The notes under the pieces were generated by a model, which searched no databases, had not been told where the DNA came from, and worked only from the letters and a program-made list of their open reading frames with translations. From Heliomicrobium modesticaldum Ice1 (lineage in GTDB: Bacteria; Bacillota; Desulfitobacteriia; Heliobacteriales; Heliobacteriaceae): DNA of 64,000 nucleotides. Both the position numbers and the translations under genes were made by a program. Below, one piece after another: positions 1 to 64,000 of the stretch (its first letter is position 1; each line of letters starts with the position of its first letter). The DNA is taken from contig NC_010337.2 in assembly GCF_000019165.1 (NCBI RefSeq), positions 785,501-849,500 of the forward strand. Direction: 5' to 3'.

Positions 1-875
1 GAACCGGCCAGTTTGCGGTGTGTCAGGAGGTGATGGTAGAGGAGCACGAGCACCTGATTGGCCGAGATGAAGGTCCCGTCGGCGTCGATAACGCCGAAGC
101 GGTCGGCGTCGCCGTCTAAGGCCAAACCCAGGTGGGCGCCTGACTCGACGACACTGCGCCGCAGTTCCGTCAGCACCGCCGCCGAAGGCTCCGGCAGGCT
201 GCCGCCGAACAGGGGATCCCGTGTGTTATGGATCACCGCATAGGATAGGCCGCACCGCTCCAAGACCGCTTCCAGATAGCCGATCCCCGCTCCCCACATG
301 GGATCGACGACGATCCGCAAACCGGCCGCCGTGATCGCCGGCAGATCGACGATCGCCGCCAGTTGATCCAGGTAGGGCGTCATCGGCGCAATCTCCCGGA
401 CGAGCCCTTGTCCTCTCGCATTGTCCAGGCGGATTTTCTTGATCACTTCCGGTCTCGCCGCTGCCACCAGCTCGCGCACCCGGCCCTCGATGCGGTCGGT
501 GATATCGGGCAGCGCCGGTCCGGCATAGTCGGGGATGAACTTGATGCCGTTGTACTCAGGCGGATTGTGGCTGGCCGTCAGCATGATCGCGCCGGCAGCC
601 TGGTGATGGGTGATGGCAAAGGCGGTGACCGGCGTCGGCAGGGAGACCGGCGGAAGCAGGACAGGGATCCTGTTGCCGGTGAGCACCTCGGCGGCCCGCA
701 AGGCAAACTTATCGGAGAGGAAGCGATTGTCATAGCCGATGACGACGCCGCGGTCGGCCATACCCGTGCCTTGAACATAATCGGCGATCGCCTGGACGAC
801 GATCTCCACATTGCCAAAAGTGAACTCTTCTGCCATGATGGCTCGCCAGCCATCGGTACCGAACTTTATCGCCAT
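1..875 (-). CDS. Phosphoglucomutase/phosphomannomutase, 3' end outside window
   Basis: Enzyme of the alpha-D-phosphohexomutase family, which interconverts hexose 6- and 1-phosphates to feed sugar-nucleotide synthesis. About 291 codons are visible; the C-terminal sugar-specificity domain lies beyond base 1. The N terminus reads MAIKFGTDGWRA, the usual start of the family, and the active-site serine loop TASHNP is present near residue 105, followed by YNGIK. Start chosen at the ATG at 873-875, preceded by AAAGGATG. The ribosome binding site is itself the last unit of the tandem repeat that fills the spacer upstream. The downstream neighbours are envelope polysaccharide genes, so a role in making UDP-glucose or GDP-mannose precursors is likely; glucose versus mannose specificity cannot be told from this fragment. 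Confidence 0.93.
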   Translation of the reverse strand, partial: MAIKFGTDGWRAIMAEEFTFGNVEIVVQAIADYVQGTGMADRGVVIGYDNRFLSDKFALRAAEVLTGNRIPVLLPPVSLPTPVTAFAITHHQAAGAIMLTASHNPPEYNGIKFIPDYAGPALPDITDRIEGRVRELVAAARPEVIKKIRLDNARGQGLVREIAPMTPYLDQLAAIVDLPAITAAGLRIVVDPMWGAGIGYLEAVLERCGLSYAVIHNTRDPLFGGSLPEPSAAVLTELRRSVVESGAHLGLALDGDADRFGVIDADGTFISANQVLVLLYHHLLTHRKLAG

Positions 876-881
876 TCAACG

Positions 882-1395
882 ACATCCTTTCATCCAGTGT
901 TCATCCGGCTTTCCCGTCCAGTTTACATCCGGCTTTGACCCGGTTTTCATCCAACTTTCATCCAACTTTCATCCGGCTTTCATTTAGCTTTCATCTGGCT
1001 TTTATCCAGTGTTCATCCAGTGTTCAGCCAGTGTTCGTCCAGTATTCAGCCAGTGTTCAGCCAGTATTCGTCCAGTATTCAGCCAGTATTCAGCCAGTAT
1101 TCAGCCAGTATTCAGCCAGTATTCAGCCAGTGTCCAGCCAGTGTTCGTCCAGTGTTCGTCCAGTGTTCAGCCAGTATTCGTCCAGTATTCAGCCAGTGTT
1201 CGTCCAGTATTCAGCCAGTATTCAGCCAGTGTTCAGCCAGTATTCAGCCAGTATTCGTCCAGTATTCAGCCAGTGTCCAGCCAGTGTTCAGCCAGTGTTC
1301 GTCCAGTGTTCAGCCAGTGTTCAGCCAGTATTCGTCCAGTATTCAGCCAGTGTTCTTATCCAGTGTTCTTATCCAGTGTTCACAGTGTTCATCCG
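882..1395. repeat. Intergenic 11-bp tandem repeat array
   Basis: The whole spacer between the AbrB-like gene (stop at 1421-1423) and the phosphohexomutase start is a degenerate tandem array. From about 1005 to 1380 the unit is 11 bp, AGCCAGTATTC with variants GTCCAGTGTTC, roughly 30 copies; towards 890-1000 it drifts to ATCCGGCTTTC/ATCCAACTTTC. Because 11 is not a multiple of 3 and the plus-strand unit has no stop, all three plus frames are open across it; these are not genes. Read on the minus strand the unit is similar to the last codons plus stop of the AbrB-like gene (AAAGCCGGATAA, then GAAGCCGGATGA, then GAACACTGGATAA). Confidence 0.95.
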
Positions 1396-1420
1396 GCTTC
1401 GTCAGCAGACAGCACCGCTC

Positions 1421-1606
1421 TTATCCGGCTTTTTCCGTCGAAAGGCCCTCCTCCGGTTCGATACAATACAGATGTGTGATCGGTTGAATCACCAGGCGCC
1501 CCTCCTGGTCGATATGGAAACGGACCAAGCCCCCTTGGGGAAAGGCTTCCCGAACAGCTCGCGGAATAGACAGCTCACCTTGTTTGGTCAGGAAGGTCAA
1601 TTCCAT
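1421..1606 (-). CDS. AbrB/SpoVT-type DNA-binding domain protein
   Basis: Small 61-residue protein with a swapped-hairpin AbrB fold: MELTFLTKQGELSIPRAV is the N-terminal strand-loop-strand, with the motif LSIPRAVREAF matching the 'hRIPkeiRe.l' core of AbrB/MazE/SpoVT domains. Such proteins are dimeric DNA binders, either transition-state regulators or antitoxins. No toxin gene lies next to it, so a regulator is more likely than an antitoxin. I start it at the ATG at 1604-1606 because GGAGGGG sits 7 nt upstream; a longer reading to 1672 has no such site. The last codons and stop resemble the unit of the repeat array that follows. Confidence 0.75.
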   Translation of the reverse strand: MELTFLTKQGELSIPRAVREAFPQGGLVRFHIDQEGRLVIQPITHLYCIEPEEGLSTEKAG

Positions 1607-1873
1607 TCCAAAGCCCCTCCGATCGATGTTTCGTGATTCGCCGATTGCGCTACCGGCTGGCGAAGTAAGCATAGCATGACCGGAAAAGCCTGTCCCAAAT
1701 AATCAGTCGAAAACTACTGCTGTTTCTGCCACCTTTTTGTCTAACCATGTCGACGGGGCGGGACTTATGAATCGGGCTGCGCCCAAAATCCAAAACCGAA
1801 AATAAAACCGGCGACTTCTGGAACAGGCCTATTTTGCCACAGTCCATGATGTCACCGGCGGTTGCGCCGAAAG

Positions 1874-2806
1874 CTATTGCCATGATCGGGACCAGCGGGC
1901 GACCGTCTGGTCCAGCCCTTGCGGCAGCGCCGTTTTCGGCGTCCAACCTACCGCATCCTTGAGTCGCCTGTTGTCCAGATAGCTATGCAGAATGTCACCG
2001 GGACGGGCAGGCGCCATTTGAGCAGCCAAGTCAACGCCGACCCGTTCGCGGATCAGCGCAAACAGCGCCTTGACGCTGGTCCCGCGCCCTGTGCTGACGT
2101 TGTACACGGAATGTCTCAGCTGTTCTGTTTCCGCTTCCAACACCAGCAGCATGGCGTCGACCACATCGTCTACATACACGAAATCGCGCGTTTGCTCCCC
2201 GTCACCGTAGATCACAGGAGCGATGCCCCGCAGGAGCCGCTCCGTGAAGATCGCCACCACCCCGCCTTCTCCTGCGGCATCCTGGCGGGGGCCGTAGACA
2301 TTGGCAAAGCGCAGCGCCACGCCAGTGATCCCGTATAATTCCCGGTAGAGTTGCAGATAATGTTCAGGCGTATGCTTGCTGATCCCGTAGGGATTGGCCG
2401 GCGCCAGCCGGTGCTCTTCGTCAACAGGGAGCCGCAGCGGATCGCCGTAAACAGCCGCTGACGAAGCGACGATCATCCGCTTGACGCCGCTCTGTCGGCA
2501 GGCTTCCAGCAGGTTGAGCGTTCCTAGGATATTTGTTCTCGCGTCATGCAGGGGATCCCGCAGGGAAACCTGCACATCTACCTGAGCGGCCAGATGGATG
2601 ATCGCCTCAGGGGCCTCCCTGGCGATGACCCCTTTGATCTCATCATCGGCCACATCGAGATGGAAAAAGGCCGCTTTCTCCGGAATGTTTTCTCGCTTTC
2701 CCGTCGAGAGGTCATCGACCACCAGAACCTCGTCACCCCGGGCGATACACCGTTCGACCACATGGGATCCGATGAACCCGGCGCCACCGGTGACTAGCAA
2801 CTTCAA
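1874..2806 (-). CDS. NAD-dependent UDP-glucose 4-epimerase-like protein
   Basis: Extended short-chain dehydrogenase/reductase, about 310 residues. It begins with the Rossmann motif GGAGFIGSH, carries the catalytic YGISK (Y-x3-K) with SSAAVYG before it, and ends with the usual substrate domain, as in GalE-type UDP-hexose 4-epimerases. It would supply UDP-galactose, UDP-GalNAc or a uronic acid for the polysaccharide genes around it. The start is a choice: I use the TTG at 2806 (MKLLVTGGAGF), which gives the family's normal N terminus and has GGGCGG about 9 nt upstream; an ATG at 2842 is possible but has no clear ribosome binding site. The upstream spacer is a 23-bp repeat array. Confidence 0.88.
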   Translation of the reverse strand: MKLLVTGGAGFIGSHVVERCIARGDEVLVVDDLSTGKRENIPEKAAFFHLDVADDEIKGVIAREAPEAIIHLAAQVDVQVSLRDPLHDARTNILGTLNLLEACRQSGVKRMIVASSAAVYGDPLRLPVDEEHRLAPANPYGISKHTPEHYLQLYRELYGITGVALRFANVYGPRQDAAGEGGVVAIFTERLLRGIAPVIYGDGEQTRDFVYVDDVVDAMLLVLEAETEQLRHSVYNVSTGRGTSVKALFALIRERVGVDLAAQMAPARPGDILHSYLDNRRLKDAVGWTPKTALPQGLDQTVARWSRSWQ

Positions 2807-2861
2807 CGGCGATACCGCCCTTTCGGTGAAAAATACTGCCATGCTTTTTTCATCAGCCGCT

Positions 2862-3075
2862 GCTTGACTGAAGCAGGAGCAACTGCTTGACCGATACCGA
2901 AGCCGCCGCTCGACCGATACCAGTGCCGCCGCTTGACCGGTACCAGTGCCGCCGCTTGACCGATACCGAAGCAGCTACTCAACCGATACCGAAACCGCTG
3001 CTTGACCGGTACCGAAACCGCCGCTTAACCGGTACCGAAACCGCCGCTTGACCGATACCAGTGCCGCTACTTGAC
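2862..3075. repeat. Intergenic 23-bp tandem repeat array
   Basis: About nine degenerate 23-bp units (for example CGATACCAGTGCCGCCGCTT plus GAC) fill the spacer between the SH3b-protein stop codon and the epimerase start. Variants alternate GATACC/GGTACC and CAGTGCC/CGAAACC. On the minus strand the first unit is the end of the SH3b gene itself: CTGGTTTCAGTCAAGTAG (codons LVSVK and the stop) aligns with CTGGTATCGGTCAAGCGG in the next unit. The array ends just before the epimerase translation start. Confidence 0.93.
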
Positions 3076-3927
3076 TGAAACCAGGTCCTGACGGACAAAA
3101 CCTTCACGACCGTCAGGTATCTTTACTTTGTACCATTTTTCCGCTTGCGAAACCCCGTCGATCGACGCCAGGATGGTGACCCGAGCGCCGCTCGGGAGGA
3201 TGGTGACGACAGTGTAATCCGTCCCCGGCCCAAAGCGAACATTGACACCTGTGGTGGAAGCGATTGTGCCTTCCCGTAACCCCGCAGTGGATACCGCCGC
3301 AAGCGCGGCCGTTGTCTCGGCAATCGCCGGCGCGCCTTTTGAACCGCTTTGATTGCCGCCGGCAACGGGGATAGAGGCGGAAGCGCCGGTCACATCGTCG
3401 ACATTCCAGGGGGTGTTTTGGAATCCTTGAGGCATCGGCGGAAGTTCCACCTTTTGTCCCGATTGCTCCAGCGCCCGCTGCAGCGCCTCGACCCGTCGAT
3501 TCAGGGCAACGATCTGGTTATGTAGTTCAGCCCTGTTTCCCCAGAGCAGCTTCTCCAGGTAGCTTTTCGACACAAGGGGATCTTCGGCCGTCCCGGGCGA
3601 AGCGGCGCCGGCCAAAACAACCTGGCCAAGGACGAATCCTGACAGCAGGAAGGCCAGCCCTCCACCGGCGAGTCGAAGCCAAAGACGAAAGCGGGGTGCC
3701 CTTGCCGGTCGACTCAACAGAGCCATCCGTTCCTCCTGAGTGACACCCGAATATCCCGCCTCCGAAAGCGGGTCTATCGCCGGCGCGACATCGCTGACCG
3801 GCGACGTTCCACCCGAATGGCCCCTCTTCGAAAGCCCTTTTTCATCTACCACTTTTTCATCTACCACTTTTTCATCCACCACTTTTTCATCCACCACTTT
3901 TTCATCCACCACTTTTTCATCCACCAT
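3067..3927 (-). CDS. Membrane-anchored protein with C-terminal SH3b domain
   Basis: About 286 residues in four parts: an N-terminal acidic/basic stretch of six VDEKV pentapeptides; a cytoplasmic linker; one membrane segment (LAGGGLAFLLSGFVLGQVVL); then a short coiled coil (LHNQIVALNRRVEALQRALE) and a C-terminal bacterial SH3 domain (GVNVRFGPGTDYTVVTILPS to GFVRQDL). SH3b domains bind peptidoglycan or other wall polymers, so the protein probably links membrane and wall. I start it at the ATG at 3925-3927 with AGGA 7 nt upstream; a TTG at 3945 would extend it. The pentapeptide repeat is also a 15-bp DNA repeat. The last codons seed the following 23-bp array. Confidence 0.82.
   Translation of the reverse strand: MVDEKVVDEKVVDEKVVDEKVVDEKVVDEKGLSKRGHSGGTSPVSDVAPAIDPLSEAGYSGVTQEERMALLSRPARAPRFRLWLRLAGGGLAFLLSGFVLGQVVLAGAASPGTAEDPLVSKSYLEKLLWGNRAELHNQIVALNRRVEALQRALEQSGQKVELPPMPQGFQNTPWNVDDVTGASASIPVAGGNQSGSKGAPAIAETTAALAAVSTAGLREGTIASTTGVNVRFGPGTDYTVVTILPSGARVTILASIDGVSQAEKWYKVKIPDGREGFVRQDLVSVK
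3838..3925. repeat. 15-bp in-frame repeat coding VDEKV
   Basis: Six near-identical 15-bp units (TTTTTCATCCACCAC on the plus strand) at the very 5' end of the SH3b gene, each coding VDEKV. Units differ by a single C/T change, which points to recent expansion by slippage. Confidence 0.9.
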
Positions 3928-3941
3928 AAGTGTCCTGGTTT

Positions 3942-3978
3942 CCAAAACCGTAACAAAGTGACTTTATTACGGTTTTGG
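3942..3978. promoter_or_regulatory. 37-bp near-perfect palindrome
   Basis: CCAAAACCGTAA at 3942-3953 is the exact reverse complement of TTACGGTTTTGG at 3967-3978, and the interior continues the symmetry as AAAGT-G-ACTTT, with one mismatched pair. It lies between the SH3b gene and the tnpB remnant. It could be an operator for the SH3b gene, a terminator stem, or a hairpin belonging to the transposon end; the sequence alone does not decide. Confidence 0.7.
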
Positions 3979-4186
3979 CACGCTGGCGACTACCTCAGCG
4001 TGGGAAATCTCACAGGATTCGATTTCCTCGGATACAAGCCATCACTTGTACGCCATAGGCTGTTATCACCGCCTCCCCTAGCAAAGATAGGGAAGTCCAC
4101 CACAGCGAGGGGTGTTACCCCTTCCGTAAGGTTCACCGTCGTCTTCGCCTTTCACCGCCTGTACGAAGACGATTATGTACATTACG
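3979..4186 (-). ncRNA. Candidate TnpB-associated omega RNA region
   Basis: Downstream of the tnpB remnant, on the same strand, a run of short hairpins follows in close succession: 3979-4002 (CACGCTG/CAGCGTG), 4003-4027 (GGAAATC/GATTTCC), 4033-4050 (TACAAG/CTTGTA), 4076-4092 (CCCTA/TAGGG) and 4109-4121 (GGGGT/ACCCC). No open frame is conserved. In IS200/IS605 and IS607 elements this position encodes the omega (reRNA) guide RNA that starts within or just after tnpB and runs to the element's right end. The link to omega RNA is an inference from position and structure; the guide boundary cannot be fixed here. Confidence 0.45.
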
Positions 4187-4732
4187 CTACAAGTTCGAGG
4201 TTAGTCCGAGGATCTCTTTCCGGTGTGACCGCCAAAACTCAGGTGTTACACTTCCTTTCGTGATGATTTTCGCTTCTTTTTCGCTCCGCTGATGGATCAT
4301 GGCCCATCGTTTCCATTCGGTAGACGGACTTTTCGTCGGAAGGAGTTTTTCCCGCAAGAGCCTCGGGACTTTTTCTTTCATCCCATAGGCCCTTCGGGCA
4401 ATGACCAGGGCCGCGCCGTGGTGAACGTCCAGACCATACTGGTGGGTATACTTGTACAAGCCGATCTTCGACGTAAAGGCGGGCTTCACTTTCGTATACT
4501 CAATCCCGTTTCGGATACAGGCCCTTTCCAGCATCGTGAGCATTTGGCGATAGATGAAGTTGTGCCGGATGCGCGAGAATTTACGCCAGGTATCTTGGTC
4601 GTGTTAGAACTTCAAGTCCTCAAAGGCCACGCCGCATTGGCGATCCTTCGCGTATTGAATGACTTCCTTGACCATCTCGCCAATCAGATTTTCTCGTCGA
4701 TTGGCATTAAGAAGAGCCGGCGGCTTCCGCCA
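4187..4732 (-). pseudogene. tnpB: TnpB (IS200/IS605-type) remnant
   Basis: C-terminal part of an RNA-guided TnpB nuclease. Readable motifs: GVAFEDLKF (the RuvC-II glutamate), then after an in-frame TAA at 4604-4606 the same frame continues HDQDTWRKFSRIRHNFIYRQ, KPAFTSKIGLYKY and DVHHGAALVIARRAYG (the RuvC-III aspartate with the usual A-x2-IA-R tail). The N-terminal half, including the first RuvC aspartate, is missing; the 5' side abuts the 3' end of the wecA-like gene at 4749. No tnpA and no zinc-finger cysteine cluster are seen. With a stop and a 5' truncation this copy should make no active nuclease. Confidence 0.85.
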
Positions 4733-4748
4733 GGGCCCCGCCAACGGA

Positions 4749-5849
4749 TCAGTTCGATTCATCGTCCCCATCGAGCCCGACACGGCTGGCGGCGATCTCC
4801 GGCGCACTCGGCGAGCGGCCCAGGATGCCGACGCGATCGGCCGCCATCAGGATCAGGCTGGAAAGCAGGATCAGGATGAAGACGCTCTGTGCCGTCGACA
4901 CCGTCGTCAAAACGACAGCCGTCACGCCGAGCACCGTGTTGATGGCGTAGATGATCATCACCGTCTGGGGATGGCTGAAGCCTAAAGCCAGCAAACGGTG
5001 ATGGAGATGATCCTTGTCGGCCTGAAAGATCGGTTGTCCCTTTTGCATACGACGAAAAATGGCAAATCCCGTGTCCAGGATCGGAATGCCTACGATCAGA
5101 ATGGGAATAAATACGGAAATGACCGTGGCCACCTTGGCCAAGCCCAGGATCGACAGGCAAGCCAGGGTGAAGCCGAGAAACATGGCCCCCGTATCGCCCA
5201 TAAAGATGCGGGCCGGATGGAAGTTATGCTTGAGAAATCCCGCCGACGATGCGGCCAGGATGAGGGCCAGCGAGGCCACCAGGATCTGCCCCTGTGTCCA
5301 AGCGACGACCGCCATGGTCACTGAGGCGATCGCGGCGATACCGGCCGCCAATCCGTCGAGGCCGTCGATCAGGTTCACCGCATTCGTCACGCCGATGATC
5401 CAGATCACCGTGATCGGGCCGCGCAGCCAACCGAGTTCCACCACGTCGGGGCCGAAAAAAGGGGGGAAAAAGGGGTTGGTCAGGAAGTCGACAGAGAGCC
5501 CGAAAGGCAGTACAGCCAATGCGGCCAACACCTGCCCGAGCAGCTTGACCTTGGGCGGCAGATCGCGCGTGTCGTCAAGGATGCCGACGATGACGATGAT
5601 GGCGCCGCCGACGAGCATGCCGATGATCTCGGAACGGTGATAGTCGCTGTCAACGAACCCCATCGCCACCACGGTCAGCAAATAACCGGCGAAGATCGCC
5701 AATCCGCCGAGACGGGGCATGACCCGATGGTGCACCTTGCGGCCGCCGGGGGCATCTACGGCGCCGATGAGGAAGGCCAGCCGACGCACGACAGGCGTCA
5801 ACAGGAGGGCAAACAGAAAGGCAGCGCAAGCCGCCAGGGCCATCGACAC
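4749..5849 (-). CDS. Undecaprenyl-P N-acetylglucosaminyl-1-P transferase (WecA/TagO family)
   Basis: Polytopic membrane enzyme of the MraY/WecA/TagO family, about 366 residues and some ten or eleven membrane helices, which moves a sugar-1-phosphate from a UDP-sugar onto undecaprenyl phosphate to start wall teichoic acid or polysaccharide synthesis. Visible signatures: HHRVMPRLGGLAIF, the Mg-binding DDTRDLPPKVKLLGQ, NAVNLIDGLDGLAAG, GDTGAMFLGF and the histidine-rich KDHLHHRLLALGF that marks WecA/TagO rather than MraY. The GTG at 5847-5849 is chosen because AAGGAGG lies 8 nt before it; an upstream ATG at 5915 adds a hydrophilic tail. It lies downstream of fabZ on the same strand. Confidence 0.92.
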   Translation of the reverse strand: MSMALAACAAFLFALLLTPVVRRLAFLIGAVDAPGGRKVHHRVMPRLGGLAIFAGYLLTVVAMGFVDSDYHRSEIIGMLVGGAIIVIVGILDDTRDLPPKVKLLGQVLAALAVLPFGLSVDFLTNPFFPPFFGPDVVELGWLRGPITVIWIIGVTNAVNLIDGLDGLAAGIAAIASVTMAVVAWTQGQILVASLALILAASSAGFLKHNFHPARIFMGDTGAMFLGFTLACLSILGLAKVATVISVFIPILIVGIPILDTGFAIFRRMQKGQPIFQADKDHLHHRLLALGFSHPQTVMIIYAINTVLGVTAVVLTTVSTAQSVFILILLSSLILMAADRVGILGRSPSAPEIAASRVGLDGDDESN

Positions 5850-6000
5850 CCAGGTCGCCTCCTTACCAGGCTTTTCGTGTTCCGGCAGACTTGGCCGCCT
5901 GCCAGAGACATCCATTGCTATTTTACTTCAAGGGGAGGGGGAATACAATGGGACGTCCTATGGGGCTTCCTTCTTTTACAGTAACGTAAAGAAAGGCCAT

Positions 6001-6447
6001 CTACTGCTCAATGGCGAAGGTCATTTCCGCTTCGCAGACGAGCTGGTCCTCCACGTAGGCCCGTCCCATCGCTTTGCCGATCGACTTGCGCAGCGCCGTC
6101 ATCTCCGCCTCTAATCGCAGCGTGTCGCCGGGGACGACGGGACGGCGGAAACGGACACCGTCGATCTTGGCGAACAAGGCGATCTTCCCGACATATTCAG
6201 GCATCTTCAACAGGGCCACGGCACCCGTCTGGGCCAGCGCCTCGACGATCAGCACGCCGGGCATGACCGGGTGGCCGGGAAAATGACCTTGAAAAAAGGG
6301 CTCGTTCATCGTCACGTTTTTCAAGCCGACGGCCGACTTGCCCACCTCAAGCTCGATGATCCGGTCGACCAGTAAAAAAGGCGGCCTATGGGGTAGAATC
6401 CCCTGAATGTCCCGGACTGACAGATTCACTTTTTCCCTCATTGTCAC
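6001..6447 (-). CDS. fabZ: (3R)-hydroxyacyl-ACP dehydratase
   Basis: FabZ, the hot-dog fold dehydratase of fatty acid elongation, 148 residues as usual. The catalytic histidine stands in [16 protein letters not shown] and the catalytic glutamate in EALAQTGA, and the N terminus [14 protein letters not shown] is the family's substrate-tunnel entry. The GTG at 6445-6447 has AGGA 6 nt upstream; an in-frame ATG two codons later is equally possible. It precedes the wecA-like gene by about 150 bp. The upstream side is a repeat array shared with the divergent DUF4330 gene. Confidence 0.95.
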
Positions 6448-6472
6448 AAATCTTCCTTTCTTCTTTCGATAC

Positions 6473-6756
6473 CCGGTTCTGATGTTCAGTTCTGATACTC
6501 AGTTCTGATGCCCGTTCCGATGCCCGTTCCGATGCCCCGTTCCGATGCCCCGTTCCGACGCCCCGTTCTGATGCCCCGTTCCGATGCCCCGTTCCGACGC
6601 CCCGTTCCGATGCCCGTTCCGATGCCCCGTTCCGATGCCCGTTCCGATGCCCCGTTCCGATGCCCCGTTCCGACGCCCCGTTCCGATGCCCCGTTCCGAT
6701 GCCCCGTTCCGATGCCCCGTTCCGATGCCCCGTTCCGATGCCCGTTCCGATGATCG
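6473..6756. repeat. 12/13-bp tandem repeat array between divergent genes
   Basis: About twenty units of GTTCCGATGCCC(C), alternating 12 and 13 bp, with GAC and CTG variants, fill most of the gap between fabZ (minus) and the DUF4330 gene (plus). The mixed unit length keeps several frames open on both strands, giving spurious arginine/proline and glycine/threonine rich reading frames. Unlike the other arrays this one follows no gene end; it lies between two gene starts. Confidence 0.93.
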
Positions 6757-6929
6757 GTTGTCCCGTGCAGAGGACGCCTGGGAGCACGGCCGATCGAAAA
6801 GCGCATTTATCCCTTCCCGAAAGAGGATCGATGCTTATCGTGTCGAAAGAGTGTATGTTTTTGCGACCATACCATAAAAGCGTTCAGAGGCAAAAGACAC
6901 CCACAACGACGGAGGAGGCACCAACCCTG

Positions 6930-7418
6930 ATGAAACTGGTCAACGAAAAAGGTCGGCTCTTTGGATTGATCAATCCGCTGGATCTGCTGATCCTGCTGGC
7001 CGTCATCGCCCTTGTCGCCGGTCTGGCGACAAAGACCAACACCATCGTCCAGACGACAGAAACACCCGTCCAGTTCGAGGTTGTCCTGAAGCGGGTGCTG
7101 CCCGAGGTGGCCGCCAACTTGGACCCGAAAGAAGCGCTCGTAGGCGGCGGGTCGATTCTCGATCCCCAAGATGTACGAGTCGAATCCCTCCAGGTGGTCC
7201 CCTGCCGCCAATCACAGCCCAATGACCAGGGGCAACTGATCCTCACCGATGATCCCTATTTAAAAGACGTCCACCTCGTCATCCGCGGCGTCTCCCGCTC
7301 GGCCACAGCAGATCTGCGCGTCGGCAATCAAGAGATCAAGGCAGGGAAAGAATACTACTACAAGACCCAGAAGACGCAACTGATCGGCACCGTCACCAAG
7401 GTCAGCGTGCTGAAATAA
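6930..7418 (+). CDS. DUF4330 family membrane-anchored protein
   Basis: 162 residues. The N terminus MKLVNEKGRLFGLINPLDLL followed by a membrane helix (LILLAVIALVAGLAT) and an extracytoplasmic domain is the pattern of DUF4330, a family found beside polysaccharide export and glycosyltransferase genes in Clostridia; its biochemical role is unknown to me. The ATG at 6930 is chosen because GGAGGAGG lies 8-9 nt upstream; longer upstream reading runs into the repeat array and is not real. Its final codons GTG CTG AAA TAA are copied in the 12-bp repeat directly after it. Confidence 0.85.
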   Translation: MKLVNEKGRLFGLINPLDLLILLAVIALVAGLATKTNTIVQTTETPVQFEVVLKRVLPEVAANLDPKEALVGGGSILDPQDVRVESLQVVPCRQSQPNDQGQLILTDDPYLKDVHLVIRGVSRSATADLRVGNQEIKAGKEYYYKTQKTQLIGTVTKVSVLK

Positions 7419-7722
7419 GTGCTGAAGTAAGTGCGAGATAAGCGCCGGAGTAAGTGCGAGATAAGTGCCGAATTCCTTGCCGATCCGTTCGCCCGATAAT
7501 TCCGACACTCAGCCAACGCCCAGCCGACACCCAGCCGACGCCCGACCGACGCTCAACCGACGCCCGACCGACGCCCGACCGACGCTCAGCCGACACTCAG
7601 CCCATGCCCAGCCGACGCCCAACCGACGCTCAGCCGACGCCCGACCGACGCCCGACCGACGCCCAACCGACGCTCAGCCCACGCCCGGCCGACGCCCAAC
7701 CGACGCCCGACAGTTGTTTAAG
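7407..7722. repeat. Stop-codon-seeded 12-bp repeats and 11-bp tandem array
   Basis: Directly at the end of the DUF4330 gene, GTGCTGAAATAA is repeated as GTGCTGAAGTAA, GTGCGAGATAA, GCGCCGGAGTAA and GTGCGAGATAA up to about 7465. From about 7500 to 7720 a second array follows with an 11-bp unit, CCGACGCCCGA and variants CCGACGCTCAG, about twenty copies. The plus strand is open in more than one frame through this array. No gene is supported here. Confidence 0.93.
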
Positions 7723-7764
7723 GGATGCTCCATTTCGAGCGTTTCTATCACAGGATTCAAAGGC

Positions 7765-9042
7765 TCAGACACATCCCCATCCTTCCCCGATCTTGTCCAG
7801 CATAGCCGTCAGCCGAGCATCCCAAGAGTGCTGCCGGGCCAAGGCCATCCGCTCTGCCTGTTTTTCCGGACTGTCTTCTGCGAAGGCGGTCTCGATGGAA
7901 GCGACGAAAGCCTCCGCCCCTTCACAGACCGTGACGATCGGAGAAAAGGGCAACACCTCCGGCAGCGCCGTCGAGATGACCGGCTTCCCGGCGGCCAGAT
8001 ACTCATAGACCTTGACGGGATTGACGCTCATCGTCAATTCATTCAACCGAAAGGGCGACAGGCAGACGTCAAAGCAGCGCACATAATCGGGCAAGACGGC
8101 ATAAGGCTTGCGTCCCAGGAAAAAGACGTTCGGCAGCGCCTGCAACGCCGTCACATCCGTCTCTACCGGTCCGATGAGCGCCAGCGCCCAGTCCTTGTGG
8201 GCGCGTGCCGCCGCAGCGAGCAGCGCCGTATCGATCCAGTCGCCGATGCCGCCGATGAATCCGATGATATGGCGGTAGCCGGACGGGAGATCGGCTGGTT
8301 TTTGCTCTCGGTGATAATCGGCATTCTTAAGGTCTCCGGCGCCATTCTTAAGGTCTTTGACGCCGCCAATATCTTCAGAATCTTTGCGGCCTTCGGTAGT
8401 TTCAAGACCTGCCGCGTCACCAGCCGTCCCGGCTGCCTGAGCGAAGTGCTCCACATCGGCGGCATTGGGCACCAGCAACACATCCGGACGAAAGCGCCGC
8501 ATCTTCTCTTGTAAAGCCCGCGCCGAGGCAAATACGGCGTCGGCGCGGCGGGCCAGATCGCTCTCCATGTCGGCCATGACCGCCGGATCGATCAGCCCGG
8601 TGAAGGCGGCATGATCGTCGACACAATCATAGACGACATAGCGCCAATCGATGCCGGCCGACAAGAGATCGCAGGAACCGGGGAGATAGGTCCACAAGAG
8701 CGGCTGTTCCCAGCCGAGCTGTCCCAATCGGCGGCGCAGCGATCGGCCGAGCCGTCGCTGGTTCATGCTGTTGAGAGACCGCCGCATCCCATGAAAGGGC
8801 AGAAAAATCGGCGGTTCCAACCGCCAGATCCGGCCCGGTTCAACCTCCTCCAGACGTCCGGCGCTTTGCCAGCGCCTCTGCAACAAGTCCCGATTCTTCA
8901 ACGGCGCCAGATAGGTGATGGGAGGATCGACATAGAGGATCCGGTGCCCCCGTTGGGCCAAGCGGACCATCAACTGCTGGGCCCGCGCCCAGATCCCGCG
9001 CCACTCGGCGGCGCCGATACAGACAATGTCCACGACGGTCAT
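7765..9042 (-). CDS. Glycosyltransferase, GT4-like (TuaH-type)
   Basis: About 425 residues. N-terminal Rossmann domain with VVDIVCIGAAEWRGIWARAQ, a feature of TuaH-like teichuronic-acid glycosyltransferases; C-terminal nucleotide-sugar domain with GFIGGIGDWID, FFLGRKPYAVLPDYV, DVCLSPFRLN and the donor-binding NPVKVYEYLAAGKPVIST (the EX7E-like region of GT4 enzymes). It should add a sugar to the lipid-linked glycan on the cytoplasmic face. An interdomain linker near residues 225-260 contains a 7-residue repeat (GVKDLKN, GAGDLKN) that looks like an insertion by DNA slippage. The ATG at 9042 has GGAG 6 nt before; a TTG at 9054 is an alternative. It is divergent from the O-antigen ligase gene. 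Confidence 0.85.
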   Translation of the reverse strand: MTVVDIVCIGAAEWRGIWARAQQLMVRLAQRGHRILYVDPPITYLAPLKNRDLLQRRWQSAGRLEEVEPGRIWRLEPPIFLPFHGMRRSLNSMNQRRLGRSLRRRLGQLGWEQPLLWTYLPGSCDLLSAGIDWRYVVYDCVDDHAAFTGLIDPAVMADMESDLARRADAVFASARALQEKMRRFRPDVLLVPNAADVEHFAQAAGTAGDAAGLETTEGRKDSEDIGGVKDLKNGAGDLKNADYHREQKPADLPSGYRHIIGFIGGIGDWIDTALLAAAARAHKDWALALIGPVETDVTALQALPNVFFLGRKPYAVLPDYVRCFDVCLSPFRLNELTMSVNPVKVYEYLAAGKPVISTALPEVLPFSPIVTVCEGAEAFVASIETAFAEDSPEKQAERMALARQHSWDARLTAMLDKIGEGWGCV

Positions 9043-9053
9043 CCTTTGCTCCA

Positions 9054-11069
9054 ATGATAACAGGTGAGGTGAATCTCCTGAATACCATTCAAACGGTTCA
9101 ACGGATAATTGTCAACAGTCTGGCCCGTCGAGGGGCCTTGTTTCTGTTCGCAACAGCGCGAAAAGGGGAAGCCTTCTGGCAGGCGAGCCGCTTTCACGGC
9201 CTGTTGGAAGGCTTCGTCGACACAGCGGCGAAAAGCCTTGCAGCCCGCTTTTTAGGCGGCGATCCCACGGCACGGCTGGCTTCGCGCCTCGCTTCGTCAG
9301 ACATCATAACATCGCTCAGAGAGCCCGGCCGAAAAATCGAGCAATCCCGTCAAGCCTTAATCGACGGCACCCGGGCCTTCGCCGAAGGCAGCATCGCCGC
9401 CGCTATCCTGCGCCACCTCGCCTGCCCCGAAGGCTGGCAACTGGCAGGACTGAGCCGAGCCGGCCTGGCTTTTTTGGCAGGGCTCTTTCTCGTCTTCGCG
9501 TCCCTCGGCGCCCTCTCCCTGAAGACGGGCCTGCTGTTGACCCTGTCGATCGTGCTGCTCTTTTTCCTGTCCCGTTCCCCTGTCACCATCGCCGAGATCT
9601 GGGCCGACTCCCTCCCGGGGCGCCTGTTCCGCTCTATTTTGCCGGAAGAACTGGTTCCGAGAGATGACCACTACCCGGTGGCGCCGCCGTTAAAAGGCGC
9701 CGGCGCTGCCGCGATGTACCTGTTGCTCTTCGCCCTCGGCGCTGTTCTGGCCCTTCTCTCGATAAAATGGCAAAACCTGCTGGTCCTGGCGCTGCCGGCT
9801 GTCCTGCTGGCGCCGGCCTTGCTCTTCCTGCGGCCGGAGTTAGGGCTGTTGGGGCTGATCGGCTATTCGGTCGTCGATTGGTGGATGCGGATGAAGCCGA
9901 ATTTGCTGACCAGCGTCTGGGATGACCTCCTGCTGGCGTCGCTCGCTGCCGCCCTGATCGGCCAGTGGGTGACGAAACGGGACTTCCGCTGGCGCATCCA
10001 CCCCACCTTCTTCGCCCTCACCGCTTTCATCTCACTGCTGCTTTTTCTCTTCCTCATCGATTCCACCTACCCGCGGCTCTCGGTGCCCCTCGACGGCCTG
10101 CGCGTCATCGTCCAGCACATGCTCTGGTTCTATATAGCCGTCCAACTGGTCAAAACCCCAAGGCAAGCCGCCCTCCTGCTGATCCTGTTTACCTTGGTCG
10201 GTACAGCCATTGCCGCCTTCGGCGTCTACCAGTTCATCGTCAAAGCGCCCATGCCGGAGAACTGGGTCGACCAGGCGGAGTTGGGCAGCATCACCACCCG
10301 CGCCTTCTCCATCGTCGGCAGTCCCAACATCCTGGGCAGCCTCCTCGTCTTGACGACACCGATCGCGCTCGGTCTGGCCTATCGCGGCAAGACGATTCAG
10401 CGCCTCTTCTATCTCGCCTGCGCCGCCTTGATGGGCGCCTCCATGCTCTTTAGCTTCTCCCGCGGCGCCTGGCTGGCCATCGCAGCGGCCATCATCCTCT
10501 TCGGCATCTTACAAGACCGCCGGCTGATCGCCCTGCTGATCATCGGCGCCATCCTCCTCCCCATCGCCTCGCCTGCTGCGGCCGACCGCGTCAGTTACCT
10601 GCTGAGTCCCGAGTATTTCAAAAAATCCGCCCAAGACGGCCGTCTGGAGCGTTGGGACCTGGCCTTGGAGAAGGTGGCGCAGCGCCCCCTCACCGGCATC
10701 GGCCTAGGGCGCTACGGCGGCGCCGCCGCCGAGAACAATAAGGAGTATCTTCCCCACCGGACGCTCTATACAGACAACTACTACATGAAAACGGCCGCCG
10801 AGACCGGGCTGCTCGGCCTCTTCGCCTTCATCGCCCTCATGGTCTCCGTCCTGCGCACCGCCTTCGGAACAGCCATCCATTCCCCGCCGCCCCGCCGCGC
10901 CCTGGCCATCGGCGTCGCCTGCGGGCTCTTCGGCGTCGTGCTGCACAACGCCGTAGAAAACGTCTTTGAAGTACCGCTGATGGTGACGTCATTTTGGTTG
11001 TGCGCCGCCCTGTTGTGGGAGTTGCGCTCCAACACGCAAGCCCTCACGACAAAATCATTGGACACCTAA
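9054..11069 (+). CDS. O-antigen ligase/polymerase (Wzy/WaaL family)
   Basis: 671-residue polytopic membrane protein. The N-terminal 140 residues are amphipathic and soluble-looking; about a dozen membrane helices follow, and the O-antigen ligase domain is seen around residues 370-600, with the conserved periplasmic-loop pattern (ITTRAFSIVGSPNILG, FSFSRGAWLAI and RPLTGIGLGRYGG). Such proteins polymerise lipid-linked repeat units or transfer them to an acceptor. The start is uncertain: the ATG at 9054 leaves only about 10 bp to the divergent glycosyltransferase; a GTG at 9069 is possible. A terminator hairpin follows the stop. Confidence 0.87.
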   Translation: MITGEVNLLNTIQTVQRIIVNSLARRGALFLFATARKGEAFWQASRFHGLLEGFVDTAAKSLAARFLGGDPTARLASRLASSDIITSLREPGRKIEQSRQALIDGTRAFAEGSIAAAILRHLACPEGWQLAGLSRAGLAFLAGLFLVFASLGALSLKTGLLLTLSIVLLFFLSRSPVTIAEIWADSLPGRLFRSILPEELVPRDDHYPVAPPLKGAGAAAMYLLLFALGAVLALLSIKWQNLLVLALPAVLLAPALLFLRPELGLLGLIGYSVVDWWMRMKPNLLTSVWDDLLLASLAAALIGQWVTKRDFRWRIHPTFFALTAFISLLLFLFLIDSTYPRLSVPLDGLRVIVQHMLWFYIAVQLVKTPRQAALLLILFTLVGTAIAAFGVYQFIVKAPMPENWVDQAELGSITTRAFSIVGSPNILGSLLVLTTPIALGLAYRGKTIQRLFYLACAALMGASMLFSFSRGAWLAIAAAIILFGILQDRRLIALLIIGAILLPIASPAAADRVSYLLSPEYFKKSAQDGRLERWDLALEKVAQRPLTGIGLGRYGGAAAENNKEYLPHRTLYTDNYYMKTAAETGLLGLFAFIALMVSVLRTAFGTAIHSPPPRRALAIGVACGLFGVVLHNAVENVFEVPLMVTSFWLCAALLWELRSNTQALTTKSLDT

Positions 11070-11073
11070 AAAA

Positions 11074-11104
11074 GCCACCCCTGTGGCGGGGTGGCTTCCC
11101 TCTA
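11074..11104 (+). terminator. Rho-independent terminator-like hairpin
   Basis: GCCACCCC (11074-11081) pairs perfectly with GGGGTGGC (11088-11095) around a 6-nt loop, five bases after the O-antigen ligase stop. The tail TTCCCTCTATCCTT is only moderately T-rich. Confidence 0.75.
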
Positions 11105-11162
11105 TCCTTCATGAACTGATAAGGAAAGATTCGGTGATTTTTCAACTTGGGAGGGACGTCCT

Positions 11163-11540
11163 GTGCCAAAACCATTCCTCGCCTGGGACTCGCTGCTGCT
11201 GATCGCAATCAACATCACCCTGCTCTTAGCCGGTCAGACCTTATGGAAAATCGGGCTGCAAAAGATCGGCGGCTTCAGCCTCGCCCACCTTCCGGCGGCA
11301 GCCTTCTCCCCCTGGATCGTGGCCGGGCTTGTCCTGTATGTCATCGCCACCGGCGTCTGGTTTCTCATCCTCTCCCGGATAGACTTCAGCCTGGCCTATC
11401 CGCTCCAGAGCCTCGCCTTCGTCTTCGGCGTCTTCCTGGGTTGGCTGGTTTTTCAAGAAACCATCCCCTGGACGCGCTGGGTCGGCGTCGCCGTCATCAT
11501 CTTCGGCGTCTATCTGGTAGCGCTGCCGGTGAGGCAGTGA
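11163..11540 (+). CDS. EmrE/ArnE-like four-helix transporter
   Basis: 125 residues with four membrane helices, of the drug/metabolite transporter superfamily (SMR/EamA type). The pattern LLLAGQTLWKIGLQKIGGF at the N terminus, SRIDFSLAYPLQSLAFVFG in helix 3 and GVAVIIFGVYLV in helix 4 resembles ArnE/ArnF-type flippase subunits and short SMR proteins. Next to an O-antigen ligase and glycosyltransferases, flipping of a lipid-linked sugar is a reasonable guess, but drug export cannot be excluded. The start is GTG at 11163, with GGGAGG 8 nt upstream. Its last codons (GAGGCAGTGA) open a 13-bp repeat. Confidence 0.8.
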   Translation: MPKPFLAWDSLLLIAINITLLLAGQTLWKIGLQKIGGFSLAHLPAAAFSPWIVAGLVLYVIATGVWFLILSRIDFSLAYPLQSLAFVFGVFLGWLVFQETIPWTRWVGVAVIIFGVYLVALPVRQ

Positions 11541-11595
11541 TATGAAGCAGTGATATGAGGCAGTGATATGAGGCAGTGATATGAGGCAGTGATAC
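11530..11595. repeat. 13-bp repeat seeded by a gene end
   Basis: GAGGCAGTGATAT, made of the last two codons and the stop of the EmrE-like gene plus four bases, is repeated four to five times (TGATATGAAGCAG, TGATATGAGGCAG, three identical copies, then a broken one). Confidence 0.93.
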
Positions 11596-11620
11596 CAGAC
11601 AAAGGCGTCAAGAACATGAG

Positions 11621-11723
11621 CCTAAGTCACGCCTGTAAATCCTTTTGCCAACAAACTGGACAAACTCAAACCGCTTCACTTGCAGGATGATCCTAAGTCA
11701 CGCCTGTAAATCCTTTTGCCAAC
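11621..11723. repeat. Two 32-bp direct repeats
   Basis: An identical 32-bp sequence starting CCTAAGTCACGCCTG and ending TTTTGCCAAC is present at 11621-11652 and 11692-11723, 71 bp apart. The rest of 11724-11915 shows no gene I can support. Confidence 0.9.
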
Positions 11724-11915
11724 CCTGCCGATATGCTCAAGCAAGTCGGGGTTTTGAATCTTTCAAACTTGCCTTTGTTTTGAACCTCTTGCATACAGAT
11801 GTTGTCAGTATGGCCACTGGTTGCTCCATTTTATCCCTGCGCTTTTGGGTTCATTGTACTACAGCCGTTCCTTCTCATCAAGCAGCCGCCCTTGACGGAA
11901 AATGATTTTTATCAC

Positions 11916-11951
11916 CAAAAAGACCGAAAGGTTCACCCCTCCGGTCTTTTA
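11916..11951. terminator. Bidirectional terminator-like hairpin
   Basis: AAAAGACCG (11917-11925) pairs with CGGTCTTTT (11942-11950). The flanking A and T runs let it work on both strands. It lies between the convergent EmrE-like gene and the GT4 gene ending at 12112. Confidence 0.7.
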
Positions 11952-12008
11952 ATCTATAGGATATTAACAAAGTCACAGCCACCAGCTACCGGCGTGAGAT
12001 TGCCTGCG

Positions 12009-12118
12009 GTCTTTCATTCTATAGGGGCCAAAAGTCCTACTCATGAGCTGCTGTGGCCTCATGGTTTGATGTGGCCAAGTCCCGTCTTTCATTCCATAGG
12101 GGCCAAAAGACCTACTCA
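12009..12118. repeat. Duplicated 35-bp segment overlapping a gene end
   Basis: A 35-bp sequence (starting GTCTTTCATTC, ending CCTACTCA) occurs at 12009-12043 and again, with two or three mismatches, at 12084-12118, a 75-bp step. The second copy contains the last glutamate codon and TAG stop of the glycosyltransferase, so the repeat was copied from the gene's 3' end. Confidence 0.88.
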
Positions 12119-13245
12119 GGACCGTCCACCAATTCCCGATAGAGATTCTGCGTCTTCTCGGCCATCCGTTTGGCCGTAAATCGCTCTTCGATCGTCTTGC
12201 GGGCCGCTTCGCCAAACCGTCGCGCTTCCTCCCGGTTCTCAATCAGCCGGAGCAAGGCGGCGGCCAACGCGAGGGCATCTCCGGGGGGAATGACCAGACC
12301 ATTTTTTTCGTTGGCCACGATCTCCGGATTGCCTCCGACAGCCGTCACCACCGCCGGGCACTCACAGAGCATGCCCTCCATCAAAGTCAGGCTGAGTCCC
12401 TCCGAGAGGGAGGGCAGCGCCAACACATCAAGGGCGCGATAGATATCGGCAATGTCTTCGCGAAAGCCGGTGAATAAAAAAAAGGATTCCAGTCCCTCTT
12501 CCCGGATGACGGTTTCAATCACGTTGCGATAAAAACCGTCCCCTACCAACAGGAACCGGATATGGCTGTTGATTTTCAGGATCTCCTTGGCGGCTTCAAC
12601 AAGATACTTGTGCCCCTTCACGGGATGAAACCGACCGACCATCCCGATCAAAGGCGCATCTGCAGCAATCCCGAACTCGACCCGTACGTCCCTGTTCCTT
12701 TCTGCATTGACAAATTTTTCATCATCGACACCATTGTGGATGACAGATACTTTCGCCGCTGCCATCCCTTGCGCACAAAGCCTCTTCTTCAGAAAATCGG
12801 CCACAACGATGGTTCTTTCCGTCAAAGGCGCTGTTATCTTCTCAGACCAATAATTGATCCAGCGGGCCACCCTGTCAGGATAGTCATTCTCCAAAACACT
12901 ATGCACCGTCGTCACAATGCAACGCACACCGGCAAGCTTCGCCGCCAATCGTCCGACTAAGTTTGCCCGTACGCCATGCGTATGAACGATGGCCGGCTGA
13001 AGCTGACGGATCAGCCGGAAAACCTTCCAAAAGCCGGCCAGATCGGCCTTGCTTCGCATTGGCACCGCCGTCGCCTGCACCCCTTGCTTCAAAGCGCGCT
13101 GCAAAAGCGGCGCCGGAAAAAGGCAACAGAGGTGCAGCTCTACTTCTTGCGGTGAAAAGAATCTGGCTAAGTCCAGGATGTGGATCTCGGCGCCGCCGAT
13201 TTCCCCGCCGCCTATGATGTGTAAAACCCGGATTGGCCTGGACAT
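12112..13245 (-). CDS. Glycosyltransferase family 4
   Basis: 377 residues, complete GT-B fold. N-terminal acceptor domain: RVLHIIGGGEIGGAEIHILD and PAIVHTHGVRANLVGRLAAK; C-terminal donor domain: LIGMVGRFHPVKGHKYLVEA, FLFTGFREDIADIYRALDVL and the GT4 signature SEGLSLTLMEGMLCECPAV with the EX7E glutamates. Such enzymes retain the anomeric configuration and use a nucleotide sugar. The ATG at 13243-13245 is taken because GGGGAG precedes it by about 6 nt. It is alone on its strand, with a repeat behind its stop and about 220 bp of featureless spacer before the next gene. Confidence 0.9.
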   Translation of the reverse strand: MSRPIRVLHIIGGGEIGGAEIHILDLARFFSPQEVELHLCCLFPAPLLQRALKQGVQATAVPMRSKADLAGFWKVFRLIRQLQPAIVHTHGVRANLVGRLAAKLAGVRCIVTTVHSVLENDYPDRVARWINYWSEKITAPLTERTIVVADFLKKRLCAQGMAAAKVSVIHNGVDDEKFVNAERNRDVRVEFGIAADAPLIGMVGRFHPVKGHKYLVEAAKEILKINSHIRFLLVGDGFYRNVIETVIREEGLESFFLFTGFREDIADIYRALDVLALPSLSEGLSLTLMEGMLCECPAVVTAVGGNPEIVANEKNGLVIPPGDALALAAALLRLIENREEARRFGEAARKTIEERFTAKRMAEKTQNLYRELVDGPE

Positions 13246-13464
13246 GGACTCTCCCCCATCGCCAGAAGTCACTATTCATTATAGCGAGGCCACAAAAGTA
13301 AAACAAGCATACCGCCCAGGTGACTGCCGCCAGAATACACAGGAAACAGCACTGCTATCATCATCTTCCACAACAGCCAACGCCTTTTACCCGTTTGTCA
13401 CTTCAGCCCATCAAAGGTGGCCTTGATGTTCTTAAGCAGATCTGCCACACCTTTTACCCGGTCG

Positions 13465-13998
13465 TCACTTCAGCCCGCCGCGCGAAGGCGCCCCTTCCCC
13501 GCACGAAGGCGCCCCTTCCCCGCACGAAGGCGCTGCTTCTCCGCATAAGGGCGCCGCTTCCCCGCACGAAGGCGCCGCTTCTCCGCACGAAGGCGCCCCT
13601 TCCCCGCAAAGAGGCGCCGCTTGCCCGCAGAAAGGCGCCGCCGTCTTGTAGACGCCTTGTAGCCGGCGCACCTCTTCGTCAAGGATCGCCACCACCTGGG
13701 CCAATTCCTTATTCGACTCCTTTAATTGCGAGATATGGCTGGCTTGCCGGTACAAGATGACGAGAATGAAAAGGATACCCAGAAAAAAGAGCAGCGCCGG
13801 CTGATAAGCCACCCCCAGATAATCTGCCATCCCGTCGACCAGCCCCGGCCGAATTGCTAAAAATAAAATCGCCAGCGTTCCTGCCAGCCAGTACATGGAC
13901 TCTTTCTCGCTCAGGCGGTTGTTTTTTACCTTATGGATCACATAGAGGGCAAAGGCGGCGGCGACAATGCGGACAAACCAGATCAGCTTCCAGCTCAC
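13465..13998 (-). CDS. DUF2304 membrane protein with cysteine-rich repeat tail
   Basis: 177 residues. Residues 1-115 are a DUF2304 protein: three membrane helices and a short coiled coil (HISQLKESNKELAQVVAIL). DUF2304 proteins are partners of GT2 enzymes that glycosylate a polyprenyl phosphate, and here the start codon GTG overlaps the GT2 stop (GTGA), implying translational coupling. The last 55 residues are seven or eight copies of a 7-residue unit, CGE(A/G)AP(S/L), coded by a 21-bp DNA repeat; this tail is not part of DUF2304 and brings a cysteine every seventh residue on the end of the protein. Confidence 0.85.
   Translation of the reverse strand: MSWKLIWFVRIVAAAFALYVIHKVKNNRLSEKESMYWLAGTLAILFLAIRPGLVDGMADYLGVAYQPALLFFLGILFILVILYRQASHISQLKESNKELAQVVAILDEEVRRLQGVYKTAAPFCGQAAPLCGEGAPSCGEAAPSCGEAAPLCGEAAPSCGEGAPSCGEGAPSRGGLK
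13478..13645. repeat. 21-bp in-frame repeat in DUF2304 gene
   Basis: Seven to eight near-identical 21-bp units (for example CGCCCCTTCCCCGCACGAAG) at the extreme 3' end of the gene, coding a heptapeptide with one cysteine. Confidence 0.93.
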
Positions 13999-14756
13999 CG
14001 AGAACGACTCCCTTCCGGCGCGAGAGCCAAGACCTTCCGATAGGCCCGCCCTTTCATGATGGCGATAAAGATGCTGTAGATCATCGTCGCCAAATACTTG
14101 ACCACCTTAAAGCCCCTGTGCATGCTCTCGCCGTGAAGACGTTCCCGAATCGAAGCAGGCCGCTCGGTCACCCGAAAACCGGCCAAGATCATCAGCACCA
14201 GCACATTAGCATCGGGAAAATCGACAGGGAACTGATTGGGACGCGAATAAAAATAGAAGACACGCCGGTTCAACAGTTGCAACCCCGACGTGGGATCGGC
14301 CACATTCTGGCCCGTCAGCAGCTTGATCAAGAAGGAAAACCCAGCGATACCCAAGCCGCGCATCCAGTTGGTGTGCTTCTTCTTATCGACAAAGCGGGAA
14401 CCGATGACAATATCGGCGCCGGTCTCCTTCATGGCCCGCGCCATATCTATGATGTTGGCCGGATCGTGCTGACCGTCGCCATCGAACTGAATCACATAGT
14501 CATAGCCATATCGCACGGCATACTTAAAACCTGTTTGCAACGCCGCCCCATAGCGCAGGTTGAAGGGGTGACGGAGCACCGTCGCCCCCCGTTCCATGGC
14601 AATCTCTGCTGTCCGATCGCGGGAACCGTCATCGATCACCACCACATCCACCTGAGGAAGTACCCTGTTCAACTCATCAAGGACACCGCCAATATTTTCC
14701 GCCTCGTTGTAGGCCGGGATGATCACCAGATACTTACCAGGCAAAGCGTCTTTCAA
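13995..14756 (-). CDS. GT2 polyprenyl-phosphate glycosyltransferase
   Basis: About 253 residues, GT-A fold of the dolichyl-phosphate mannose synthase group: YLVIIPAYNEAENIGGVLDE, VDVVVIDDGSRDRT, the metal-binding FDGDGQHDP and ADIVIGSRFVD. It should make a polyprenyl-monophosphate sugar used outside the membrane. The C terminus has a weak hydrophobic stretch only. A TTG at 14754-14756 preceded by GGAGGAAAAAGGC is the best start; an ATG at 14801 adds 15 residues and has poorer spacing. It overlaps the DUF2304 gene by 4 bp. Confidence 0.88.
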   Translation of the reverse strand: MKDALPGKYLVIIPAYNEAENIGGVLDELNRVLPQVDVVVIDDGSRDRTAEIAMERGATVLRHPFNLRYGAALQTGFKYAVRYGYDYVIQFDGDGQHDPANIIDMARAMKETGADIVIGSRFVDKKKHTNWMRGLGIAGFSFLIKLLTGQNVADPTSGLQLLNRRVFYFYSRPNQFPVDFPDANVLVLMILAGFRVTERPASIRERLHGESMHRGFKVVKYLATMIYSIFIAIMKGRAYRKVLALAPEGSRSR

Positions 14757-14883
14757 GCCTTTTTCCTCCGTTATTCCCACTCGGTCGCCATGACCTGTCA
14801 TGCGCCTCTAACGTTCTCATTCTAGCATATGATGTTGTCCCATTCTAGATCATGGGAATTACCGATAGGCGTGTGAGGAAAGA

Positions 14884-14914
14884 GAAAGACCGAAGGGATG
14901 GCCCCCCCGGTCGA
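14884..14914 (-). terminator. Terminator of the coiled-coil gene
   Basis: On the minus strand GACCG (14908-14912) and CGGTC (14888-14892) pair around a G/C-rich loop, extended by further pairs, and are followed by TTTCTCTTTCC. It lies 40 bp past the stop at 14953. Confidence 0.55.
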
Positions 14915-14952
14915 CTAGCCTTCGACCCCGTTCCGGAAAACGACGCCTTGCC

Positions 14953-15657
14953 TTATTTTACGCGACGTAAAGTCTCTTCCTGTTCAATCGACCGACGGCA
15001 AAGCGCATCCAGAACGATCTGGTGCCTCTGTCGGCCTTCATCAAGTTTTGTAACGATGCCTCTAATATAGTGGACATCTTCCGCCAAAGCGTTTAACTGA
15101 GCTGTTGTTTCTTCTTGGCGATGTTCCAGCGATTTGCTAAGGTCGTACAATTCTTTCTGACCGGCCTTCAGAACCGCTATCTCGCCGACCATCTTCTCCT
15201 GACCGGCCTTCAGAACCGCTATCTCGCCGGTCATCTTCTCCTGACCGGCCTTCAGAACCGCTATCTCGCCGACCATCTTCTCCTGACCGGCCTTCAGATT
15301 CTCCATCTCGCCGGTCATCTTCTCCTGACCGGCCTTCAGAACCGCTATCTCGCCGACCATCTTCTCCTGACCGGCCTTCAGAACCGCTATCTCGCCGACC
15401 ATCTTCTCCTGACCGGCCTTCAGAACCGCTATCTCGCCGGTCATCTTCTCCTGACCGGCCTTCAGATTCGCTATCTCGCCGACCATCTTCTCCTGACCGG
15501 CCTTCAGATTCGCTATCTCGCCGACCATCTTCTCCTGACCGGCCTTCAGATTTTCCATCTCACCGGTCATCTTCTCCTGACCAGCTTCTAAATTTTTCTG
15601 ACCCGCTTTTAACGATTGAATCTCCGTCAATATTTGCCTAAGCAGTTCCTCTTCCAT
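14953..15657 (-). CDS. 14-residue-repeat coiled-coil protein
   Basis: 234 residues, no signal peptide or membrane segment. Residues about 25-165 are ten almost perfect copies of a 14-residue unit, LKAGQEKMVGEIAV, where V/T and IAV/IAN/MEN vary; two heptads per unit means a long uninterrupted parallel coiled coil. The C terminus (HRQEETTAQLNALAEDVHYI onward) is also helical. I do not recognise a function; similar proteins are annotated only as coiled-coil. The ATG at 15655-15657 has AAGGGGGG 8 nt upstream. A terminator follows it, so it is probably transcribed alone. Confidence 0.82.
   Translation of the reverse strand: MEEELLRQILTEIQSLKAGQKNLEAGQEKMTGEMENLKAGQEKMVGEIANLKAGQEKMVGEIANLKAGQEKMTGEIAVLKAGQEKMVGEIAVLKAGQEKMVGEIAVLKAGQEKMTGEMENLKAGQEKMVGEIAVLKAGQEKMTGEIAVLKAGQEKMVGEIAVLKAGQKELYDLSKSLEHRQEETTAQLNALAEDVHYIRGIVTKLDEGRQRHQIVLDALCRRSIEQEETLRRVK
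15152..15588. repeat. 42-bp in-frame tandem repeat
   Basis: Ten units of 42 bp coding the 14-residue coiled-coil repeat. Third-codon positions are almost unchanged between units, so the array is homogenised or recent at the DNA level. Confidence 0.95.
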
Positions 15658-15720
15658 TCCAAACGCCCCCCTTGATAACATTCTACCGTAAAAACTGCAA
15701 GACGACCATGACTGATCAGC

Positions 15721-15757
15721 AACAAGGCCCAGGACAATTTCCTGAGCCTTGTTTTTT
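15721..15757 (+). terminator. Terminator hairpin behind which a group II intron inserted
   Basis: AACAAGGC (15721-15728) pairs with GCCTTGTT (15745-15752), with CAGGA/TCCTG inside, followed by TTTTTT. No plus-strand gene precedes it now. The intron boundary GTGCG starts directly after the T run. Confidence 0.8.
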
Positions 15758-15850
15758 GTGCGCCCGGCATGGGTGATAACATCTAGGGAGAAGGTCCTTA
15801 ACGGGGGTTATCTGTACCAACCGTTAGCCAGGATAGGGGTGGCAACGCCA
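15758..15850 (+). mobile_element. Group IIC intron, 5' fragment
   Basis: The sequence starts GTGCGCCCGGCATGGGTG, the 5' end typical of bacterial class C group II introns (the Oceanobacillus iheyensis and Bacillus halodurans introns begin GTGTGCCCGGCATGGGTG), and continues with domain I-like features (TCTAGGGAGAAGGTCC, CCGTTAGCC). Class C introns are known to insert just behind terminator hairpins, exactly as here. Only about 90 bases remain: no domains II-VI and no reverse transcriptase. Confidence 0.75.
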
Positions 15851-15852
15851 AA

Positions 15853-16056
15853 AAATCCCGTCGTTTTCGCAATATTCTCGGCCAAGCGCAGCTGATTGAA
15901 GCCATTGTCATCGCCGCCTCAGAGGGCCACAACATGCTGACGATCAGCGCACCTGGTTGCGGCAAATCGATGATCGCCAAGCGGATCCCGACGATCCTGC
16001 CTCTGCTATCTGCTATCTGCTTCCATGGGTCGACACTGCTACCCGTTAGCTGCTGA
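15853..16056 (+). pseudogene. ComM/YifB Mg-chelatase-like ATPase fragment
   Basis: The plus strand reads FRNILGQAQLIEAIVIAASE, then GHNMLTISAPGCGKSMIAKR and IPTILP. This is the segment of ComM (Mg-chelatase family AAA+ helicase of natural transformation) that runs from the conserved GQ through the Walker A loop (here APGCGKS, usually GPPGSGKT). Nothing of the rest of the roughly 500-residue protein is present; after ILPLL the frame drifts to a stop at 16054. It is joined directly to the intron stub, so both are leftovers of a rearrangement. Confidence 0.7.
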
Positions 16057-16115
16057 ATAAGAAAGCAAGCATATTCTGATTCTAAACCCTACCCGGCAAC
16101 AAGGTGGGACTTACT

Positions 16116-17051
16116 CTATGCATACCTTTTGCAGAACTCTCCCAACATCTTTCGCAGATGCTCCCGCCAGTGCACGGGCTGAATCGAAAAAATCCTCCAG
16201 GTGTCCGTCTTGTCCAACACCGAATAAGCGGGGCGCTGAGCCGGCGTAGGATAATCGACTGTCCGGATCGGCAATACCTTGGCCCGAACCGGATAACCCA
16301 TCGCAGCCGCTTCTTCCGCGATGGCAACTGCAAAGTCATACCAGGAAACAGCGCCGGCATCGGTAAAATGATAGGTTCCGGCTAGGGACTGGCATTTCTG
16401 CCGATCGACAACCTGCCGGATGATCGACAAAATCACATCAGCCAAGGCTCCTGACCATGTCGGTGTCCCCACCTGGTCTGCCACGACCCTTACCTCTTCC
16501 CGCTCAGACATCAGACGCAAAATGGTCTTCACAAAGTTATGCCCATGCACGCCATAGACCCAGGCGGTCCGAAGGATGATATGGGCTTCCGGAAGCCATT
16601 CTCTTACCAATGCTTCTCCTTTGGCTTTTGAATCTCCGTAGACGCTCTTTGGAGAAATGGGATGTTCCGGATGATACGGCGAACTGTGGCATCCGTCGAA
16701 GACGAAGTCTGTCGACACATGCAGCAACCACCCCTTCCCGGTCGCAGCTCTCTGTGCCGCCAATGCGCGGGCTAGATGTTCCACTCCACGCATATTGACA
16801 GCATAGGCTGTTTCTGCTTCCTTCTCTGCCAAGTCGACTTTTGTATAGGCAGCCAGATTCACAACCCAGTCCGGCCAGATCTGACGTATACGCTGATGGA
16901 CCTGCTGGCTGTCGCGAATGTCCAATTCATTGCTTCCGAGGGCAACCCAGTGATAATGAGACGGCAAACGGCGCAACAGGTCATAGGCGACTTGACCGTT
17001 GGCGCCGGTGATCAGGAGAGTCAATTTCTTTTCAACAGTTTGATTCAGCAT
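16116..17051 (-). CDS. rfbD: dTDP-4-dehydrorhamnose reductase
   Basis: RmlD/RfbD family, 311 residues: the NADPH motif LITGANGQVAYDL, NLAAYTKVDLAEKEAE, VSTDFVFDG, the catalytic YGDSKAKGE (Y-x3-K), and VADQVGTPTWSGALAD. It catalyses the last step to dTDP-L-rhamnose. No rfbA, rfbB or rfbC is in the window, so either those are elsewhere or this copy reduces another dTDP/GDP-keto-sugar. The ATG at 17051 is used; the start gives MLNQTVEKKLTLLITG, and a start nearer to KLTLL is possible. About 110 bp separate it from cysA. Confidence 0.88.
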   Translation of the reverse strand: MLNQTVEKKLTLLITGANGQVAYDLLRRLPSHYHWVALGSNELDIRDSQQVHQRIRQIWPDWVVNLAAYTKVDLAEKEAETAYAVNMRGVEHLARALAAQRAATGKGWLLHVSTDFVFDGCHSSPYHPEHPISPKSVYGDSKAKGEALVREWLPEAHIILRTAWVYGVHGHNFVKTILRLMSEREEVRVVADQVGTPTWSGALADVILSIIRQVVDRQKCQSLAGTYHFTDAGAVSWYDFAVAIAEEAAAMGYPVRAKVLPIRTVDYPTPAQRPAYSVLDKTDTWRIFSIQPVHWREHLRKMLGEFCKRYA

Positions 17052-17160
17052 AAAGGATTCAATCCCTCACTTGCCTTTCCGATTCCATCACCGAGTCCTT
17101 TGAATATCACGGATAGTCTGCTAGAGATATCCGACTTCCATTACATCGTTTTACCGATTA

Positions 17161-18219
17161 TCACTCAATAACAGGAAACCACTTGCCACCCTTTACCCCT
17201 ACAATAACCCTCTCGCCTGTGCATAAGCTCTGTCCACTCTCCTTCGGAAGCAGCGCCGTAACGCGCAGCCCCTCGTCGAGCAACAAATCCAGGCGCATGT
17301 CTTGTCCCAGGAAAACACTTGAAACCACCCGCCCCCGGTTGAAAGCGCCCCGCTCACGGACATCCGTCTCTGGGTGAACAAGCACGTCTTCCGGCCGGAT
17401 CAGCATGTCCACCTGCTCACCATCAGCGAATGAAGGAACGGAAAAGCGCCATCTCCCAACGGATGCAAAATCGTCTCGCACCACCAGACGAAACCAGTTG
17501 CCATCGCCGATAAAGCAGCCGACAAAAGGCGTGGCCGGATGCTCATAAATCTCTTGGGGCGTTCCCAGTTGTTCCAGCTTTCCTCGCTGTATCACGGCCA
17601 CACGGTCCGCCAATTCGAGCGCTTCTTGCTGATCATGGGTGACAAAGATGCTGGTCACAGGGATTTCATCATGCAATTGCCGCAACCATAGACGCAGTTC
17701 CTTGCGGATCTGCGCATCGACGGCAGCAAAAGGCTCATCCAAAAGCAATAAGCGCGGCTTCGGCGCCAAAGCGCGCGCAAAGGCCACACGCTGCTGCTGG
17801 CCACCAGACAACTGGGATGGATAGCGGCGTTCCAATCCGGTGATACCTGTTACAGCAACCAGTTCGTGTACACGCTCTTCGATGGCTCTTTTTGTCCATC
17901 CTTTCATCTTGAGACCAAACGCGATATTCTCAAAGACATTCATGTGTTGAAACAGGGCGTAGCTCTGAAAGACAAAACCGATTTCCCGCTGCTGCGGCGG
18001 CAAGTGATTGACCGGTCGCTCATCGATAATAACCTCGCCTGACGTGGGCGCCTCCAGTCCGGCGATCATTCGAAGCAGGGTGGTCTTCCCGCCGCCGCTC
18101 GGTCCGAGCAACGCCGTCACCCCGCCAGCAGGCAATTGGAAACTGATATCATCCACAACCGGCGCTTGCCCTGATCCAAAGCACTTTCGCAACCGACGCA
18201 CTTCTACCGCTACCGCCAC
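17161..18219 (-). CDS. cysA: Sulfate/thiosulfate ABC transporter ATPase
   Basis: 352 residues: ATPase domain with Walker A GPSGGGKTT, signature LSGGQQQRVAFARAL, Walker B LLLLDEPFAAVD and the switch histidine in VTHDQQEALELAD, then a C-terminal TOBE-like regulatory part from about residue 235. With CysT and CysW it forms the SulT-type sulfate/thiosulfate importer. The GTG at 18217-18219 is chosen: AAGGAGGGAGAACG lies immediately before it, while the longer frame to 18336 runs over the Rrf2 gene end. Last gene of the operon. Confidence 0.93.
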   Translation of the reverse strand: MAVAVEVRRLRKCFGSGQAPVVDDISFQLPAGGVTALLGPSGGGKTTLLRMIAGLEAPTSGEVIIDERPVNHLPPQQREIGFVFQSYALFQHMNVFENIAFGLKMKGWTKRAIEERVHELVAVTGITGLERRYPSQLSGGQQQRVAFARALAPKPRLLLLDEPFAAVDAQIRKELRLWLRQLHDEIPVTSIFVTHDQQEALELADRVAVIQRGKLEQLGTPQEIYEHPATPFVGCFIGDGNWFRLVVRDDFASVGRWRFSVPSFADGEQVDMLIRPEDVLVHPETDVRERGAFNRGRVVSSVFLGQDMRLDLLLDEGLRVTALLPKESGQSLCTGERVIVGVKGGKWFPVIE

Positions 18220-18247
18220 CGTTCTCCCTCCTTGCCGATGCTCCGCC

Positions 18248-18733
18248 CTAAAGACCCATTCTCTCCGACGGTTTCCTTTGCTTGCGCTCATTTTGATAAC
18301 TTTCCGGCGGCCCCGGCAACATGGGCGCGCCCTCAATGATCGATCGGAGCGTTGTGGAGTCCATCTGCTTGGCCACGAAATCCCGAATATCCGCCATCAA
18401 AGGGCGAAACTTACAGCTCTTCTCTTCTGCACAGCATTGATACTGAGTCACAGAGACGCAACCGATGGGTGCCAGGATGCCGTCAAAGTGCCGGACAACT
18501 TCCCCTAAGGTGATCTCTTCCGGAGGGCAGGCCAGCACATAACCGCCATATTTACCGGGCACACTGGCCACCCACTTTTTCTCCTTCATGTAAAGCATAA
18601 TGTGTTCCAGAAAACGCTTAGGGATGCCCCTTTTCTCGGCCAATTCCCGTAATGGAATCGGATCCTTGCCGTAGCATTCAGCCAAGTCGCATAACGCCCG
18701 CAAGGCATAATCCGTTTTTTTGGATATTTTCAT
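18248..18733 (-). CDS. Rrf2-family transcriptional regulator (CymR/IscR-like)
   Basis: 161 residues. N-terminal winged helix MKISKKTDYALRALCDLAEC, followed by RELAEKRGIPKRFLEHIM (recognition helix) and GKYGGYVLACPPEEITLGEV (wing). Cysteines at 92, 100, 101 and 107 stand where IscR-type members hold an iron-sulfur cluster, although spacing (C-x7-CC-x5-C) differs from IscR's C-x5-C-x5-C. Its place inside the sulfate import operon, between cysW and cysA, makes regulation of sulfur uptake its likely job, as for CymR; a cluster would let it sense Fe-S or sulfide status. Clear AGGA site before the ATG. Confidence 0.88.
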   Translation of the reverse strand: MKISKKTDYALRALCDLAECYGKDPIPLRELAEKRGIPKRFLEHIMLYMKEKKWVASVPGKYGGYVLACPPEEITLGEVVRHFDGILAPIGCVSVTQYQCCAEEKSCKFRPLMADIRDFVAKQMDSTTLRSIIEGAPMLPGPPESYQNERKQRKPSERMGL

Positions 18734-18751
18734 TTCCTGCCCCCCACTTGC

Positions 18752-19549
18752 CTATCTAATCGTCAGCCCGATCCGCCCTTTCAGCCATTCCATCACAACC
18801 AACAGAGCAATAGCCATCGCAGCAAGCACGACCGCCACCGCATAAGCGCCTTGCAAATTGAAATCAGCCGCCGCTTGGTAGATGTACAGCGTAGCGGATT
18901 GGGTTTCATGGATCAGATTGCCGGAAACGACAAGGACCGCGCCAAACTCGCCCAAGGCCCGCGCCGCCGTCATGACAGCCCCATAGAACAAACCCCAGCG
19001 AATGGAAGGAAGGGTGATCCGCCAAAACGTTTGCCACCGGTTAGCCCCTAATGTATAGGCAGCCTCTTCTTGTTGGGTTCCCAGCGTCTCCAACAAAGGC
19101 GCCAGTTGTCGCGTCATTAACGGCAACGTGACAAAAAGGGTGGCGGCGATCATGCCGGGGATGGCAAAGATCACTTTTACCCCCCACAAGCCAAAAAAAG
19201 TGCCCAGCAACTGATTCGGGCCATAGACCAAAACGAGCATCAACCCGGCGATAACAGGTGAAACGGCAAAAGGCAGATCCACCATGTTGTTGATCAGTTT
19301 CCTCCCCGGAAAATGGTGGCGTGTCAGCACAAAGGCAAGCATGACACCGAAGATGCCATTGATCAGCACCACAGCCATGGTTATCCCTGCACTGACCTGC
19401 AGGGCATGAAACGCTTCTGGTCGAAGAATCTCGCGTAAAAATGGCGCAGCGCCTCCGGCAAAGGCTTCGGACAACAAGGCGCCTACCGGCGCAATCAGCA
19501 AAATACCGATCCATCCGTAGATAAAAGCCACGATTATCCATCGGCTCAA
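18752..19549 (-). CDS. cysW: Sulfate ABC transporter permease CysW
   Basis: Inner-membrane permease of about 265 residues with six helices and the EAA loop EEAAYTLGANRWQTFWRITL that docks onto CysA. The conserved RALGEFGAVLVVSGN of the CysT/CysW family is present. The start is probably the TTG at 19547-19549, which overlaps the cysT stop (TTGA) and has AAGGGGGAAGG just before; GTG 19576 and TTG 19591 are alternatives but would add charged residues before the first helix. Second permease of the sbp-cysT-cysW-rrf2-cysA operon. Confidence 0.92.
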   Translation of the reverse strand: MSRWIIVAFIYGWIGILLIAPVGALLSEAFAGGAAPFLREILRPEAFHALQVSAGITMAVVLINGIFGVMLAFVLTRHHFPGRKLINNMVDLPFAVSPVIAGLMLVLVYGPNQLLGTFFGLWGVKVIFAIPGMIAATLFVTLPLMTRQLAPLLETLGTQQEEAAYTLGANRWQTFWRITLPSIRWGLFYGAVMTAARALGEFGAVLVVSGNLIHETQSATLYIYQAAADFNLQGAYAVAVVLAAMAIALLVVMEWLKGRIGLTIR

Positions 19550-20370
19550 AGGCGCCTTCCCCCTTCTTGACCCCACCGATTCTGCAACCAAAGCATCGTC
19601 AGGGCTATCGTTAACAGACAGACCGACATGACGGACGCGCCTGTTATGTCAGAACTTTCGACAAGCCCAAAGATATATACGGAAGCTACCTGTGTTTTCA
19701 AGGGTATGTTGCCGGATACGAGCACAATCGCGCCAAACTCGGCGATCGCGCGCAAAAAGGTGAGCGTAAAGCCGGAGAGCAATCCCGGACGAATGGTCGG
19801 AAGCAAGATATGCCAGAAAATTTGCCAACGGTTGGCGCCCAGCGTTTTCGCCGCTTCCTCCATCTGACCGCAACCGGCTTCCAAAAGGGTTTGCACTGAC
19901 CGGATGGAAAAAGGCAGGGTGACAAGGAGCATAGCCAGGATCATTCCCGGGTAGGCAAAGAGGAGCGAGATCTCTCGCTTGGCCAGCCAACTGCCAAACA
20001 AACCTTGTGGGGCATACAATCCCAACAGCATCATCGCGATGACGGCTGTCGGTATGGCCATTGGCAGATCAACCAGCCCATTGAGCATTCTTTTGCCTGG
20101 GAAGGAGTAGCGGACAAAACCGTAAGCGACGATGAAGCCGGCTACACCATTGATGATCGCTGTGATCAGCCCCAGCGCTACTGTCAGTTTCAAGGCAAAC
20201 AGCGCCGCTGGTGATTGAAGTGTATCAAAAAACCCGGTAACTCCGCCGGAAAAAGCTTGCGTAAATACTTCTCCCAGGGGAATGACCACCATGAGCAACA
20301 GATAGCCGATTGATCCGCTCCGTAGGGCAATCGGCCACAGGTCGCGCTTCGTTTTTGTTGTGGAACTCAT
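19546..20370 (-). CDS. cysT: Sulfate ABC transporter permease CysT
   Basis: 274 residues, six membrane helices, EAA motif MEEAAKTLGANRWQIFWHIL and the family sequence RAIAEFGAIVLVSGNIP. It pairs with CysW in the importer. The ATG at 20368-20370 overlaps the sbp stop (ATGA) and is preceded by AAGGGAAAAAAGG. Translational coupling with both neighbours shows that the transporter is made as one unit. Confidence 0.94.
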   Translation of the reverse strand: MSSTTKTKRDLWPIALRSGSIGYLLLMVVIPLGEVFTQAFSGGVTGFFDTLQSPAALFALKLTVALGLITAIINGVAGFIVAYGFVRYSFPGKRMLNGLVDLPMAIPTAVIAMMLLGLYAPQGLFGSWLAKREISLLFAYPGMILAMLLVTLPFSIRSVQTLLEAGCGQMEEAAKTLGANRWQIFWHILLPTIRPGLLSGFTLTFLRAIAEFGAIVLVSGNIPLKTQVASVYIFGLVESSDITGASVMSVCLLTIALTMLWLQNRWGQEGGRRL

Positions 20371-21407
20371 GAGCCTTTTTTCCCTTCGACGATCCCCGTC
20401 CACACCCCTTGAGGGCCATAAATCTGTTCAGATGCAGTCGCCCAGCCACCAAGGTAATCGATGTCAAAAAGCCATTCCGGCTCTGGGAACTTATCCTTCG
20501 TCTCGGCCATCACGGTCGGGTCAACCGGGCGAAAGCCGTACTTGGCAAAAGCGCGTTGCGCTTCTGTCGATTGCAGGTAGGCGACGAAGGCTTCTACGAC
20601 AGCGCGGTTTCCGTGCTTGTCCACATTTTTATCCACCAAGGCGACCGGATTTTCGATCAAAATGGTCGCTTTCGGATAGATAACATCATAGAGTGGCTGC
20701 TCCATGTTCCGAAGAAGCAACTCGTTTTCATAGGTGACGACCACATCGCCGAGGCCTTTTTCGAAGGTCGTCATCGACTCGCGCCCGCTGTTGTCCATGA
20801 CTTTCACATTCTTCTGGATCGCCGACAACAGTTCTCTCCCACGGTCAGGATCTTTCTTTCCCGTCTCCATTTCCGCCATCTTGAGACCGGCGCCGTAGAT
20901 GGCGTTGATATCCCACATGGCGCCGCCGGATGTGCGCGGGCTGGGGTATAGGACGGCAATGCCCGGCTTGGTCAGGTCTTGCCATTCACGAATCGTCAGG
21001 GGATTACCCTTCTTGACGCCGAAGGCGACGACTGAGCGGGTGATCATCCCGTTATGGGGACGCTGCTTCCAGTCATGGGTGATCAATCCGGCCTTGTGGA
21101 TTGTCTCAATGTCTCCTTCCAGCGACAAGGCCGCCACATCCGCTTCCAAGCCGTTGACGATGGCTCGGGCCTGCGCGCCGGAGCCCACGTAGGACTCTTT
21201 AAAAGTGACCGTCTGGCCTGTTTTTTCTTTCCACTGTTTTTGGAAAGCCGGGATGATCTCTTTCTGATAGGCTTCTTTGGGCACGGTATAAGCGGCCAAC
21301 ATGATTTGCGTATTGGAACTGCCTGTGTCGACAGGTTGATTGCACGCTGTCAGCAAGAAGAGCAATACGAATGTGGCAACTGTTAGCTTCCTTCCTTTCG
21401 TCGACAT
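20367..21407 (-). CDS. sbp: Sulfate-binding lipoprotein of ABC importer
   Basis: 346 residues. Signal peptide with lipobox LLTAC at residues 18-22, so membrane-anchored outside. The mature part is a type II periplasmic-binding fold of the sulfate/thiosulfate family: PAFQKQWKEKTGQTVTFKES, SYVGSGAQARAIVNGLEADV, PSPRTSGGAMW, GLGDVVVTYENE and YLQSTEAQRAFAKYGFRPVD are all conserved in Sbp/CysP. First gene of the operon; GGAGG lies 10 nt before the ATG. The roughly 145 bp upstream to the IS1182 end should hold the promoter. Confidence 0.95.
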   Translation of the reverse strand: MSTKGRKLTVATFVLLFLLTACNQPVDTGSSNTQIMLAAYTVPKEAYQKEIIPAFQKQWKEKTGQTVTFKESYVGSGAQARAIVNGLEADVAALSLEGDIETIHKAGLITHDWKQRPHNGMITRSVVAFGVKKGNPLTIREWQDLTKPGIAVLYPSPRTSGGAMWDINAIYGAGLKMAEMETGKKDPDRGRELLSAIQKNVKVMDNSGRESMTTFEKGLGDVVVTYENELLLRNMEQPLYDVIYPKATILIENPVALVDKNVDKHGNRAVVEAFVAYLQSTEAQRAFAKYGFRPVDPTVMAETKDKFPEPEWLFDIDYLGGWATASEQIYGPQGVWTGIVEGKKGS

Positions 21408-21576
21408 TGCTATTCCCTCCTAAACTGGAAAGTTTCGTCCTGCAGGCCATCATTAAATAATCACGACCTAATAGAGGCCGTCTAGAAAATAAGCAAATTC
21501 CCTAGCCAGCCCTTGCAAAAGCATGATTTTTTAATACAAACAGCAAAAAACTAGAGTCTTTTTATCGGTCTCACCG

Positions 21577-21607
21577 GCCCTTTTTGAGGATTTTCCTCAA
21601 AAAGGGC
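21577..21607. terminator. 14-bp perfect inverted repeat, 3-nt loop
   Basis: GCCCTTTTTGAGGA (21577-21590) pairs along its full length with TCCTCAAAAAGGGC (21594-21607). It lies 20 bp past the transposase stop, and the internal A/T runs would serve as terminator on either strand. Confidence 0.8.
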
Positions 21608-21625
21608 AGATCTCCCCCTTGCACC

Positions 21626-23248
21626 TTATGCGGCTTTTTTGAAAGCAACACCGCGTAAGGCACTCACCTCCAACACCATGGTTGCATTCTTATCATTTCG
21701 TAGACGGTTGAGTTTTTGAAAGTTCGCCGCTAACGCGCTGAGCCGGGCGGCATAAGCCAGATTTCGTTTTCCGATACGGCGAACCCGGCGCAGTCCGTAA
21801 CGGTTGACCAGTTCATTTTGCTTGGCTTCGATGCGGCTGCGAAGACGCATCTGTTCCTTATAGATTTTCGTTTGGGAGTGCTTTGCCGCCTCGAGCATGA
21901 CACCATAGGCGTTGTGAATAAAAATCGTGCGCCGATGTTTCTTTTCTTTAAAACAGGTCGTGTAACGAGGGCAGTGCTTGCAATCATGGTCCTTGGCGCG
22001 AAGCACGAAGTTCTTCCCATCTGCCACTTCCGAATAGGTGGTGATGACTTTTCCTCTCGGGCAGATCAGTTGTGTTTGGTCTTCGGAAACTTGAAATCCC
22101 TCGCCCGCGAGGATATCACATTTTGTCTTTGGTGAAAGTGGCGCCACTACGTCAATGCCTTTTTCCTTGAGGGTGACACGGTCATCGCCCGCACCATAGT
22201 GGGTATCTCCAATGATCGTCGGGTTTTCTACACAATCGGTGGGAAGCTGATCCGCTAACGGCACCAGACTGGAGCCGTCATAGTCGTTGGCTTTCATGGC
22301 CTCGGCGGCGGCGATAAATCCGGAATTTCCGACTTCGACGATGGCCATCTTATACCCGCGCCATTTCGTCTTGCCCTTACAACCGAAACGGGCTTCGCTG
22401 TCTACAGCCGAAACTATCATATCTTTGACAGAACCGCCGGGGGCTATCTCAAGAGTTCCATCATCTTTCCGAATGATTCGTTCACGGAGGATACGGCAAA
22501 GCAAAAGGGCGTAATGAATGACATCGGGCTTCTTCTTCCACGAAGCCTCCGATGACTCCACGTAGGCCAGCAGTTCGTCAGCCTCGCTGACCACTTCAAC
22601 AAGCCGTTCCATTTTGGCCTTATCGTCCAGGTTATGCTCTTTCACTTCCGTCACTGTTTCCAGGTAACGTACCGCCCGAGGGGCATGGGGGATTGCATGC
22701 CATGGAACACTGTATTGCTTCGCCAAAAGACGCACCAACAGGCGCATGGCTTGGCGGATCAGTTCGATGGTCGTGGGGGCACTGATGGGAGCTATGACAT
22801 GGGTCGTGTCCGTTATCCAAGGTTCTTTCCCTGTCAAAACGCCCAGGTAGTACATCAACCGGATAAAGCGATCGAGATAGACCTTATCAAGTTCCTTTTG
22901 GATGAGCCGTTGCCGGTGGACGCCAAAATTGGCGTGATCAATGCCCGGTTCATCGAGGGCCATTCCTAACGCAAACTTGACCTCGATGTTCACACGTGTC
23001 TGTGCTTCCATCCCCCGGTCTGTTTCGCCCAGCATTTCCTGTAACATGCAGGCCATCGTCATCTGCCGGGCCGCATGACTGGGACGTCCGTTGTCAAGGC
23101 AATAGAGACCTGTAAAATCCTCCGGTTGTATTAATAGGGGCGCCAATTCACGAAACAGGCGAAAGACGGAATCGGCAGGCACAAGTTGGTCCCAGAGGGC
23201 TGCAAAGTCGTAAAAGCTAACTTGGGGGTCCACATCGAATCGAAACAA
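21626..23248 (-). CDS. IS1182-family transposase
   Basis: 540 residues, complete DDE transposase: N-terminal DUF772-like region (GLYCLDNGRPSHAARQMTMA), the first catalytic aspartate in WITDTTHV, the second in NPTIIGDTHYGAGDD, a zinc-ribbon-like C-x2-C-x5-C (DHDCKHCPRYTTC) and the glutamate-bearing RSRIEAKQNELVNRYGLRRV near the end. No frameshift is visible, so this copy may be active. The start is TTG at 23248; the N terminus MFRFDVDPQ fits relatives. Confidence 0.9.
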   Translation of the reverse strand: MFRFDVDPQVSFYDFAALWDQLVPADSVFRLFRELAPLLIQPEDFTGLYCLDNGRPSHAARQMTMACMLQEMLGETDRGMEAQTRVNIEVKFALGMALDEPGIDHANFGVHRQRLIQKELDKVYLDRFIRLMYYLGVLTGKEPWITDTTHVIAPISAPTTIELIRQAMRLLVRLLAKQYSVPWHAIPHAPRAVRYLETVTEVKEHNLDDKAKMERLVEVVSEADELLAYVESSEASWKKKPDVIHYALLLCRILRERIIRKDDGTLEIAPGGSVKDMIVSAVDSEARFGCKGKTKWRGYKMAIVEVGNSGFIAAAEAMKANDYDGSSLVPLADQLPTDCVENPTIIGDTHYGAGDDRVTLKEKGIDVVAPLSPKTKCDILAGEGFQVSEDQTQLICPRGKVITTYSEVADGKNFVLRAKDHDCKHCPRYTTCFKEKKHRRTIFIHNAYGVMLEAAKHSQTKIYKEQMRLRSRIEAKQNELVNRYGLRRVRRIGKRNLAYAARLSALAANFQKLNRLRNDKNATMVLEVSALRGVAFKKAA

Positions 23249-23542
23249 GGTACATCGCCTCGCTATAAACAGTCTTTGTACCTATATCCTTCGACGCGAA
23301 GAGTCGAATTCCCTTTAAATTCCACCAATTTCCATATAAAAACGTCTTGCTTTTTGCCCTCTCTTGAGGGGGTTTTTAGACAGACTCTAATAGGTAGTAA
23401 TTTATCTAACTATAGATTAGGAGGCTTTTGCTTGTCCGTCAAGACTTTTCCATCTTTCAACGGACAGATGCGGCATCGTTCTTTCATATGCGTTTGTTTG
23501 AAGTTATCTGCCAAGGGATAAGTCGCGATAGATAGCTTCTGT

Positions 23543-25417
23543 TTATCCTAGCCATCGCATCAGCATATCTACGGAAGCCTCTGGCTCCCATTCCATTGTT
23601 TTAATGTGCACCTCCGGAGATTCCGGCGGTTCATAGACACTGTCGATGCCAGTAAAGTTCTTGAGCATTCCTCGTCTCGCCTTGGCGTACAAACCTTTGG
23701 GGTCCCGTTTTTCGCACTCTTCCAGCGGGGTATCCACGAAGATCTCTATAAATTCACCTTCGGCAAAGAGTTGTCTCGCCATACGCCGTTCTGCTCGAAA
23801 AGGCGAAATAAAGGAAACAAGCACGATCAAGCCGGCATCGACCATCAACTTGGCCACCTCGGCCACACGGCGGATATTCTCCACACGATCGGCTTCCGTA
23901 AAGCCCAGGTCGCGGTTCAATCCGTGACGGACATTATCGCCATCGAGGATATAGGTGTGCTTGCCTTCGGCAAAAAGGCGCTTTTCTAACAGGTTGGCAA
24001 GAGTGGATTTGCCGGAACCGGACAAACCGGTAAACCATAAACAGCGCGGTCGTTGATGCTTCAGTTCGGCACGGGCTTGCTTGTCGATCTCCATGGCATG
24101 CCAGTGAATATTGGAAGAGCGTCGTAAGGCGAAAGTGATCATACCGGCGGCAACGGTCTCGAAAGTGAGCTTGTCGATCAGGATGAAGCCACCCAAGGTT
24201 CGGTTGACATCGTAGGGCTCGAAGACGATGGGCTGGCTGGTCGACAGATGCACCACCGCAATTTCATTCAAAGCAATCTGATTCGCTGCGAGTTGCGCCC
24301 CTGTGTTGATTTCCTCACGGTATTTAATCCGGGTGACGGTGGCCGTGACTTCCTTATGATGGATTTTCAGCAGATAAGGCCGTCCCGGGACCATCGGGTG
24401 CTCGGCCATCCAAATGAGTCTCGCCTGGAATTGGTCGGCCACTTCCGGGGGATGCTCCGCTGATGCGATCACATCGCCCCGGCTGACATCCACCTCATCG
24501 GTCAGGGTCAATGTGACGGCGTCTCCCCGTTGCGCCAGGTCCAGTCCGCCCGGGCAGACGATGATTTCCTTCACCCGGCTGGTGACGCCGGAAGGCAACA
24601 GGCGAACAGCGTCCCCAGGCCGAACTTCGCCCTCGGCGATACGACCGCAAAAACCCCGGAAATCGAGATGGGGACGATTGACCCACTGCACCGGCATTCG
24701 AAAGGCTTGACGTTCCGAGGCCGGATCGAAAGACAGCGTATCTAGATAATGCATTAACGTGGGTCCGGTGTACCAGGGCGTGTGTTCACTCGGACGAACG
24801 ACGTTGTCGCCTTCCAGCGCTGACAACGGAATGGCCTGAATGGTTTTGAAAGTAAAAGCAGCCGAAAATGCGCGGTAATCCTCCTCGACGGAACGGAACA
24901 CCTTCTCGTTGAATCCCACCAGATCCATCTTGTTGATCGCCAGCACCACATGGCGAATGCCCATCATCGCCGCAATGCGGCTATGGCGACGGGTTTGCGT
25001 AAGGACACCTTTGCGAGCGTCGATCAGGATAACGGCCAATTGGGCCGTGGAGGCGCCAGTAGCCATGTTGCGGGTATACTGCTCATGCCCGGGCGTATCG
25101 GCCACGATGTACCGCCGCCGGTCAGTGGCAAAAAAGCGATAGGCGACATCGATGGTGATTCCCTGCTCACGCTCGGCCTGCAAGCCATCGACCAGCAGGG
25201 CGAAGTCGATCTTTTCGCCCTGAGTGCCGTACTGTTTGGAATCACCCTCTAACGCCTTGAGTTGATCATCAAATATACCTTTGGATTCATAGAGCAACCG
25301 GCCGATCAGTGTCGATTTTCCATCATCCACACTGCCGCAGGTAATGAAGCGCAAGGTATCTTTGCGGCTCTGCTCCTCCAGAAAAGCGGTGATCTCTTTT
25401 GCTTGTTTGGCCGCCAT
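23543..25417 (-). CDS. cysNC: Fused ATP sulfurylase large subunit and APS kinase
   Basis: 624 residues. Residues 20-430 are CysN, the GTPase subunit of sulfate adenylyltransferase: [33 protein letters not shown]. Residues 450-624 are CysC, APS kinase: [59 protein letters not shown]. With CysD it turns sulfate, ATP and GTP into APS and then PAPS. The ATG overlaps the cysD stop by one base. No PAPS or APS reductase is in the window, which leaves sulfotransfer as a possible use of the product (a sulfotransferase lies 4 kb upstream on the same strand). Confidence 0.96.
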
Positions 25418-26316
25418 CAGAAATAGCCCTCCTGCTTCTTTTTCTCCATCGAGCCGGGCTGGTCAGAATCGATCAAGCGCCCTTGACGCTCCGAAGAACG
25501 GGCATTAAATGTCTCCGCAATGATCTCCTCCAAATTAGCCGCTGTACTCTCAATGGCGCCCGTCAACGGGTAGCACCCTAATGTGCGGAAGCGCACCATC
25601 CGCATCTCTGGCTTTTCATCCGGTCTCAACGGGAACCGATGATCATCAACCATGATCCAAATGCCACCACGCTCGACAACAGGACGTTCTTTGGCAAAGT
25701 AGAGCGGAACGATAGGGATGCTTTCTTGGTAGATGTACTGCCAAATATCCAACTCAGTCCAGTTGGACAGCGGAAAAACCCGTATCGATTCCCCCGGATG
25801 GGTGTGGGTATTGTAGAGATTCCAGAGTTCAGGACGCTGAGCCTTGGGCTCCCAACGATGCCCGGGAGCTCTAAAAGAAAAAACCCGTTCCTTCGCACGA
25901 GATTTCTCCTCATCACGTCGAGCGCCGCCGAAAACCACATCGAAGTTGTGGGCATCTAATACCTGTCGCAGGGCTTGTGTTTTCATGACATCCGTATAAT
26001 AGCTAGAACCATGCTCGAAGGGATTGATCCCCTCTTGCAAGCCCTGTTGGTTCACATAAATCAGCAGTTCCATTCCCGATTCGGCAACCATGCGCGATCT
26101 GTGTGCATACATATCGACAAATTTCCAAGTTGTATCTACATGCAGAAGAGGAAACGGCGGTTTAGCCGGATAAAAGGCCTTCCGTGCTAGATGGAGCATT
26201 ACGGAAGAATCTTTTCCTATAGAGTAGAGCATCACAGGTTTACGGGATTCGGCGAAAGCTTCACGAATGATTTCAATGCTTTCTGATTCAAGGAAGTATA
26301 GACCTGGTGAAGCCAT
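25417..26316 (-). CDS. cysD: Sulfate adenylyltransferase small subunit
   Basis: 299 residues, PAPS-reductase-like fold of CysD: the pyrophosphatase loop [55 protein letters not shown] and [15 protein letters not shown]. Partner of the CysN domain of the next gene, with which it overlaps by one base. GGAGG precedes the ATG by 9 nt. First gene of the cysD-cysNC unit; 170 bp of upstream sequence remain before the flanking insertion sequence. Confidence 0.96.
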
Positions 26317-26363
26317 AGCTCGTTCCTCCAGTTACACACTTCGAGTGAGTATTGTATCTATCA

Positions 26364-26376
26364 GGATATACTATCC
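26364..26376. promoter_or_regulatory. Possible operator before cysD
   Basis: GGATATACTATCC, a short palindrome (GGATA-TAC-TATCC), lies about 50 bp upstream of the cysD start among promoter-like AT-rich sequence (TAGTAT, TACAAT). An Rrf2-type regulator is encoded in the neighbouring sulfur operon. The assignment is only a guess from position and symmetry. Confidence 0.3.
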
Positions 26377-26487
26377 ATGATTAATGCTTCATAAAGAGAT
26401 TCAGGATCGATAGGGCTTTTCCACGCTGAACTTGTTTAAATTTCCATATAAGTAGGGGATAGTTCCTGCAAAAAGTCATCATCTATT

Positions 26488-28238
26488 CAGAACCTACGCA
26501 ATCGAAATAGCACCAAGCAAATGAGCGACCTCTTACGGTTAACCGATTTAATGGCGATACCAATTCTCTCTTTAAATGTTTAAATTATCCAGTCGACAGT
26601 TGCATTTATCCTACGCAATTTTATGGAAAAAAACACCTTGTTTATACCAGTGCTTCGATAGGCAATCCCACCCTTTCACCCTTGGTCAGCTAGGCAGTAG
26701 ATAAGCCCCACTCCCAGACCCAACGATATAGATGTAAAGATACCCACCTCGTCGCTTCGCGCATCTCATCAATGAGATATCGAAGCGGCACATCTCGATG
26801 ACGAGAGGCAGGGAGGTGGTGAAAGAAAAACAATCGCTTAAGATTAAAAGCCAGCACTTGAAATCCGATCATCGCTTTGATCGCCACCGAATCGTGCACG
26901 AAGCAGTGGTCCAAGGCGTTGAACGTCTTAAGGTTGCGAAATCCAATATTCTCAATATCCCAACGAGCGGCGGCAATTTGTGCGATCGTCTGGGTATCCG
27001 CTTTTTCGGATGAGCATGTGGTTGCTATCCAGCGCTCCACCACATCAGTGACAAAGACTTCTTTGTTTGCTTCGATGACTGTCTTGTTGGTATGACGAAT
27101 GATTTTTACGATTCGCATGGGCACGCGAACTTGCGGCCATTGTGCCAATCCCTCTTCGTCCCAAGCTTGAACGTAAACGGTATTCCCTTTTCCATCTCTT
27201 TCTTCCCAAGTGGAGTCCGGAAGCCGGTTCGCAAAGCAGGCATTTGCCTCTTTCATTATCCGTCGACGTTCTTCTTTCATGCGAACAACTACATGAGCGC
27301 CTGCATCCAGAGCGGCATGAATGACGGGTGCTTTGGCAAACAGCGCGTCTAACGTGTATACATCCGTTATTTTTCCATAGGTCTCGGCCATACGTCGGAT
27401 CAATCGTTGGGCGACGGTGGTTTCTCCTTCATCCTTGTCCACCCCATCCTGAACAGTCATAAATCAGGTTCGCGTTGCCGCCAACCTGTTGGGCGACTAC
27501 GACCGCATGATAATAGTCGGTGGTTTTGTCGCGGTGTTCGCGCGTAAGGCATTCGGGACAACGATAGGCCTTGGTGTGGAATAACTCCACGCCATCGATG
27601 GCAGTCACTCGCCAACCATTGATGCTTTCCTTCTGCGGGCCGCGTTGCTCCTTATATCGCTGGATCACACAGTTATGCTGCTTTCGTTGCTCTTTTAGAT
27701 CCCATTTCATCAAGGCTTGTCGCACCGTATCATGTGATGGCAATCGAATGTTTTTGGGAACCAATTGACGGAATACCCCGGTTTTTTGCCAACGGTCCAT
27801 CTGCTCCATACTTTCCATACAGAAAAAGGCGCCAAAAAAAGCGACGGTAAAAATGGCTGGGGCTTTGATATGGGGTTGTTTGCGACCATCCTTTGCTTGA
27901 CGGACCATCTGCGAAAAGCCATATACCTTTGAGGCGTACTGCGTAAAATGTTGAATTAGTCGGCCCGCTTTTTTTCCACCAGGTGTTCTACAAAAAATTT
28001 TCTGGACTTCTTCGAGTGGCTGTGCTACGCTTTGCACTGAGGATTCCCCCTTTGTTCAGTGTTTTGCTTTGCAACCACTCACTTCGACAAAGGTAACGGG
28101 AATCCTTTAAAATTTTCTGGAAATTAATCTAATTACATCCATTTCCCCGTGGGAATTGTCGCGTTTTCATGACAATTCTCCAACAGCGCCTCAGACAGGG
28201 GATTAGCAGACTTTTTTATTAAAGATGCGTGGGTTCTG
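26488..28238 (-). mobile_element. IS4-like DDE element, copy 1 (frameshifted)
   Basis: About 1.75 kb. The outer ends are inverted repeats: CAGAACCTACGCAATC at 26488 and, read from the other side, CAGAACCCACGCATC at 28238. The same sequence is present inverted at 31031-33860. No target duplication is evident. It lies in the gap between cysD and the lhgO-like gene. Confidence 0.82.
26690..28037 (-). pseudogene. IS4-like transposase, copy 1, frameshifted
   Basis: Two frames together match the transposase of copy 2: the N-terminal part ends in ANLIYDCSG and the C-terminal part resumes at DGVDKDEGETTVAQRLI. Against copy 2, a 15-base stretch coding WEMRKP has been replaced by a single base, a net loss of 14 nt and a frameshift near 27460. 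Catalytic-type residues remain readable (AIDGVELFHTKAY, YTLDALFAKAPV, RWDIENIGFRNLK). The N-terminal half starts MQSVAQPLEEVQKIFCRTPG. Confidence 0.88.
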
Positions 28239-28357
28239 ATGGTAACCTTGTTTTAATTATCTTGACAATTTTTTCACCAAATCGTATATTTATTTATTAT
28301 GGTCATCTAATTTTCTCATGCCTTTTCCTAAACACAATTTTTTAACCCCGTAATTAT

Positions 28358-29560
28358 TTAGTTTCTTTTTAGTTCTATCATTTTATCAATAACAAATCGA
28401 GCGAAGGGAAAAGCACAAGTGAACGCAGGAGAGACTGCGTTTAAAATATGCAACGTACGATTATCTCCTTCGATAATAAAATCTTGAACTAATTCCAGAG
28501 ATTCTTTATTGAGCAGTTGTGCACGAATACCAGGTCGTAGATAGTCGCCAAAACCATCCTTATCTAAATGACGAACCATCTTCTCAGCCAATTGAATAAA
28601 ATGTCTTCTATTGTATTTTTTCATTTCATTACTTGCCAGCGACCTAAAATTAAACGAGTTCGTAATAAATAACTTCATTTCATAACCCGCAACTAAAAGA
28701 AACTCTCCAATATTAAAATTTTGCATACCTAAATAGTTTTCTCTCCAAAACGCTGGTATCGCAGTAGGACCAATTTTTATATTTCCATCTACTGTTTTTG
28801 TAAAATGTACTCCCAAAAAAGGATTTGCTAAATTTGGTACAGGATATATATTTGTTCGAATGTCAGTTTTATTTTTTGTGTACTTTAAATATACTCCTTT
28901 AAAAGGTATAATGGTATATTTCTTTCCAAAATTAAAATCATGAGCAATTTTATCAGCATATAATCCTGCTGCATTAATAATATAATCGGCTTTAATTTTT
29001 AACTCTCCCGCCATCACCAATCCATTCTTATAGCCAGTGTAAGGTGTATTAAAAAAAATATCTACTCGCATCTGAATCAAAGTCTCTTTTAATTTTTGAC
29101 AAACTTCCATGGGATCAACAGATGATGTTGTTGGTGAATATAGTGCTTTTTCCACTGTTCTAATATTCGGTTCAATTTGGGCTGCCTCCCTTTCGTCTAC
29201 CCATAATAAATTTACACCATTACGATCGGCACGGCGTTTTAATTCTTCTAACCCTTGTATTTCTTCGACCGAAGTTGCAACTACGAGTTTACCGCAACGA
29301 TTTATCTTAATCCCCCTGTCAAGACAATAATTGGTCATTTCAGTATTTCCATCACGAGTAAACCGGGCTTTCAAGCTATCAGCGGTATAGTAAAATCCAG
29401 CGTGTAGTACACCACTATTTCTACCGCTAGAATGTTGCGCTACTTGTGATTCCTTTTCTAGGATCGCCAATGCTAATGAGGAATCTCGTTTTTTTAATTC
29501 AAAAGCTATGCTTAGGCCAATTATCCCTGCACCGATAATTACAATGTCGTATTTATCCAA
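28358..29560 (-). CDS. LhgO-like FAD-dependent oxidoreductase
   Basis: 400 residues of the DAO fold, closest in pattern to L-2-hydroxyglutarate oxidase: FAD motif YDIVIIGAGIIGLSIAFELK, SSGRNSGVLHAGFYY, YIINAAGLYADKIA, and the C-terminal DYLRPGIRAQL with HILNAVSPAFTCAFPFA. The family oxidises L-2-hydroxyglutarate or related 2-hydroxyacids. I take the TTG at 29558-29560, with GGAGG 7 nt upstream; the longer frame enters the sulfotransferase gene. The AT-rich codon use differs strongly from the cys genes. Beside a sulfotransferase in a glycan locus, the substrate may be a modified sugar acid rather than hydroxyglutarate. Confidence 0.85.
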   Translation of the reverse strand: MDKYDIVIIGAGIIGLSIAFELKKRDSSLALAILEKESQVAQHSSGRNSGVLHAGFYYTADSLKARFTRDGNTEMTNYCLDRGIKINRCGKLVVATSVEEIQGLEELKRRADRNGVNLLWVDEREAAQIEPNIRTVEKALYSPTTSSVDPMEVCQKLKETLIQMRVDIFFNTPYTGYKNGLVMAGELKIKADYIINAAGLYADKIAHDFNFGKKYTIIPFKGVYLKYTKNKTDIRTNIYPVPNLANPFLGVHFTKTVDGNIKIGPTAIPAFWRENYLGMQNFNIGEFLLVAGYEMKLFITNSFNFRSLASNEMKKYNRRHFIQLAEKMVRHLDKDGFGDYLRPGIRAQLLNKESLELVQDFIIEGDNRTLHILNAVSPAFTCAFPFARFVIDKMIELKRN

Positions 29561-29573
29561 TTTTTTTCCTCCA

Positions 29574-30716
29574 TTACCAGTCATAATTTTCTTCATAGCC
29601 AAGCGTTATTAAGACATCCCCCGCTATTTCTTTAAACGCCTTTTTATGCTCATCAGAAAAATGATTCTTCCAATCCCCAATTATCCCTTTTCTAAAAGTT
29701 GGACTATCAACGTTAAAAACCTTATTCGAAATGACTAAGATTTGTTCGTTTGGTATTGTTATTCCTAAATGACGTAGAACCTTCTCAATTTGCTGAATTT
29801 GCTTTTCTTTAGATCCGTTACCTTCTGGACCAATTAAATCTTCATAGCGAACCATTAAATTGTACTCATAATTATTCCATTTTAGGTATTCTCTAAAAAC
29901 AGTTCCAATATCTTCTTGACCGTATCTTTTCGAACACTGATCCCTGGATACGCCGGAAATCCCAGTTAACAATCGTTGGTGATCATCTTTTAGACGAATT
30001 AAGTAATCAGTATACCTAACATATTCCTTTTTGGTCGCGTAATTCACCCATGATACTACAACATCCCTTGGATCACGCACCATTAACAGTGTCTTAAATT
30101 TATTTTTTTCGACTATATTCACATTCGTATATGTCGGATACAAGTGAGACGATACATACTGTCCTTTGCGTAACGAATCAAATATTGTTATCAATTGATG
30201 CGGTTCTTCATGTTCTACATGATAACCTGAATACCGTAAAGCCTTTATGCTATTTATACATGTAGTTAGGAGATTAGTGCCTGCCTTTGGAATACTGTTC
30301 ACTAATACTTTAAATTCACAGTTATGATTATTTGCTTTGTTTGTAAATAATTCATTCCCATTAATTAAATTAAGTATATTTTTAGCATCAACATTATTTT
30401 CATTAATAGAAATAGCAATCTCTAAATCTTTAATCGCAGACTCTGTATTACCTAGCAAATGATATAATTGCGCTCTATGATATCTAACCCAATACTCATC
30501 AAATCCGTATACTAGTGATTGATTATAATAATCTATAGCTAAATGTAGATCAAAACCACTTACATGTTTTACGTATGCTAATAGATAATTTATCTCGGGA
30601 TTATGGGGATGCTCTGTAAGCAATTCTTCTAATATCGTATCAGCGATCCTGTAATTTTTAGTATCAATAAGCTCCCGAACGTTTTCAACCGTTTTTCTTA
30701 ATATCTCTTTATCCAT
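29574..30716 (-). CDS. TPR-containing PAPS sulfotransferase
   Basis: 380 residues. An N-terminal tetratricopeptide region (residues 1-125; IADTILEELLTEHPHNPEIN, YHRAQLYHLLGNTESAIKDL) precedes a sulfotransferase domain: the 5'-phosphate loop SIPKAGTNLL, the 3'-phosphate motif VRDPRDVVVSWVNY, and the dimer/PAPS motif FRKGIIGDWKNHFSDEHKKA. It should move sulfate from PAPS to a hydroxyl, perhaps on a surface sugar or lipid. AAGGAGAAGGAA precedes the ATG at 30716. It lies just upstream of the lhgO-like gene and shares its AT-rich composition. PAPS could come from cysD-cysNC. Confidence 0.9.
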   Translation of the reverse strand: MDKEILRKTVENVRELIDTKNYRIADTILEELLTEHPHNPEINYLLAYVKHVSGFDLHLAIDYYNQSLVYGFDEYWVRYHRAQLYHLLGNTESAIKDLEIAISINENNVDAKNILNLINGNELFTNKANNHNCEFKVLVNSIPKAGTNLLTTCINSIKALRYSGYHVEHEEPHQLITIFDSLRKGQYVSSHLYPTYTNVNIVEKNKFKTLLMVRDPRDVVVSWVNYATKKEYVRYTDYLIRLKDDHQRLLTGISGVSRDQCSKRYGQEDIGTVFREYLKWNNYEYNLMVRYEDLIGPEGNGSKEKQIQQIEKVLRHLGITIPNEQILVISNKVFNVDSPTFRKGIIGDWKNHFSDEHKKAFKEIAGDVLITLGYEENYDW

Positions 30717-30726
30717 TTCCTTCTCC

Positions 30727-31030
30727 TTAACTATTCTTGTTAACAAAATCTACTTTCCATACTTTTATTAATTTTAGCTCATATTTCTTAGAAGATTCGT
30801 TAGCAATGATTTCAGTAATTACCTCCTCTTCCTGTTCAATATCAAAAGCAATAGCTGAGCAAGAATGAATCTTAAGATGCCATGCAACTGTATAATAGGC
30901 TCCAAATTCCTTTTGTGTTTTATTAGAAAATACTCTTAAACCTGCGTTAAGGTCATCTGCTCCTTCAAATGAAATCTCTAAAATATATCTCCCTTTTTTC
31001 AATAATTCTATAGGCCTAGAGACTAAGCAA
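30727..31030 (-). pseudogene. Orphan C-terminal domain cut by the IS4-like element
   Basis: About 100 residues of a beta-rich domain (LLKKGRYILEISFEGADDLN, RVFSNKTQKEFGAYYTVAWH) remain. The only start codon for this frame lies inside the insertion sequence end, so the reading frame is the tail of a gene whose front was separated by the IS4-like copy at 31031. It may be the tail of the fkbM-type gene on the far side (33861-34196), but the two halves do not make a recognisable continuous protein. The stop lies 11 bp before the sulfotransferase start. Confidence 0.6.
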
Positions 31031-31630
31031 AACCCACGCATCTTTAATAAAAAAGTCTGCTAATCCCCTGTCTGAGGCGCTGTTGGAGAATTGTCATGAA
31101 AACGCGACAATTCCCACGGGAAAATGGATGTAATTAGATTAATTTCCAGAAAATTTTAAAGGATTCCCGTTACCTTTGTCGAAGTGAGTGGTTGCAAAGC
31201 AAAACACTGAACAAAGGGGGAATCCTCAGTGCAAAGCGTAGCACAGCCACTCGAAGAAGTCCAGAAAATTTTTTGTAGAACACCTGGTGGAAAAAAAGCG
31301 GGCCGACTAATTCAACATTTTACGCAGTACGCCTCAAAGGTATATGGCTTTTCGCAGATGGTCCGTCAAGCAAAGGATGGTCGCAAACAACCCCGTATCA
31401 AAGCCCCAGCCATTTTTACCGTCGCTTTTTTTGGCGCCTTTTTCTGTATGGAAAGTATGGAGCAGATGGACCGTTGGCAAAAAACCGGGGTATTCCGTCA
31501 ATTGGTTCCCAAAAACATTCGATTGCCATCACATGATACGGTGCGACAAGCCTTGACCCCCTGTGTTAGGCTAGTTGTCGTAGGACCTAAAGGAGTATAA
31601 TTATAAAAAGCCTTTAGGGAGGACGTACAC

Positions 31631-32143
31631 ATGACTGGCCAACGAGGACATAAATACAGTCCGGAGTTTAAAGAATCCATCGTCCGACGGATGATGCCAC
31701 CAGAGAACGCCACCGTAGCCGAACTGTCGGAAGAGACCGGTGTCACTGAGGTGACTTTATACAAATGGAGACGAGAAGCACGGATTAACGGAAACGCAAC
31801 ACCCGGGGATGGGCGTGAATCAGAGCAATGGAGTTCGGAAGACAAGTTCCTTATTGTCATGGAAACCTACGCCATGAACGAGAATGACCTCAGTGAGTAT
31901 TGCCGCAAAAAGGGACTGTATCCGGAACAAATCGAAGCTTGGCGGAAAACCTGTCTTCATGCCAACGCTCGCCAGACAGCGGAAAGCAAGGAATTAAAGA
32001 CCGAGCTTCGGGAAGAGAAAAAACGCAGTAAAAGCCTAGAAAGAGACCTGCGTCGGAAGGAAAAAGCCTTGGCAGAAGCGGCAGCTCTTTTGGTGTTGCA
32101 AAAAAAGGTCCAAGCGATCTGGGGGGAGCCAGAGGACGAATGA
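31631..32143 (+). CDS. IS3-type OrfA (helix-turn-helix), copy A
   Basis: 170 residues. The N-terminal helix-turn-helix (KYSPEFKESIVRRMMPPENA, then VAELSEETGVTEVTLYKWRR) is the transposase_8/OrfA type that binds the element ends; the C-terminal part is a coiled coil (REEKKRSKSLERDLRRKEKA). Its stop overlaps the orfB start as ATGA. It is identical in protein sequence to OrfA of copy B. Confidence 0.88.
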   Translation: MTGQRGHKYSPEFKESIVRRMMPPENATVAELSEETGVTEVTLYKWRREARINGNATPGDGRESEQWSSEDKFLIVMETYAMNENDLSEYCRKKGLYPEQIEAWRKTCLHANARQTAESKELKTELREEKKRSKSLERDLRRKEKALAEAAALLVLQKKVQAIWGEPEDE

Positions 32144-32460
32144 TCAGTGCCCAAGATCGCAGAACAGTCGTAGAACTGATCAAAGAAGCGAATATCAATG
32201 GAGCCCGAATTTCAAAGGCGTGCAAGGTACTGAGTATTTCTAGAAGGACCTATGAACGGTGGAACAAATCTGGAGATGAAATCGCCGATAGACGACCACT
32301 GGCCCAGCGTCCCGTACCGAAGAACAAGCTGACCGAAGAAGAGCGACAAGAGGTTCTCAACACCGTCAATCAAAAGGAATATAGCAGTTTGCCTCCTAAA
32401 ACGGATGCTAAGCAACCCGGCAGCCGCCGCTTGCGGTCGGAGCGAAGCGAAGAGTCTTGA
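32140..32460 (+). pseudogene. IS3-type OrfB, copy A, catalytic core deleted
   Basis: Reads like OrfB of copy B for about 86 residues (MISAQDRRTVVELIKEANIN to KEYSSLPP), then jumps out of frame to the last part of the gene (KTDAKQPGSRRLRSERSEES). All three acidic catalytic residues of the integrase core are gone, so this copy cannot move by itself. Confidence 0.9.
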
Positions 32461-33860
32461 CGAATGTGCTAGACTGAGCAAAGCCGACCAGAGCTAATGT
32501 TCCACAGGCGTATGTCCGTCGGTCGGGGTGATTTATTCACAGCACATTTGTCAAGACCGGCGGTTGCATATAGATTAAAGTTTACATAGGTCCATGCGTC
32601 AACTATCTTGACAAACACCGTTGATGAAATGGGATCTAAAAGAGCAACGAGAGCAGCATAACTGTGTGATCCAGCGATATAAGGAGCAACGCGGCCCGCA
32701 GAAGGAAAGCATCAATGGTTGGCGAGTGACTGCCATCGATGGCGTGGAGTTATTCCACACCAAGGCCTATCGTTGTCCCGAATGCCTTACGCGCGAACAC
32801 CGCGACAAAACCACCGACTATTATCATGCGGTCGTAGTCGCCCAACAGGTTGGCGGTAGCGCGAACCTGATTTATGACTGGGAAATGCGAAAACCTCAGG
32901 ATGGGGTGGACAAGGATGAAGGAGAAACCACCGTCGCCCAACGATTGATCCGACGTATGGCCGAGACCTATGGAAAAATAACGGATGTATACACGTTAGA
33001 CGCGCTGTTTGCCAAAGCACCCGTCATTCATGCCGCTCTGGATGCAGGCGCTCATGTAGTTGTTCGCATGAAAGAAGAACGTCGACGGATAATGAAAGAG
33101 GCAAATGCCTGCTTTGCGAACCGGCTTCCGGACTCCACTTGGGAAGAAAGAGATGGAAAAGGGAATACCGTTTACGTTCAAGCTTGGGACGAAGAGGGAT
33201 TGGCACAATGGCCGCAAGTTCGCGTGCCCATGCGAATCGTAAAAATCATTCGTCATACCAACAAGACAGTCATCGAAGCAAACAAAGAAGTCTTTGTCAC
33301 TGATGTGGTGGAGCGCTGGATAGCAACCACATGCTCATCCGAAAAAGCGGATACCCAGACGATCGCACAAATTGCCGCCGCTCGTTGGGATATTGAGAAT
33401 ATTGGATTTCGCAACCTTAAGACGTTCAACGCCTTGGACCACTGCTTCGTGCACGATTCGGTGGCGATCAAAGCGATGATCGGATTTCAAGTGCTGGCTT
33501 TTAATCTTAAGCGATTGTTTTTCTTTCACCACCTCCCTGCCTCTCGTCATCGAGATGTGCCGCTTCGATATCTCATTGATGAGATGCGCGAAGCGACGAG
33601 GTGGGTATCTTTACATCTATATCGTTGGGTCTGGGAGTGGGGCTTATCTACTGCCTAGCTGACCAAGGGTGAAAGGGTGGGATTGCCTATCGAAGCACTG
33701 GTATAAACAAGGTGTTTTTTTCCATAAAATTGCGTAGGATAAATGCAACTGTCGACTGGATAATTTAAACATTTAAAGAGAGAATTGGTATCGCCATTAA
33801 ATCGGTTAACCGTAAGAGGTCGCTCATTTGCTTGGTGCTATTTCGATTGCGTAGGTTCTG

Positions 33861-34196
33861 CCAAACTGCTTTATTTGTCAACTTTACATTATGACTTTCA
33901 TTTATTTCTAAATTGGCTTTAATCGTTGCTTCGAGATTCGGGTTTGCCTCAAATGCGTATACAACCCCGTTCTCACCAACCAATCGAGACATAGCAATAG
34001 AAATAGCGCCGACATTAGCTCCTATATCGAGTACACAATCACCATCCTTTGCGAAATTTTTTATACCTAGTTGAACAGCAATTTCCCATGGAATATGTTC
34101 CCCGAATTTTTCTACCCCATTTTTAGCCATCATTTCCAATAGTCTCCTTTCGAAAATAACTTTATTCATAGCATCGTATTTTACGTTAACACTCAA
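33861..34196 (-). pseudogene. FkbM-type SAM methyltransferase, N-terminal part
   Basis: About 112 residues remain before the insertion sequence: VLDIGANVGAISIAMSRLVG (SAM motif I) and VVYAFEANPNLEATIKANLE (motif II) are classic for FkbM methyltransferases, which O-methylate sugars. The frame then enters the IS4-like end (33860 and below) and ends 30 residues later. The catalytic C-terminal half is missing, so it is inactive. Start uncertain (TTG 34196 or ATG 34169). AT-rich. Confidence 0.85.
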
Positions 34197-34489
34197 TTCT
34201 TCTATTTAAGTCCTTCTTTCAGGGCACCTATCCCTGCCACCATACCATTACTAACTAATCCATAGGTTTAATTATAATGATTCCCCTGCAAAAAAACTTT
34301 TTTCAAGAGGCTCCTTTGTAATCTCGCCGCCTGTCTGGAATTTGCTGTAATATAAAATGGGATAAAATGGTGTGATCGGTCAAGTGTTTTGGTCAAAAAT
34401 CGGCCATTAATTTTGGACTTTTTTTGGCCATCATGCATGGCCGTTTTTCATTGCCTAATTCCAATCATAACCATTTTCATTCGTGGTTT

Positions 34490-34553
34490 TTGGGTACCCA
34501 TATATCCAAGAATCGCGTTGATTCAATTCGGCCTTGGGCATATGGGTACCCAA
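34490..34553. repeat. 14-bp inverted repeat
   Basis: TTGGGTACCCATAT (34490-34503) is the exact reverse complement of ATATGGGTACCCAA (34540-34553); within the 36-bp loop GAATC/GATTC and CCAAG/CTTGG also pair. It lies in the noncoding part of the IS21 remnant downstream of istB. Function unknown. Confidence 0.85.
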
Positions 34554-34632
34554 ACATACCCGTGAGAGAAAATTGCGTCTTCGGCGCGGTTGTCTGGGGA
34601 AGCCTTGACTCGGCAGGGTTGGCGTTTGGCGC

Positions 34633-34682
34633 CGACGGGAACTCAGGAACAAGGAACCCTGAGTTCCCGTCGGGTTTTCATT
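34633..34682. terminator. Strong 15-bp hairpin after istB
   Basis: CGACGGGAACTCAGG (34633-34647) pairs with CCTGAGTTCCCGTCG (34658-34672), followed on the plus strand by GGTTTTCATTTT. It could stop transcription entering the element; on the minus strand, the istB direction, it has no T run. Confidence 0.7.
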
Positions 34683-34802
34683 TTACCCTGCCGGTCAAGG
34701 CCGCTGCGCGCCGGCAAGCCGGTTCCCCGGTCAACCTGACGATTCCTTATGGGCAAGCAGCATAGAGACCCGCCTCGGGGAATCTAGGAACAATGGGTGG
34801 GG

Positions 34803-34993
34803 TCATGCCGTCAAAAAGGTCTTGCGATGGGTCATCCGGTAGCTGTCCCCGGATAAAGAGAAAAGTTCGCTGTAGTGGACGAGCCGGTCCAGAATGGCGG
34901 TGGTGATCACACTGTCGCCAAAGACTTCAGGCCACTCTTCGAAGCTCTTGTTGGATGTGATGATGACTGATGTTCGCTGGTACAGGTCGTTGA
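34803..34993 (-). pseudogene. istB: IstB (IS21 helper ATPase) C-terminal fragment
   Basis: Reads VNDLYQRTSVIITSNKSFEE, WPEVFGDSVITTAILDRLVH and SGDSYRMTHR, the C-terminal AAA+ part of IstB (sensor 1 ITSN and the arginine-bearing ILDRL). Cut at its 5' side by the IS3-type copy B at 34994. Confidence 0.9.
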
Positions 34994-35116
34994 CGGTGTT
35001 TGTCAAGATAGTTGACGCATGGACCTATGTAAACTTTAATCTATATGCAACCGCCGGTCTTGACAAATGTGCTGTGAATAAATCACCCCGACCGACGGAC
35101 ATACGCCTGTGGAACA

Positions 35117-36280
35117 TTAGCTCTGGTCGGCTTTGCTCAGTCTAGCACATTCGTCAAGACTCTTCGCTTCGCTCCGACCGCAAGCGGCGGCTGCCGGGTT
35201 GCTTAGCATCCGTTTTAAGAACCGGCCCCCTCCCTCGGGAATCCGCCTGTGATCTTCTTTTGTTGGATTTAGGGCCACTTTATCACTCAAGGCCCAGTTT
35301 CGGGTTCCTCTCGCCCAACGTTCGGGGTGACGGTTCCGAGCTTCTTCGTACACCTTGCGGCGTTTCTCCAGAATCTCCAAGGCTCTTCCTTCATGACGTT
35401 GTCGAGGTTTAATAAATTGCAAACCGCTGTGCCGGTGCTTTTCGTTATACCAATAGACAAACTGACTCATCCACTTCCGGGCATCTTGTAGGGTTCCAAA
35501 TCCTTTATACGGGTAGTCCGGACGGTACTTGCAGGTTCTGAATAACGACTCAGAATACGGGTTGTCGTTACTGACACGAGGCCTTGAGAAGGATGAACTG
35601 ACGCCCAACTTTTCGAGCAGAACAAGGAATGAGGATGCCTTCATGGGGCTTCCGTTATCGGAATGAAGCACCAAGGGTTGTCCTTTAATCTTCTCTGAAA
35701 TGACTGCTTTTTTAACCAGTTCAGATGCATACTCTGCGGTTTCCTTCTCCCAAATCTCCCAGCCCACGATGTATCGGCTAAAGATGTCTAAAATCAAGTA
35801 CAGCCGATAATAGATGCCATGGGCAGGGCCGGGAAGCCAACTAATGTCCCAAGACCACACTTGGTTGGGGGCTGTGGCAATGTGTGTTTCCGGTGGACGT
35901 GGGCTCGGCCGTTTGCTTCTTCCTCGATGGTGTTGCTGTTCCGATTCTCGCAGGATTCGATAAATGGTCGACTCGGAGGCGATATATATACCTTTATCGG
36001 CTAAATCAGGAACGATTTGCGATGGAGGCAAACTGCTATATTCCTTTTGATTGACGGTGTTGAGAACCTCTTGTCGCTCTTCTTCGGTCAGCTTGTTCTT
36101 CGGTACGGGACGCTGGGCCAGTGGTCGTCTATCGGCGATTTCATCTCCAGATTTGTTCCACCGTTCATAGGTCCTTCTAGAAATACTCAGTACCTTGCAC
36201 GCCTTTGAAATTTGGGCTCCATTGATATTCGCTTCTTTGATCAGTTCTACGACTGTTCTGCGATCTTGGGCACTGATCAT
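35117..36280 (-). CDS. IS3-type OrfB transposase (integrase core), copy B
   Basis: 387 residues with a complete DDE core: first aspartate in VWSWDISWLPGPAHGIYYRL, second in VLHSDNGSPMKASSF and glutamate in SNDNPYSESLFRTCKYRPDY, followed by the rve tail (FVYWYNEKHRHSGLQFIKPR). The start ATG overlaps orfA (ATGA), so it is made by coupling or by frameshift fusion. Intact, hence possibly the source of copy A. Confidence 0.92.
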   Translation of the reverse strand: MISAQDRRTVVELIKEANINGAQISKACKVLSISRRTYERWNKSGDEIADRRPLAQRPVPKNKLTEEERQEVLNTVNQKEYSSLPPSQIVPDLADKGIYIASESTIYRILRESEQQHHRGRSKRPSPRPPETHIATAPNQVWSWDISWLPGPAHGIYYRLYLILDIFSRYIVGWEIWEKETAEYASELVKKAVISEKIKGQPLVLHSDNGSPMKASSFLVLLEKLGVSSSFSRPRVSNDNPYSESLFRTCKYRPDYPYKGFGTLQDARKWMSQFVYWYNEKHRHSGLQFIKPRQRHEGRALEILEKRRKVYEEARNRHPERWARGTRNWALSDKVALNPTKEDHRRIPEGGGRFLKRMLSNPAAAACGRSEAKSLDECARLSKADQS

Positions 36281-36789
36281 TCGTCCTCTGGCTCCCCCCA
36301 GATCGCTTGGACCTTTTTTTGCAACACCAAAAGAGCTGCCGCTTCTGCCAAGGCTTTTTCCTTCCGACGCAGGTCTCTTTCTAGGCTTTTACTGCGTTTT
36401 TTCTCTTCCCGAAGCTCGGTCTTTAATTCCTTGCTTTCCGCTGTCTGGCGAGCGTTGGCATGAAGACAGGTTTTCCGCCAAGCTTCGATTTGTTCCGGAT
36501 ACAGTCCCTTTTTGCGGCAATACTCACTGAGGTCATTCTCGTTCATGGCGTAGGTTTCCATGACAATAAGGAACTTGTCTTCCGAACTCCATTGCTCTGA
36601 TTCACGCCCATCCCCGGGTGTTGCGTTTCCGTTAATCCGTGCTTCTCGTCTCCATTTGTATAAAGTCACCTCAGTGACACCGGTCTCTTCCGACAGTTCG
36701 GCTACGGTGGCGTTCTCTGGTGGCATCATCCGTCGGACGATGGATTCTTTAAACTCCGGACTGTATTTATGTCCTCGTTGGCCAGTCAT
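36277..36789 (-). CDS. IS3-type OrfA (helix-turn-helix), copy B
   Basis: 170 residues, same protein as OrfA of copy A: N-terminal helix-turn-helix and C-terminal coiled coil. GGGAGG stands ahead of the ATG. It controls or joins OrfB for transposition. Confidence 0.9.
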   Translation of the reverse strand: MTGQRGHKYSPEFKESIVRRMMPPENATVAELSEETGVTEVTLYKWRREARINGNATPGDGRESEQWSSEDKFLIVMETYAMNENDLSEYCRKKGLYPEQIEAWRKTCLHANARQTAESKELKTELREEKKRSKSLERDLRRKEKALAEAAALLVLQKKVQAIWGEPEDE

Positions 36790-36863
36790 GTGTACGTCCT
36801 CCCTAAAGGCTTTTTATAATTATACTCCTTTAGGTCCTACGACAACTAGCCTAACACAGGGGG

Positions 36864-36958
36864 GTCTTGATATTCACGTCGAGGAAACGGGCCACCTTGG
36901 AAGGCTTCAGTCCCTGATCTTTTTGGTGATGAATCTGTGCGTACATTTTCCACCCCAT
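36864..36958 (-). pseudogene. istA: IstA (IS21 transposase) N-terminal fragment
   Basis: MGWKMYAQIHHQKDQGLKPS then KVARFLDVNIKT: the opening helix-turn-helix of IstA. Cut after about 31 residues by the IS3-type copy B end at 36863. Confidence 0.85.
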
Positions 36959-37273
36959 CAATGGATTTCGACGGCCTCCTTGTAATACTGGATGATGTAG
37001 TTGCCGTCTTCTTCTGCCGCGATCAGGTGGCCTGCTGTTGCATTGCTTTCTCAGGCGTGAATCGCTGGCGGTACCCGTTCTGACGACTCGCACATTGTAC
37101 CAGACATCCAAGGAAAGTGACCGTTTTTTGTCCATTTTTAATGGCCAAAATTCATCCCTTTTAGTTTACCGTTCACACAGCTCCGGCTAGGGCTTGGTTA
37201 TGGTAGTTCGTTTTCGGGTTTTCGTTATCCTTCTAGCTTATACCCTCCTGGGGTTACTTTTTGCAGGGGAATC

Positions 37274-38467
37274 TTATAATCGATTTAATATTAAGATTAT
37301 CTCATCAAGTAGATTATGTCCCGTAAATAAAAAGCTATTTATTTGTGCTTCTTTTCCCGCAATAATATCCGTATCTTTATCTCCTAGTAAGAAGCTTGTT
37401 TTTTTATCGATATTAAATTCCTCCATGGCTTTAATAATCAAACCTGAACTTGGCTTTCTACAATCGCATATAATCCGATAAGGCCCTATCCCTTCAGTAG
37501 GGTGGTGAGGACAATAATAGAATTTGTCTATGTGTCCCCCTTGTTCAATCAATTGTTCGTTAATCCATAAATGGAACGCATTTAATTGTTCTTCAGTATA
37601 ATAACCGCGTGCAACACCAGCTTGATTAGTAATCACGATTACATAATATCCAATATCATTTAAATACTTAATCGCCTCAATAGCACCTTGCATCCAATTA
37701 AAATCTTCCTTCTTGTGAACGTATCCTTTATCATAATTTATAACTCCATCTCTATCTAGAAACGCTGCTGGACGCTTTCTATCGGGCAAATCCATCCTTC
37801 CTCTTTCTAAGTCGCAGGGAATACCAATATCAACAAAATAACCATTATAGATATACCCATACATCTGTTCATTGGATACTATTTTCGGCAACACATGATT
37901 CTCTAAAGAACAAGGTATAGAGTCAATGTATTTAAGAATAGACTTACGTACATGGTATATGCCTGAATTAATAAGCGCACTTTTTAAATGAGTTCTTTTC
38001 TCTACAAAAGAAGTCACTCTATTTTCATTATTAATAATTATACTTCCATAACGTTCTGAAGATTTCGAAGGTGTTAAGGCTACTTTAAACTCCCATTTTC
38101 CATGAGGAACACGTACAAGTAAGTCTAAAATATTAAAGTCAAAGAAAGTGTCTCCATTTAGCAATAAAAATTCATCTTCTAATTTATCACTTGCCAGAAG
38201 TAAGGCTCCACCCGTACCCGCAGGCTCTCGTTCAATTGAATAGCGTATTATTACATTCCATCGAGAGCCATCTTGGAAATAATCAATAATGTCGTGGCAC
38301 CTATACCCCACAAGGAGTAAAATATTTTTTATTCCAAAACGTTTTAAATTATTAATGATTAACTCCAAAAAGGGTTTACCACCAATATCCATCATCGGTT
38401 TCGGCATTTTCTTCGTCAGAGTACCTAGACGAGCGCCTAACCCACCAACCAGGATAACGGCTTGCAT
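37274..38467 (-). CDS. Fused heptose-1-P nucleotidyltransferase and heptose bisphosphate phosphatase
   Basis: 397 residues in two domains. Residues 1-225: nucleotidyltransferase (ILVGGLGARLGTLTKKMPKP, LLNGDTFFDFN), the HddC type that makes GDP-heptose. Residues 230-397: HAD phosphatase of the GmhB type (FLDRDGVINYDKGYVHKKED, VITNQAGVARGYYTEEQL, the zinc-binding YYCPHHP with CDCRKPSSG, FLLGDKDTDI), which removes the 7-phosphate from heptose 1,7-bisphosphate. Together with GmhA and HddA in the same cluster this completes the route from sedoheptulose 7-phosphate to GDP-D-glycero-alpha-D-manno-heptose. Its stop codon lies in the target duplication of the nested element. Confidence 0.9.
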   Translation of the reverse strand: MQAVILVGGLGARLGTLTKKMPKPMMDIGGKPFLELIINNLKRFGIKNILLLVGYRCHDIIDYFQDGSRWNVIIRYSIEREPAGTGGALLLASDKLEDEFLLLNGDTFFDFNILDLLVRVPHGKWEFKVALTPSKSSERYGSIIINNENRVTSFVEKRTHLKSALINSGIYHVRKSILKYIDSIPCSLENHVLPKIVSNEQMYGYIYNGYFVDIGIPCDLERGRMDLPDRKRPAAFLDRDGVINYDKGYVHKKEDFNWMQGAIEAIKYLNDIGYYVIVITNQAGVARGYYTEEQLNAFHLWINEQLIEQGGHIDKFYYCPHHPTEGIGPYRIICDCRKPSSGLIIKAMEEFNIDKKTSFLLGDKDTDIIAGKEAQINSFLFTGHNLLDEIILILNRL

Positions 38468-38474
38468 TTAATTA

Positions 38475-39590
38475 TCACACTTTCCTAAGTTTAATCAAAT
38501 ACGGTTCCACTTTTTTAAATTGATTATCCCAATTAAGCTCATTTACAGCAGCAATCTTACAGTTTTCAACCATTTTTGCGTACTTAGTAGTACCCAATAG
38601 TCTATTAGCTGTCATTAACGTAGTAAGAAATGACTTTAGGCTCCAATCTTCCATTAAAAGACCACATTCATATTGGGTTATAATTGATTTGCATTGAGGA
38701 TGAGGCGCAGACAAAGGTGGAACTCCGTCAAAAATAGACTCAAAAAACTTATTCGGACAGGCAAATAAATAACTTTCGTTTATTGGGTTCCATGATACTA
38801 TACTATAGGAATAGTGTTTTCTTATTTGAGATAATCTCTTATTATCTACATATCCCATGTAACGTATTGCACCTGTTGACTCTGTTAAACTCTGAAATAA
38901 AAAGTCGCTATTGTCCCCTGATATCTTACCATATAAATCAATGTTAATTTTTTGTATTCGACTATCAAGATAATAATTACCAAAAGTCTTTACAAAATCA
39001 ATAGTTCCTTGGTAGAGAATACGTCCATTTCTTTCGTCAACATTCCTAATACTAAAATTATCTTTTGACATTGCAATGTTATAAAGAATCTCAGAGGGTA
39101 TTTTTTTAAATCCACAATGCTCAATATCTTTAACCGCACGATTTTCCTCTGGATAAACAACCAAATCTATAATACCTTCAAAATGACGATTCATTTCAAG
39201 CTCGAATATACCATACAAGTGCACCATTTCGTAATTGTAGTATATCGTAAATTTAGGTTTGCGCTTTAACTTATATAGAATAGGTAACGAATACGTACAA
39301 AAAACAATTAGAATATCCGGTTGTAGACGGTTTACTAATTGCGCGGCCTTATTAATATATTCTAGTCTCCCTTGGCTTGTATGCGGATGGTATTGGGTAT
39401 ATACTCGATTAATAACTAGATCTTCAAAGTGATCATGTACAGGAGGTGATTCAGGTTGATCCGGTTCAAGAATATAGCCTGTTGCTAAGATTCCTACATT
39501 TACGTAATAATTATAAATTGACTGTATAAATGCAGGCACTTGCGGACTTCCGTATCCAATACTGACATCGGAAACCCCAACAATCTTCAA
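38475..39590 (-). CDS. Glycosyltransferase, GT4-like
   Basis: 371 residues. N terminus KIVGVSDVSIGYGSPQVPAF with RLQPDILIVFCTYSLPILYK; C-terminal domain with GRILYQGTIDFVKTFGNYYL, GAIRYMGYVDNKRLSQIRKH and FACPNKFFESIFDGVPPLSA, the donor-binding part of GT4 enzymes. It would transfer one sugar, perhaps the heptose, to the growing glycan. TTG at 39588-39590 is chosen (AAAGGGTGTGA before it); the ATG at 39614 would overlap the upstream gene. AT-rich like its neighbours. Confidence 0.82.
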   Translation of the reverse strand: MKIVGVSDVSIGYGSPQVPAFIQSIYNYYVNVGILATGYILEPDQPESPPVHDHFEDLVINRVYTQYHPHTSQGRLEYINKAAQLVNRLQPDILIVFCTYSLPILYKLKRKPKFTIYYNYEMVHLYGIFELEMNRHFEGIIDLVVYPEENRAVKDIEHCGFKKIPSEILYNIAMSKDNFSIRNVDERNGRILYQGTIDFVKTFGNYYLDSRIQKINIDLYGKISGDNSDFLFQSLTESTGAIRYMGYVDNKRLSQIRKHYSYSIVSWNPINESYLFACPNKFFESIFDGVPPLSAPHPQCKSIITQYECGLLMEDWSLKSFLTTLMTANRLLGTTKYAKMVENCKIAAVNELNWDNQFKKVEPYLIKLRKV

Positions 39591-39594
39591 ATCT

Positions 39595-41724
39595 TCACAC
39601 CCTTTCAATAACATTGCTATTGTTTATCAATTGGCGAACTAGTTTATTTGGATTATGAAGTTCTCTCCATGCTAAAGAGAACTTTTGACTTGTAGACTTA
39701 TAGTGCTCATAGTTTTCGATAACTTCAATTAGCCTTTCAGGTATATCTTCTAACCTATCATAAATAACACCAACTGAGCTAATAGGAAAGGTTTTTTCAA
39801 CTGAATTGTAAAACTCTAATTCAACATCTCTTAAAAGTAATCCATACTCGCTAAAAGCGTTTGATAAGCTAACAATTACAAATGCTGTTTTTTCTTCTAA
39901 AGAAAATACTGTAGAAATGTCACCTTTAGACCTATTCCCTACTGAAGTAAACTCCTCTTTTAGTAAAATGCAATTATTATCGTATTGCCTTAGAATAACT
40001 CGTACGTATGAACCTTTTTTATTCTCGCTTCCCTGTCTATACGAAATAAATAAATAGTTTGCTGTATCCTCCCGATCTACTTTACAGGACGTTTTTCTGG
40101 AATTGCCCCACACAATTAGTTCATTATTAAATGTCTTAGGAATTTTTTTCTTATCCGTTGTATCTTTGGTATCTCTAATCTCATCTTCTAATAAGTTTTC
40201 CACATCAAGTGTTAGTTCATTAAGCAGCTCATATTCCTTTCTCCATTCTAAGTCACTCATCTGATATTGCTTAACGAGACACATTTTTTGCTTAAGGGAA
40301 TCATTGTAGCTAAAGATTTCCTCGGTTATCTGGTCTGACATCCAACTTCCCGAAGGTACAATAACGGGGATACCGCAGGTTAGATATTCTACGAGTGCCC
40401 CTGAACTCCTCGCATAATAGTTGTCTCTATCATAGAGAACCAACCCAACGTCTGCGGATAAAACAAGGTCTTTATATTCCTCTGACTTCAGAGGCTCTTT
40501 AATAATAGATACTCCTTTTTCGTATTTCATTAGTTGCTCTCTAGCGTAAACAACACTCGCCTGATATTCAAATTGCTTAAAACTAAAGTTTGACTGAAAT
40601 ATAAATTCTATCTTTTCCGACATAACGTAATTTTGATATAGATTCCTTACAATGGATGGAAGTAACTGATATCCCTTTTCCGAACGAGCATCTCCTGCAT
40701 AAACGACTCGAAGCGGCCTGTCTCTTTTATATTGATCCAACGTCTTAAAGAAATCATTGTTTACTGGAATGGGTAGTGTCAAAAATGGAACGGCATGCAG
40801 CTCATTATATTGATAGGTTAGTTTATCTGTATCGGTATAAAACTTAATATTTAAATTTCCTGTCCGTTCACGAAAACCAATAAGCATTTTTCTAAAGCTT
40901 TGCACATTTCCTTTTTGATTTTCATATTCCGCTTCCCGTCCAACAAATATGTTTCTTCGATAAAGTAGGTGCCATGTTGCCCTTGTTGAGTTCTGTTCAG
41001 ATTTGAAGAATTCACCAATTCCTAACATATCATATTCTGATAATGTAGGAATAAAAACTATATCATCCGAATGTAATTCAATGTAACTACACAACTTTCT
41101 AGTCCCACGCTCAAAAGCCTTAATTCTCGAAATCTTGTGCATACGTGATAACAACCGATTTCGATTACGGTTAATAAAGTTTATTGGAAGGACCAGCGAT
41201 TTCAAAAGCTCAAAGAAGGCACGAGTCAGTGTCCCAATCCACGAGCCTTTCACTATCATATAAGCTGCTTCTATAAATCTTTTTATCCCCCGTGCCAAAG
41301 CCAAAAAGTAAACCAAGGGCATGAGCAATAAACCTTTAATGACGAGTGTTCTTAGATTATAGGATTGACCAGACAGATATTCCTCCGGATTATTTCTCGC
41401 GAGCCAAAGTATACCCATATCTGAGTAATAGAGCCTAAACTTTATTTTGAATAATAGTTTATTATAGCTTTTTTTGATTTTTTTAAATAGGTTAAACCCA
41501 TCTTTCATTTCATTGGAAATACCCCAAAAATCGTATTTATAGATGGGGTATATTTCAAACCCTAATTCCTTTTTCTCCTCTTCGGACAAGTCTAAACTGC
41601 GATTAGTCGCTAAAATAGGGTGATATCCCAGTTCCCGAGCAGCTCGAAGCACATGGAGGGCGTATTCAAAGTAATGCCCACCATATTTTCTAATGGAATG
41701 GTCTATCAGAATAAATTTCTTCAT
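39595..41724 (-). CDS. Large glycosyltransferase with inserted beta-domain
   Basis: 709 residues. N terminus MKKFILIDHSIRKYGGHYFE is the acceptor domain start seen in many GT4-like enzymes; the donor domain follows at about 340-480 (VVYAGDARSEKGYQLLPSIV, LVLSADVGLVLYDRDNYYAR, SSGALVEYLTCGIPVIVPSG). Between this and the final helix (AWRELHNPNKLVRQLINN), residues about 520-650 form an extra beta-rich region (ANYLFISYRQGSENKKGSYV, GLLLRDVELEFYNSVEKTFP) that resembles a carbohydrate-binding sandwich. Residues 140-170 may dip into the membrane. The ATG at 41724 has GAGGGG 5 nt before it. Confidence 0.78.
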   Translation of the reverse strand: MKKFILIDHSIRKYGGHYFEYALHVLRAARELGYHPILATNRSLDLSEEEKKELGFEIYPIYKYDFWGISNEMKDGFNLFKKIKKSYNKLLFKIKFRLYYSDMGILWLARNNPEEYLSGQSYNLRTLVIKGLLLMPLVYFLALARGIKRFIEAAYMIVKGSWIGTLTRAFFELLKSLVLPINFINRNRNRLLSRMHKISRIKAFERGTRKLCSYIELHSDDIVFIPTLSEYDMLGIGEFFKSEQNSTRATWHLLYRRNIFVGREAEYENQKGNVQSFRKMLIGFRERTGNLNIKFYTDTDKLTYQYNELHAVPFLTLPIPVNNDFFKTLDQYKRDRPLRVVYAGDARSEKGYQLLPSIVRNLYQNYVMSEKIEFIFQSNFSFKQFEYQASVVYAREQLMKYEKGVSIIKEPLKSEEYKDLVLSADVGLVLYDRDNYYARSSGALVEYLTCGIPVIVPSGSWMSDQITEEIFSYNDSLKQKMCLVKQYQMSDLEWRKEYELLNELTLDVENLLEDEIRDTKDTTDKKKIPKTFNNELIVWGNSRKTSCKVDREDTANYLFISYRQGSENKKGSYVRVILRQYDNNCILLKEEFTSVGNRSKGDISTVFSLEEKTAFVIVSLSNAFSEYGLLLRDVELEFYNSVEKTFPISSVGVIYDRLEDIPERLIEVIENYEHYKSTSQKFSLAWRELHNPNKLVRQLINNSNVIERV

Positions 41725-41726
41725 CA

Positions 41727-42317
41727 TTACCCCTCATTGCTACTGTTCTGGTAAAGATACTGCTCGATCAGTTCGCTAAGCACATGGATGATAAAAATAT
41801 GACATTCTTGTATACGAGGAGTCAAAACTGAAGGAACCCGGATTAGTACATCACATAGCTCTGCCATCCGGCCGCCTGTTAAGCCGGCTAAACCGATTGT
41901 AATACAACCCATATCTCTAGCTTTTTGCAAGGCTAATATGATGTTCTCAGAATTTCCTGATGTGCTAATCGCAAATAAAACGTCTCCGGGACGTACAGAT
42001 GCTTCAACCTGTCTTTCAAAGACTTTGTCAAAGGCGTAATCGTTGCCGATGCAAGTTAAAATAGAGGTATTCGTTGTTAATGCCACAAAACGAAATGGCT
42101 TGCGTTCCTTTAGAAAGCGCCCTACCATTTCTCCGACAAAATGCTGGGAATCGGCGGCAGAGCCGCCGTTTCCCAAGACATAAACCGCGCCATCTTTACG
42201 GATGCAATCAATGATCATCTGCGCGGCCGACTCGATGGACGCCATCGTGTCTTCGTCTATAGATTGAAACAGAGCTACTACCTGTCCGATTCGTTCCTTG
42301 ATCAGCTCACGCATCAT
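41727..42317 (-). CDS. gmhA: Sedoheptulose 7-phosphate isomerase
   Basis: About 196 residues, SIS-domain isomerase. The GmhA signatures are clear: VYVLGNGGSAADSQHFVGEM, FVALTTNTSILTCIGNDYAF, FAISTSGNSENIILAL and the C-terminal ECHIFIIHVLSELIE with the metal-binding histidine. It turns sedoheptulose 7-phosphate into D-glycero-D-manno-heptose 7-phosphate, the first step of the heptose pathway. Start uncertain: ATG 42317/42314 or GTG 42329. The stop touches the start of the next glycosyltransferase (TAATG). Confidence 0.93.
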   Translation of the reverse strand: MMRELIKERIGQVVALFQSIDEDTMASIESAAQMIIDCIRKDGAVYVLGNGGSAADSQHFVGEMVGRFLKERKPFRFVALTTNTSILTCIGNDYAFDKVFERQVEASVRPGDVLFAISTSGNSENIILALQKARDMGCITIGLAGLTGGRMAELCDVLIRVPSVLTPRIQECHIFIIHVLSELIEQYLYQNSSNEG

Positions 42318-42388
42318 TAAACATATCACTCATCTCTTTTAATTCGATATTACTTTAGTGAAACTTCTTTCCAGTGATACGCTATTCT

Positions 42389-43321
42389 TTATACGTTCGC
42401 ATATTTAGAATTACGCAGCAAGGTGTATCCTTTAATCAATTCTATAATTCCCATCTCTAGGGAATGAACAGGCTTGTAACCTGTTTTCTCAATTTTTTCG
42501 TTTGAAACGATGTAATCCCGTTTATCCGGGTCTTCACCCACAGGCGCTTCCATAAAAACAAACTGGGGGATTTGTTTTTGAATCTCTTGACAAAGTTCAA
42601 GTTTGGACAGGTTGGCTTCGCTTAGACCCAAGTTATAGGGCTGGTCTTTCATCGAATCAAAGTTTCGAATGCCATGTAAAAAGGCTCTAACAACGTCCCG
42701 GATATGAATATAATTTCGTTTAAAGTGGCCCTCAAATACAACAACAACCCGGTCGTTAACAGCCCGGTAAACAAAGTCATTTACCAGCAAGTCAATCCGC
42801 ATCCGAGGCGATGTGCCAAAGACGGTAGCCAGACGGAAAGAGATGCTGTTGCCTGCGTCAAGGATCGCCTTCTCCGCTTCCACTTTCGTCTGTCCATAGA
42901 GGGATATAGGTCGTAAGGGGGACTCTTCTGTACAAAACTTCCCTTTTTCACCGACGCCATATCCGCTGTTCGTACAGGGGAATAGTATCCGCTGCTCCTT
43001 GGAACGGATGGACAGCAGCGTCTTGATGGCGTCATAGTTGATCGTCTGCGTGGCAATTGGGTCAATTTTACACAGAGGAGCCCCAACCAGCGCAGCCAGG
43101 GGAATGATAATATCAACATCTTTCATTACAGATTGCAATGTACTCTTATCACGACAGTCTCCGCGCACAACGGAAAACTTCTCATTTACACAACATTCCA
43201 AGAGAGAGTTTTGCTTAAATGCAAAGTTGTCGAGCACAACGACTTCAAAACCCTCATTTAACAGCGTGGGAACGAGGACTGAACCGATATAACCGGCGCC
43301 ACCAGTGACAAGTACTTTCAT
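42389..43321 (-). CDS. NAD-dependent sugar epimerase/dehydratase
   Basis: 310 residues, extended SDR: VLVTGGAGYIGSVLVPTLLN, SGYGVGEKGKFCTEE (catalytic loop), YGQTKVEAEKAIL (Y-x3-K), FRLATVFGTSPRMRIDLLVN. Acts on a nucleotide sugar, by 4-epimerisation or 4,6-dehydration; a GDP-heptose substrate is possible from the neighbours but not shown. AAAGGGG precedes the ATG. It stands upstream of gmhA and downstream of the IS1380 insertion. Confidence 0.85.
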   Translation of the reverse strand: MKVLVTGGAGYIGSVLVPTLLNEGFEVVVLDNFAFKQNSLLECCVNEKFSVVRGDCRDKSTLQSVMKDVDIIIPLAALVGAPLCKIDPIATQTINYDAIKTLLSIRSKEQRILFPCTNSGYGVGEKGKFCTEESPLRPISLYGQTKVEAEKAILDAGNSISFRLATVFGTSPRMRIDLLVNDFVYRAVNDRVVVVFEGHFKRNYIHIRDVVRAFLHGIRNFDSMKDQPYNLGLSEANLSKLELCQEIQKQIPQFVFMEAPVGEDPDKRDYIVSNEKIEKTGYKPVHSLEMGIIELIKGYTLLRNSKYANV

Positions 43322-43627
43322 CGTTTGTAACCCCTTTCAATTCATAGCCCATACTTTACAGAGGCAATTTACAGAGAAGCAATAATCCTGAATCCGTGAG
43401 TCGACTTAGCAGTACCCCAATGATTTTCCACAAAAAGTAATTCGTATTACAAGAATTTAATCCAATTTCCTTAGATAGCCATTTGAACACGTCGCCTTAT
43501 CAAAGAAGGTGGTGCCGTCAAGAAACGAGATCCATAAAAGCGTATAGCAAAGCTAACCTTTGACACATTTTACATCCAAAGGTCTATCCCATCGAATGAA
43601 TTTGATTTTTTAGGAAATTCTTGCCGT
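43322..43627. other. Spacer between epimerase gene and IS1380 transposase
   Basis: 306 bp without a supported gene. It must contain the left end of the IS1380-type element and the promoter side of the epimerase gene. I could not fix the IS inverted repeats by eye. Confidence 0.6.
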
Positions 43628-44971
43628 TTACGAAAAAGCAAGATAGAGATCCTTAAACGTTGCGTACCAGGGACTATGCGCCCCGAGCCGGAGCTTCACT
43701 TGTCTGGCATGTCTCACCAATCGAGACGCAATGGTGATCACATTTTGAAGTACCGTGCGTATCCGGCGGCGCTGCGTATGGGCCTTTCTCTTTAGGGGAG
43801 AATCCGGATGGTGTAAGCTCATTTGACCAACGATGCGAAGCAGGTTATAGGCAAGCGCACCGAAATGAAAGACCAGATCATTGACCTTAAATTTTCCACT
43901 AGGCAGTCGTTCCAAATCAAGGTCCGTTTTTAACTCGCTATGGAATTGCTCGCTGGTTCCGTGATCTCTTTGCAAATGGATCAATTCTTCCGGCGAGACG
44001 GGTAACGACGTCCAGTACGTGGCCACTTCTAACTCTGGAAGCAGCAATTGCTGCCCATTGGACAAGATGGTTCGTTCCACGACATGGAAAACCACCCGTT
44101 CACGTTGTTCCATATTGCCGACCTTCCACATTACACTGCCCATATACTCCACTTTTCCTTCCCGAACAATTCGGGCCTGCCCATTTTTAAGGGCGATGTC
44201 CCTCCACATTTCGGGAGTTTCTTGGCGAAGGTTACGTTTGATTATGTAGTCAACATTCTCTGCGCGGAGGACACGTATGTTATCGACGCTGTCAAAGCCG
44301 GAATCCATGCGTACCAGAAGCTTCTCAGCTCCGCACTGGCGTGCGTAATTGATGCTCTTTGTTAAGAACTGGGGCGTTCCTTTCTGGCTATGATCTTTGC
44401 CCGGACGCAGCTCAACGTTTATGCAGTAGCCTTCTTGACCGAGGTAGGCTAGTATGGGCGCAAAGCCATCATTACCTTTGTAGGTGCGCGTCACCCCCTC
44501 TTTTTTGGAACCGGAATTATCCAATGGCGTCACATCTACGTCTACCGTCAGATAGTCCGTAGCGCCGACCCGAACAGGTGTCAGGGGAGCTTTTGCTTTT
44601 TTGATGAGACGAGCAGATTCTTCCATAATGATGTCGTTCCATTTCAAATCCGTCTCAACAACCTTTTCAAATCGTTGTCGTAACGTGGGACTGGAGGGTA
44701 CGATGTCGACGCCCATGGCGTATCGAAAAAAGTCATCTCCACGAGCCAGCTCAATCGCATCGAAGTCATTCTTTCCCTGACAGAGAAGGCCCAGGTAGCT
44801 CAGAGCAACAGTTCCGTGGCTTATATCTGGTGTCAAACAAGTGGGCACAGTGGACTTATCCAATCGCAATTTCAATGAAGTCTTTCTTAACAAGGCGCCC
44901 ACGAGCGCCAATCCAGTTACCGGTGTAAGCTCCTCATTCGATTGCTCGATAATGAACTTCTTCATGGTCAT
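43628..44971 (-). CDS. IS1380-family transposase
   Basis: 447 residues, complete. Typical features of IS1380: TGLALVGALLRKTSLKLRLD, first aspartate in LTVDVDVTPLDNSGSKKEGV, second in KLLVRMDSGFDSVDNI, and the glutamate in RDHGTSEQFHSELKTDLDLE, then FGALAYNLLRIVGQM. No frameshift. The element lies between hddA and the epimerase gene of the heptose cluster, dividing an otherwise co-directional series. Confidence 0.92.
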   Translation of the reverse strand: MTMKKFIIEQSNEELTPVTGLALVGALLRKTSLKLRLDKSTVPTCLTPDISHGTVALSYLGLLCQGKNDFDAIELARGDDFFRYAMGVDIVPSSPTLRQRFEKVVETDLKWNDIIMEESARLIKKAKAPLTPVRVGATDYLTVDVDVTPLDNSGSKKEGVTRTYKGNDGFAPILAYLGQEGYCINVELRPGKDHSQKGTPQFLTKSINYARQCGAEKLLVRMDSGFDSVDNIRVLRAENVDYIIKRNLRQETPEMWRDIALKNGQARIVREGKVEYMGSVMWKVGNMEQRERVVFHVVERTILSNGQQLLLPELEVATYWTSLPVSPEELIHLQRDHGTSEQFHSELKTDLDLERLPSGKFKVNDLVFHFGALAYNLLRIVGQMSLHHPDSPLKRKAHTQRRRIRTVLQNVITIASRLVRHARQVKLRLGAHSPWYATFKDLYLAFS

Positions 44972-45072
44972 GCATTCACCCCGTCGGTGAGTTTAAATCA
45001 CTCCGATTAAACTCGTTTATCTCTATTATACGGGGAAATGCGCTGAATTTCGACTATTTACTTTTTATCCTG

Positions 45073-46056
45073 TCACTGATTCAGGATAATCTGACTACCC
45101 GGTGCATTGATGTTAAATTTTAATTCATAATAATTTTTTAGTCGTTCTCGCACTGCTTGCTTTCGTTCAGGAGGCACAAAAAACAAGATGAAGCCACCGC
45201 CACCTGCTCCTAGCAGCTTGCCGCCAATAGCCCCTGCTTCCATGCCGGCATTATACATGTTATCGATCTCACTGTTTGTGATCGTCGATTCGAGGCTGCG
45301 TTTTTCGCACCATGACTGATGCAACAGATTGCCAAACTCTTCTATCGCTTTATTGCCAGTTAGGATCTTGTAGCCATCGTCAACCATCATGAGCATCCGC
45401 TTGAGACGCTCTTCGTTTAGGTCCATGCGTTTGATTTGTTTTTTTACAACCTCTTCGGCCCTGCGCTTTATGCCAGTAAAAAACATCATCAGGTGTTCTT
45501 GGAACTCCAACACACGGCCAGGCGACAGGGGGAGTCGATTTACGACGATATCGCGTTCCCCACGGAATTCGATGAGATTGAATCCTCCCATAGCGGCAAA
45601 GACCTGGTCTTGACAGCCTACACTTTCTTTTAGAACTTTTCGTTCCATATCTATCGTTTCATAAGCTAAGTCCATTCCATGTACAAATACACCTTTATAA
45701 GCATAGAGGGCTTGTAACAGCGTGGCCACGAAAGTAGAGGAAGAACCTAACCCTGTAAAGGCGGGTAGATTGGCGAAATAGTTGACTTCTACGTTCTCAG
45801 TAACACCGCAGCGGCGCAAGCATTCGCGAAAAGGCAGATGTTCGATGTCATCTACGCTTCCGACCTGCTCCACTCGACTATAGGCAATCCGGATCTGCTC
45901 ATCAAAGATTTCGCCAAAACGCTCACTGACCGCGATGAAGGCATATTTATCAATAGCTGTTCCCAGGACTGCCCCACCGTGTTTTTGAAAAAATTCTGGG
46001 TAATCGGTAGCTCCCCCTAAGAAACTTACTCTGACTGGCGCCCTCGCAATAATCAC
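45073..46056 (-). CDS. hddA: D-glycero-D-manno-heptose 7-phosphate kinase
   Basis: 327 residues, GHMP kinase. IIARAPVRVSFLGGATDYPE at the N terminus, the ATP loop LPAFTGLGSSSTFVATLLQA, and GAIGGKLLGAGGGGFILFFV near the C terminus identify HddA, which makes heptose 1,7-bisphosphate for the GDP-heptose route (alpha anomer), as opposed to the HldE kinase of the ADP-heptose route. The GTG at 46056 has AAAGGGG 9 nt upstream; TTG 46062 is too close. Flanked on both sides by insertion sequences. Confidence 0.93.
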   Translation of the reverse strand: MIIARAPVRVSFLGGATDYPEFFQKHGGAVLGTAIDKYAFIAVSERFGEIFDEQIRIAYSRVEQVGSVDDIEHLPFRECLRRCGVTENVEVNYFANLPAFTGLGSSSTFVATLLQALYAYKGVFVHGMDLAYETIDMERKVLKESVGCQDQVFAAMGGFNLIEFRGERDIVVNRLPLSPGRVLEFQEHLMMFFTGIKRRAEEVVKKQIKRMDLNEERLKRMLMMVDDGYKILTGNKAIEEFGNLLHQSWCEKRSLESTITNSEIDNMYNAGMEAGAIGGKLLGAGGGGFILFFVPPERKQAVRERLKNYYELKFNINAPGSQIILNQ

Positions 46057-46094
46057 TATCAATAACCCCTTTAAGTCAACATCGTTTTATTAAT

Positions 46095-48042
46095 GATTCC
46101 CCTGCAAAAAGTAACCCCAGGAGGGTATAAGCTAGAAGGATAACGAAAACCCGAAAACGAACTACCATAACCAAGCCCTAGCCGGAGCTGATACGGAAAG
46201 CAGGAGTGAAATGTCGTGTTTCGGAAAAACACCCAACATAAACAAGAGGAATTATTTAACAGTTTTACAGGAATGAATCCAAAGGTACAGAAAAGCATGC
46301 AAGGCACTTGGGCGCCCTTGTTCTACGAACACGTCTTTTTTCACATCGACGAAACCCCCTTCGCTGTTCTATACAGCAGCCACAATGGGCGTCCGAACTT
46401 TCCGATCAACATCCTGCTTTCCCTCGAGTTCATTAAACATATGAAAGACTACACCGACGAAGAGATCCTGGAACAGTTCCATTTCAACTTTCAGGTCATG
46501 TATGCCCTCGGCATCCGCAATCTGGGCGAAGTGTACCTGGCCGAGCGCACCCTCTATGAGTTCCGCCGCCGCCTTTATGAGTACACCATCAGCCACCCCG
46601 AACAAGAAGATCTTATCTTCCGTCAGTTTCGAAAGCTGACAGAACATTTTATGACCATCGCGGGAATCGCAAGCCGAGAACAGCCTATGGATTCGACGCA
46701 GGTTCAGACCAACATCAAGCTCGCCGGTCGTCTTTCCCTTGCCTTTGACGTCGTTGAAAAAGCTGTGCGTGAATGTCCGGCCGCCCATTTGCCGGAAGCA
46801 CTGAAACCTTTTGCCGAACCCGGTTTCCGGAACCAATTCCTCTATCGTTGCAAGACCAAAGAGACGCTGGGACGCATCCAGGAGATGCTGAATCAGTGCG
46901 CCCTGCTATTGGACATTGCCGAAGCACACCCGGAAAGCCTGCGGAAAGAAACGGTTGCTTTGCTCCAACGCTTTCTTCAAGAGCAGGCCACATACCATGC
47001 CGAAAAGAAGCAGTGGATCGCCAAAGCCAACAAAGACATCGCAGCAGACGCTATCCAATCAGCCCACGACCCCGACGTGACCTATCGGAAAAAAGGCCGT
47101 CAAGGCTATGTGGGTCTTGTAGCGAACGTAGCAGAAACATGCGCGAACGAAAACCCGGTTCAGATGATCACACACTATCAGGTCGAAAAAAACAGCGTCA
47201 GTGACACCGAATTGCTAACCCAGAGCATGGAGACTCTCAAAAAAGAAACCGGGCTGACCGATCTGTATGTGGATGGCGCATACTTCAGCAGCAAAACAGA
47301 GGAGCTTGCCCAAGAAAACCATGTCTGTATCCACTACACGAATATGACAGGGAGAGAAAGAAAAGCCGAAAAGCTGCCCGTGCTCGCCTTTACCTTCGAC
47401 AACAACAAAGCCATCGTCTCTTGTCCGGCGTGCTACAACCCGCTGGATACATCCTTCGATGAAAAACGAAAAGTTCTCATTGCCGAATTCGAAAGAAGCA
47501 CCTGCCAAGAGTGTCCCATGCAACCAGCTTGTCCTGTGAAGATTCAATCGAAGAAAGCCACCGTAACCATCAAGCAGTCGTCAATCCTAGCAGCACAAGC
47601 GCGCGAACGAACCATGCAGATCAAAAAGGAGCGCTTGGCAGCGACGAGCAAGCGAGCCGCCATTGAAGGCAGCATCTCTTCCATCAAACGAGGACAAGGT
47701 GCGGGAAGACTTCGGGTGAGAGGCATTGTCAAAGCAACGTTGGTCTTCGGCATGAAAGTCCTAGGGCACAACTTTCGTCAACTGTTCCGATGCTTCAAGA
47801 AAGGATTTTGCCAAAAACTTGCAACAATCTATCGAGAGGAACAAGGGATAAGTGCGCCTATTTGATGGATAAAAAAGGAAATTTGAAAGAAATACGTACT
47901 GAGCATATACATATTTAGTCCATAAAATGGGAGATAGACTGCCGTAGAGCCCATTTTATCCCATTTTATATTACAGCAAATTCCAGGCAGGCGGCGAGAT
48001 TACAAAGGAGCCTCTTGAAAAAAGTTTTTTTGCAGGGGAATC
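46095..48042 (+). mobile_element. IS1182-type element, complete
   Basis: 1.95 kb; both ends read GATTCCCCTGCAAAAA inward. The target duplication ATTAAT stands at 46089-46094 and 48043-48048. One transposase gene. A remnant of the same element, inverted, is the outer shell at 34279-37273. It separates hddA from the wzt gene. Confidence 0.92.
46216..47865 (+). CDS. IS1182-type transposase
   Basis: 549 residues, complete. DUF772-type N terminus (LYSSHNGRPNFPINILLSLE), first aspartate in QPMDSTQVQTNIKLAGRLS, second in DLYVDGAYFSSKTEELA, zinc-ribbon CQECPMQPACPVK and the C-terminal AAIEGSISSIKRGQGAGRLR with the catalytic glutamate. The start is GTG 46216 with AGGAG 9 nt before. The only intact copy in the window. 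Confidence 0.92.
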   Translation: MFRKNTQHKQEELFNSFTGMNPKVQKSMQGTWAPLFYEHVFFHIDETPFAVLYSSHNGRPNFPINILLSLEFIKHMKDYTDEEILEQFHFNFQVMYALGIRNLGEVYLAERTLYEFRRRLYEYTISHPEQEDLIFRQFRKLTEHFMTIAGIASREQPMDSTQVQTNIKLAGRLSLAFDVVEKAVRECPAAHLPEALKPFAEPGFRNQFLYRCKTKETLGRIQEMLNQCALLLDIAEAHPESLRKETVALLQRFLQEQATYHAEKKQWIAKANKDIAADAIQSAHDPDVTYRKKGRQGYVGLVANVAETCANENPVQMITHYQVEKNSVSDTELLTQSMETLKKETGLTDLYVDGAYFSSKTEELAQENHVCIHYTNMTGRERKAEKLPVLAFTFDNNKAIVSCPACYNPLDTSFDEKRKVLIAEFERSTCQECPMQPACPVKIQSKKATVTIKQSSILAAQARERTMQIKKERLAATSKRAAIEGSISSIKRGQGAGRLRVRGIVKATLVFGMKVLGHNFRQLFRCFKKGFCQKLATIYREEQGISAPI

Positions 48043-48053
48043 ATTAATCCCTG

Positions 48054-48803
48054 TTACGCCACACCCAGGTTAATAAAATTCGCATACTGTTCAACCACTG
48101 TATCAATATCGCCCTGACTCATGACAATGCCTTTATTTAACCATAATCCTTCTTCGCATATGGTACGGATCTTTGATAGGTCATGGGTGACAAACAAAAG
48201 GCTGACTCCTTGTTTTTTCATTTCAGTAATCCGTTTTTCACACTTCATTTTGAAGTTAGCATCACCAACAGCTAACACTTCATCTACAATTAACAATTGA
48301 GGTTTTACTGCGATAGCTACGGAGAATCCTAGTCGCGCATGCATCCCTGATGAGTAGTACTTTACAGGAACATCAATAAACTCTTCAATCTCTGCAAAGT
48401 CTACAATTTCATCAAACCTTTTTTTGATCTCACTTTTGGACATCCCCATGATCATACCGCTTAAAAAAACGTTGTCACGTCCTGTAAAATCACCATGAAA
48501 ACCAGCGCCTAATTCGATTAAAGCGGACTTTGTCCCATTTACGCGCACGCTTCCTGTTGTAGGACGTAATGTGCCATTAATCAATTTTAAGAGTGTGCTT
48601 TTTCCGCAGCCGTTTTTTCCGATGATCGCAAGGCTCTTTCCCTGCTCCAGCGTAATATCAATATTCTTTAACGCCCAAAAGTCTCGTTTGTTTGAGTATT
48701 TTCTTGCTTCAAGTAAAGAAGTAAACAGGTTGGAAAGACGCTGTCCGGAATAGTTTTGTAAAACAAACTTTTTGCTCACATCCTGAATCTCTAGCAACGC
48801 CAA
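48054..48803 (-). CDS. Polysaccharide ABC exporter ATPase (Wzt/TagH type)
   Basis: 249 residues: Walker A IIGKNGCGKSTLLKLINGTL, the Wzt-typical LIELGAGFHGDFTGRDNVFL, signature YYSSGMHARLGFSVAIAV and Walker B LLIVDEVLAVGD, then VTHDLSKI. No C-terminal glycan-binding domain, so chain-end recognition of the Wzt kind is absent. Works with the permease just upstream to move a lipid-linked glycan out. Start TTG 48803 with GGAGG before; the permease stop (TAA) directly abuts it. Confidence 0.93.
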   Translation of the reverse strand: MALLEIQDVSKKFVLQNYSGQRLSNLFTSLLEARKYSNKRDFWALKNIDITLEQGKSLAIIGKNGCGKSTLLKLINGTLRPTTGSVRVNGTKSALIELGAGFHGDFTGRDNVFLSGMIMGMSKSEIKKRFDEIVDFAEIEEFIDVPVKYYSSGMHARLGFSVAIAVKPQLLIVDEVLAVGDANFKMKCEKRITEMKKQGVSLLFVTHDLSKIRTICEEGLWLNKGIVMSQGDIDTVVEQYANFINLGVA

Positions 48804-49592
48804 TTACATTACCTCCGCAATCAGGGGTTCGATTCGCTTAAAGACAACATAGCCGAAAAAAAACGTTGCACAGGAAATACCAAAAGAAACGAGCAATATA
48901 TCAAGATTTAGACCAGGTCCTCCAAGGAGCGCATTCCGCTCCATATCAACAATTTGTCCGATAGCATTATATAAGATATAGTTCTTAAAGGATAAGTCAC
49001 CTGGTATTTGGTTGAAAGAATAGAAAATAGGGGATAGATACATCCACAAAGCCAGTAATATTGTTACGATCTGACTTACATCCCGGAACAACACATTCAG
49101 CGATGAGACCAAAAAGGACATGCCCAGCGTAAAGATCAACTGTATGATCAGTAACCCAACGATCTGCCATGCATAGGGGCCTACAGATATGTCATATATA
49201 TACAATATGATAAAGACTGCAACCATGGATAACAACATATCCACAAATCGCGCTAAGACAGAAGCTATTGGCAAAATAATGCGCGGAAAGTACTGCTTTG
49301 ATAGTAACGCAGCCTGTCCTGTAAGGCAATTCGCTGCCGTAGTAACTGAATTGGCAAAAAGATTCCAAAAAGTCAACCCGGTAAATAAATAAATGACGTA
49401 AGGAACCCCTTCTAATCCGCTGGCGCGAAATATTTTTTCAAAAATAAATCCCATGATCAGTGCAGTCAATAATGGATTTATGATCGCCCAATACAATCCC
49501 AAAACAGTGAGCTGATATCTCATTTTTACATCTCGCAAGGCAAGCGCAATGACAAGATCCCTATATCGCCGAAAATCTTCCCACTTATTCAT
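48804..49592 (-). CDS. Polysaccharide ABC exporter permease (Wzm/TagG type)
   Basis: 262 residues, ABC-2 type permease with six helices: RDLVIALALRDVKMRYQLTV at the N terminus, GLYWAIINPLLTALIMGFIF, YLFTGLTFWNLFANSV and DVSQIVTILLALWMYLSPIF. Partner of the ATPase gene that follows. The second ATG (49592) is preferred since AAGGA lies 11 nt before it, while the ATG at 49604 has none at proper distance. Confidence 0.92.
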   Translation of the reverse strand: MNKWEDFRRYRDLVIALALRDVKMRYQLTVLGLYWAIINPLLTALIMGFIFEKIFRASGLEGVPYVIYLFTGLTFWNLFANSVTTAANCLTGQAALLSKQYFPRIILPIASVLARFVDMLLSMVAVFIILYIYDISVGPYAWQIVGLLIIQLIFTLGMSFLVSSLNVLFRDVSQIVTILLALWMYLSPIFYSFNQIPGDLSFKNYILYNAIGQIVDMERNALLGGPGLNLDILLVSFGISCATFFFGYVVFKRIEPLIAEVM

Positions 49593-49613
49593 GGATGTTG
49601 TCATCCTTATCGT

Positions 49614-50378
49614 TTATTTATACATAGTAATATAATTCTGGACAGAAGCCGAACTTTCGGGAATGTCAAAAATTCGACTCAATTTCGATACATTTACTTC
49701 GTAACGCACCCTTGCTGCCTCTTCAACGACATTAACGTGGCGCCCACTCCGTTTCATCACATCAGATAATTTCACAACACCTCTACCACAAGTGTTAAAG
49801 GTCTCGTTGGTCCTACCCGCCTCTAAAATTCTTGTCACGATTCTAGGCATCTCATCAGTTGGAAGGAATTGCAGTTCACTTTCGGGGTCAACCCACAGCG
49901 GCCCCCCATGCAAGATATCATAAATGGGGTTTTTCTTCAGATTGGGTCCAACAAATCCTCCCATCCGGAGGATCAACCATTTCTCAGCGCGATGGCGGAC
50001 ACACTGCTCGGCCAAATACTTATGAAAGCCATAGGGACTTTGTTGCCGGACATCAATCACCGTGTCTTCAGAGTTAGCGTCTGAAGTTGAACAATCGGGA
50101 TAGACATCGCATGAGGACAGATATACATAGACGCCGTAATGAAAGTCTTCCAACGAGCGTCTTACGCTCTCCACGGAGAGAGCAAAATCGCTCATTGGCT
50201 CTTTTGCAGCTAGAAACTTTTTTGAGTTTCCGTTTGCGTTGACGAAGACATCGCATCTTTGGCCTACATAATCCTTATAGTTGTCACGGGTAATGTTTAC
50301 ATAGGGCCTCTGTTGCTCTTCACACCAGCGGACGAAGGCAGAACCTACAAAACCATTACCACCTAAAATAAATATCAT
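49614..50378 (-). CDS. NAD(P)-dependent nucleotide-sugar reductase/epimerase
   Basis: 254 residues, short SDR: MIFILGGNGFVGSAFVRWCE (Rossmann motif), VYLSSCDVYPDCSTSD, YGFHKYLAEQCV (Y-x3-K), LRMGGFVGPNLKKNPIYDIL. Resembles RmlD/Fcl-type reductases but shorter. Sits between the Fcl-like gene and wzm with 9-22 bp gaps, so one operon; probably finishes a modified GDP- or dTDP-sugar. Confidence 0.82.
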   Translation of the reverse strand: MIFILGGNGFVGSAFVRWCEEQQRPYVNITRDNYKDYVGQRCDVFVNANGNSKKFLAAKEPMSDFALSVESVRRSLEDFHYGVYVYLSSCDVYPDCSTSDANSEDTVIDVRQQSPYGFHKYLAEQCVRHRAEKWLILRMGGFVGPNLKKNPIYDILHGGPLWVDPESELQFLPTDEMPRIVTRILEAGRTNETFNTCGRGVVKLSDVMKRSGRHVNVVEEAARVRYEVNVSKLSRIFDIPESSASVQNYITMYK

Positions 50379-50387
50379 ATGCCACCT

Positions 50388-51341
50388 CTAGATCCGAAGT
50401 CCATCTGAAGCATTGTCATAATTGGCAACGAACCAATTGATCGTCCTCTTTAAGCCCTCTTCCAGGGTAGTCGGGCAGTTCAATCCGAGTGACGTCAGCC
50501 GTTTTACGTCAAAAATTTTGATCATCTGACCATCAGGCTTAGAAGTATCCCAAAGAATGTCGCCAGGATAATTCATCTGTTTTTTGATCGTCTCAGCGAG
50601 CACACGTATCGGTGTGGTGGTGCCTGATGAGATGTTTACAGGTTCGCTGGAATCATAGTTCTCAATGAACCAAGGAATGGTGGCCGCAACATCGCCGGCG
50701 TAGACAAAATCACGCTGCGGATTTCCGGTGCCCCACATGATCACTTCAGGGGCGCCGCCGCGCATGGCTTCAAAATAACGGCGAATCATGGCGGGAACGA
50801 CATGGGATTCGTCATTTCGGAAGTTATCGTACTCACCATACATGTTGCCGGGAATCAAGACGACAGAGTTGAGCCCATACTGGGTGCGATAAGAACGGCT
50901 CGCCACGATCCCCATCTTCTTGGCGGCCGAATAGCCTGCGCTCTCTTCCTGCGGATATCCCAACCACATTTGTTCTTCATCAATTGGAGAAATGGCTTTA
51001 GCCGGGTAGCTACACCCACCCATCGGATAGATCAGCTTTGTGATCTTGCGTTTACCGGCTTCTTCAAAGACCAGCGCCGTCAGTAGGGTGTTGCGATAAT
51101 AAAAATCGGCAGGATATTTACGATTGGCGCCGATGCCGCCGGAATACGCCGCAAGATGAACAAGCACATCCATGGGACAGTCATTGAACATCTGCTTCAC
51201 CTGAATCGGATCCATCAGGTCATAATCTTTGCTCGATAAGGCCGTCACATTTTCTCTGCCGTATTGCTTTTCTAATATTGGCACGAGATGACGTCCAAGA
51301 AAGCCTGTTGAACCGGTCACTACGATGTGTTTTTTCTTCAT
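50388..51341 (-). CDS. GDP-fucose synthase-like epimerase/reductase
   Basis: 317 residues, SDR close to GDP-L-fucose synthase (Fcl/WcaG): HIVVTGSTGFLGRHLVPILE, HLAAYSGGIGANRKYPADFY (family hallmark), catalytic YSAAKKMG and GPAEVIM-like region GGAPEVIMWGTGNPQRDFVY. Fcl turns GDP-4-keto-6-deoxymannose into GDP-L-fucose; given the GDP-heptose genes nearby, the substrate here could instead be GDP-6-deoxy-4-keto-heptose. No GMD-type 4,6-dehydratase is certain in the window. Start ATG 51341 with GGAGG; an upstream frame to 51365 is not needed. Confidence 0.85.
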   Translation of the reverse strand: MKKKHIVVTGSTGFLGRHLVPILEKQYGRENVTALSSKDYDLMDPIQVKQMFNDCPMDVLVHLAAYSGGIGANRKYPADFYYRNTLLTALVFEEAGKRKITKLIYPMGGCSYPAKAISPIDEEQMWLGYPQEESAGYSAAKKMGIVASRSYRTQYGLNSVVLIPGNMYGEYDNFRNDESHVVPAMIRRYFEAMRGGAPEVIMWGTGNPQRDFVYAGDVAATIPWFIENYDSSEPVNISSGTTTPIRVLAETIKKQMNYPGDILWDTSKPDGQMIKIFDVKRLTSLGLNCPTTLEEGLKRTINWFVANYDNASDGLRI

Positions 51342-51364
51342 TTTAATTTCCTCCACTATCTGCA

Positions 51365-52534
51365 TTAGGCGCAGTCTTCTAATCTATCTACAATTCCACA
51401 AAGCATTTGCCGCACCAGCCGTTCCCAGTTGTAGCGCTCAAGAATGCGTGCCTGCATTTCGCGCGCCCTTTGGGCGAAATCAGGATAATTATCAACGACC
51501 GCAGTTAATGCGCGAACCATATCGTCAACATCATCAGGTTTAAAATACGCTACGGCGTCTTCGCCTGTAAAAAAGGATCTGCAGTTTACCAAGTCGGGAG
51601 AGAGAACCACACAGCCAGCGGCGGCGTATTCCACCAGCTTCATCGGCGAACCTGTCTCTAAGGTGCCTGGGAGAATCCCGATGTGCGCCTCCGACAACAG
51701 GCAGCCGATATGGTCATTCGCAAGGGCGCCATGAAAGTAAACCCACTTCTTTAATCCTAACTGTTCGGATAGGGCCATAATCTCATTTTTTCCATGTCCT
51801 TCACCAACCAGTTGGATCCGAACCCGATCTAATAGAGGGCTGTTTTCGTCGCTTAACCGTTTCATCGCTTGCAATAACAGCGGCAAATTGTGCCACGCTA
51901 CAAAGCTTCCCACATACACTACCTTTAAGAAATCATCGACCGGCGTCTTTGAAAGCCTCCTGAAGCAATCTGCGTTAATCCCATTCGGCACAACCATGAT
52001 TTTTGAGTCCTGAACCCGCATATTCACGTAATATTTTTTACTAAATTCTGTATTTACAATGATACGTGTTGATCGACGCCCTAGCATAGCGGTGGAGAGC
52101 TTCTCCAGATAGGGCGTTTGTCCAACCAGACCGTACTTTTTCTCATGCTGAATAGGCAAGTCCATATAAACGATAAGGGGAACCTTGAAAAGCCACGACA
52201 GGGCTGTTCCAACAAAGGTATAGTTGCCTACGCGTTCAAATATGTGTTGAGGCCTTACTTGCAGAACGGCTGCTGCCGCTCGAACAAAAACAAGCAGTTG
52301 AAAGGCGATATAAAGTAATTCACGAATGAGCTTCGGTGATCTTCGCGCATAATTGCGCCACTTCGATTCTTTTCCCTCAAACTTGTACGGCGAAAGGGGT
52401 ACAGGACCGACTGTTTTCACACGGTAGCCAATATCCTGCAAGGTCTGAATAAAAGCTAGCGTTTGAATCGCATCGCCGCCGCGACCCACCATGCCATAGA
52501 CAAAAAGGACTGTTTTCGCTTTTTCACTGACCAT
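51365..52534 (-). CDS. Glycosyltransferase family 4
   Basis: 389 residues. TVLFVYGMVGRGGDAIQTLA and PQHIFERVGNYTFVGTALSW in the acceptor domain; VVYVGSFVAWHNLPLLLQAM, WVYFHGALANDHIGCLLSEA and GILPGTLETGSPMKLVEYAA (donor site, EX7E-like) in the second domain. A two-helix hydrophobic patch near residues 85-120 may touch the membrane. AAGGATGA precedes the ATG. The gene runs into the Fcl-like gene with a gap of some 20 bp. Confidence 0.9.
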   Translation of the reverse strand: MVSEKAKTVLFVYGMVGRGGDAIQTLAFIQTLQDIGYRVKTVGPVPLSPYKFEGKESKWRNYARRSPKLIRELLYIAFQLLVFVRAAAAVLQVRPQHIFERVGNYTFVGTALSWLFKVPLIVYMDLPIQHEKKYGLVGQTPYLEKLSTAMLGRRSTRIIVNTEFSKKYYVNMRVQDSKIMVVPNGINADCFRRLSKTPVDDFLKVVYVGSFVAWHNLPLLLQAMKRLSDENSPLLDRVRIQLVGEGHGKNEIMALSEQLGLKKWVYFHGALANDHIGCLLSEAHIGILPGTLETGSPMKLVEYAAAGCVVLSPDLVNCRSFFTGEDAVAYFKPDDVDDMVRALTAVVDNYPDFAQRAREMQARILERYNWERLVRQMLCGIVDRLEDCA

Positions 52535-52548
52535 GCAATCATCCTTTC

Positions 52549-53106
52549 TTATATATCCTTGGGCGGTTGCATCTCGTCAGTTTTCCATATGATAAGAGAC
52601 TCATCTTTTTTCCATTGATTCCGATGTTGTTCAAATTCCTGAATCGATAAAAGTTGCGGTTGGATGCGCCGGTGAACTCTCCCCTCTGCAAGCTCTACGA
52701 TTTGCTGCAGATACGTCCTGTCTTCATCACCGACAATTACGATTTCAATCGTCCCCGTGTCATTCCCCTTCGCATAATCCCCCACGAGCAACGCGAGGTG
52801 CACATTTCCCAGTCTCTCTACAATGGTTTCCACCAATTTATCGATGCCGAGGGTTTTGCGTACGATGCTCGCTATTTCGGGATAGAGCGGGTGCTGGATG
52901 TTTGCGCTGTATAGGATCTTTCGTTCTCGCGACTCTTGGGTCAACAATTTGGCGGCAACGAGACGTTTAAGTTCAACCCGGACAGCATTGGTGGATTCAC
53001 TAAAATCGGCAGCCAGTTGTCGCAGGTGTGCCGCATGGTTTGGATTCGCAAAGAACCTCAATAATAGTTGCAGTCTTGTCTTTGATGTGATTAAGCTATC
53101 CAGCAT
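52549..53106 (-). CDS. Winged-helix regulator with nucleotidyltransferase-like domain
   Basis: 185 residues. Residues 1-80: winged helix of ArsR type (SKTRLQLLLRFFANPNHAAH, LRQLAADFSESTNAVRVELK, RLVAAKLLTQESRERKILYS). Residues 95-170: a small domain with NVHLALLVGDYAKGNDTGTI and EIVIVGDEDR, similar to a minimal nucleotidyltransferase fold, where the usual GS-x-ARG-x-D is replaced by GDYAKGNDTG. Such genes recur inside surface-polysaccharide loci and may regulate them. ATG at 53106 with GGAG 7 nt upstream; sits between two glycosyltransferase genes. Confidence 0.78.
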   Translation of the reverse strand: MLDSLITSKTRLQLLLRFFANPNHAAHLRQLAADFSESTNAVRVELKRLVAAKLLTQESRERKILYSANIQHPLYPEIASIVRKTLGIDKLVETIVERLGNVHLALLVGDYAKGNDTGTIEIVIVGDEDRTYLQQIVELAEGRVHRRIQPQLLSIQEFEQHRNQWKKDESLIIWKTDEMQPPKDI

Positions 53107-53135
53107 GACGCCACTCCAATGCTTGAGCACTTTTT

Positions 53136-54416
53136 TTACTCAATGACAGGATAACTTTTTTTCTGACTTGTTGTCAATAAGCCTATATCTGCTAATCTGT
53201 CGAGGTACAGCTTTTTATACTCCCGCAGCATCATATCCACTGTGAATTGCTGTAGGAACCGACCGCGGACGCTTGTTCCTAGGCGTTTTCTTTTTTCAGG
53301 ATCTTGAAGCAGGTTCAACAATGCCGTCGATATCGCATCGGGCTCCCTGGTATCGACAATTATGCCGGTAGTTTCCGATTGAATCATTTCTCGAATACCG
53401 CCTACGTCTACGGAAAGAACGGGGACTCCTGCTCTCATTGCTTCTAAAATGACGATCGGCAATCCCTCCCAGCGGGAAGTCAATAGAAACAGGTCTGCCT
53501 GGCGGAGGATCGCTGGAATATCCTGACGCTCCCCCAGCAAAGACACCCATTCTGTCAGGTTCCGTTTTTTAATTTCCGCTTGTATCTCCTTTTCTAAAGG
53601 ACCTTGGCCCACCCAAAAAAAGCGCATCTTGCAATCATTTTTTTGAAGGCATTTCTCGGCGCATTTTTCTGCAATATCCAGGAATAACCATGGGTCTTTT
53701 TGTTCTGCCAACCGTCCAACTGTCACGACAGTATAGGCTGTTTGATGATTGGTAAGTAAGTCCTGACGCAAGGGAAGAAAATTGCCAACTTCCATTTCCG
53801 AGGGAATGCCGTTATGGATAACTCTAGCGGACGCCTTTGTCAGGATCTGCTGAGAATGCCCTTCTTTGAGGTCATGTTCTGAAACACAGACGATCGCGTC
53901 GGTAATCGTGGTCATCCACTTTTCCAACGCTCGAAATAGGCTGCGTCTGAATCCAGCCATACCGTAGAAACTCCACCCATGAACAGTGAACAGTATCACT
54001 GGCACTCCGGCTAGATAGGCAGCCAACCTGCCCAAGATTCCAGCCTTAGAACTGTGACAATGGACGATGTGCGGCCGGATGCGGCGTATTAGCCGCCACA
54101 ATTCCAAGAGGGCCAATCCATCTTTCAGCGGATCAATCTCCCTCTGCAAATGCTGTAGGGGATAAAAAGGCACTTCAGGGCAGTCGTTCTTTATCCACTC
54201 AACCAATGCCCCTTCCGCCCGGGAGGCGAGAGAAACATCGAATTCGACGCACGGCAGCGAGTCAGGCTTCCTTTGCCGCCGGTTTATTAACCCGCAGACC
54301 AGCTCATAGACGACCTTTTGCGCGCCGCCGGTTTCAGAAAGCGTAATCAATTGAAGCACTTTTACTGTCTTCTGCGGTGTTTTATCTAATCCATCGCAAT
54401 AATTGAATTCACCCAT
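53136..54416 (-). CDS. Glycosyltransferase family 4
   Basis: 426 residues: KVLQLITLSETGGAQKVVYE, IVHCHSSKAGILGRLAAYLA, ILFTVHGWSFYGMAG in the acceptor half; VVTVGRLAEQKDPWLFLDIA, VSLLGERQDIPAILRQADLF and SRWEGLPIVILEAMRAGVPV (EX7E) in the donor half. This pattern is that of the first glycosyltransferases after the initiating sugar-phosphate transferase, whose gene precedes it by 25 bp. The ATG at 54416 is used; GTG 54428 is possible. Confidence 0.92.
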   Translation of the reverse strand: MGEFNYCDGLDKTPQKTVKVLQLITLSETGGAQKVVYELVCGLINRRQRKPDSLPCVEFDVSLASRAEGALVEWIKNDCPEVPFYPLQHLQREIDPLKDGLALLELWRLIRRIRPHIVHCHSSKAGILGRLAAYLAGVPVILFTVHGWSFYGMAGFRRSLFRALEKWMTTITDAIVCVSEHDLKEGHSQQILTKASARVIHNGIPSEMEVGNFLPLRQDLLTNHQTAYTVVTVGRLAEQKDPWLFLDIAEKCAEKCLQKNDCKMRFFWVGQGPLEKEIQAEIKKRNLTEWVSLLGERQDIPAILRQADLFLLTSRWEGLPIVILEAMRAGVPVLSVDVGGIREMIQSETTGIIVDTREPDAISTALLNLLQDPEKRKRLGTSVRGRFLQQFTVDMMLREYKKLYLDRLADIGLLTTSQKKSYPVIE

Positions 54417-54441
54417 GCGGACGCACACCCTTACGTGCCAA

Positions 54442-55683
54442 CTATACAGCCTTATCCCTCTGCATGACGACTTTTATGGTCTTGATCAGTAAAATGATAT
54501 CGCTTACCGGTCCTCTGCGCTTGGAATAAAAGAGATCGTAGATCAGCTTCTCCTCCGGATTAGAGGAGTAACGGCCGTAAATCTGCGCCATCCCAGTAAT
54601 CCCCGGAGGGATCAGGTGCCGCAGATGATACTCCGGTATCTCTCGTCCAAATTCCCGCACAAAATGAGGCCGTTCCGGCCGCGGACCCACGAGGCTCATA
54701 TCGCCTCGGATGACGTTCCAAATCTGCGGGAGTTCGTCCAGTCGCCAGTACCGCAGGTATGTCCCCACCCTGGTGAGGCGGGGATCCTTCTCCGAGGCCA
54801 ATACCGGCCCGGTGTGCCGCTCCGCATCGGGGATCATCGTGCGGAACTTATAGATGCGGAAGAGTCGCCCCCGCATCGTCACCCTTTCCTGTGTATAGAA
54901 GACAGGGGCGCCGGAATCGAGCCAGACAACTGCCGCGATCAGCGCTATCAAGGGAAGACAAATCGGCAACGCCGCGAGCGCAATGACAAGGTCAAAAATC
55001 CGCTTGACCAGATCGGTAAACTGTGTCTGGCCGACACCGGGTGTCACTTCAATGTAGATGCGGCCATCGCGGGAAATCAGGTTCCCGCCATGTAGCAGGA
55101 TGTCCGTAGGCGTCACTTCCACCCGCAGGGTCCTGCAGTGCTTGACCGACTCCACAATCGCCTGCTTGCGCAGGTTCATATCCATAAAATCTTGAATCAC
55201 AATCGTGTCTGTTTCGAGATTCAACTCATCCAGTTTTCCCTCTGAGTACTCTTCCTGCGTAACGAAGCAAGCACCCGGTCTACCGCGCTCCAACCGATGA
55301 TAGGCCCACCGGGAGAGGTAGAAGTAGATGATGAGCAATAACCCAAACAGGAGCATGACGCTGCGGGGAAAGGCAAAGAACCGAAGAAAAAAGCTGGCGC
55401 CACCGCTGATGACAACCGTCAGCCCCGCCGCGATCACGGCCGAAAGAAAAACATTATACCGTGAAAAACTGCCCTCTGTATGATAGAGATCCATCAACAA
55501 GGCGGAAGAAACAACGGCGATACAGATCCATGGAAAGGTCCCCATGATCGCTTCCAAGTTTTCCAGCTTTAGCGATTCGGGAAACATCAATTCCGCCGCC
55601 AGCCAGAGCAACAGGCACGTCGTGACCAAGTCAGAGAGGATAAGCAGGAACGCACTTTTTCGAGGCTGAAGGATTGCCCACAT
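54442..55683 (-). CDS. Polyprenyl-phosphate sugar-1-phosphate transferase (WbaP/WcaJ type)
   Basis: 413 residues. Four N-terminal helices, a hydrophilic CoA-binding-like middle part, a fifth hydrophobic segment (IFDLVIALAALPICLPLIAL) and the catalytic bacterial sugar transferase domain: APVFYTQERVTMRGRLFRIY, KFRTMIPDAE, LDELPQIWNVIRGDMSLVGP, RPERPHFVREF. It starts repeat-unit synthesis by placing a hexose-1-phosphate on undecaprenyl phosphate, so this is probably the founding gene of the 37-56 kb glycan operon. GGTGG is 9 nt before the ATG. Confidence 0.94.
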   Translation of the reverse strand: MWAILQPRKSAFLLILSDLVTTCLLLWLAAELMFPESLKLENLEAIMGTFPWICIAVVSSALLMDLYHTEGSFSRYNVFLSAVIAAGLTVVISGGASFFLRFFAFPRSVMLLFGLLLIIYFYLSRWAYHRLERGRPGACFVTQEEYSEGKLDELNLETDTIVIQDFMDMNLRKQAIVESVKHCRTLRVEVTPTDILLHGGNLISRDGRIYIEVTPGVGQTQFTDLVKRIFDLVIALAALPICLPLIALIAAVVWLDSGAPVFYTQERVTMRGRLFRIYKFRTMIPDAERHTGPVLASEKDPRLTRVGTYLRYWRLDELPQIWNVIRGDMSLVGPRPERPHFVREFGREIPEYHLRHLIPPGITGMAQIYGRYSSNPEEKLIYDLFYSKRRGPVSDIILLIKTIKVVMQRDKAV

Positions 55684-55802
55684 CTTTCAATCCACCTGTC
55701 GGTTTATATCTGACAAGGAAAAATTCTGTAGGATGGGCTGCTTTTCCTGCTTTGTCGTTCGATTTTTGCTGGCAGAATTACAGGCAACTCACAATTCCGT
55801 CA

Positions 55803-55860
55803 GGTCACTTCCTTTTCAATCTTTCCTTTTCAATCTTTCTTTTTCAATCTTTCTTTCCAA
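55803..55860. repeat. 15-bp repeat upstream of the sugar transferase
   Basis: CCTTTTCAATCTTT is repeated three to four times in a 15-bp step (TTTTCAATCTTTCCT, TTTTCAATCTTTCTT). Pyrimidine-rich on the plus strand. It lies in the 290-bp leader between the sugar transferase start (55683) and the stop at 55972, where the operon promoter would be expected. Confidence 0.85.
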
Positions 55861-55971
55861 GCTGCTCGGTTAATTTTACCACCCAAACATAGAAGTCCCC
55901 TCAGCTTTGCGTCCGAGAAGATCTATCCTCCAACAGCAAAACCAAGGGGATCTCAAAGTTCTTCTTCGCTA

Positions 55972-56901
55972 TCAGTAATTCTGTATATACACCGTCTTGG
56001 TCACGCCATCCCATGCCACCTTCACGCCGAACGCTTCCGAGATTAACCGCAACGGGACATAGGTCGTGCCATTGACGATCTCCGGCGCGACGATAGCGCT
56101 TTGATCCGAGACAAGGAGCGGCTTCTTATTTTTCATCACGTCCGGTTTTCCAACCCAGAGTTGGACAGTATCCAAGCCCCGGACCAGATCGATGCGCTGT
56201 TCACTGCCGGTCCAGTTCAAATCGGCTTTCAACCGCCCAGCCACAAGCCGCAATGGCACCATGGTGCGCCCCTCTTTAACGTACGGCGCCGGATTGGCAT
56301 TCAGCAGTTCATAATCGACAGCAATGCGAATGGAGTCACCTGCCGACGTGCTCAGGGCATCCCCACGCTGTAACCACAGCAGTGCATATACGCCGGAGGC
56401 ATGGCCTGTCTCGGCTTCAATCGCCCCATAGCGACCATCCCAAAAAACGCGAGACGGGAGCAGTTCCCACGCTTTATCCGCTTCGTTCCAAAAACCGACA
56501 CTAAAGCGGTTCACAGGCAATTGCGTCTGCATCTGACTCGCTCGCTTGTGATCGACGTCGCTGATGTGAAAAATGACACGCATCGGCTTATCCAAGGAGG
56601 GCACATAATTGCCACCGGAATTGCTGAAGCTGGCTTTCACCACCCGTGTCACATAATAGCGTTCATCTGGCACGAGTTTGCTCACATCGACAGGCTCAAG
56701 GTCGACCTTTCCACTGGCTTTGAAAGTATTCGCTGACAGCTCAAAACGCAGGTCAAGCGCCTCCTCTTTGCAAACCGCCCCATTTTTCCCGATCGTATGT
56801 ACGGCTGCATCGGCGGTGACAGGCGCTAACCACGAAGACATGACGATCGCTGCTGTGAGCCCCAGCAACATAACCCTGCTTTTCCCCTGAATGCCCTTCA
56901 A
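55972..56901 (-). CDS. Secreted protein with copper amine oxidase-like N-terminal domain repeats
   Basis: 309 residues. Signal peptide ending near APVTADAA; a beta-rich middle with EALDLRFELSANTFKASGKV; C-terminal part with two 'copper amine oxidase N-terminal' units (YVKEGRTMVPLRLVAGRLKA and IVNGTTYVPLRLISEAFGVK). These units are a cell-wall-binding module common in S-layer-like proteins of Clostridia and have no oxidase activity. TTG at 56899-56901 with GGAGGG 6 nt upstream is chosen over an ATG at 56937, since it gives a normal signal peptide. Confidence 0.85.
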   Translation of the reverse strand: MKGIQGKSRVMLLGLTAAIVMSSWLAPVTADAAVHTIGKNGAVCKEEALDLRFELSANTFKASGKVDLEPVDVSKLVPDERYYVTRVVKASFSNSGGNYVPSLDKPMRVIFHISDVDHKRASQMQTQLPVNRFSVGFWNEADKAWELLPSRVFWDGRYGAIEAETGHASGVYALLWLQRGDALSTSAGDSIRIAVDYELLNANPAPYVKEGRTMVPLRLVAGRLKADLNWTGSEQRIDLVRGLDTVQLWVGKPDVMKNKKPLLVSDQSAIVAPEIVNGTTYVPLRLISEAFGVKVAWDGVTKTVYIQNY

Positions 56902-57009
56902 ATCAAGCCCTCCAATCCCGTCATTTTCAATAATCATATTTAATCTTCAACAGAAAAAACCTGCTTTCAAAAACTGCTTCCGAAAAAAACGTCCATAATC
57001 GCCCAGCAG

Positions 57010-57708
57010 TTAGTCCGATGGCTTACCTGCCTGTTTCAGTTGCTCTGCCTTCTGCCGAGCGCCTTTATCCCCTTGGGCTGCTGCTCTCTCGTACCAGGCT
57101 CGCGCCTGGTCTAGTTTTTTCTCCGTGCCCACGCCATTTTCATACATCAGCGCCAGCGCGATCTGCCCGTCTTTATTTCCCTGCTCGGCAGCCAGCTGCA
57201 TCCACTTCAACGCTTCTTTGGCATCCAGGGGAACACCAACACCATTCAGATAGGCATAACCAAGATGGTACTGCCCCTTATCATAGCCTTGTTCCGCCGC
57301 TTTCCGAAACCACTTGACCGCTTCTTCACCGTTCGCCGGCAGGCCATTCCCGGTAAAATAGAGGACGCCCAGGTTGTTTTGCGCTCTGGCATCGCCTCGT
57401 TCCGCCGCTTGAAGGAGCCATTTCAACCCCTCATCAGCATCCTTGGTCACACCGTCTCCGCTTATCAAGACTGTCCCCAGCTTGTATTGCGCTGAGGTGT
57501 CCCCTTTTTGCGCTTCATTTCGCAGCTCTTCTACGTTCACCGGCGCTGTTGCTGCCGTTTCCTGACCGACGGCGTTCGCCTGCCCTCCGGCGGCGGATGG
57601 CGATTGACCGGACGGTTGATCAGCCCTGCCTGCTTTGAAAAAACCACATCCTGTCAACAAAAGGGACAGCGAAAGGGCCAGGCCGAAAGCAATGGCTTTC
57701 TTAAACAA
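57010..57708 (-). CDS. Sel1-repeat lipoprotein
   Basis: 232 residues. Lipobox LLTGC at residues 17-21, a low-complexity linker, then four Sel1-like (SLR/TPR) repeats such as AQYKLGTVLISGDGVTKDAD, AQNNLGVLYFTGNGLPANGE and GQYHLGYAYLNGVGVPLDAK. Sel1 repeats are protein-protein binding scaffolds; the lipid anchor places it on the outer face of the membrane. The start is TTG 57708, with GGAGG 10 nt before. Lies behind the O-antigen-ligase-like gene. Confidence 0.9.
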   Translation of the reverse strand: MFKKAIAFGLALSLSLLLTGCGFFKAGRADQPSGQSPSAAGGQANAVGQETAATAPVNVEELRNEAQKGDTSAQYKLGTVLISGDGVTKDADEGLKWLLQAAERGDARAQNNLGVLYFTGNGLPANGEEAVKWFRKAAEQGYDKGQYHLGYAYLNGVGVPLDAKEALKWMQLAAEQGNKDGQIALALMYENGVGTEKKLDQARAWYERAAAQGDKGARQKAEQLKQAGKPSD

Positions 57709-57803
57709 CTTTCCAATACCTCCAATTCAGAATGACTCCTCGGTTGCTATCTTATCACAATCAGAACACCTATAGCCTACTCTTTCGAGAAGACAAGGGG
57801 AAT

Positions 57804-60296
57804 TTACAAGCCGAGTTGTTTCATCAGTGTATATTCACTGGCCGCTGTCAAGGAAGTGGATCGGGCAGCTTCCATCATCTCATCGCCTCTGTGATCGCCC
57901 CGTTTTTTCAAGGCTGCCCCTCTCCAAAGCTCCGCCAACGCTTTTGTCACATCATCACGCTGCGCCGTAGCACTCGCCAACAGACTCTCCGCCCTGTCGG
58001 CATCTCCGAGCAACACGGCCGCTTTGCCTGCCATCAATGCCAGTTCCGGCGTAAGCGTTAAATCCGGTTGGTGTCTCCAGAGACTCCGCAGCGCCGGCGG
58101 CAGCGTTTCCTTCTTGCCGCTCGCTTCTGTCGCGATCTCAATGACACGGTTTAATGCTCGCTCCGATTGTGATTTCCAAGATGGTTGGGCCTGACCCCGG
58201 GCAAGGGCGATTCGCTGACGAAGGGCTACATCACTATTCACCTTTGCTACATCCAGGTAAGCTGTAACCAGCCAAGGGGAACAGGCCTTGCCGATTTCCG
58301 CTTCAGTAAGCGCTTCCTCATAATTTCCTCGCGCGATCAACACCTGAGCCAGCAACATGTGCGCGCCCGCATTGAAGGCGTCTGTCTCCACCGCCTTTCT
58401 TGCGTATCGTTCACTCTCTTCAAGCATCCGCACCTTCATTTTCTCATCAGATGCACGCTCGTGGTTTGTCACGAGTAACTGGGCCATCGCGCTGGGATAG
58501 TCTGCCTTCCAAGGGTCGCTTGCCATCGCCTGTTGCAAATGATGGAGCGCGCCTTGAACGTCTTTTTGGTCCAGCGCCGAAGCATATGCCAGCGCTTCCG
58601 ATTCGGCATCCCGAAACAGAAAAGGAAAAATGGTCATGGGCAGCATCATCAGCAACAGCGCGCTGCTTAGAAGCCCGAAGGACTCAGAACGATGATTTCT
58701 CCATCTGTCGGTCAGGGAAGCTGATCGAGCAGCTTCCTTGGCGAGCAGGGCAGATAGGCCTGTTCCAGTGATCTGTTCGCATGCGGCATAGACACCGATG
58801 AGCGCCCATAATAACAGGGCGACTGCGCTAAGGGACAAGTTGAAGTCCATGGCCGAATGCATCGCCAATGCCAAAGCGCTGATCCCAATGGTCCAAACAG
58901 ACGATACATACCATTCATTATCACATCTCCGACTGTTTCTCCAGAGAGAGTACAGCCCGAAGGACATCATCAGGAATAGGGAGATAAAAGAGACAAAACC
59001 AATGATCCCTGTCTCTACCCAAACCTGTAAAAAGTGATTGTGAACTTCCGTCGTATTGTATAAAAACGATTGATAGGCTCGATAACCGGCCTTCCAGCCG
59101 CCGCCGCCCCAACCGAGAAGCGGTCGTTCCAGCCCCATTCGAAAAGCGTCAGAATAAAAAACCAGCCGTTCCCGAAAGTTGTTATCGCCCGTACTGATGG
59201 ACATGATCCGTTGGAGCACAGGGTTGTCGCTCCCGGAGAATATCACATAAGCTCCAATAAACAAAATCGCCAGCACAACTGCGCCACTGACGATCGTCCC
59301 TATAGACGCCCAACGACGATGTTCATTTCGTTCCGCGCCGTCTTTACCGACCTTTGCAGGTTCTTCCCATTTGCGCAGAAAAGGGAGCAGCACAAACCAT
59401 GTGCCACCCAAGCTCAGCGCAGACGCAAGGGTAATCAACAAGGCCCTCCCGTTGGGGTGACCAAGTTGCACCTCCGGTCCGACAGTCATTGAACTTACCG
59501 CGATTGCGACCGCAAAAAGCAAGGACAAAAGCACAAGATTTCGCTTTTTATCTTTTTGGCCGAGCCAATAGAGGAAGATAAACAAGGGAATCATCATCCA
59601 CGCGCCTCGGCTTTGGGTACCCAATACGGTCAGCAGGATTAAAAAGGACATGCTCGCCGATAAAGCGGCTCCATATCGGTTTCTGCTTAATGCGGCCAGG
59701 TGTATTCCCGTCAAAAAGGGCACCGTCAGATAGGCCGCCAAGGTGTTCGGATACTGAAGTGTCGAAGATAACCGGCCACTGACTAAGGCGCCGTTGATGG
59801 CAACAAAGCCTTGTGCGGCGGCGATTGCAATGACTGCAACGACTGTTCCTATCGCCGTGAGGGCAAGCAGAATCCATAATAAATAGTTGCTTCCCGCTCG
59901 TTTCTTCTCCCCATACATAAAAACGGTTGCAACAAAGGCGAAGATAAAGACCATGAAATAGTCAATCTGACGAAGCCAGGTGTATAAGGCAAGCCGCGGA
60001 TTGATGGCTGAGAAGAACGAGATTCCATACCAAAGCATCAAGAGCGTTAGCGCTATAAAATAGGGAGACCGCCAAATTCGATTTACCATTTTCTTGCTTG
60101 CATCAGGCAACGATGTTCTGAAGAGGCTCAGCACAACGATAGCACACAAGGCGAGGGCAGATGCCCCATAAAGATGGAAGTTCATCTCCCTTTCAAAAAA
60201 GAGACCTCGAAAAAAGGGGGCAAGTCCGATGAGCAAGATGACAGAGATGGCAAAGTAGTTTGCGCATAATTTTATCGCTTTTTCCTCAACCTTCAT
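57804..60296 (-). CDS. O-antigen ligase/polymerase with C-terminal TPR domain
   Basis: 830 residues. About twelve membrane helices to residue 530, with an O-antigen-ligase-type region (GRLSSTLQYPNTLAAYLTVP, LGTQSRGAWMMIPLFIFLYW, RPLLGWGGGGWKAGYRAYQS, TEVHNHFLQVWVETGIIGFV); from about 560 a soluble tail of TPR-like helices (ASALDQKDVQGALHHLQQAM, AHMLLAQVLIARGNYEEALT). The H-N-x-F-x-Q motif is the one of ligases that transfer a glycan to an acceptor. The TPR tail may recruit a partner such as the Sel1 lipoprotein next to it. ATG at 60296 with GAGGG 8 nt upstream. Confidence 0.9.
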   Translation of the reverse strand: MKVEEKAIKLCANYFAISVILLIGLAPFFRGLFFEREMNFHLYGASALALCAIVVLSLFRTSLPDASKKMVNRIWRSPYFIALTLLMLWYGISFFSAINPRLALYTWLRQIDYFMVFIFAFVATVFMYGEKKRAGSNYLLWILLALTAIGTVVAVIAIAAAQGFVAINGALVSGRLSSTLQYPNTLAAYLTVPFLTGIHLAALSRNRYGAALSASMSFLILLTVLGTQSRGAWMMIPLFIFLYWLGQKDKKRNLVLLSLLFAVAIAVSSMTVGPEVQLGHPNGRALLITLASALSLGGTWFVLLPFLRKWEEPAKVGKDGAERNEHRRWASIGTIVSGAVVLAILFIGAYVIFSGSDNPVLQRIMSISTGDNNFRERLVFYSDAFRMGLERPLLGWGGGGWKAGYRAYQSFLYNTTEVHNHFLQVWVETGIIGFVSFISLFLMMSFGLYSLWRNSRRCDNEWYVSSVWTIGISALALAMHSAMDFNLSLSAVALLLWALIGVYAACEQITGTGLSALLAKEAARSASLTDRWRNHRSESFGLLSSALLLMMLPMTIFPFLFRDAESEALAYASALDQKDVQGALHHLQQAMASDPWKADYPSAMAQLLVTNHERASDEKMKVRMLEESERYARKAVETDAFNAGAHMLLAQVLIARGNYEEALTEAEIGKACSPWLVTAYLDVAKVNSDVALRQRIALARGQAQPSWKSQSERALNRVIEIATEASGKKETLPPALRSLWRHQPDLTLTPELALMAGKAAVLLGDADRAESLLASATAQRDDVTKALAELWRGAALKKRGDHRGDEMMEAARSTSLTAASEYTLMKQLGL

Positions 60297-60421
60297 TGTA
60301 TCAACCCTCATTCTACTCCTTTATGTAAATTCTTGTCATATCTTGAATTTCACTGTATCAGTCCCCTGTCTTTCGACAAGCGCAACCGATAATCCTTCTG
60401 GATGAAGCCGGATAGATAATA

Positions 60422-60455
60422 ACAAAAAACGCACCAGATAATTTTCTGATGCGGT
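60422..60455 (-). terminator. Terminator of the TolC-family gene
   Basis: On the minus strand CGCATCAGA (60445-60453) pairs with TCTGGTGCG (60430-60438), with one G-T pair, and TTTTTTGTT follows at once. It lies 40 bp past the stop at 60496. Confidence 0.88.
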
Positions 60456-60495
60456 TTCATCACTATCTCCATCTGTAAAGATGACTTTCAATCAC

Positions 60496-61632
60496 TTACG
60501 ATGAGACGGCGGCATACGCCCAAGGCTTCGAGAAGGCATAGACCAGATTTTGGTGTTTGATCACAATATCCAGCAGGCTTTCTTTAGCGTCAACCAGCTT
60601 CGATTCGGCAGACGCGACGTCGGCTTTTGTTGCTATGCCGATATCAAACTTTAATTTTGCTACACGCAAGTTTTCCTCTGCAACAGCGACTTGCTCTTTC
60701 GCGCTGTCATATTGCTCCTCTAGTTGCTTCACCCCGTGGTAAAGCGTACGTACCAGTTTATCCATCTGCTCTTTCGTGTTCATTGCGGCGACGGCCGCCT
60801 TGTCGATATCGATTGATTTGGCTTTGCCCGGCTCAGTACGTCCTGACAAGGAGTAGGCATAGGCCGTGTAGGCCGCTTCAGCCAGGTCCACCTTCTTTTG
60901 GGCAAGCCACACGGTAGGACTTTCATTCACCGCTTTGGTGATGGCAAAATCCACATCATCGACTTTCATTTTTTCAAAAGCCGGTCGGTCGACCAGCACA
61001 GGCCGCGCTTCTGCTCGCAATCCCATTAAATTATTGAACTTTTGGTAGGCATCCGCCAAGGCGCTTTCCGCTGACGCGAGGGAAGCCTCTGCGGCCGCCC
61101 GGGCTGCTTTGGCTTGAACAAAGGTAGGATTATCGATTGTTCCGACCTGACTGGCGGCAAAAGCGTTGTTGTATTGAATCTGCGCGTTGGTCAAGCGAAT
61201 TTTGCAGTTATTTACTTTATCCTGCGCCTGGAGCAGACCATTGTATAACTGATAGGTTTGCATCACCACCGCATCTTCTTGCGCTTCTAAGTTTCTCTTA
61301 TTCATGTTCCATGCCGTGTCAGCTTGATTGAGCCCCATGAAAGCCCCATAATACTGTTGGTCTCTGGCGTATCCGATTTGACTTGTGGTCTGATAGGTAT
61401 GCATAACGGAGTCACCCAGGTAATTGCGCACCTCGAAGCTGCGTTCTAGGTCCAACTGTGCAATGCGAAGCGGTTTGCTGCTTTTTTTCGCCTGTTCTAC
61501 CGCTTGTTGAAAAGTAAACTGAGGTTGGGTCTGGGCGACGTTCACAACCGTTGCTGACGTGTCCGCCATGGCCGGCAGCGTCATTCCGAATGTGAAGAGC
61601 AGCGCAGAGGCGCAGGCTACGAGTTTACGCAT
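60496..61632 (-). CDS. TolC-family (outer membrane efflux protein-like) protein
   Basis: 378 residues with a signal peptide (cleavage near PAMADTS). The mature part is almost all helical, with the two internal-repeat architecture of TolC-like OEP proteins: NAQIQYNNAFAASQVGTIDN, AKAARAAAEASLASAESALA and later AEENLRVAKLKFDIGIATKA followed by DVASAESKLVDAKESLLDIV. In diderms this family forms outer-membrane channels; there is no other sign of an outer membrane in the window, so the role here is open. GAGGTG lies 7 nt before the ATG at 61632. It lies between terminators, as a single transcription unit. Confidence 0.85.
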   Translation of the reverse strand: MRKLVACASALLFTFGMTLPAMADTSATVVNVAQTQPQFTFQQAVEQAKKSSKPLRIAQLDLERSFEVRNYLGDSVMHTYQTTSQIGYARDQQYYGAFMGLNQADTAWNMNKRNLEAQEDAVVMQTYQLYNGLLQAQDKVNNCKIRLTNAQIQYNNAFAASQVGTIDNPTFVQAKAARAAAEASLASAESALADAYQKFNNLMGLRAEARPVLVDRPAFEKMKVDDVDFAITKAVNESPTVWLAQKKVDLAEAAYTAYAYSLSGRTEPGKAKSIDIDKAAVAAMNTKEQMDKLVRTLYHGVKQLEEQYDSAKEQVAVAEENLRVAKLKFDIGIATKADVASAESKLVDAKESLLDIVIKHQNLVYAFSKPWAYAAVSS

Positions 61633-61683
61633 CAAAAGTCACCTCAATCATTTTACGTCGAATGTTCTCACCGTCTGAGCAGA

Positions 61684-61716
61684 AAGAGCCGGGTTCATCG
61701 CGAACCCGGCTCCTCT
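61684..61716 (-). terminator. Terminator of the S-layer-like gene
   Basis: GAGCCGGGTTC (61686-61696) pairs perfectly with GAACCCGGCTC (61702-61712), 11 bp, with a 5-nt loop, 25 bp after the stop at 61739. The minus-strand tail is TTTCTGC. Confidence 0.85.
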
Positions 61717-61738
61717 TTGATTGTCAGATGGCAACCAA

Positions 61739-64000
61739 TCAGTTGACCGTGACGGTTTGGGTAGCGGCATCCCAAGTCGCGGTGATGCCCAGCGCCTGCG
61801 CAACCCACTTGACGGGGAGCATGATGCGGCCGGGTTCGACGATTTCGGGAGCGACGTCCATCGTCATCGTAACGCCATTGATGGTCAGGTCGGTGCTGCC
61901 CAGTTGCAGCTTCACAACACGGTCGCCCTTGATCAGGATAACCGATTGGTCGGCAGCGCTGAAGGAGATGTTGTTATCATCTACACCGACAGCTTTCGCG
62001 ACGAAGCGAAGGGGCACATAGGTGCGGTCGTTCTTGATGTAGGGAGCGGCATCCATAGCGGTTTCGACGCCGCCGATGGTCATTTTGCTTTCGCCGATCT
62101 TGAAGGTGGCGGTGCGCTTCTGGTTCTGGTCGGCAGGGGTGATGACTTTACCGACAGCCAGCTTGACCGCCCAGCTCTGATCGAATTCGCCGGAGTCAAC
62201 AGTAGTCGTGGTGAAGGTTACCGTATTATTGGGGGCTTCGGTGTACTCGGCGCCATTGTAGAAGAAAGAAGTAGCGGCTTTGTCGTTCTCGACGATAGCG
62301 TTGCCGCCGATTTTGGCTTCGATGGTGCCTTCGGGCACACTGCGGTCAAGGTCGACCTTGATGTTGGAGATCTTGATCTTGACAGCTTTGGTGCCGGCAG
62401 CTTTGATGGGGATCACAAGGGATGCATCGCCGTCGGCTTTGGCCACGCCGTCTTTGTCAATGTCGGCGTCGCCTTCGACAACTTCAACGGTCGGAGTGTT
62501 GTTAAAGGTCACACCGTCGGTCAGCTTGACTTTGATCTCCCGGTAGCTGCCTTTGATCTTGTCATCGATTAGGTTGCCTTTTTCGGCGGAAATGACGATG
62601 TCATTCAGGGTTTGTTCTTTCACACCGACGCGCAGCTCTTTGGTGTCAACAGTGGCCGACACGGGCAGAATGGCCTTGCCAAGAAGGACTTCGCCTTCGG
62701 CGCCTGCACGACCGGAGACGGTCGCTTTGATATCGCCTTCCGCGTTACCCTTGACAGAGATGTAGAACTGAACTTCCAGTTCCGACTTGGTGCCACCGGA
62801 GTTGCCTTTGTAGTTGATCTCCACATAGCTGTCTTTACCGTCGATGGTCGGCTTATCCCACGTGCCGGCTTTGGAATTCCAATCTTTGATGCCGGTGACT
62901 TTCACCCAAGAGGGGAAGTCGACACGGACCTTACGTTTTTCCGTCAGTGAACCGGCGATGTTTTCTTTGATGTTGATCTTGGCGACGGCGTTGTCATACT
63001 TACCGGCGACAGCTGTGGTAACGTCGCCGACGACTTTGACGGTCGTGCCGAAATCAACGTAGGTGGCGATGACAAGATCTGCATCGTTGATCTCGTCTTT
63101 GGAGGCGCTATTGGAAGTATAGCTTTTGCCTTCGATGGTCACCGTCACGTCGCCGTACTTGGCGTCGGAATCAGGCGTGATGACCGGGTTGATCTCGATG
63201 ATACCGCGGTCTCCTTTCGTTTCTTGCATACCTCCAACGGGAGCATAGACGGTCAGGGTGCGTCCGTCGCTATCCACATCTGTTGTGAACTCACCGTATT
63301 TAGCATAACCAGCCAGACCGGTTACTTTAGTACCATCATTACCAACTTCCCACTTGAAGTTGCTGGGGAGCTTCACAGTGAACAGGGCTTGGCCTTTATC
63401 ACCGCTTTTTCCATTGACCGCGCCGATAGCGCCGGCGTAGTTCTCGGCGATACGGAAGGTGCCGGCTTTTTGCCCGGAAGCGTCACCGATCGTTTCCACC
63501 TTGATAACGCTGGCAGTGGTTTTCTTGCCGGTAGCCACACGGCCGATGACATACTTGCCGCCGGTCACGCCGGAGTCGAGGGGATCGATGGTGGCTTCGA
63601 TGTCGCCGCCGTCAAAGCCGTCGACTTTAACGATCGGGACGATGGCGATGGAGTCAGGGTCATTCTCCGCACCACCAAGACTTGATGGCAGGGTGATCGT
63701 CAGCGTGTAGTCGCCGCTTTTGACGACATTCACGCCTTCATCGTCACCTTTTTTAAGAGATTTTCCTTTCCAATAGACCATTTTATAAACATCTGTAACT
63801 TCAGAAAGATCAAACTTGATGCCGCTGGGAAGGGTGTACGTGAAGGACGTGCCGGGTTGCATATCCGTCTTGAAATCGTCGTCCTCGCGCAGGGTCAGTT
63901 TGCCCAGTGGGGTACTGGTCGCGGAATCGGAGATGCTTTTGACAGTTCCCACAGAGTTGTTCGTCGCTGCGAACGCTGAGGGAACTACGATACCGGTCAG
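61739..64000 (-). CDS. S-layer-like secreted protein, 5' end outside window
   Basis: About 754 codons visible. At the window edge the frame reads LTGIVVPSAFAATNN, the end of a signal peptide, so only some 10-20 N-terminal residues are missing. The body consists of repeated beta-rich segments with many D, K, T, V residues (for example KYVIGRVATGKKTTASVIKV, AEGDIKATVSGRAGAEGEVL). The last 110 residues hold two 'copper amine oxidase N-terminal' modules (YIKNDRTYVPLRFVAKAVGV and IVEPGRIMLPVKWVAQALGI), used for wall attachment. Length, composition and the strong terminator behind it fit an abundant surface-layer protein. Confidence 0.88.
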   Translation of the reverse strand: MTGIVVPSAFAATNNSVGTVKSISDSATSTPLGKLTLREDDDFKTDMQPGTSFTYTLPSGIKFDLSEVTDVYKMVYWKGKSLKKGDDEGVNVVKSGDYTLTITLPSSLGGAENDPDSIAIVPIVKVDGFDGGDIEATIDPLDSGVTGGKYVIGRVATGKKTTASVIKVETIGDASGQKAGTFRIAENYAGAIGAVNGKSGDKGQALFTVKLPSNFKWEVGNDGTKVTGLAGYAKYGEFTTDVDSDGRTLTVYAPVGGMQETKGDRGIIEINPVITPDSDAKYGDVTVTIEGKSYTSNSASKDEINDADLVIATYVDFGTTVKVVGDVTTAVAGKYDNAVAKINIKENIAGSLTEKRKVRVDFPSWVKVTGIKDWNSKAGTWDKPTIDGKDSYVEINYKGNSGGTKSELEVQFYISVKGNAEGDIKATVSGRAGAEGEVLLGKAILPVSATVDTKELRVGVKEQTLNDIVISAEKGNLIDDKIKGSYREIKVKLTDGVTFNNTPTVEVVEGDADIDKDGVAKADGDASLVIPIKAAGTKAVKIKISNIKVDLDRSVPEGTIEAKIGGNAIVENDKAATSFFYNGAEYTEAPNNTVTFTTTTVDSGEFDQSWAVKLAVGKVITPADQNQKRTATFKIGESKMTIGGVETAMDAAPYIKNDRTYVPLRFVAKAVGVDDNNISFSAADQSVILIKGDRVVKLQLGSTDLTINGVTMTMDVAPEIVEPGRIMLPVKWVAQALGITATWDAATQTVTVN

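Follow-up and report, generated by a model that had tools for sequence, protein, structure and literature searches.

A 23-bp intergenic tandem array in Heliomicrobium modesticaldum that probably grew from the 3′ end of an SH3b gene

The window, that is, the whole stretch of 64,000 nucleotides analysed here, corresponds to bases 785501-849500 of the 3,075,407-bp single-contig genome of the photosynthetic bacterium Heliomicrobium modesticaldum Ice1. It carries an SH3b gene followed on the same strand by a gene of the NAD-dependent epimerase family, the two probably being co-transcribed, and between them lies a tandem array of ten 23-bp units (Table 1). The first-listed start of the SH3b ORF is a TTG at 3945, and a scan of genome contigs for more SH3b relatives gave one distant match only. 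For the epimerase gene an ATG at 2842 is an alternative start, although the start context GAAAGGGCGGTA...TTGAAGTTG is kept in the congeners, which supports the TTG at 2806. On the 5′ side of the SH3b gene, the spacer (window 3946-4748) measures 821 bp against 144 and 225 bp in the congeners, and the ORF fragments within it read like a decayed transposase, two of these pieces having been tested against Pfam with no match.

Table 1. Positions of the array, its units and the neighbouring genes, and of other arrays at gene ends and at the SH3b gene start (window coordinates, unless given in kb)
Feature	Position	Strand	Description
Epimerase gene (NAD-dependent epimerase family), 3′ of SH3b	1874..2806	-	likely TTG start at 2806
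SH3b gene, source of the 23-bp unit (probable)	3067..3927	-	protein with a bacterial SH3 domain (Pfam SH3_3, E 1.2e-13)
23-bp tandem array, ten units	2855..3084	-	strict register, no indels
Unit 1	3062..3084	-	last five SH3b codons (Leu-Val-Ser-Val-Lys), TAG and 5 bp
Eight inner units (2-9)	2878..3061	-	derived variant GGTAYCGG in common
Last unit (10)	2855..2877	-	keeps the gene-end variant TTCAGTCAAG, then runs into GGCTGATGAAAAAA
In-frame 15-bp array (VDEKV), six units, SH3b gene start	3837..3926	-	directly 3′ of the start codon
Gene-end array, DUF4330 gene (6930-7418)	7407..7472	+	VLK* end (GTGCTGAAATAA)
Gene-end array, EamA-family gene (11163-11540)	11530..11594	+	13-bp TGAGGCAGTGATA, five units, VRQ* end
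Gene-end array, pyrG	915.8 kb (outside window)		38 bp, six units; congener gene end single-copy
Gene-end array, membrane protein gene (presumably DUF421-type)	934.4 kb		26 bp, two units; congener gene end single-copy

Read from 3084 down to 2855, the array is 230 bp long; the initial annotation, which had placed it at 2862-3084, had identified a real array and slightly clipped its last unit. Its description of the first unit as the last codons and the stop of the SH3b gene was accurate, since unit 1, CTGGTTTCAGTCAAGTAGCGGCA, that is, CTGGTTTCAGTCAAGTAG followed by CGGCA, contains the codons CTG GTT TCA GTC AAG TAG, with the stop at 3069-3067. That the array runs up to the start of the next gene holds only roughly, its edge being 48 bp from the likely TTG and 12 bp from the alternative ATG, and the proposed closeness of the period to two 11-bp units is not borne out, the match at lag 11/12 being 0.36 (P ~0.05 against unit-permuted controls), with higher values at lags 6 and 17. 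The TRF score of the array is 207-256, whereas in shuffled genome sequence no array reached a TRF score of 60. The repetition is imperfect, with a mean column identity of 83% and a pairwise unit identity of 13-21 of 23; unit 2, CTGGTATCGGTCAAGCGGCGGTT, is identical to unit 1 at 17/23 positions, and the inner units differ from their consensus by 25 transitions and 4 transversions. At the position of the stop, units 1 to 10 have TAG, CGG, CGG, CAG, TAG, CGG, CGG, CGG, CAG and CAG.

The distribution of variants along the array is informative about its direction of growth. The motif TTCAGTCAAG is common to the gene end, to unit 1 and to the last unit, with the derived form GGTAYCGG inside, which is the pattern expected where the edge units escape homogenisation; moreover, the sequence GGCTGATGAAAAAA that follows the last unit resembles CGCTGACGAAAAAA, found just past the single copy in one of the congeners (G001). 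Unit 1 agrees with the inner-unit consensus at 16/23 positions, and 16/23 is also the best value, at any rotation, among 1,030 sampled called gene ends, SH3b's own end among them, whereas none of the 1,030 in this sample reached 17/23.

The gene end can be followed in the related genomes. In the congener G002 the SH3b gene ends in DLVSVK* (CTCGTTTCGGTCAAATAG), with TAG at the same codon, and unique sequence follows; in G001 it ends in DLVSTSR*; each has one copy and no array, which amounts, with one genome per species, to ten units against one. The farther members of the family end in DLVTLKN*, DLVTLKK*, DLVSFR* or DLLAMP*, all without the array, and hence the combination in which the initial annotation saw the test of a gene-end origin, a different ortholog end together with the same array, was not encountered, orthologs ending alike (DLVSVK*, DLVSTSR*, DLVTLKN*, DLVSFR*) and lacking it. 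In G001 the empty site is near-flush: the flank alignments meet and overlap by 3 bp, where H. modesticaldum has 208 bp between them. In G002 they are 26 bp apart, against 251 bp in H. modesticaldum; the spacer between the called SH3b and epimerase genes is 344 bp in H. modesticaldum, 64 bp in G001 and 45 bp in G002. Given the single-copy gene end in the congeners, and terminal units that carry TTCAGTCAAG around derived inner ones, the gene end is the older of the two, the array having grown out of it; the comparison thus supports the coding sequence of the gene end as the real origin of the 23-bp unit.

We therefore regard the array as an intergenic minisatellite born locally, from the end of the SH3b gene, by tandem duplication followed by expansion under approximate neutrality, a reading to which we assign a probability of roughly 0.86. 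A stretch of 23 bp, consisting of the last five SH3b codons, the TAG and 5 bp of the spacer, would have been duplicated in tandem in the lineage of H. modesticaldum, most likely by slipped-strand mispairing at replication, and further slippage or unequal exchange could have brought the array to ten units. Because the original stop still stands in the first unit, the protein keeps its sequence and the copies can drift, which probably made the event close to neutral. Its main effect is a wider spacer between the two genes, which are probably co-transcribed: 344 bp in place of some 45-64 bp. The congeners differ at the site where the array was born, such that the exact junction cannot be rebuilt, and a possible primer of the slippage, a CTG...CTG pair, is spaced 21 bp, not 23. 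Since units 1 and 10 are identical at only 18/23 positions, the history of the array may also be older or more complex.

Other origins were considered. The array could have a role in the operon, as a structured intercistronic RNA or as a spacer that sets how strongly the epimerase message is expressed or how stable it is, and we consider this unlikely. Its transcript folds to -103 kcal/mol, with a z of -6.3 against dinucleotide shuffles, and the preponderance of transitions among the inner units could keep G-U pairs; however, shuffles destroy the tandem structure, and compared with unit-permuted tandem controls the fold is ordinary (P 0.58), by which RNA structure as a function was rejected. 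The excess of transitions is likewise general (155 against 65 transversions in intergenic arrays, 183 against 71 in coding ones), and the congeners do without the array. Neither a terminator or promoter match nor an Rfam match was obtained for it, and in its sequence we found no sign of function. A decidedly smaller probability attaches to an array ancestral to the genus that was lost from G001 and G002: arrays can collapse, and these are the only two congeners with this locus, but the farther family members also have no 23-bp array, and nearly every other array of the region with alignable flanks also faces a shorter gap in the congeners, so that gain in one lineage is far likelier than loss, which would have to have occurred independently at so many loci.

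About as improbable is the reverse order of events, in which the array would have existed first and a once longer SH3b gene would have received its stop by a nonsense mutation inside the repeat. Most copies do have CGG or CAG in place of the gene's TAG, and at another locus, at 905.8 kb, an array appears to have reshaped a gene end, but in G002, which lacks the array, the same codon is TAG, and a period of 23 bp is not divisible by three and cannot be an in-frame coding repeat. The least probable of all, and one to which we give almost no credence, is that a dispersed or mobile intergenic repeat landed at the gene end and was amplified there, its likeness to the gene end being incidental. MIRU-type elements do insert at gene boundaries (PMC12548453), and the array sits exactly at such a boundary; nevertheless, the whole genome holds seven matches to the unit at up to two mismatches and all seven (7/7) lie inside this one array, 20 relatives yielded scattered single matches, on a par with the reversed-pattern control, and unit 1 is a conserved coding end that is found in a congener without an array.

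The local birth of the array is not an isolated case. The arrays of pyrG, of the membrane protein gene that we take to be DUF421-type, of the EamA-family gene and of the SH3b gene start are all single-copy in the congeners examined and arrays in H. modesticaldum, the EamA-family gene of G001 having the same VRQ* end in one copy, and the 15-bp VDEKV unit being a single copy in both congeners. The SH3b locus had been presented as the clearest of the gene-end arrays, and a clear case it is, but those of pyrG, the DUF421-type gene and the EamA-type gene are as clear or clearer; the DUF4330 gene, whose congeners end differently, is a weaker one. Other intergenic arrays of the window also occupy enlarged spacers: those at 6467-6752 (13/26-bp) and 7516-7708 (11-bp) lie in spacers of 346-488 bp against 3-179 bp in the congeners. 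At 887-1391, between an AbrB-like small gene and a phosphoglucomutase-type gene, there is an 11-bp array of about 45 units, and at this site the congeners have a short spacer with only two separate CCGGATGAAA-like motifs. One of these sits at the gene end, the other ahead of the next start, and the array could have been seeded by them.

A survey of 1.315 Mb (43% of the genome, with deliberately dense sampling around the window) gave 121 arrays, 50 coding and 71 intergenic. The period is divisible by three in 48/50 coding arrays against 27/71 intergenic ones, and the freedom of the latter from a triplet rule is as expected of a neutral process filtered by selection. Ten of the 71 intergenic arrays enter the stop codon of a called gene and none (0/71) a start codon, in-frame arrays at gene starts, which do occur, having been counted as coding. 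Under a null of random placement with a tolerated gene-end overlap of 10, 20 or 30 nt, the expected numbers are 6.0, 8.9 and 11.2 (P 0.04, 0.37 and 0.75), and in an earlier, smaller test 9 were observed against 10.7 expected. With these numbers, any particular attraction of arrays to gene ends is weak at best, and the idea was rejected; gene ends are tolerated and at most mildly favoured as sites, and the gene-end arrays, that of SH3b included, are ordinary minisatellites and no special class.

The abundance of arrays in this part of the genome deserves some comment. Below dnaA (at 1,088,532; the terminus was placed from the skew flip) there are 63 intergenic arrays in 825 kb, against 8 in 490 kb of the other arm, a density about 4.7 times higher (P 1.6e-6), and the difference persists without the hot stretch at 763-951 kb (P 0.0015); in syntenic regions, 28 arrays in 204 kb of H. 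modesticaldum are to be compared with 8 in 231 kb of G001 and 2 in 238 kb of G002 (P 3e-4 and 6e-8, respectively). Both comparisons were made post hoc, with a window inside the hot stretch and congeners that are draft assemblies, and the arm bias and the poverty of arrays in the congeners are leads rather than conclusions. A tentative and somewhat doubtful extension is that a mutational process specific to the left arm, strongest some 140-325 kb from dnaA, keeps making minisatellites from single-copy sequence, gene ends among them, and sometimes rewrites C-termini by duplicating stop codons, which would free the original stop to mutate. A loss of mismatch repair was rejected as the explanation for the abundance, MutS and MutL both being encoded in H. 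modesticaldum. G001, G002 and a further genome, G003, encode a third MutS-domain paralogue of about 670-750 aa, which is missing from H. modesticaldum but also from two other family members, G004 and G005.

A rewritten C-terminus may be seen outside the window, at 905823-906076, in a gene that is presumably DUF2062-like. Its ancestral TAG has become CAG, and the reading frame runs on to QANLEQPARFSVRR*, nine codons later, the congener genes ending in QANLE* (G001) and QTNLE* (G002); the new stop lies inside a 74-bp repeat, the last unit of which keeps the old TAG and the flank of the congeners, and a 45-bp part of the 74-bp unit is absent from the congeners. This arrangement suggests that the array supplied the gene with a new C-terminus.

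Several described systems can be set beside the SH3b array. The MIRU elements of mycobacteria are dispersed and appear mobile (PMC12548453), and share with it the position of short repeats at gene boundaries, but a dispersed repeat has homologous copies at many loci and the 23-bp unit occurs at one locus only. The intergenic direct repeats of TAACTGA type in Beggiatoaceae and others, 14 sets of which overlap the end of the upstream ORF (PMC4679880), are similar in this overlap, although theirs is a 7-mer present at many loci. Borg tandem repeats are locus-unique, recent and independent, and can begin inside the end of an ORF, with partial units at the flanks (PMC9879509); the SH3b array likewise begins in a gene end, and its first and last units have diverged. 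Borg repeats are, however, usually perfect, A-rich and extrachromosomal in archaea, whereas the array described here is on a bacterial chromosome and its units are far from the (almost) perfect identity of Borg ones, with a G-richer sense strand (0.32 against 0.27). Short de novo tandem duplications have been shown directly in a beta-lactamase gene, some of them bounded by direct repeats of 3-8 bp (PMC4169377), but these were selected, in-frame and coding, while the SH3b array lies 3′ of the stop with no visible selection. As for regulatory RNAs, terminators and attenuators, which have structure beyond tandem repetition or match a known family, the array displays neither.

The closest likeness is to the intergenic minisatellites, or VNTRs, of bacteria, with head-to-tail units of roughly 10-100 bp that are locus-specific, imperfect, mostly intergenic and free of a triplet rule in their period, and the 23-bp array, with tandem units in this size range at a single locus, is one of them. 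The origin of such minisatellites is usually guesswork, but at the SH3b locus, as at several sister loci, the step can be seen directly, since a seed that is coding and conserved can be recognised. A gene end is a permissive site for copying, because the stop is retained in the first copy and the protein stays as it was, and arrays at gene ends could therefore serve as natural markers for the place and manner in which tandem duplication begins, besides showing one route to a later new gene tail. What distinguishes this array from other minisatellites is that its origin in a gene end is documented by two empty sites in congeners, the seed, the empty site and the array all being visible together.

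Follow-up and report, generated by a model that had tools for sequence, protein, structure and literature searches.

A 13-bp tandem array at the end of a heliobacterial transporter gene: probably a young minisatellite that originated from the end of this gene

Bacterial minisatellites are tandem repeats with units of about 9–100 bp, and a VNTR is defined by variation of the copy number between strains. The birth of such repeats has been described for the penA beta-lactamase gene. According to the accessible part of that report, tandem repeats arose de novo under drug selection by duplication of coding segments. They were born between short direct repeats, and same-strand complementary sequences were named as an alternative association (PMC4169377). 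A literature search that joined heliobacteria with tandem repeats yielded nothing relevant; the original genome paper of Heliomicrobium modesticaldum Ice1 was outside its scope. In the main texts of three heliobacterial papers (among PMC9147875, PMC13209566, PMC7143216, and PMC2884548), the word "tandem" did not occur, and the word "repeat" was used 0, 3, and 2 times, in the passages displayed in connection with CRISPR or assembly.

The DNA analyzed here, called the window, is a stretch of 64,000 nucleotides from the genome of Ice1 (genome positions 785,501–849,500; dnaA is located at 1,088,241). It contains a small transporter gene that carries a tandem array at its 3′ end (Table 1). The gene ahead of the transporter gene encodes an O-antigen-ligase domain, and the transporter gene is convergent with a glycosyltransferase gene. 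When the contigs of other genomes were searched with the transporter, three Bacteroidetes loci with 42–44% identity were found.

A sequence-only reading had placed a 13-bp duplication series with four to five nearly undiverged copies at 11527–11597 of the window. Both the span and the unit were correct, the latter in another register, and the repeat was confirmed with TRF (period 13, 5.0 copies, 96% matches, score 123). The array consists of five abutting head-to-tail units, which are TGAGGCAGTGATA, TGAAGCAGTGATA, and then three times TGAGGCAGTGATA. The sole substitution among the copies is a change from G to A at the fourth base of copy 2 (11543–11555), and four of the five units are identical, in agreement with the claimed near absence of divergence. 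The copy number could be narrowed down to five complete units, and a sixth unit is at most partial and decayed. The start of the series had been assigned to the stop codon of the transporter gene, and this had to be revised. The array begins 11 bases inside the gene, and these final 11 bases, including the TGA stop codon, are the opening 11 bases of copy 1.

The similarity of the copies is far beyond chance. In a self-comparison of the array at an offset of 13, 50 of 52 positions matched, whereas the best 52-base stretch reached 29 matches in 30 simulated 64-kb sequences, which were generated with a first-order Markov model trained on the window. Elsewhere in the window, one stretch matched at 52 of 52 positions at the same offset, and this is likely the 13-bp TRF array at 6476–6752. 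A search of the whole genome (a single contig of 3,075,407 bp) with two joined units, allowing up to 3 mismatches, yielded four matches, all of them within the array.

Table 1. Features of the transporter gene, the convergent gene, and the region between them (window positions)
Feature	Position	Strand	Basis
Gene for a small EamA/EmrE-like transporter of 125 aa, with GTG start	11163–11540	+	ORF; Pfam EamA 35.5 bits, cut-off 28.2
Tandem array of five 13-bp units (TGAGGCAGTGATA)	11530–11594	+	TRF; unit-by-unit reading
37-bp repeat pair, 11616–11652 and 11687–11723, spacing 71, 97% alike	11616–11723	+	Repeat analysis
Hairpin and short T run	11918–11950		Inverted repeat; RNA fold −13.6 kcal/mol, z −3.0
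38-bp repeat pair, 12009–12046 and 12084–12121, spacing 75, 92% alike	12009–12121	−	Repeat analysis
Convergent glycosyltransferase gene, 386 aa	12112–13272	−	Pfam Glycos_transf_1, E 1.6e-39

The array is part of an intergenic region that is considerably longer than in the nearest relative. The distance between the stop codons of the transporter gene and the glycosyltransferase gene is 571 bp, compared with 90 bp in the sister genome G001 (114 bp by match ends). Two further repeat pairs are found in this region, and the 13-bp array is its only unbroken tandem run. The bases between the two 37-bp copies are unrepeated, and the 31-base core of this repeat has two copies genome-wide (up to 3 mismatches). 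The copy of the 38-bp pair at 12084–12121 spans the final 10 bases of the convergent gene, including its stop codon, and therefore the end of this gene is inferred to be the source of the pair. Neither the pair of 13-bp units nor the flanking repeats have further copies elsewhere in the genome, and a mobile or dispersed element is therefore unlikely. The predicted hairpin, about 380 bp past the transporter stop codon, is likely the terminator of both convergent genes.

The locus, as present in a single genome of this species, was compared with two sister species, each represented by one draft genome (G001 and G002, about 70 and 50 contigs). In G001, the nearest relative compared, the transporter match is 87% identical, and the gene end contains GGTGAGGCAGTAA as a single copy. 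It reads CTGCCGGTGAGGCAGTAA, followed by different bases, and both a second unit and the array are absent. In G002, the transporter gene ends with GCCGGCGAGGCCCTAA, the array is again absent, and the orthologue of the glycosyltransferase gene is found about 3.3 kb further on. The single-copy end in G001 supports the claim of the sequence-only reading that the gene end had been copied. Copy 1 thus represents the ancestral end of the gene, to which copies 2–5 were added in this lineage.

Short-read assemblies fail at repeats, and the draft state of the two sister genomes could mean that the difference is an assembly artefact, either a false expansion here or a collapse of the array in the sisters. 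This is highly unlikely. With 65 bp, the array is shorter than the usual read length, and collinear matches are located on one contig per sister (C5 of G001 and C6 of G002). In addition, a collapse would leave at least one unit and the right flank, whereas in G001 CAACTAGTAGG directly follows the stop codon.

To date the expansion, the divergence of the copies can be set against that of the species. At the four-fold sites of six gene pairs, i.e., the transporter gene and five neighbours, 330 of 758 positions (0.44) differ between this genome and G001, compared with one change among the copies of the array. This suggests that the last expansion is recent relative to the species split, or that the copies have been kept alike by turnover. 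Of the 67 arrays that reach a score of 80 and comprise 2.5 copies or more (median match score 91), 55 rank lower than the 96% of this array, which is high but not extreme. The array had been called young, and its absence from both sisters as well as its near-identical copies speak for this age, but the similarity of the copies could also result from recent turnover in an older array. Taken together, the array is very probably a young, lineage-specific minisatellite that was seeded from the transporter's own 3′ end.

In the proposed sequence of events, a segment of 13 bases across the last codons and the stop codon would have been duplicated in tandem, and the duplicate would then have expanded to five copies. 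Replication slippage or unequal exchange between copies would be the most likely mechanism, as is generally accepted for tandem repeats. Inspection of the G001 gene end by eye revealed no direct repeats spaced 13 bp apart from which the first duplication might have been primed. The original coding end and the stop codon are retained as copy 1, which leaves the protein unaltered, and the added copies only extend the distance between the stop codon and the hairpin terminator. The array is thus most likely neutral or nearly so, and its copy number may be unstable at present.

A contribution of selection was also considered. The array might be an old element that is kept uniform, for example a 3′ regulatory element or an mRNA-stability element of the transporter gene. 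The identity of four of the five copies would fit such a function, as would the location between the stop codon and the likely terminator, where the array is probably transcribed. However, the two sisters lack the array, although the transporter genes are otherwise conserved. Moreover, the RNA fold over the array was no better than that of shuffled sequences (z 0.07), and no Rfam family reached the gathering threshold in the window region 10900–13400. Selection on an old element is therefore a very improbable explanation.

The units could also be read as a row of translated minigenes that are coupled to the upstream stop codon. A Shine-Dalgarno-like GAGG, seven bases, an ATG, two codons, and a stop codon can be read directly in the units, and the four ATGs at 11542, 11555, 11568, and 11581 would yield M-R-Q-stop three times and M-K-Q-stop once. 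It is nevertheless extremely unlikely that the array exists for this reason. We regard the motif as a by-product, since the gene end that was copied already reads GTGAGGCAGTGA; moreover, the design is absent from the two sister genomes, and the second ATG is preceded by GAAG instead of GAGG. In summary, a young minisatellite born from the gene end is in best agreement with the results, and the locus represents a well-anchored case of minisatellite birth, as its seed can still be recognized in one of the sisters. The protein is spared because the stop codon was copied along with the gene end.

The sequence-only reading had regarded the array as an early stage of a process that also operates elsewhere. 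This expectation was borne out, as further arrays in the window and in the sampled genome, some of them over gene ends, resemble it with more decay. The frequency of such arrays was quantified with TRF in 1,525 kb of this genome, i.e., the window and 80 stretches, together about half of the genome, and in 400 kb each of the relatives G001, G002, and G003. Arrays with a score of at least 80 numbered 89 here (58 per Mb), compared with 5 (12.5 per Mb), 1 (2.5 per Mb), and 5 (12.5 per Mb) in the three relatives. A dense zone at 719–1006 kb is over-represented among the 89 arrays, and the stretches were partly added in or beside this zone after the first results. Outside the dense zone, about 1,238 kb contained 44 arrays of this score. 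The initial 20 stretches, which were nearly evenly spaced, contributed 16 in 400 kb. At a lower threshold of 50, the contrast became much smaller, with 82 arrays per Mb in the first samples of this genome (window included) versus 60, 55, and 58 per Mb in G001, G002, and G003. Block shuffles of the same samples yielded 1, 1, 4, and 2 arrays at this threshold. Two TRF rows at genome positions 602885–603535 share a period of 63 bp, contain CCCCGCGCACGCGGGGAA, and form one CRISPR-like array; they are included in the counts of 89, 44, and 16 and were dropped from the replichore and gene-end tests described below. The genome is unusually rich in such repeat arrays, and this context is less ordinary than the single locus.

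The difference between the species was also evident in collinear DNA. The block at 700–931 kb of this genome contains 35 arrays with a score of at least 80, and part of it has no sister match at the identity threshold of 55%. No such array was found in 220 kb of the collinear contig C6 of G002 or in 140 kb of C5 of G001 from 60 kb on. The lone strong array that was sampled on C5 is located at the contig start, outside the collinear part. Adjacent gene pairs with an array between them are further apart here than in the sisters, with median differences of 296 bp for 11 pairs compared with G001 and 178.5 bp for 20 pairs compared with G002. For array-free pairs, the median differences were −18 bp (38 pairs, G001) and −9.5 bp (102 pairs, G002). 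This comparison was restricted to pairs separated by no more than 2.5 kb in both genomes, the sister ends are tblastn match ends, and one or two pairs span a further gene that holds the array. With dozens of arrays here and few in the sisters, this collinear block offers a natural test of why tandem duplications accumulate in a particular lineage and chromosome zone.

Several features of the window and the genome stand beside these results. From about 16000 to 55000, the window is mostly of lower GC content (37–54% in 4-kb bins). This region is located inside the dense zone, and no TRF array with a score of at least 50 was found in it. The genes at about 26–52.5 kb of the window had no match of at least 55% identity in the sampled stretches of G002, and the region is perhaps an acquired island that has gained no arrays. 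In the gene at 13465–13998 on the minus strand, a 21-bp array forms the C-terminal part of the protein, with 7-residue repeats such as EAAPSCG. Of its 177 residues, the sister proteins align to residues 1–115 (G001) and 1–125 (G002). Since the alignment is limited to the first part, the protein probably became longer in this lineage through the array. At 3946–4748 of the window, 803 bases lie between two conserved neighbours, compared with 84 and 108 bases in the sisters; a gene of 118 aa was called within this segment, which contains no TRF array. Near dnaA, at genome positions 1080880–1080972, a 37-bp unit is present in 2.5 copies. It contains TGTTTCACGTGAAACA, which we take to be the ParB-binding parS motif, and the site is perhaps a tandemly duplicated centromere-like site.

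The arrays are not distributed evenly along the chromosome. The 287 kb of the dense zone hold 45 of the 79 arrays with a score of at least 80 that were counted in 1,225 kb, and these are found both in genes and between them. Their density is 4.3-fold higher than in the rest (binomial P 1.6e-10), a P value that is descriptive because the borders of the zone were drawn after the data had been seen. Within the zone, the segment at 802–870 kb is nearly empty (1 array of this score in 68 kb). In 140 bins of 10 kb, none of the rank correlations of array density with GC content, non-coding share, and distance from the origin was significant (0.13, 0.08, and −0.13). A strong asymmetry between the replichores had to be rejected. 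Initially, one non-genic array with a score of at least 80 was known between dnaA and 2.5 Mb, and 20 fresh stretches from the right side yielded six more, resulting in 7 arrays in 715 kb on the right versus 15 in 510 kb on the left outside the dense zone (P 0.016).

Five repair-gene families with a possible influence on repeat stability were also analyzed, and the loss of such a gene was rejected as the cause. SbcD, MutS2, PolA, and RecJ exceeded the family cut-offs in this genome as well as in G001, G002, G003, and G006. MutS did so in four of the five genomes, this one included, and was found in two pieces on two contigs in G006. G001 and G002 encode a further MutS2-like protein with about 630 bits (G001:C19:31077-32639 and G002:C12:33671-35203), for which no counterpart was seen in G003, G006, or the genome analyzed here. 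Its absence alone is no explanation because G003, with its few arrays, also lacks it. We tentatively consider that a lineage-specific burst of tandem duplication might have occurred, concentrated to the left of the origin (about 0.72–1.01 Mb, with dnaA at 1.088 Mb) and caused by a regional, heritable difference in copying or repair instead of selection. Unrelated sequences would have been hit, gene ends included, and the 13-bp array would be one of the products. Such a burst is possible, although we would not regard it as the probable explanation.

Next, the importance of the stop codon for the location of the arrays was analyzed. The 75 non-genic arrays include 13 that overlap a gene 3′ end, compared with 8.1 expected (P 0.059), and 5 that overlap a gene 5′ end, compared with 9.0 expected (P 0.098). 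The expectations were obtained by simulated placement at random positions with at most one unit overlapping a gene. In the subset with a score of at least 80, 11 of 53 arrays overlap gene 3′ ends versus 6.8 expected (P 0.054). The placement test is weak because the gene caller is crude, with a coding fraction of 0.81 over 840 kb; the available text of PMC9147875 gives a coding share of 90.6% for Ice1. Targeting of stop codons was rejected, since the excess at 3′ ends is only marginal and random seeding together with mild loss at gene starts suffices. The overlap with the stop codon, which had been thought to be special, is thus not clearly so. Gene-end arrays can persist without targeting because a tandem copy that spans the stop codon leaves the protein intact. 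The clearest gene-end arrays with an orthologue in a sister are those at genome positions 788385 and 915789.

The comparison with known systems did not yield equally good agreement in all cases. The array shares with CRISPR arrays that its repeats are located in an intergenic region. In contrast to CRISPR arrays, the 13-bp units abut with a spacing of 13 throughout, and this class was rejected because unique spacers are lacking. A dispersed intergenic repeat family of the REP type was rejected because the copies are local and not numerous, and an RNA family was rejected because the locus has no Rfam match. The penA repeats, as described in the accessible part of the report (PMC4169377), are similar in that a new tandem repeat is templated by part of a gene that had been present once. 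They differ in that penA has two units within the coding region versus five units at the gene end here, that the penA repeats arose under drug selection whereas no selection is known here, and that direct repeats or same-strand complementary sequences accompany the penA repeats whereas no bordering direct repeat was seen by eye here. The agreement is closest with bacterial minisatellites and VNTRs, with which the array shares the short unit, the near-identical head-to-tail copies, the restriction to one locus, the position outside essential sequence, and the absence from related species. The head-to-tail order of the units, a similarity beyond chance, and a local origin of the unit, the pair of which occurs at the array only and the seed of which is single-copy at the G001 gene end, all characterize it as a minisatellite. 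In summary, the array is a bacterial minisatellite of a known kind and a candidate VNTR, and if the copy numbers prove variable, array loci of this genome could serve as typing markers for the species.
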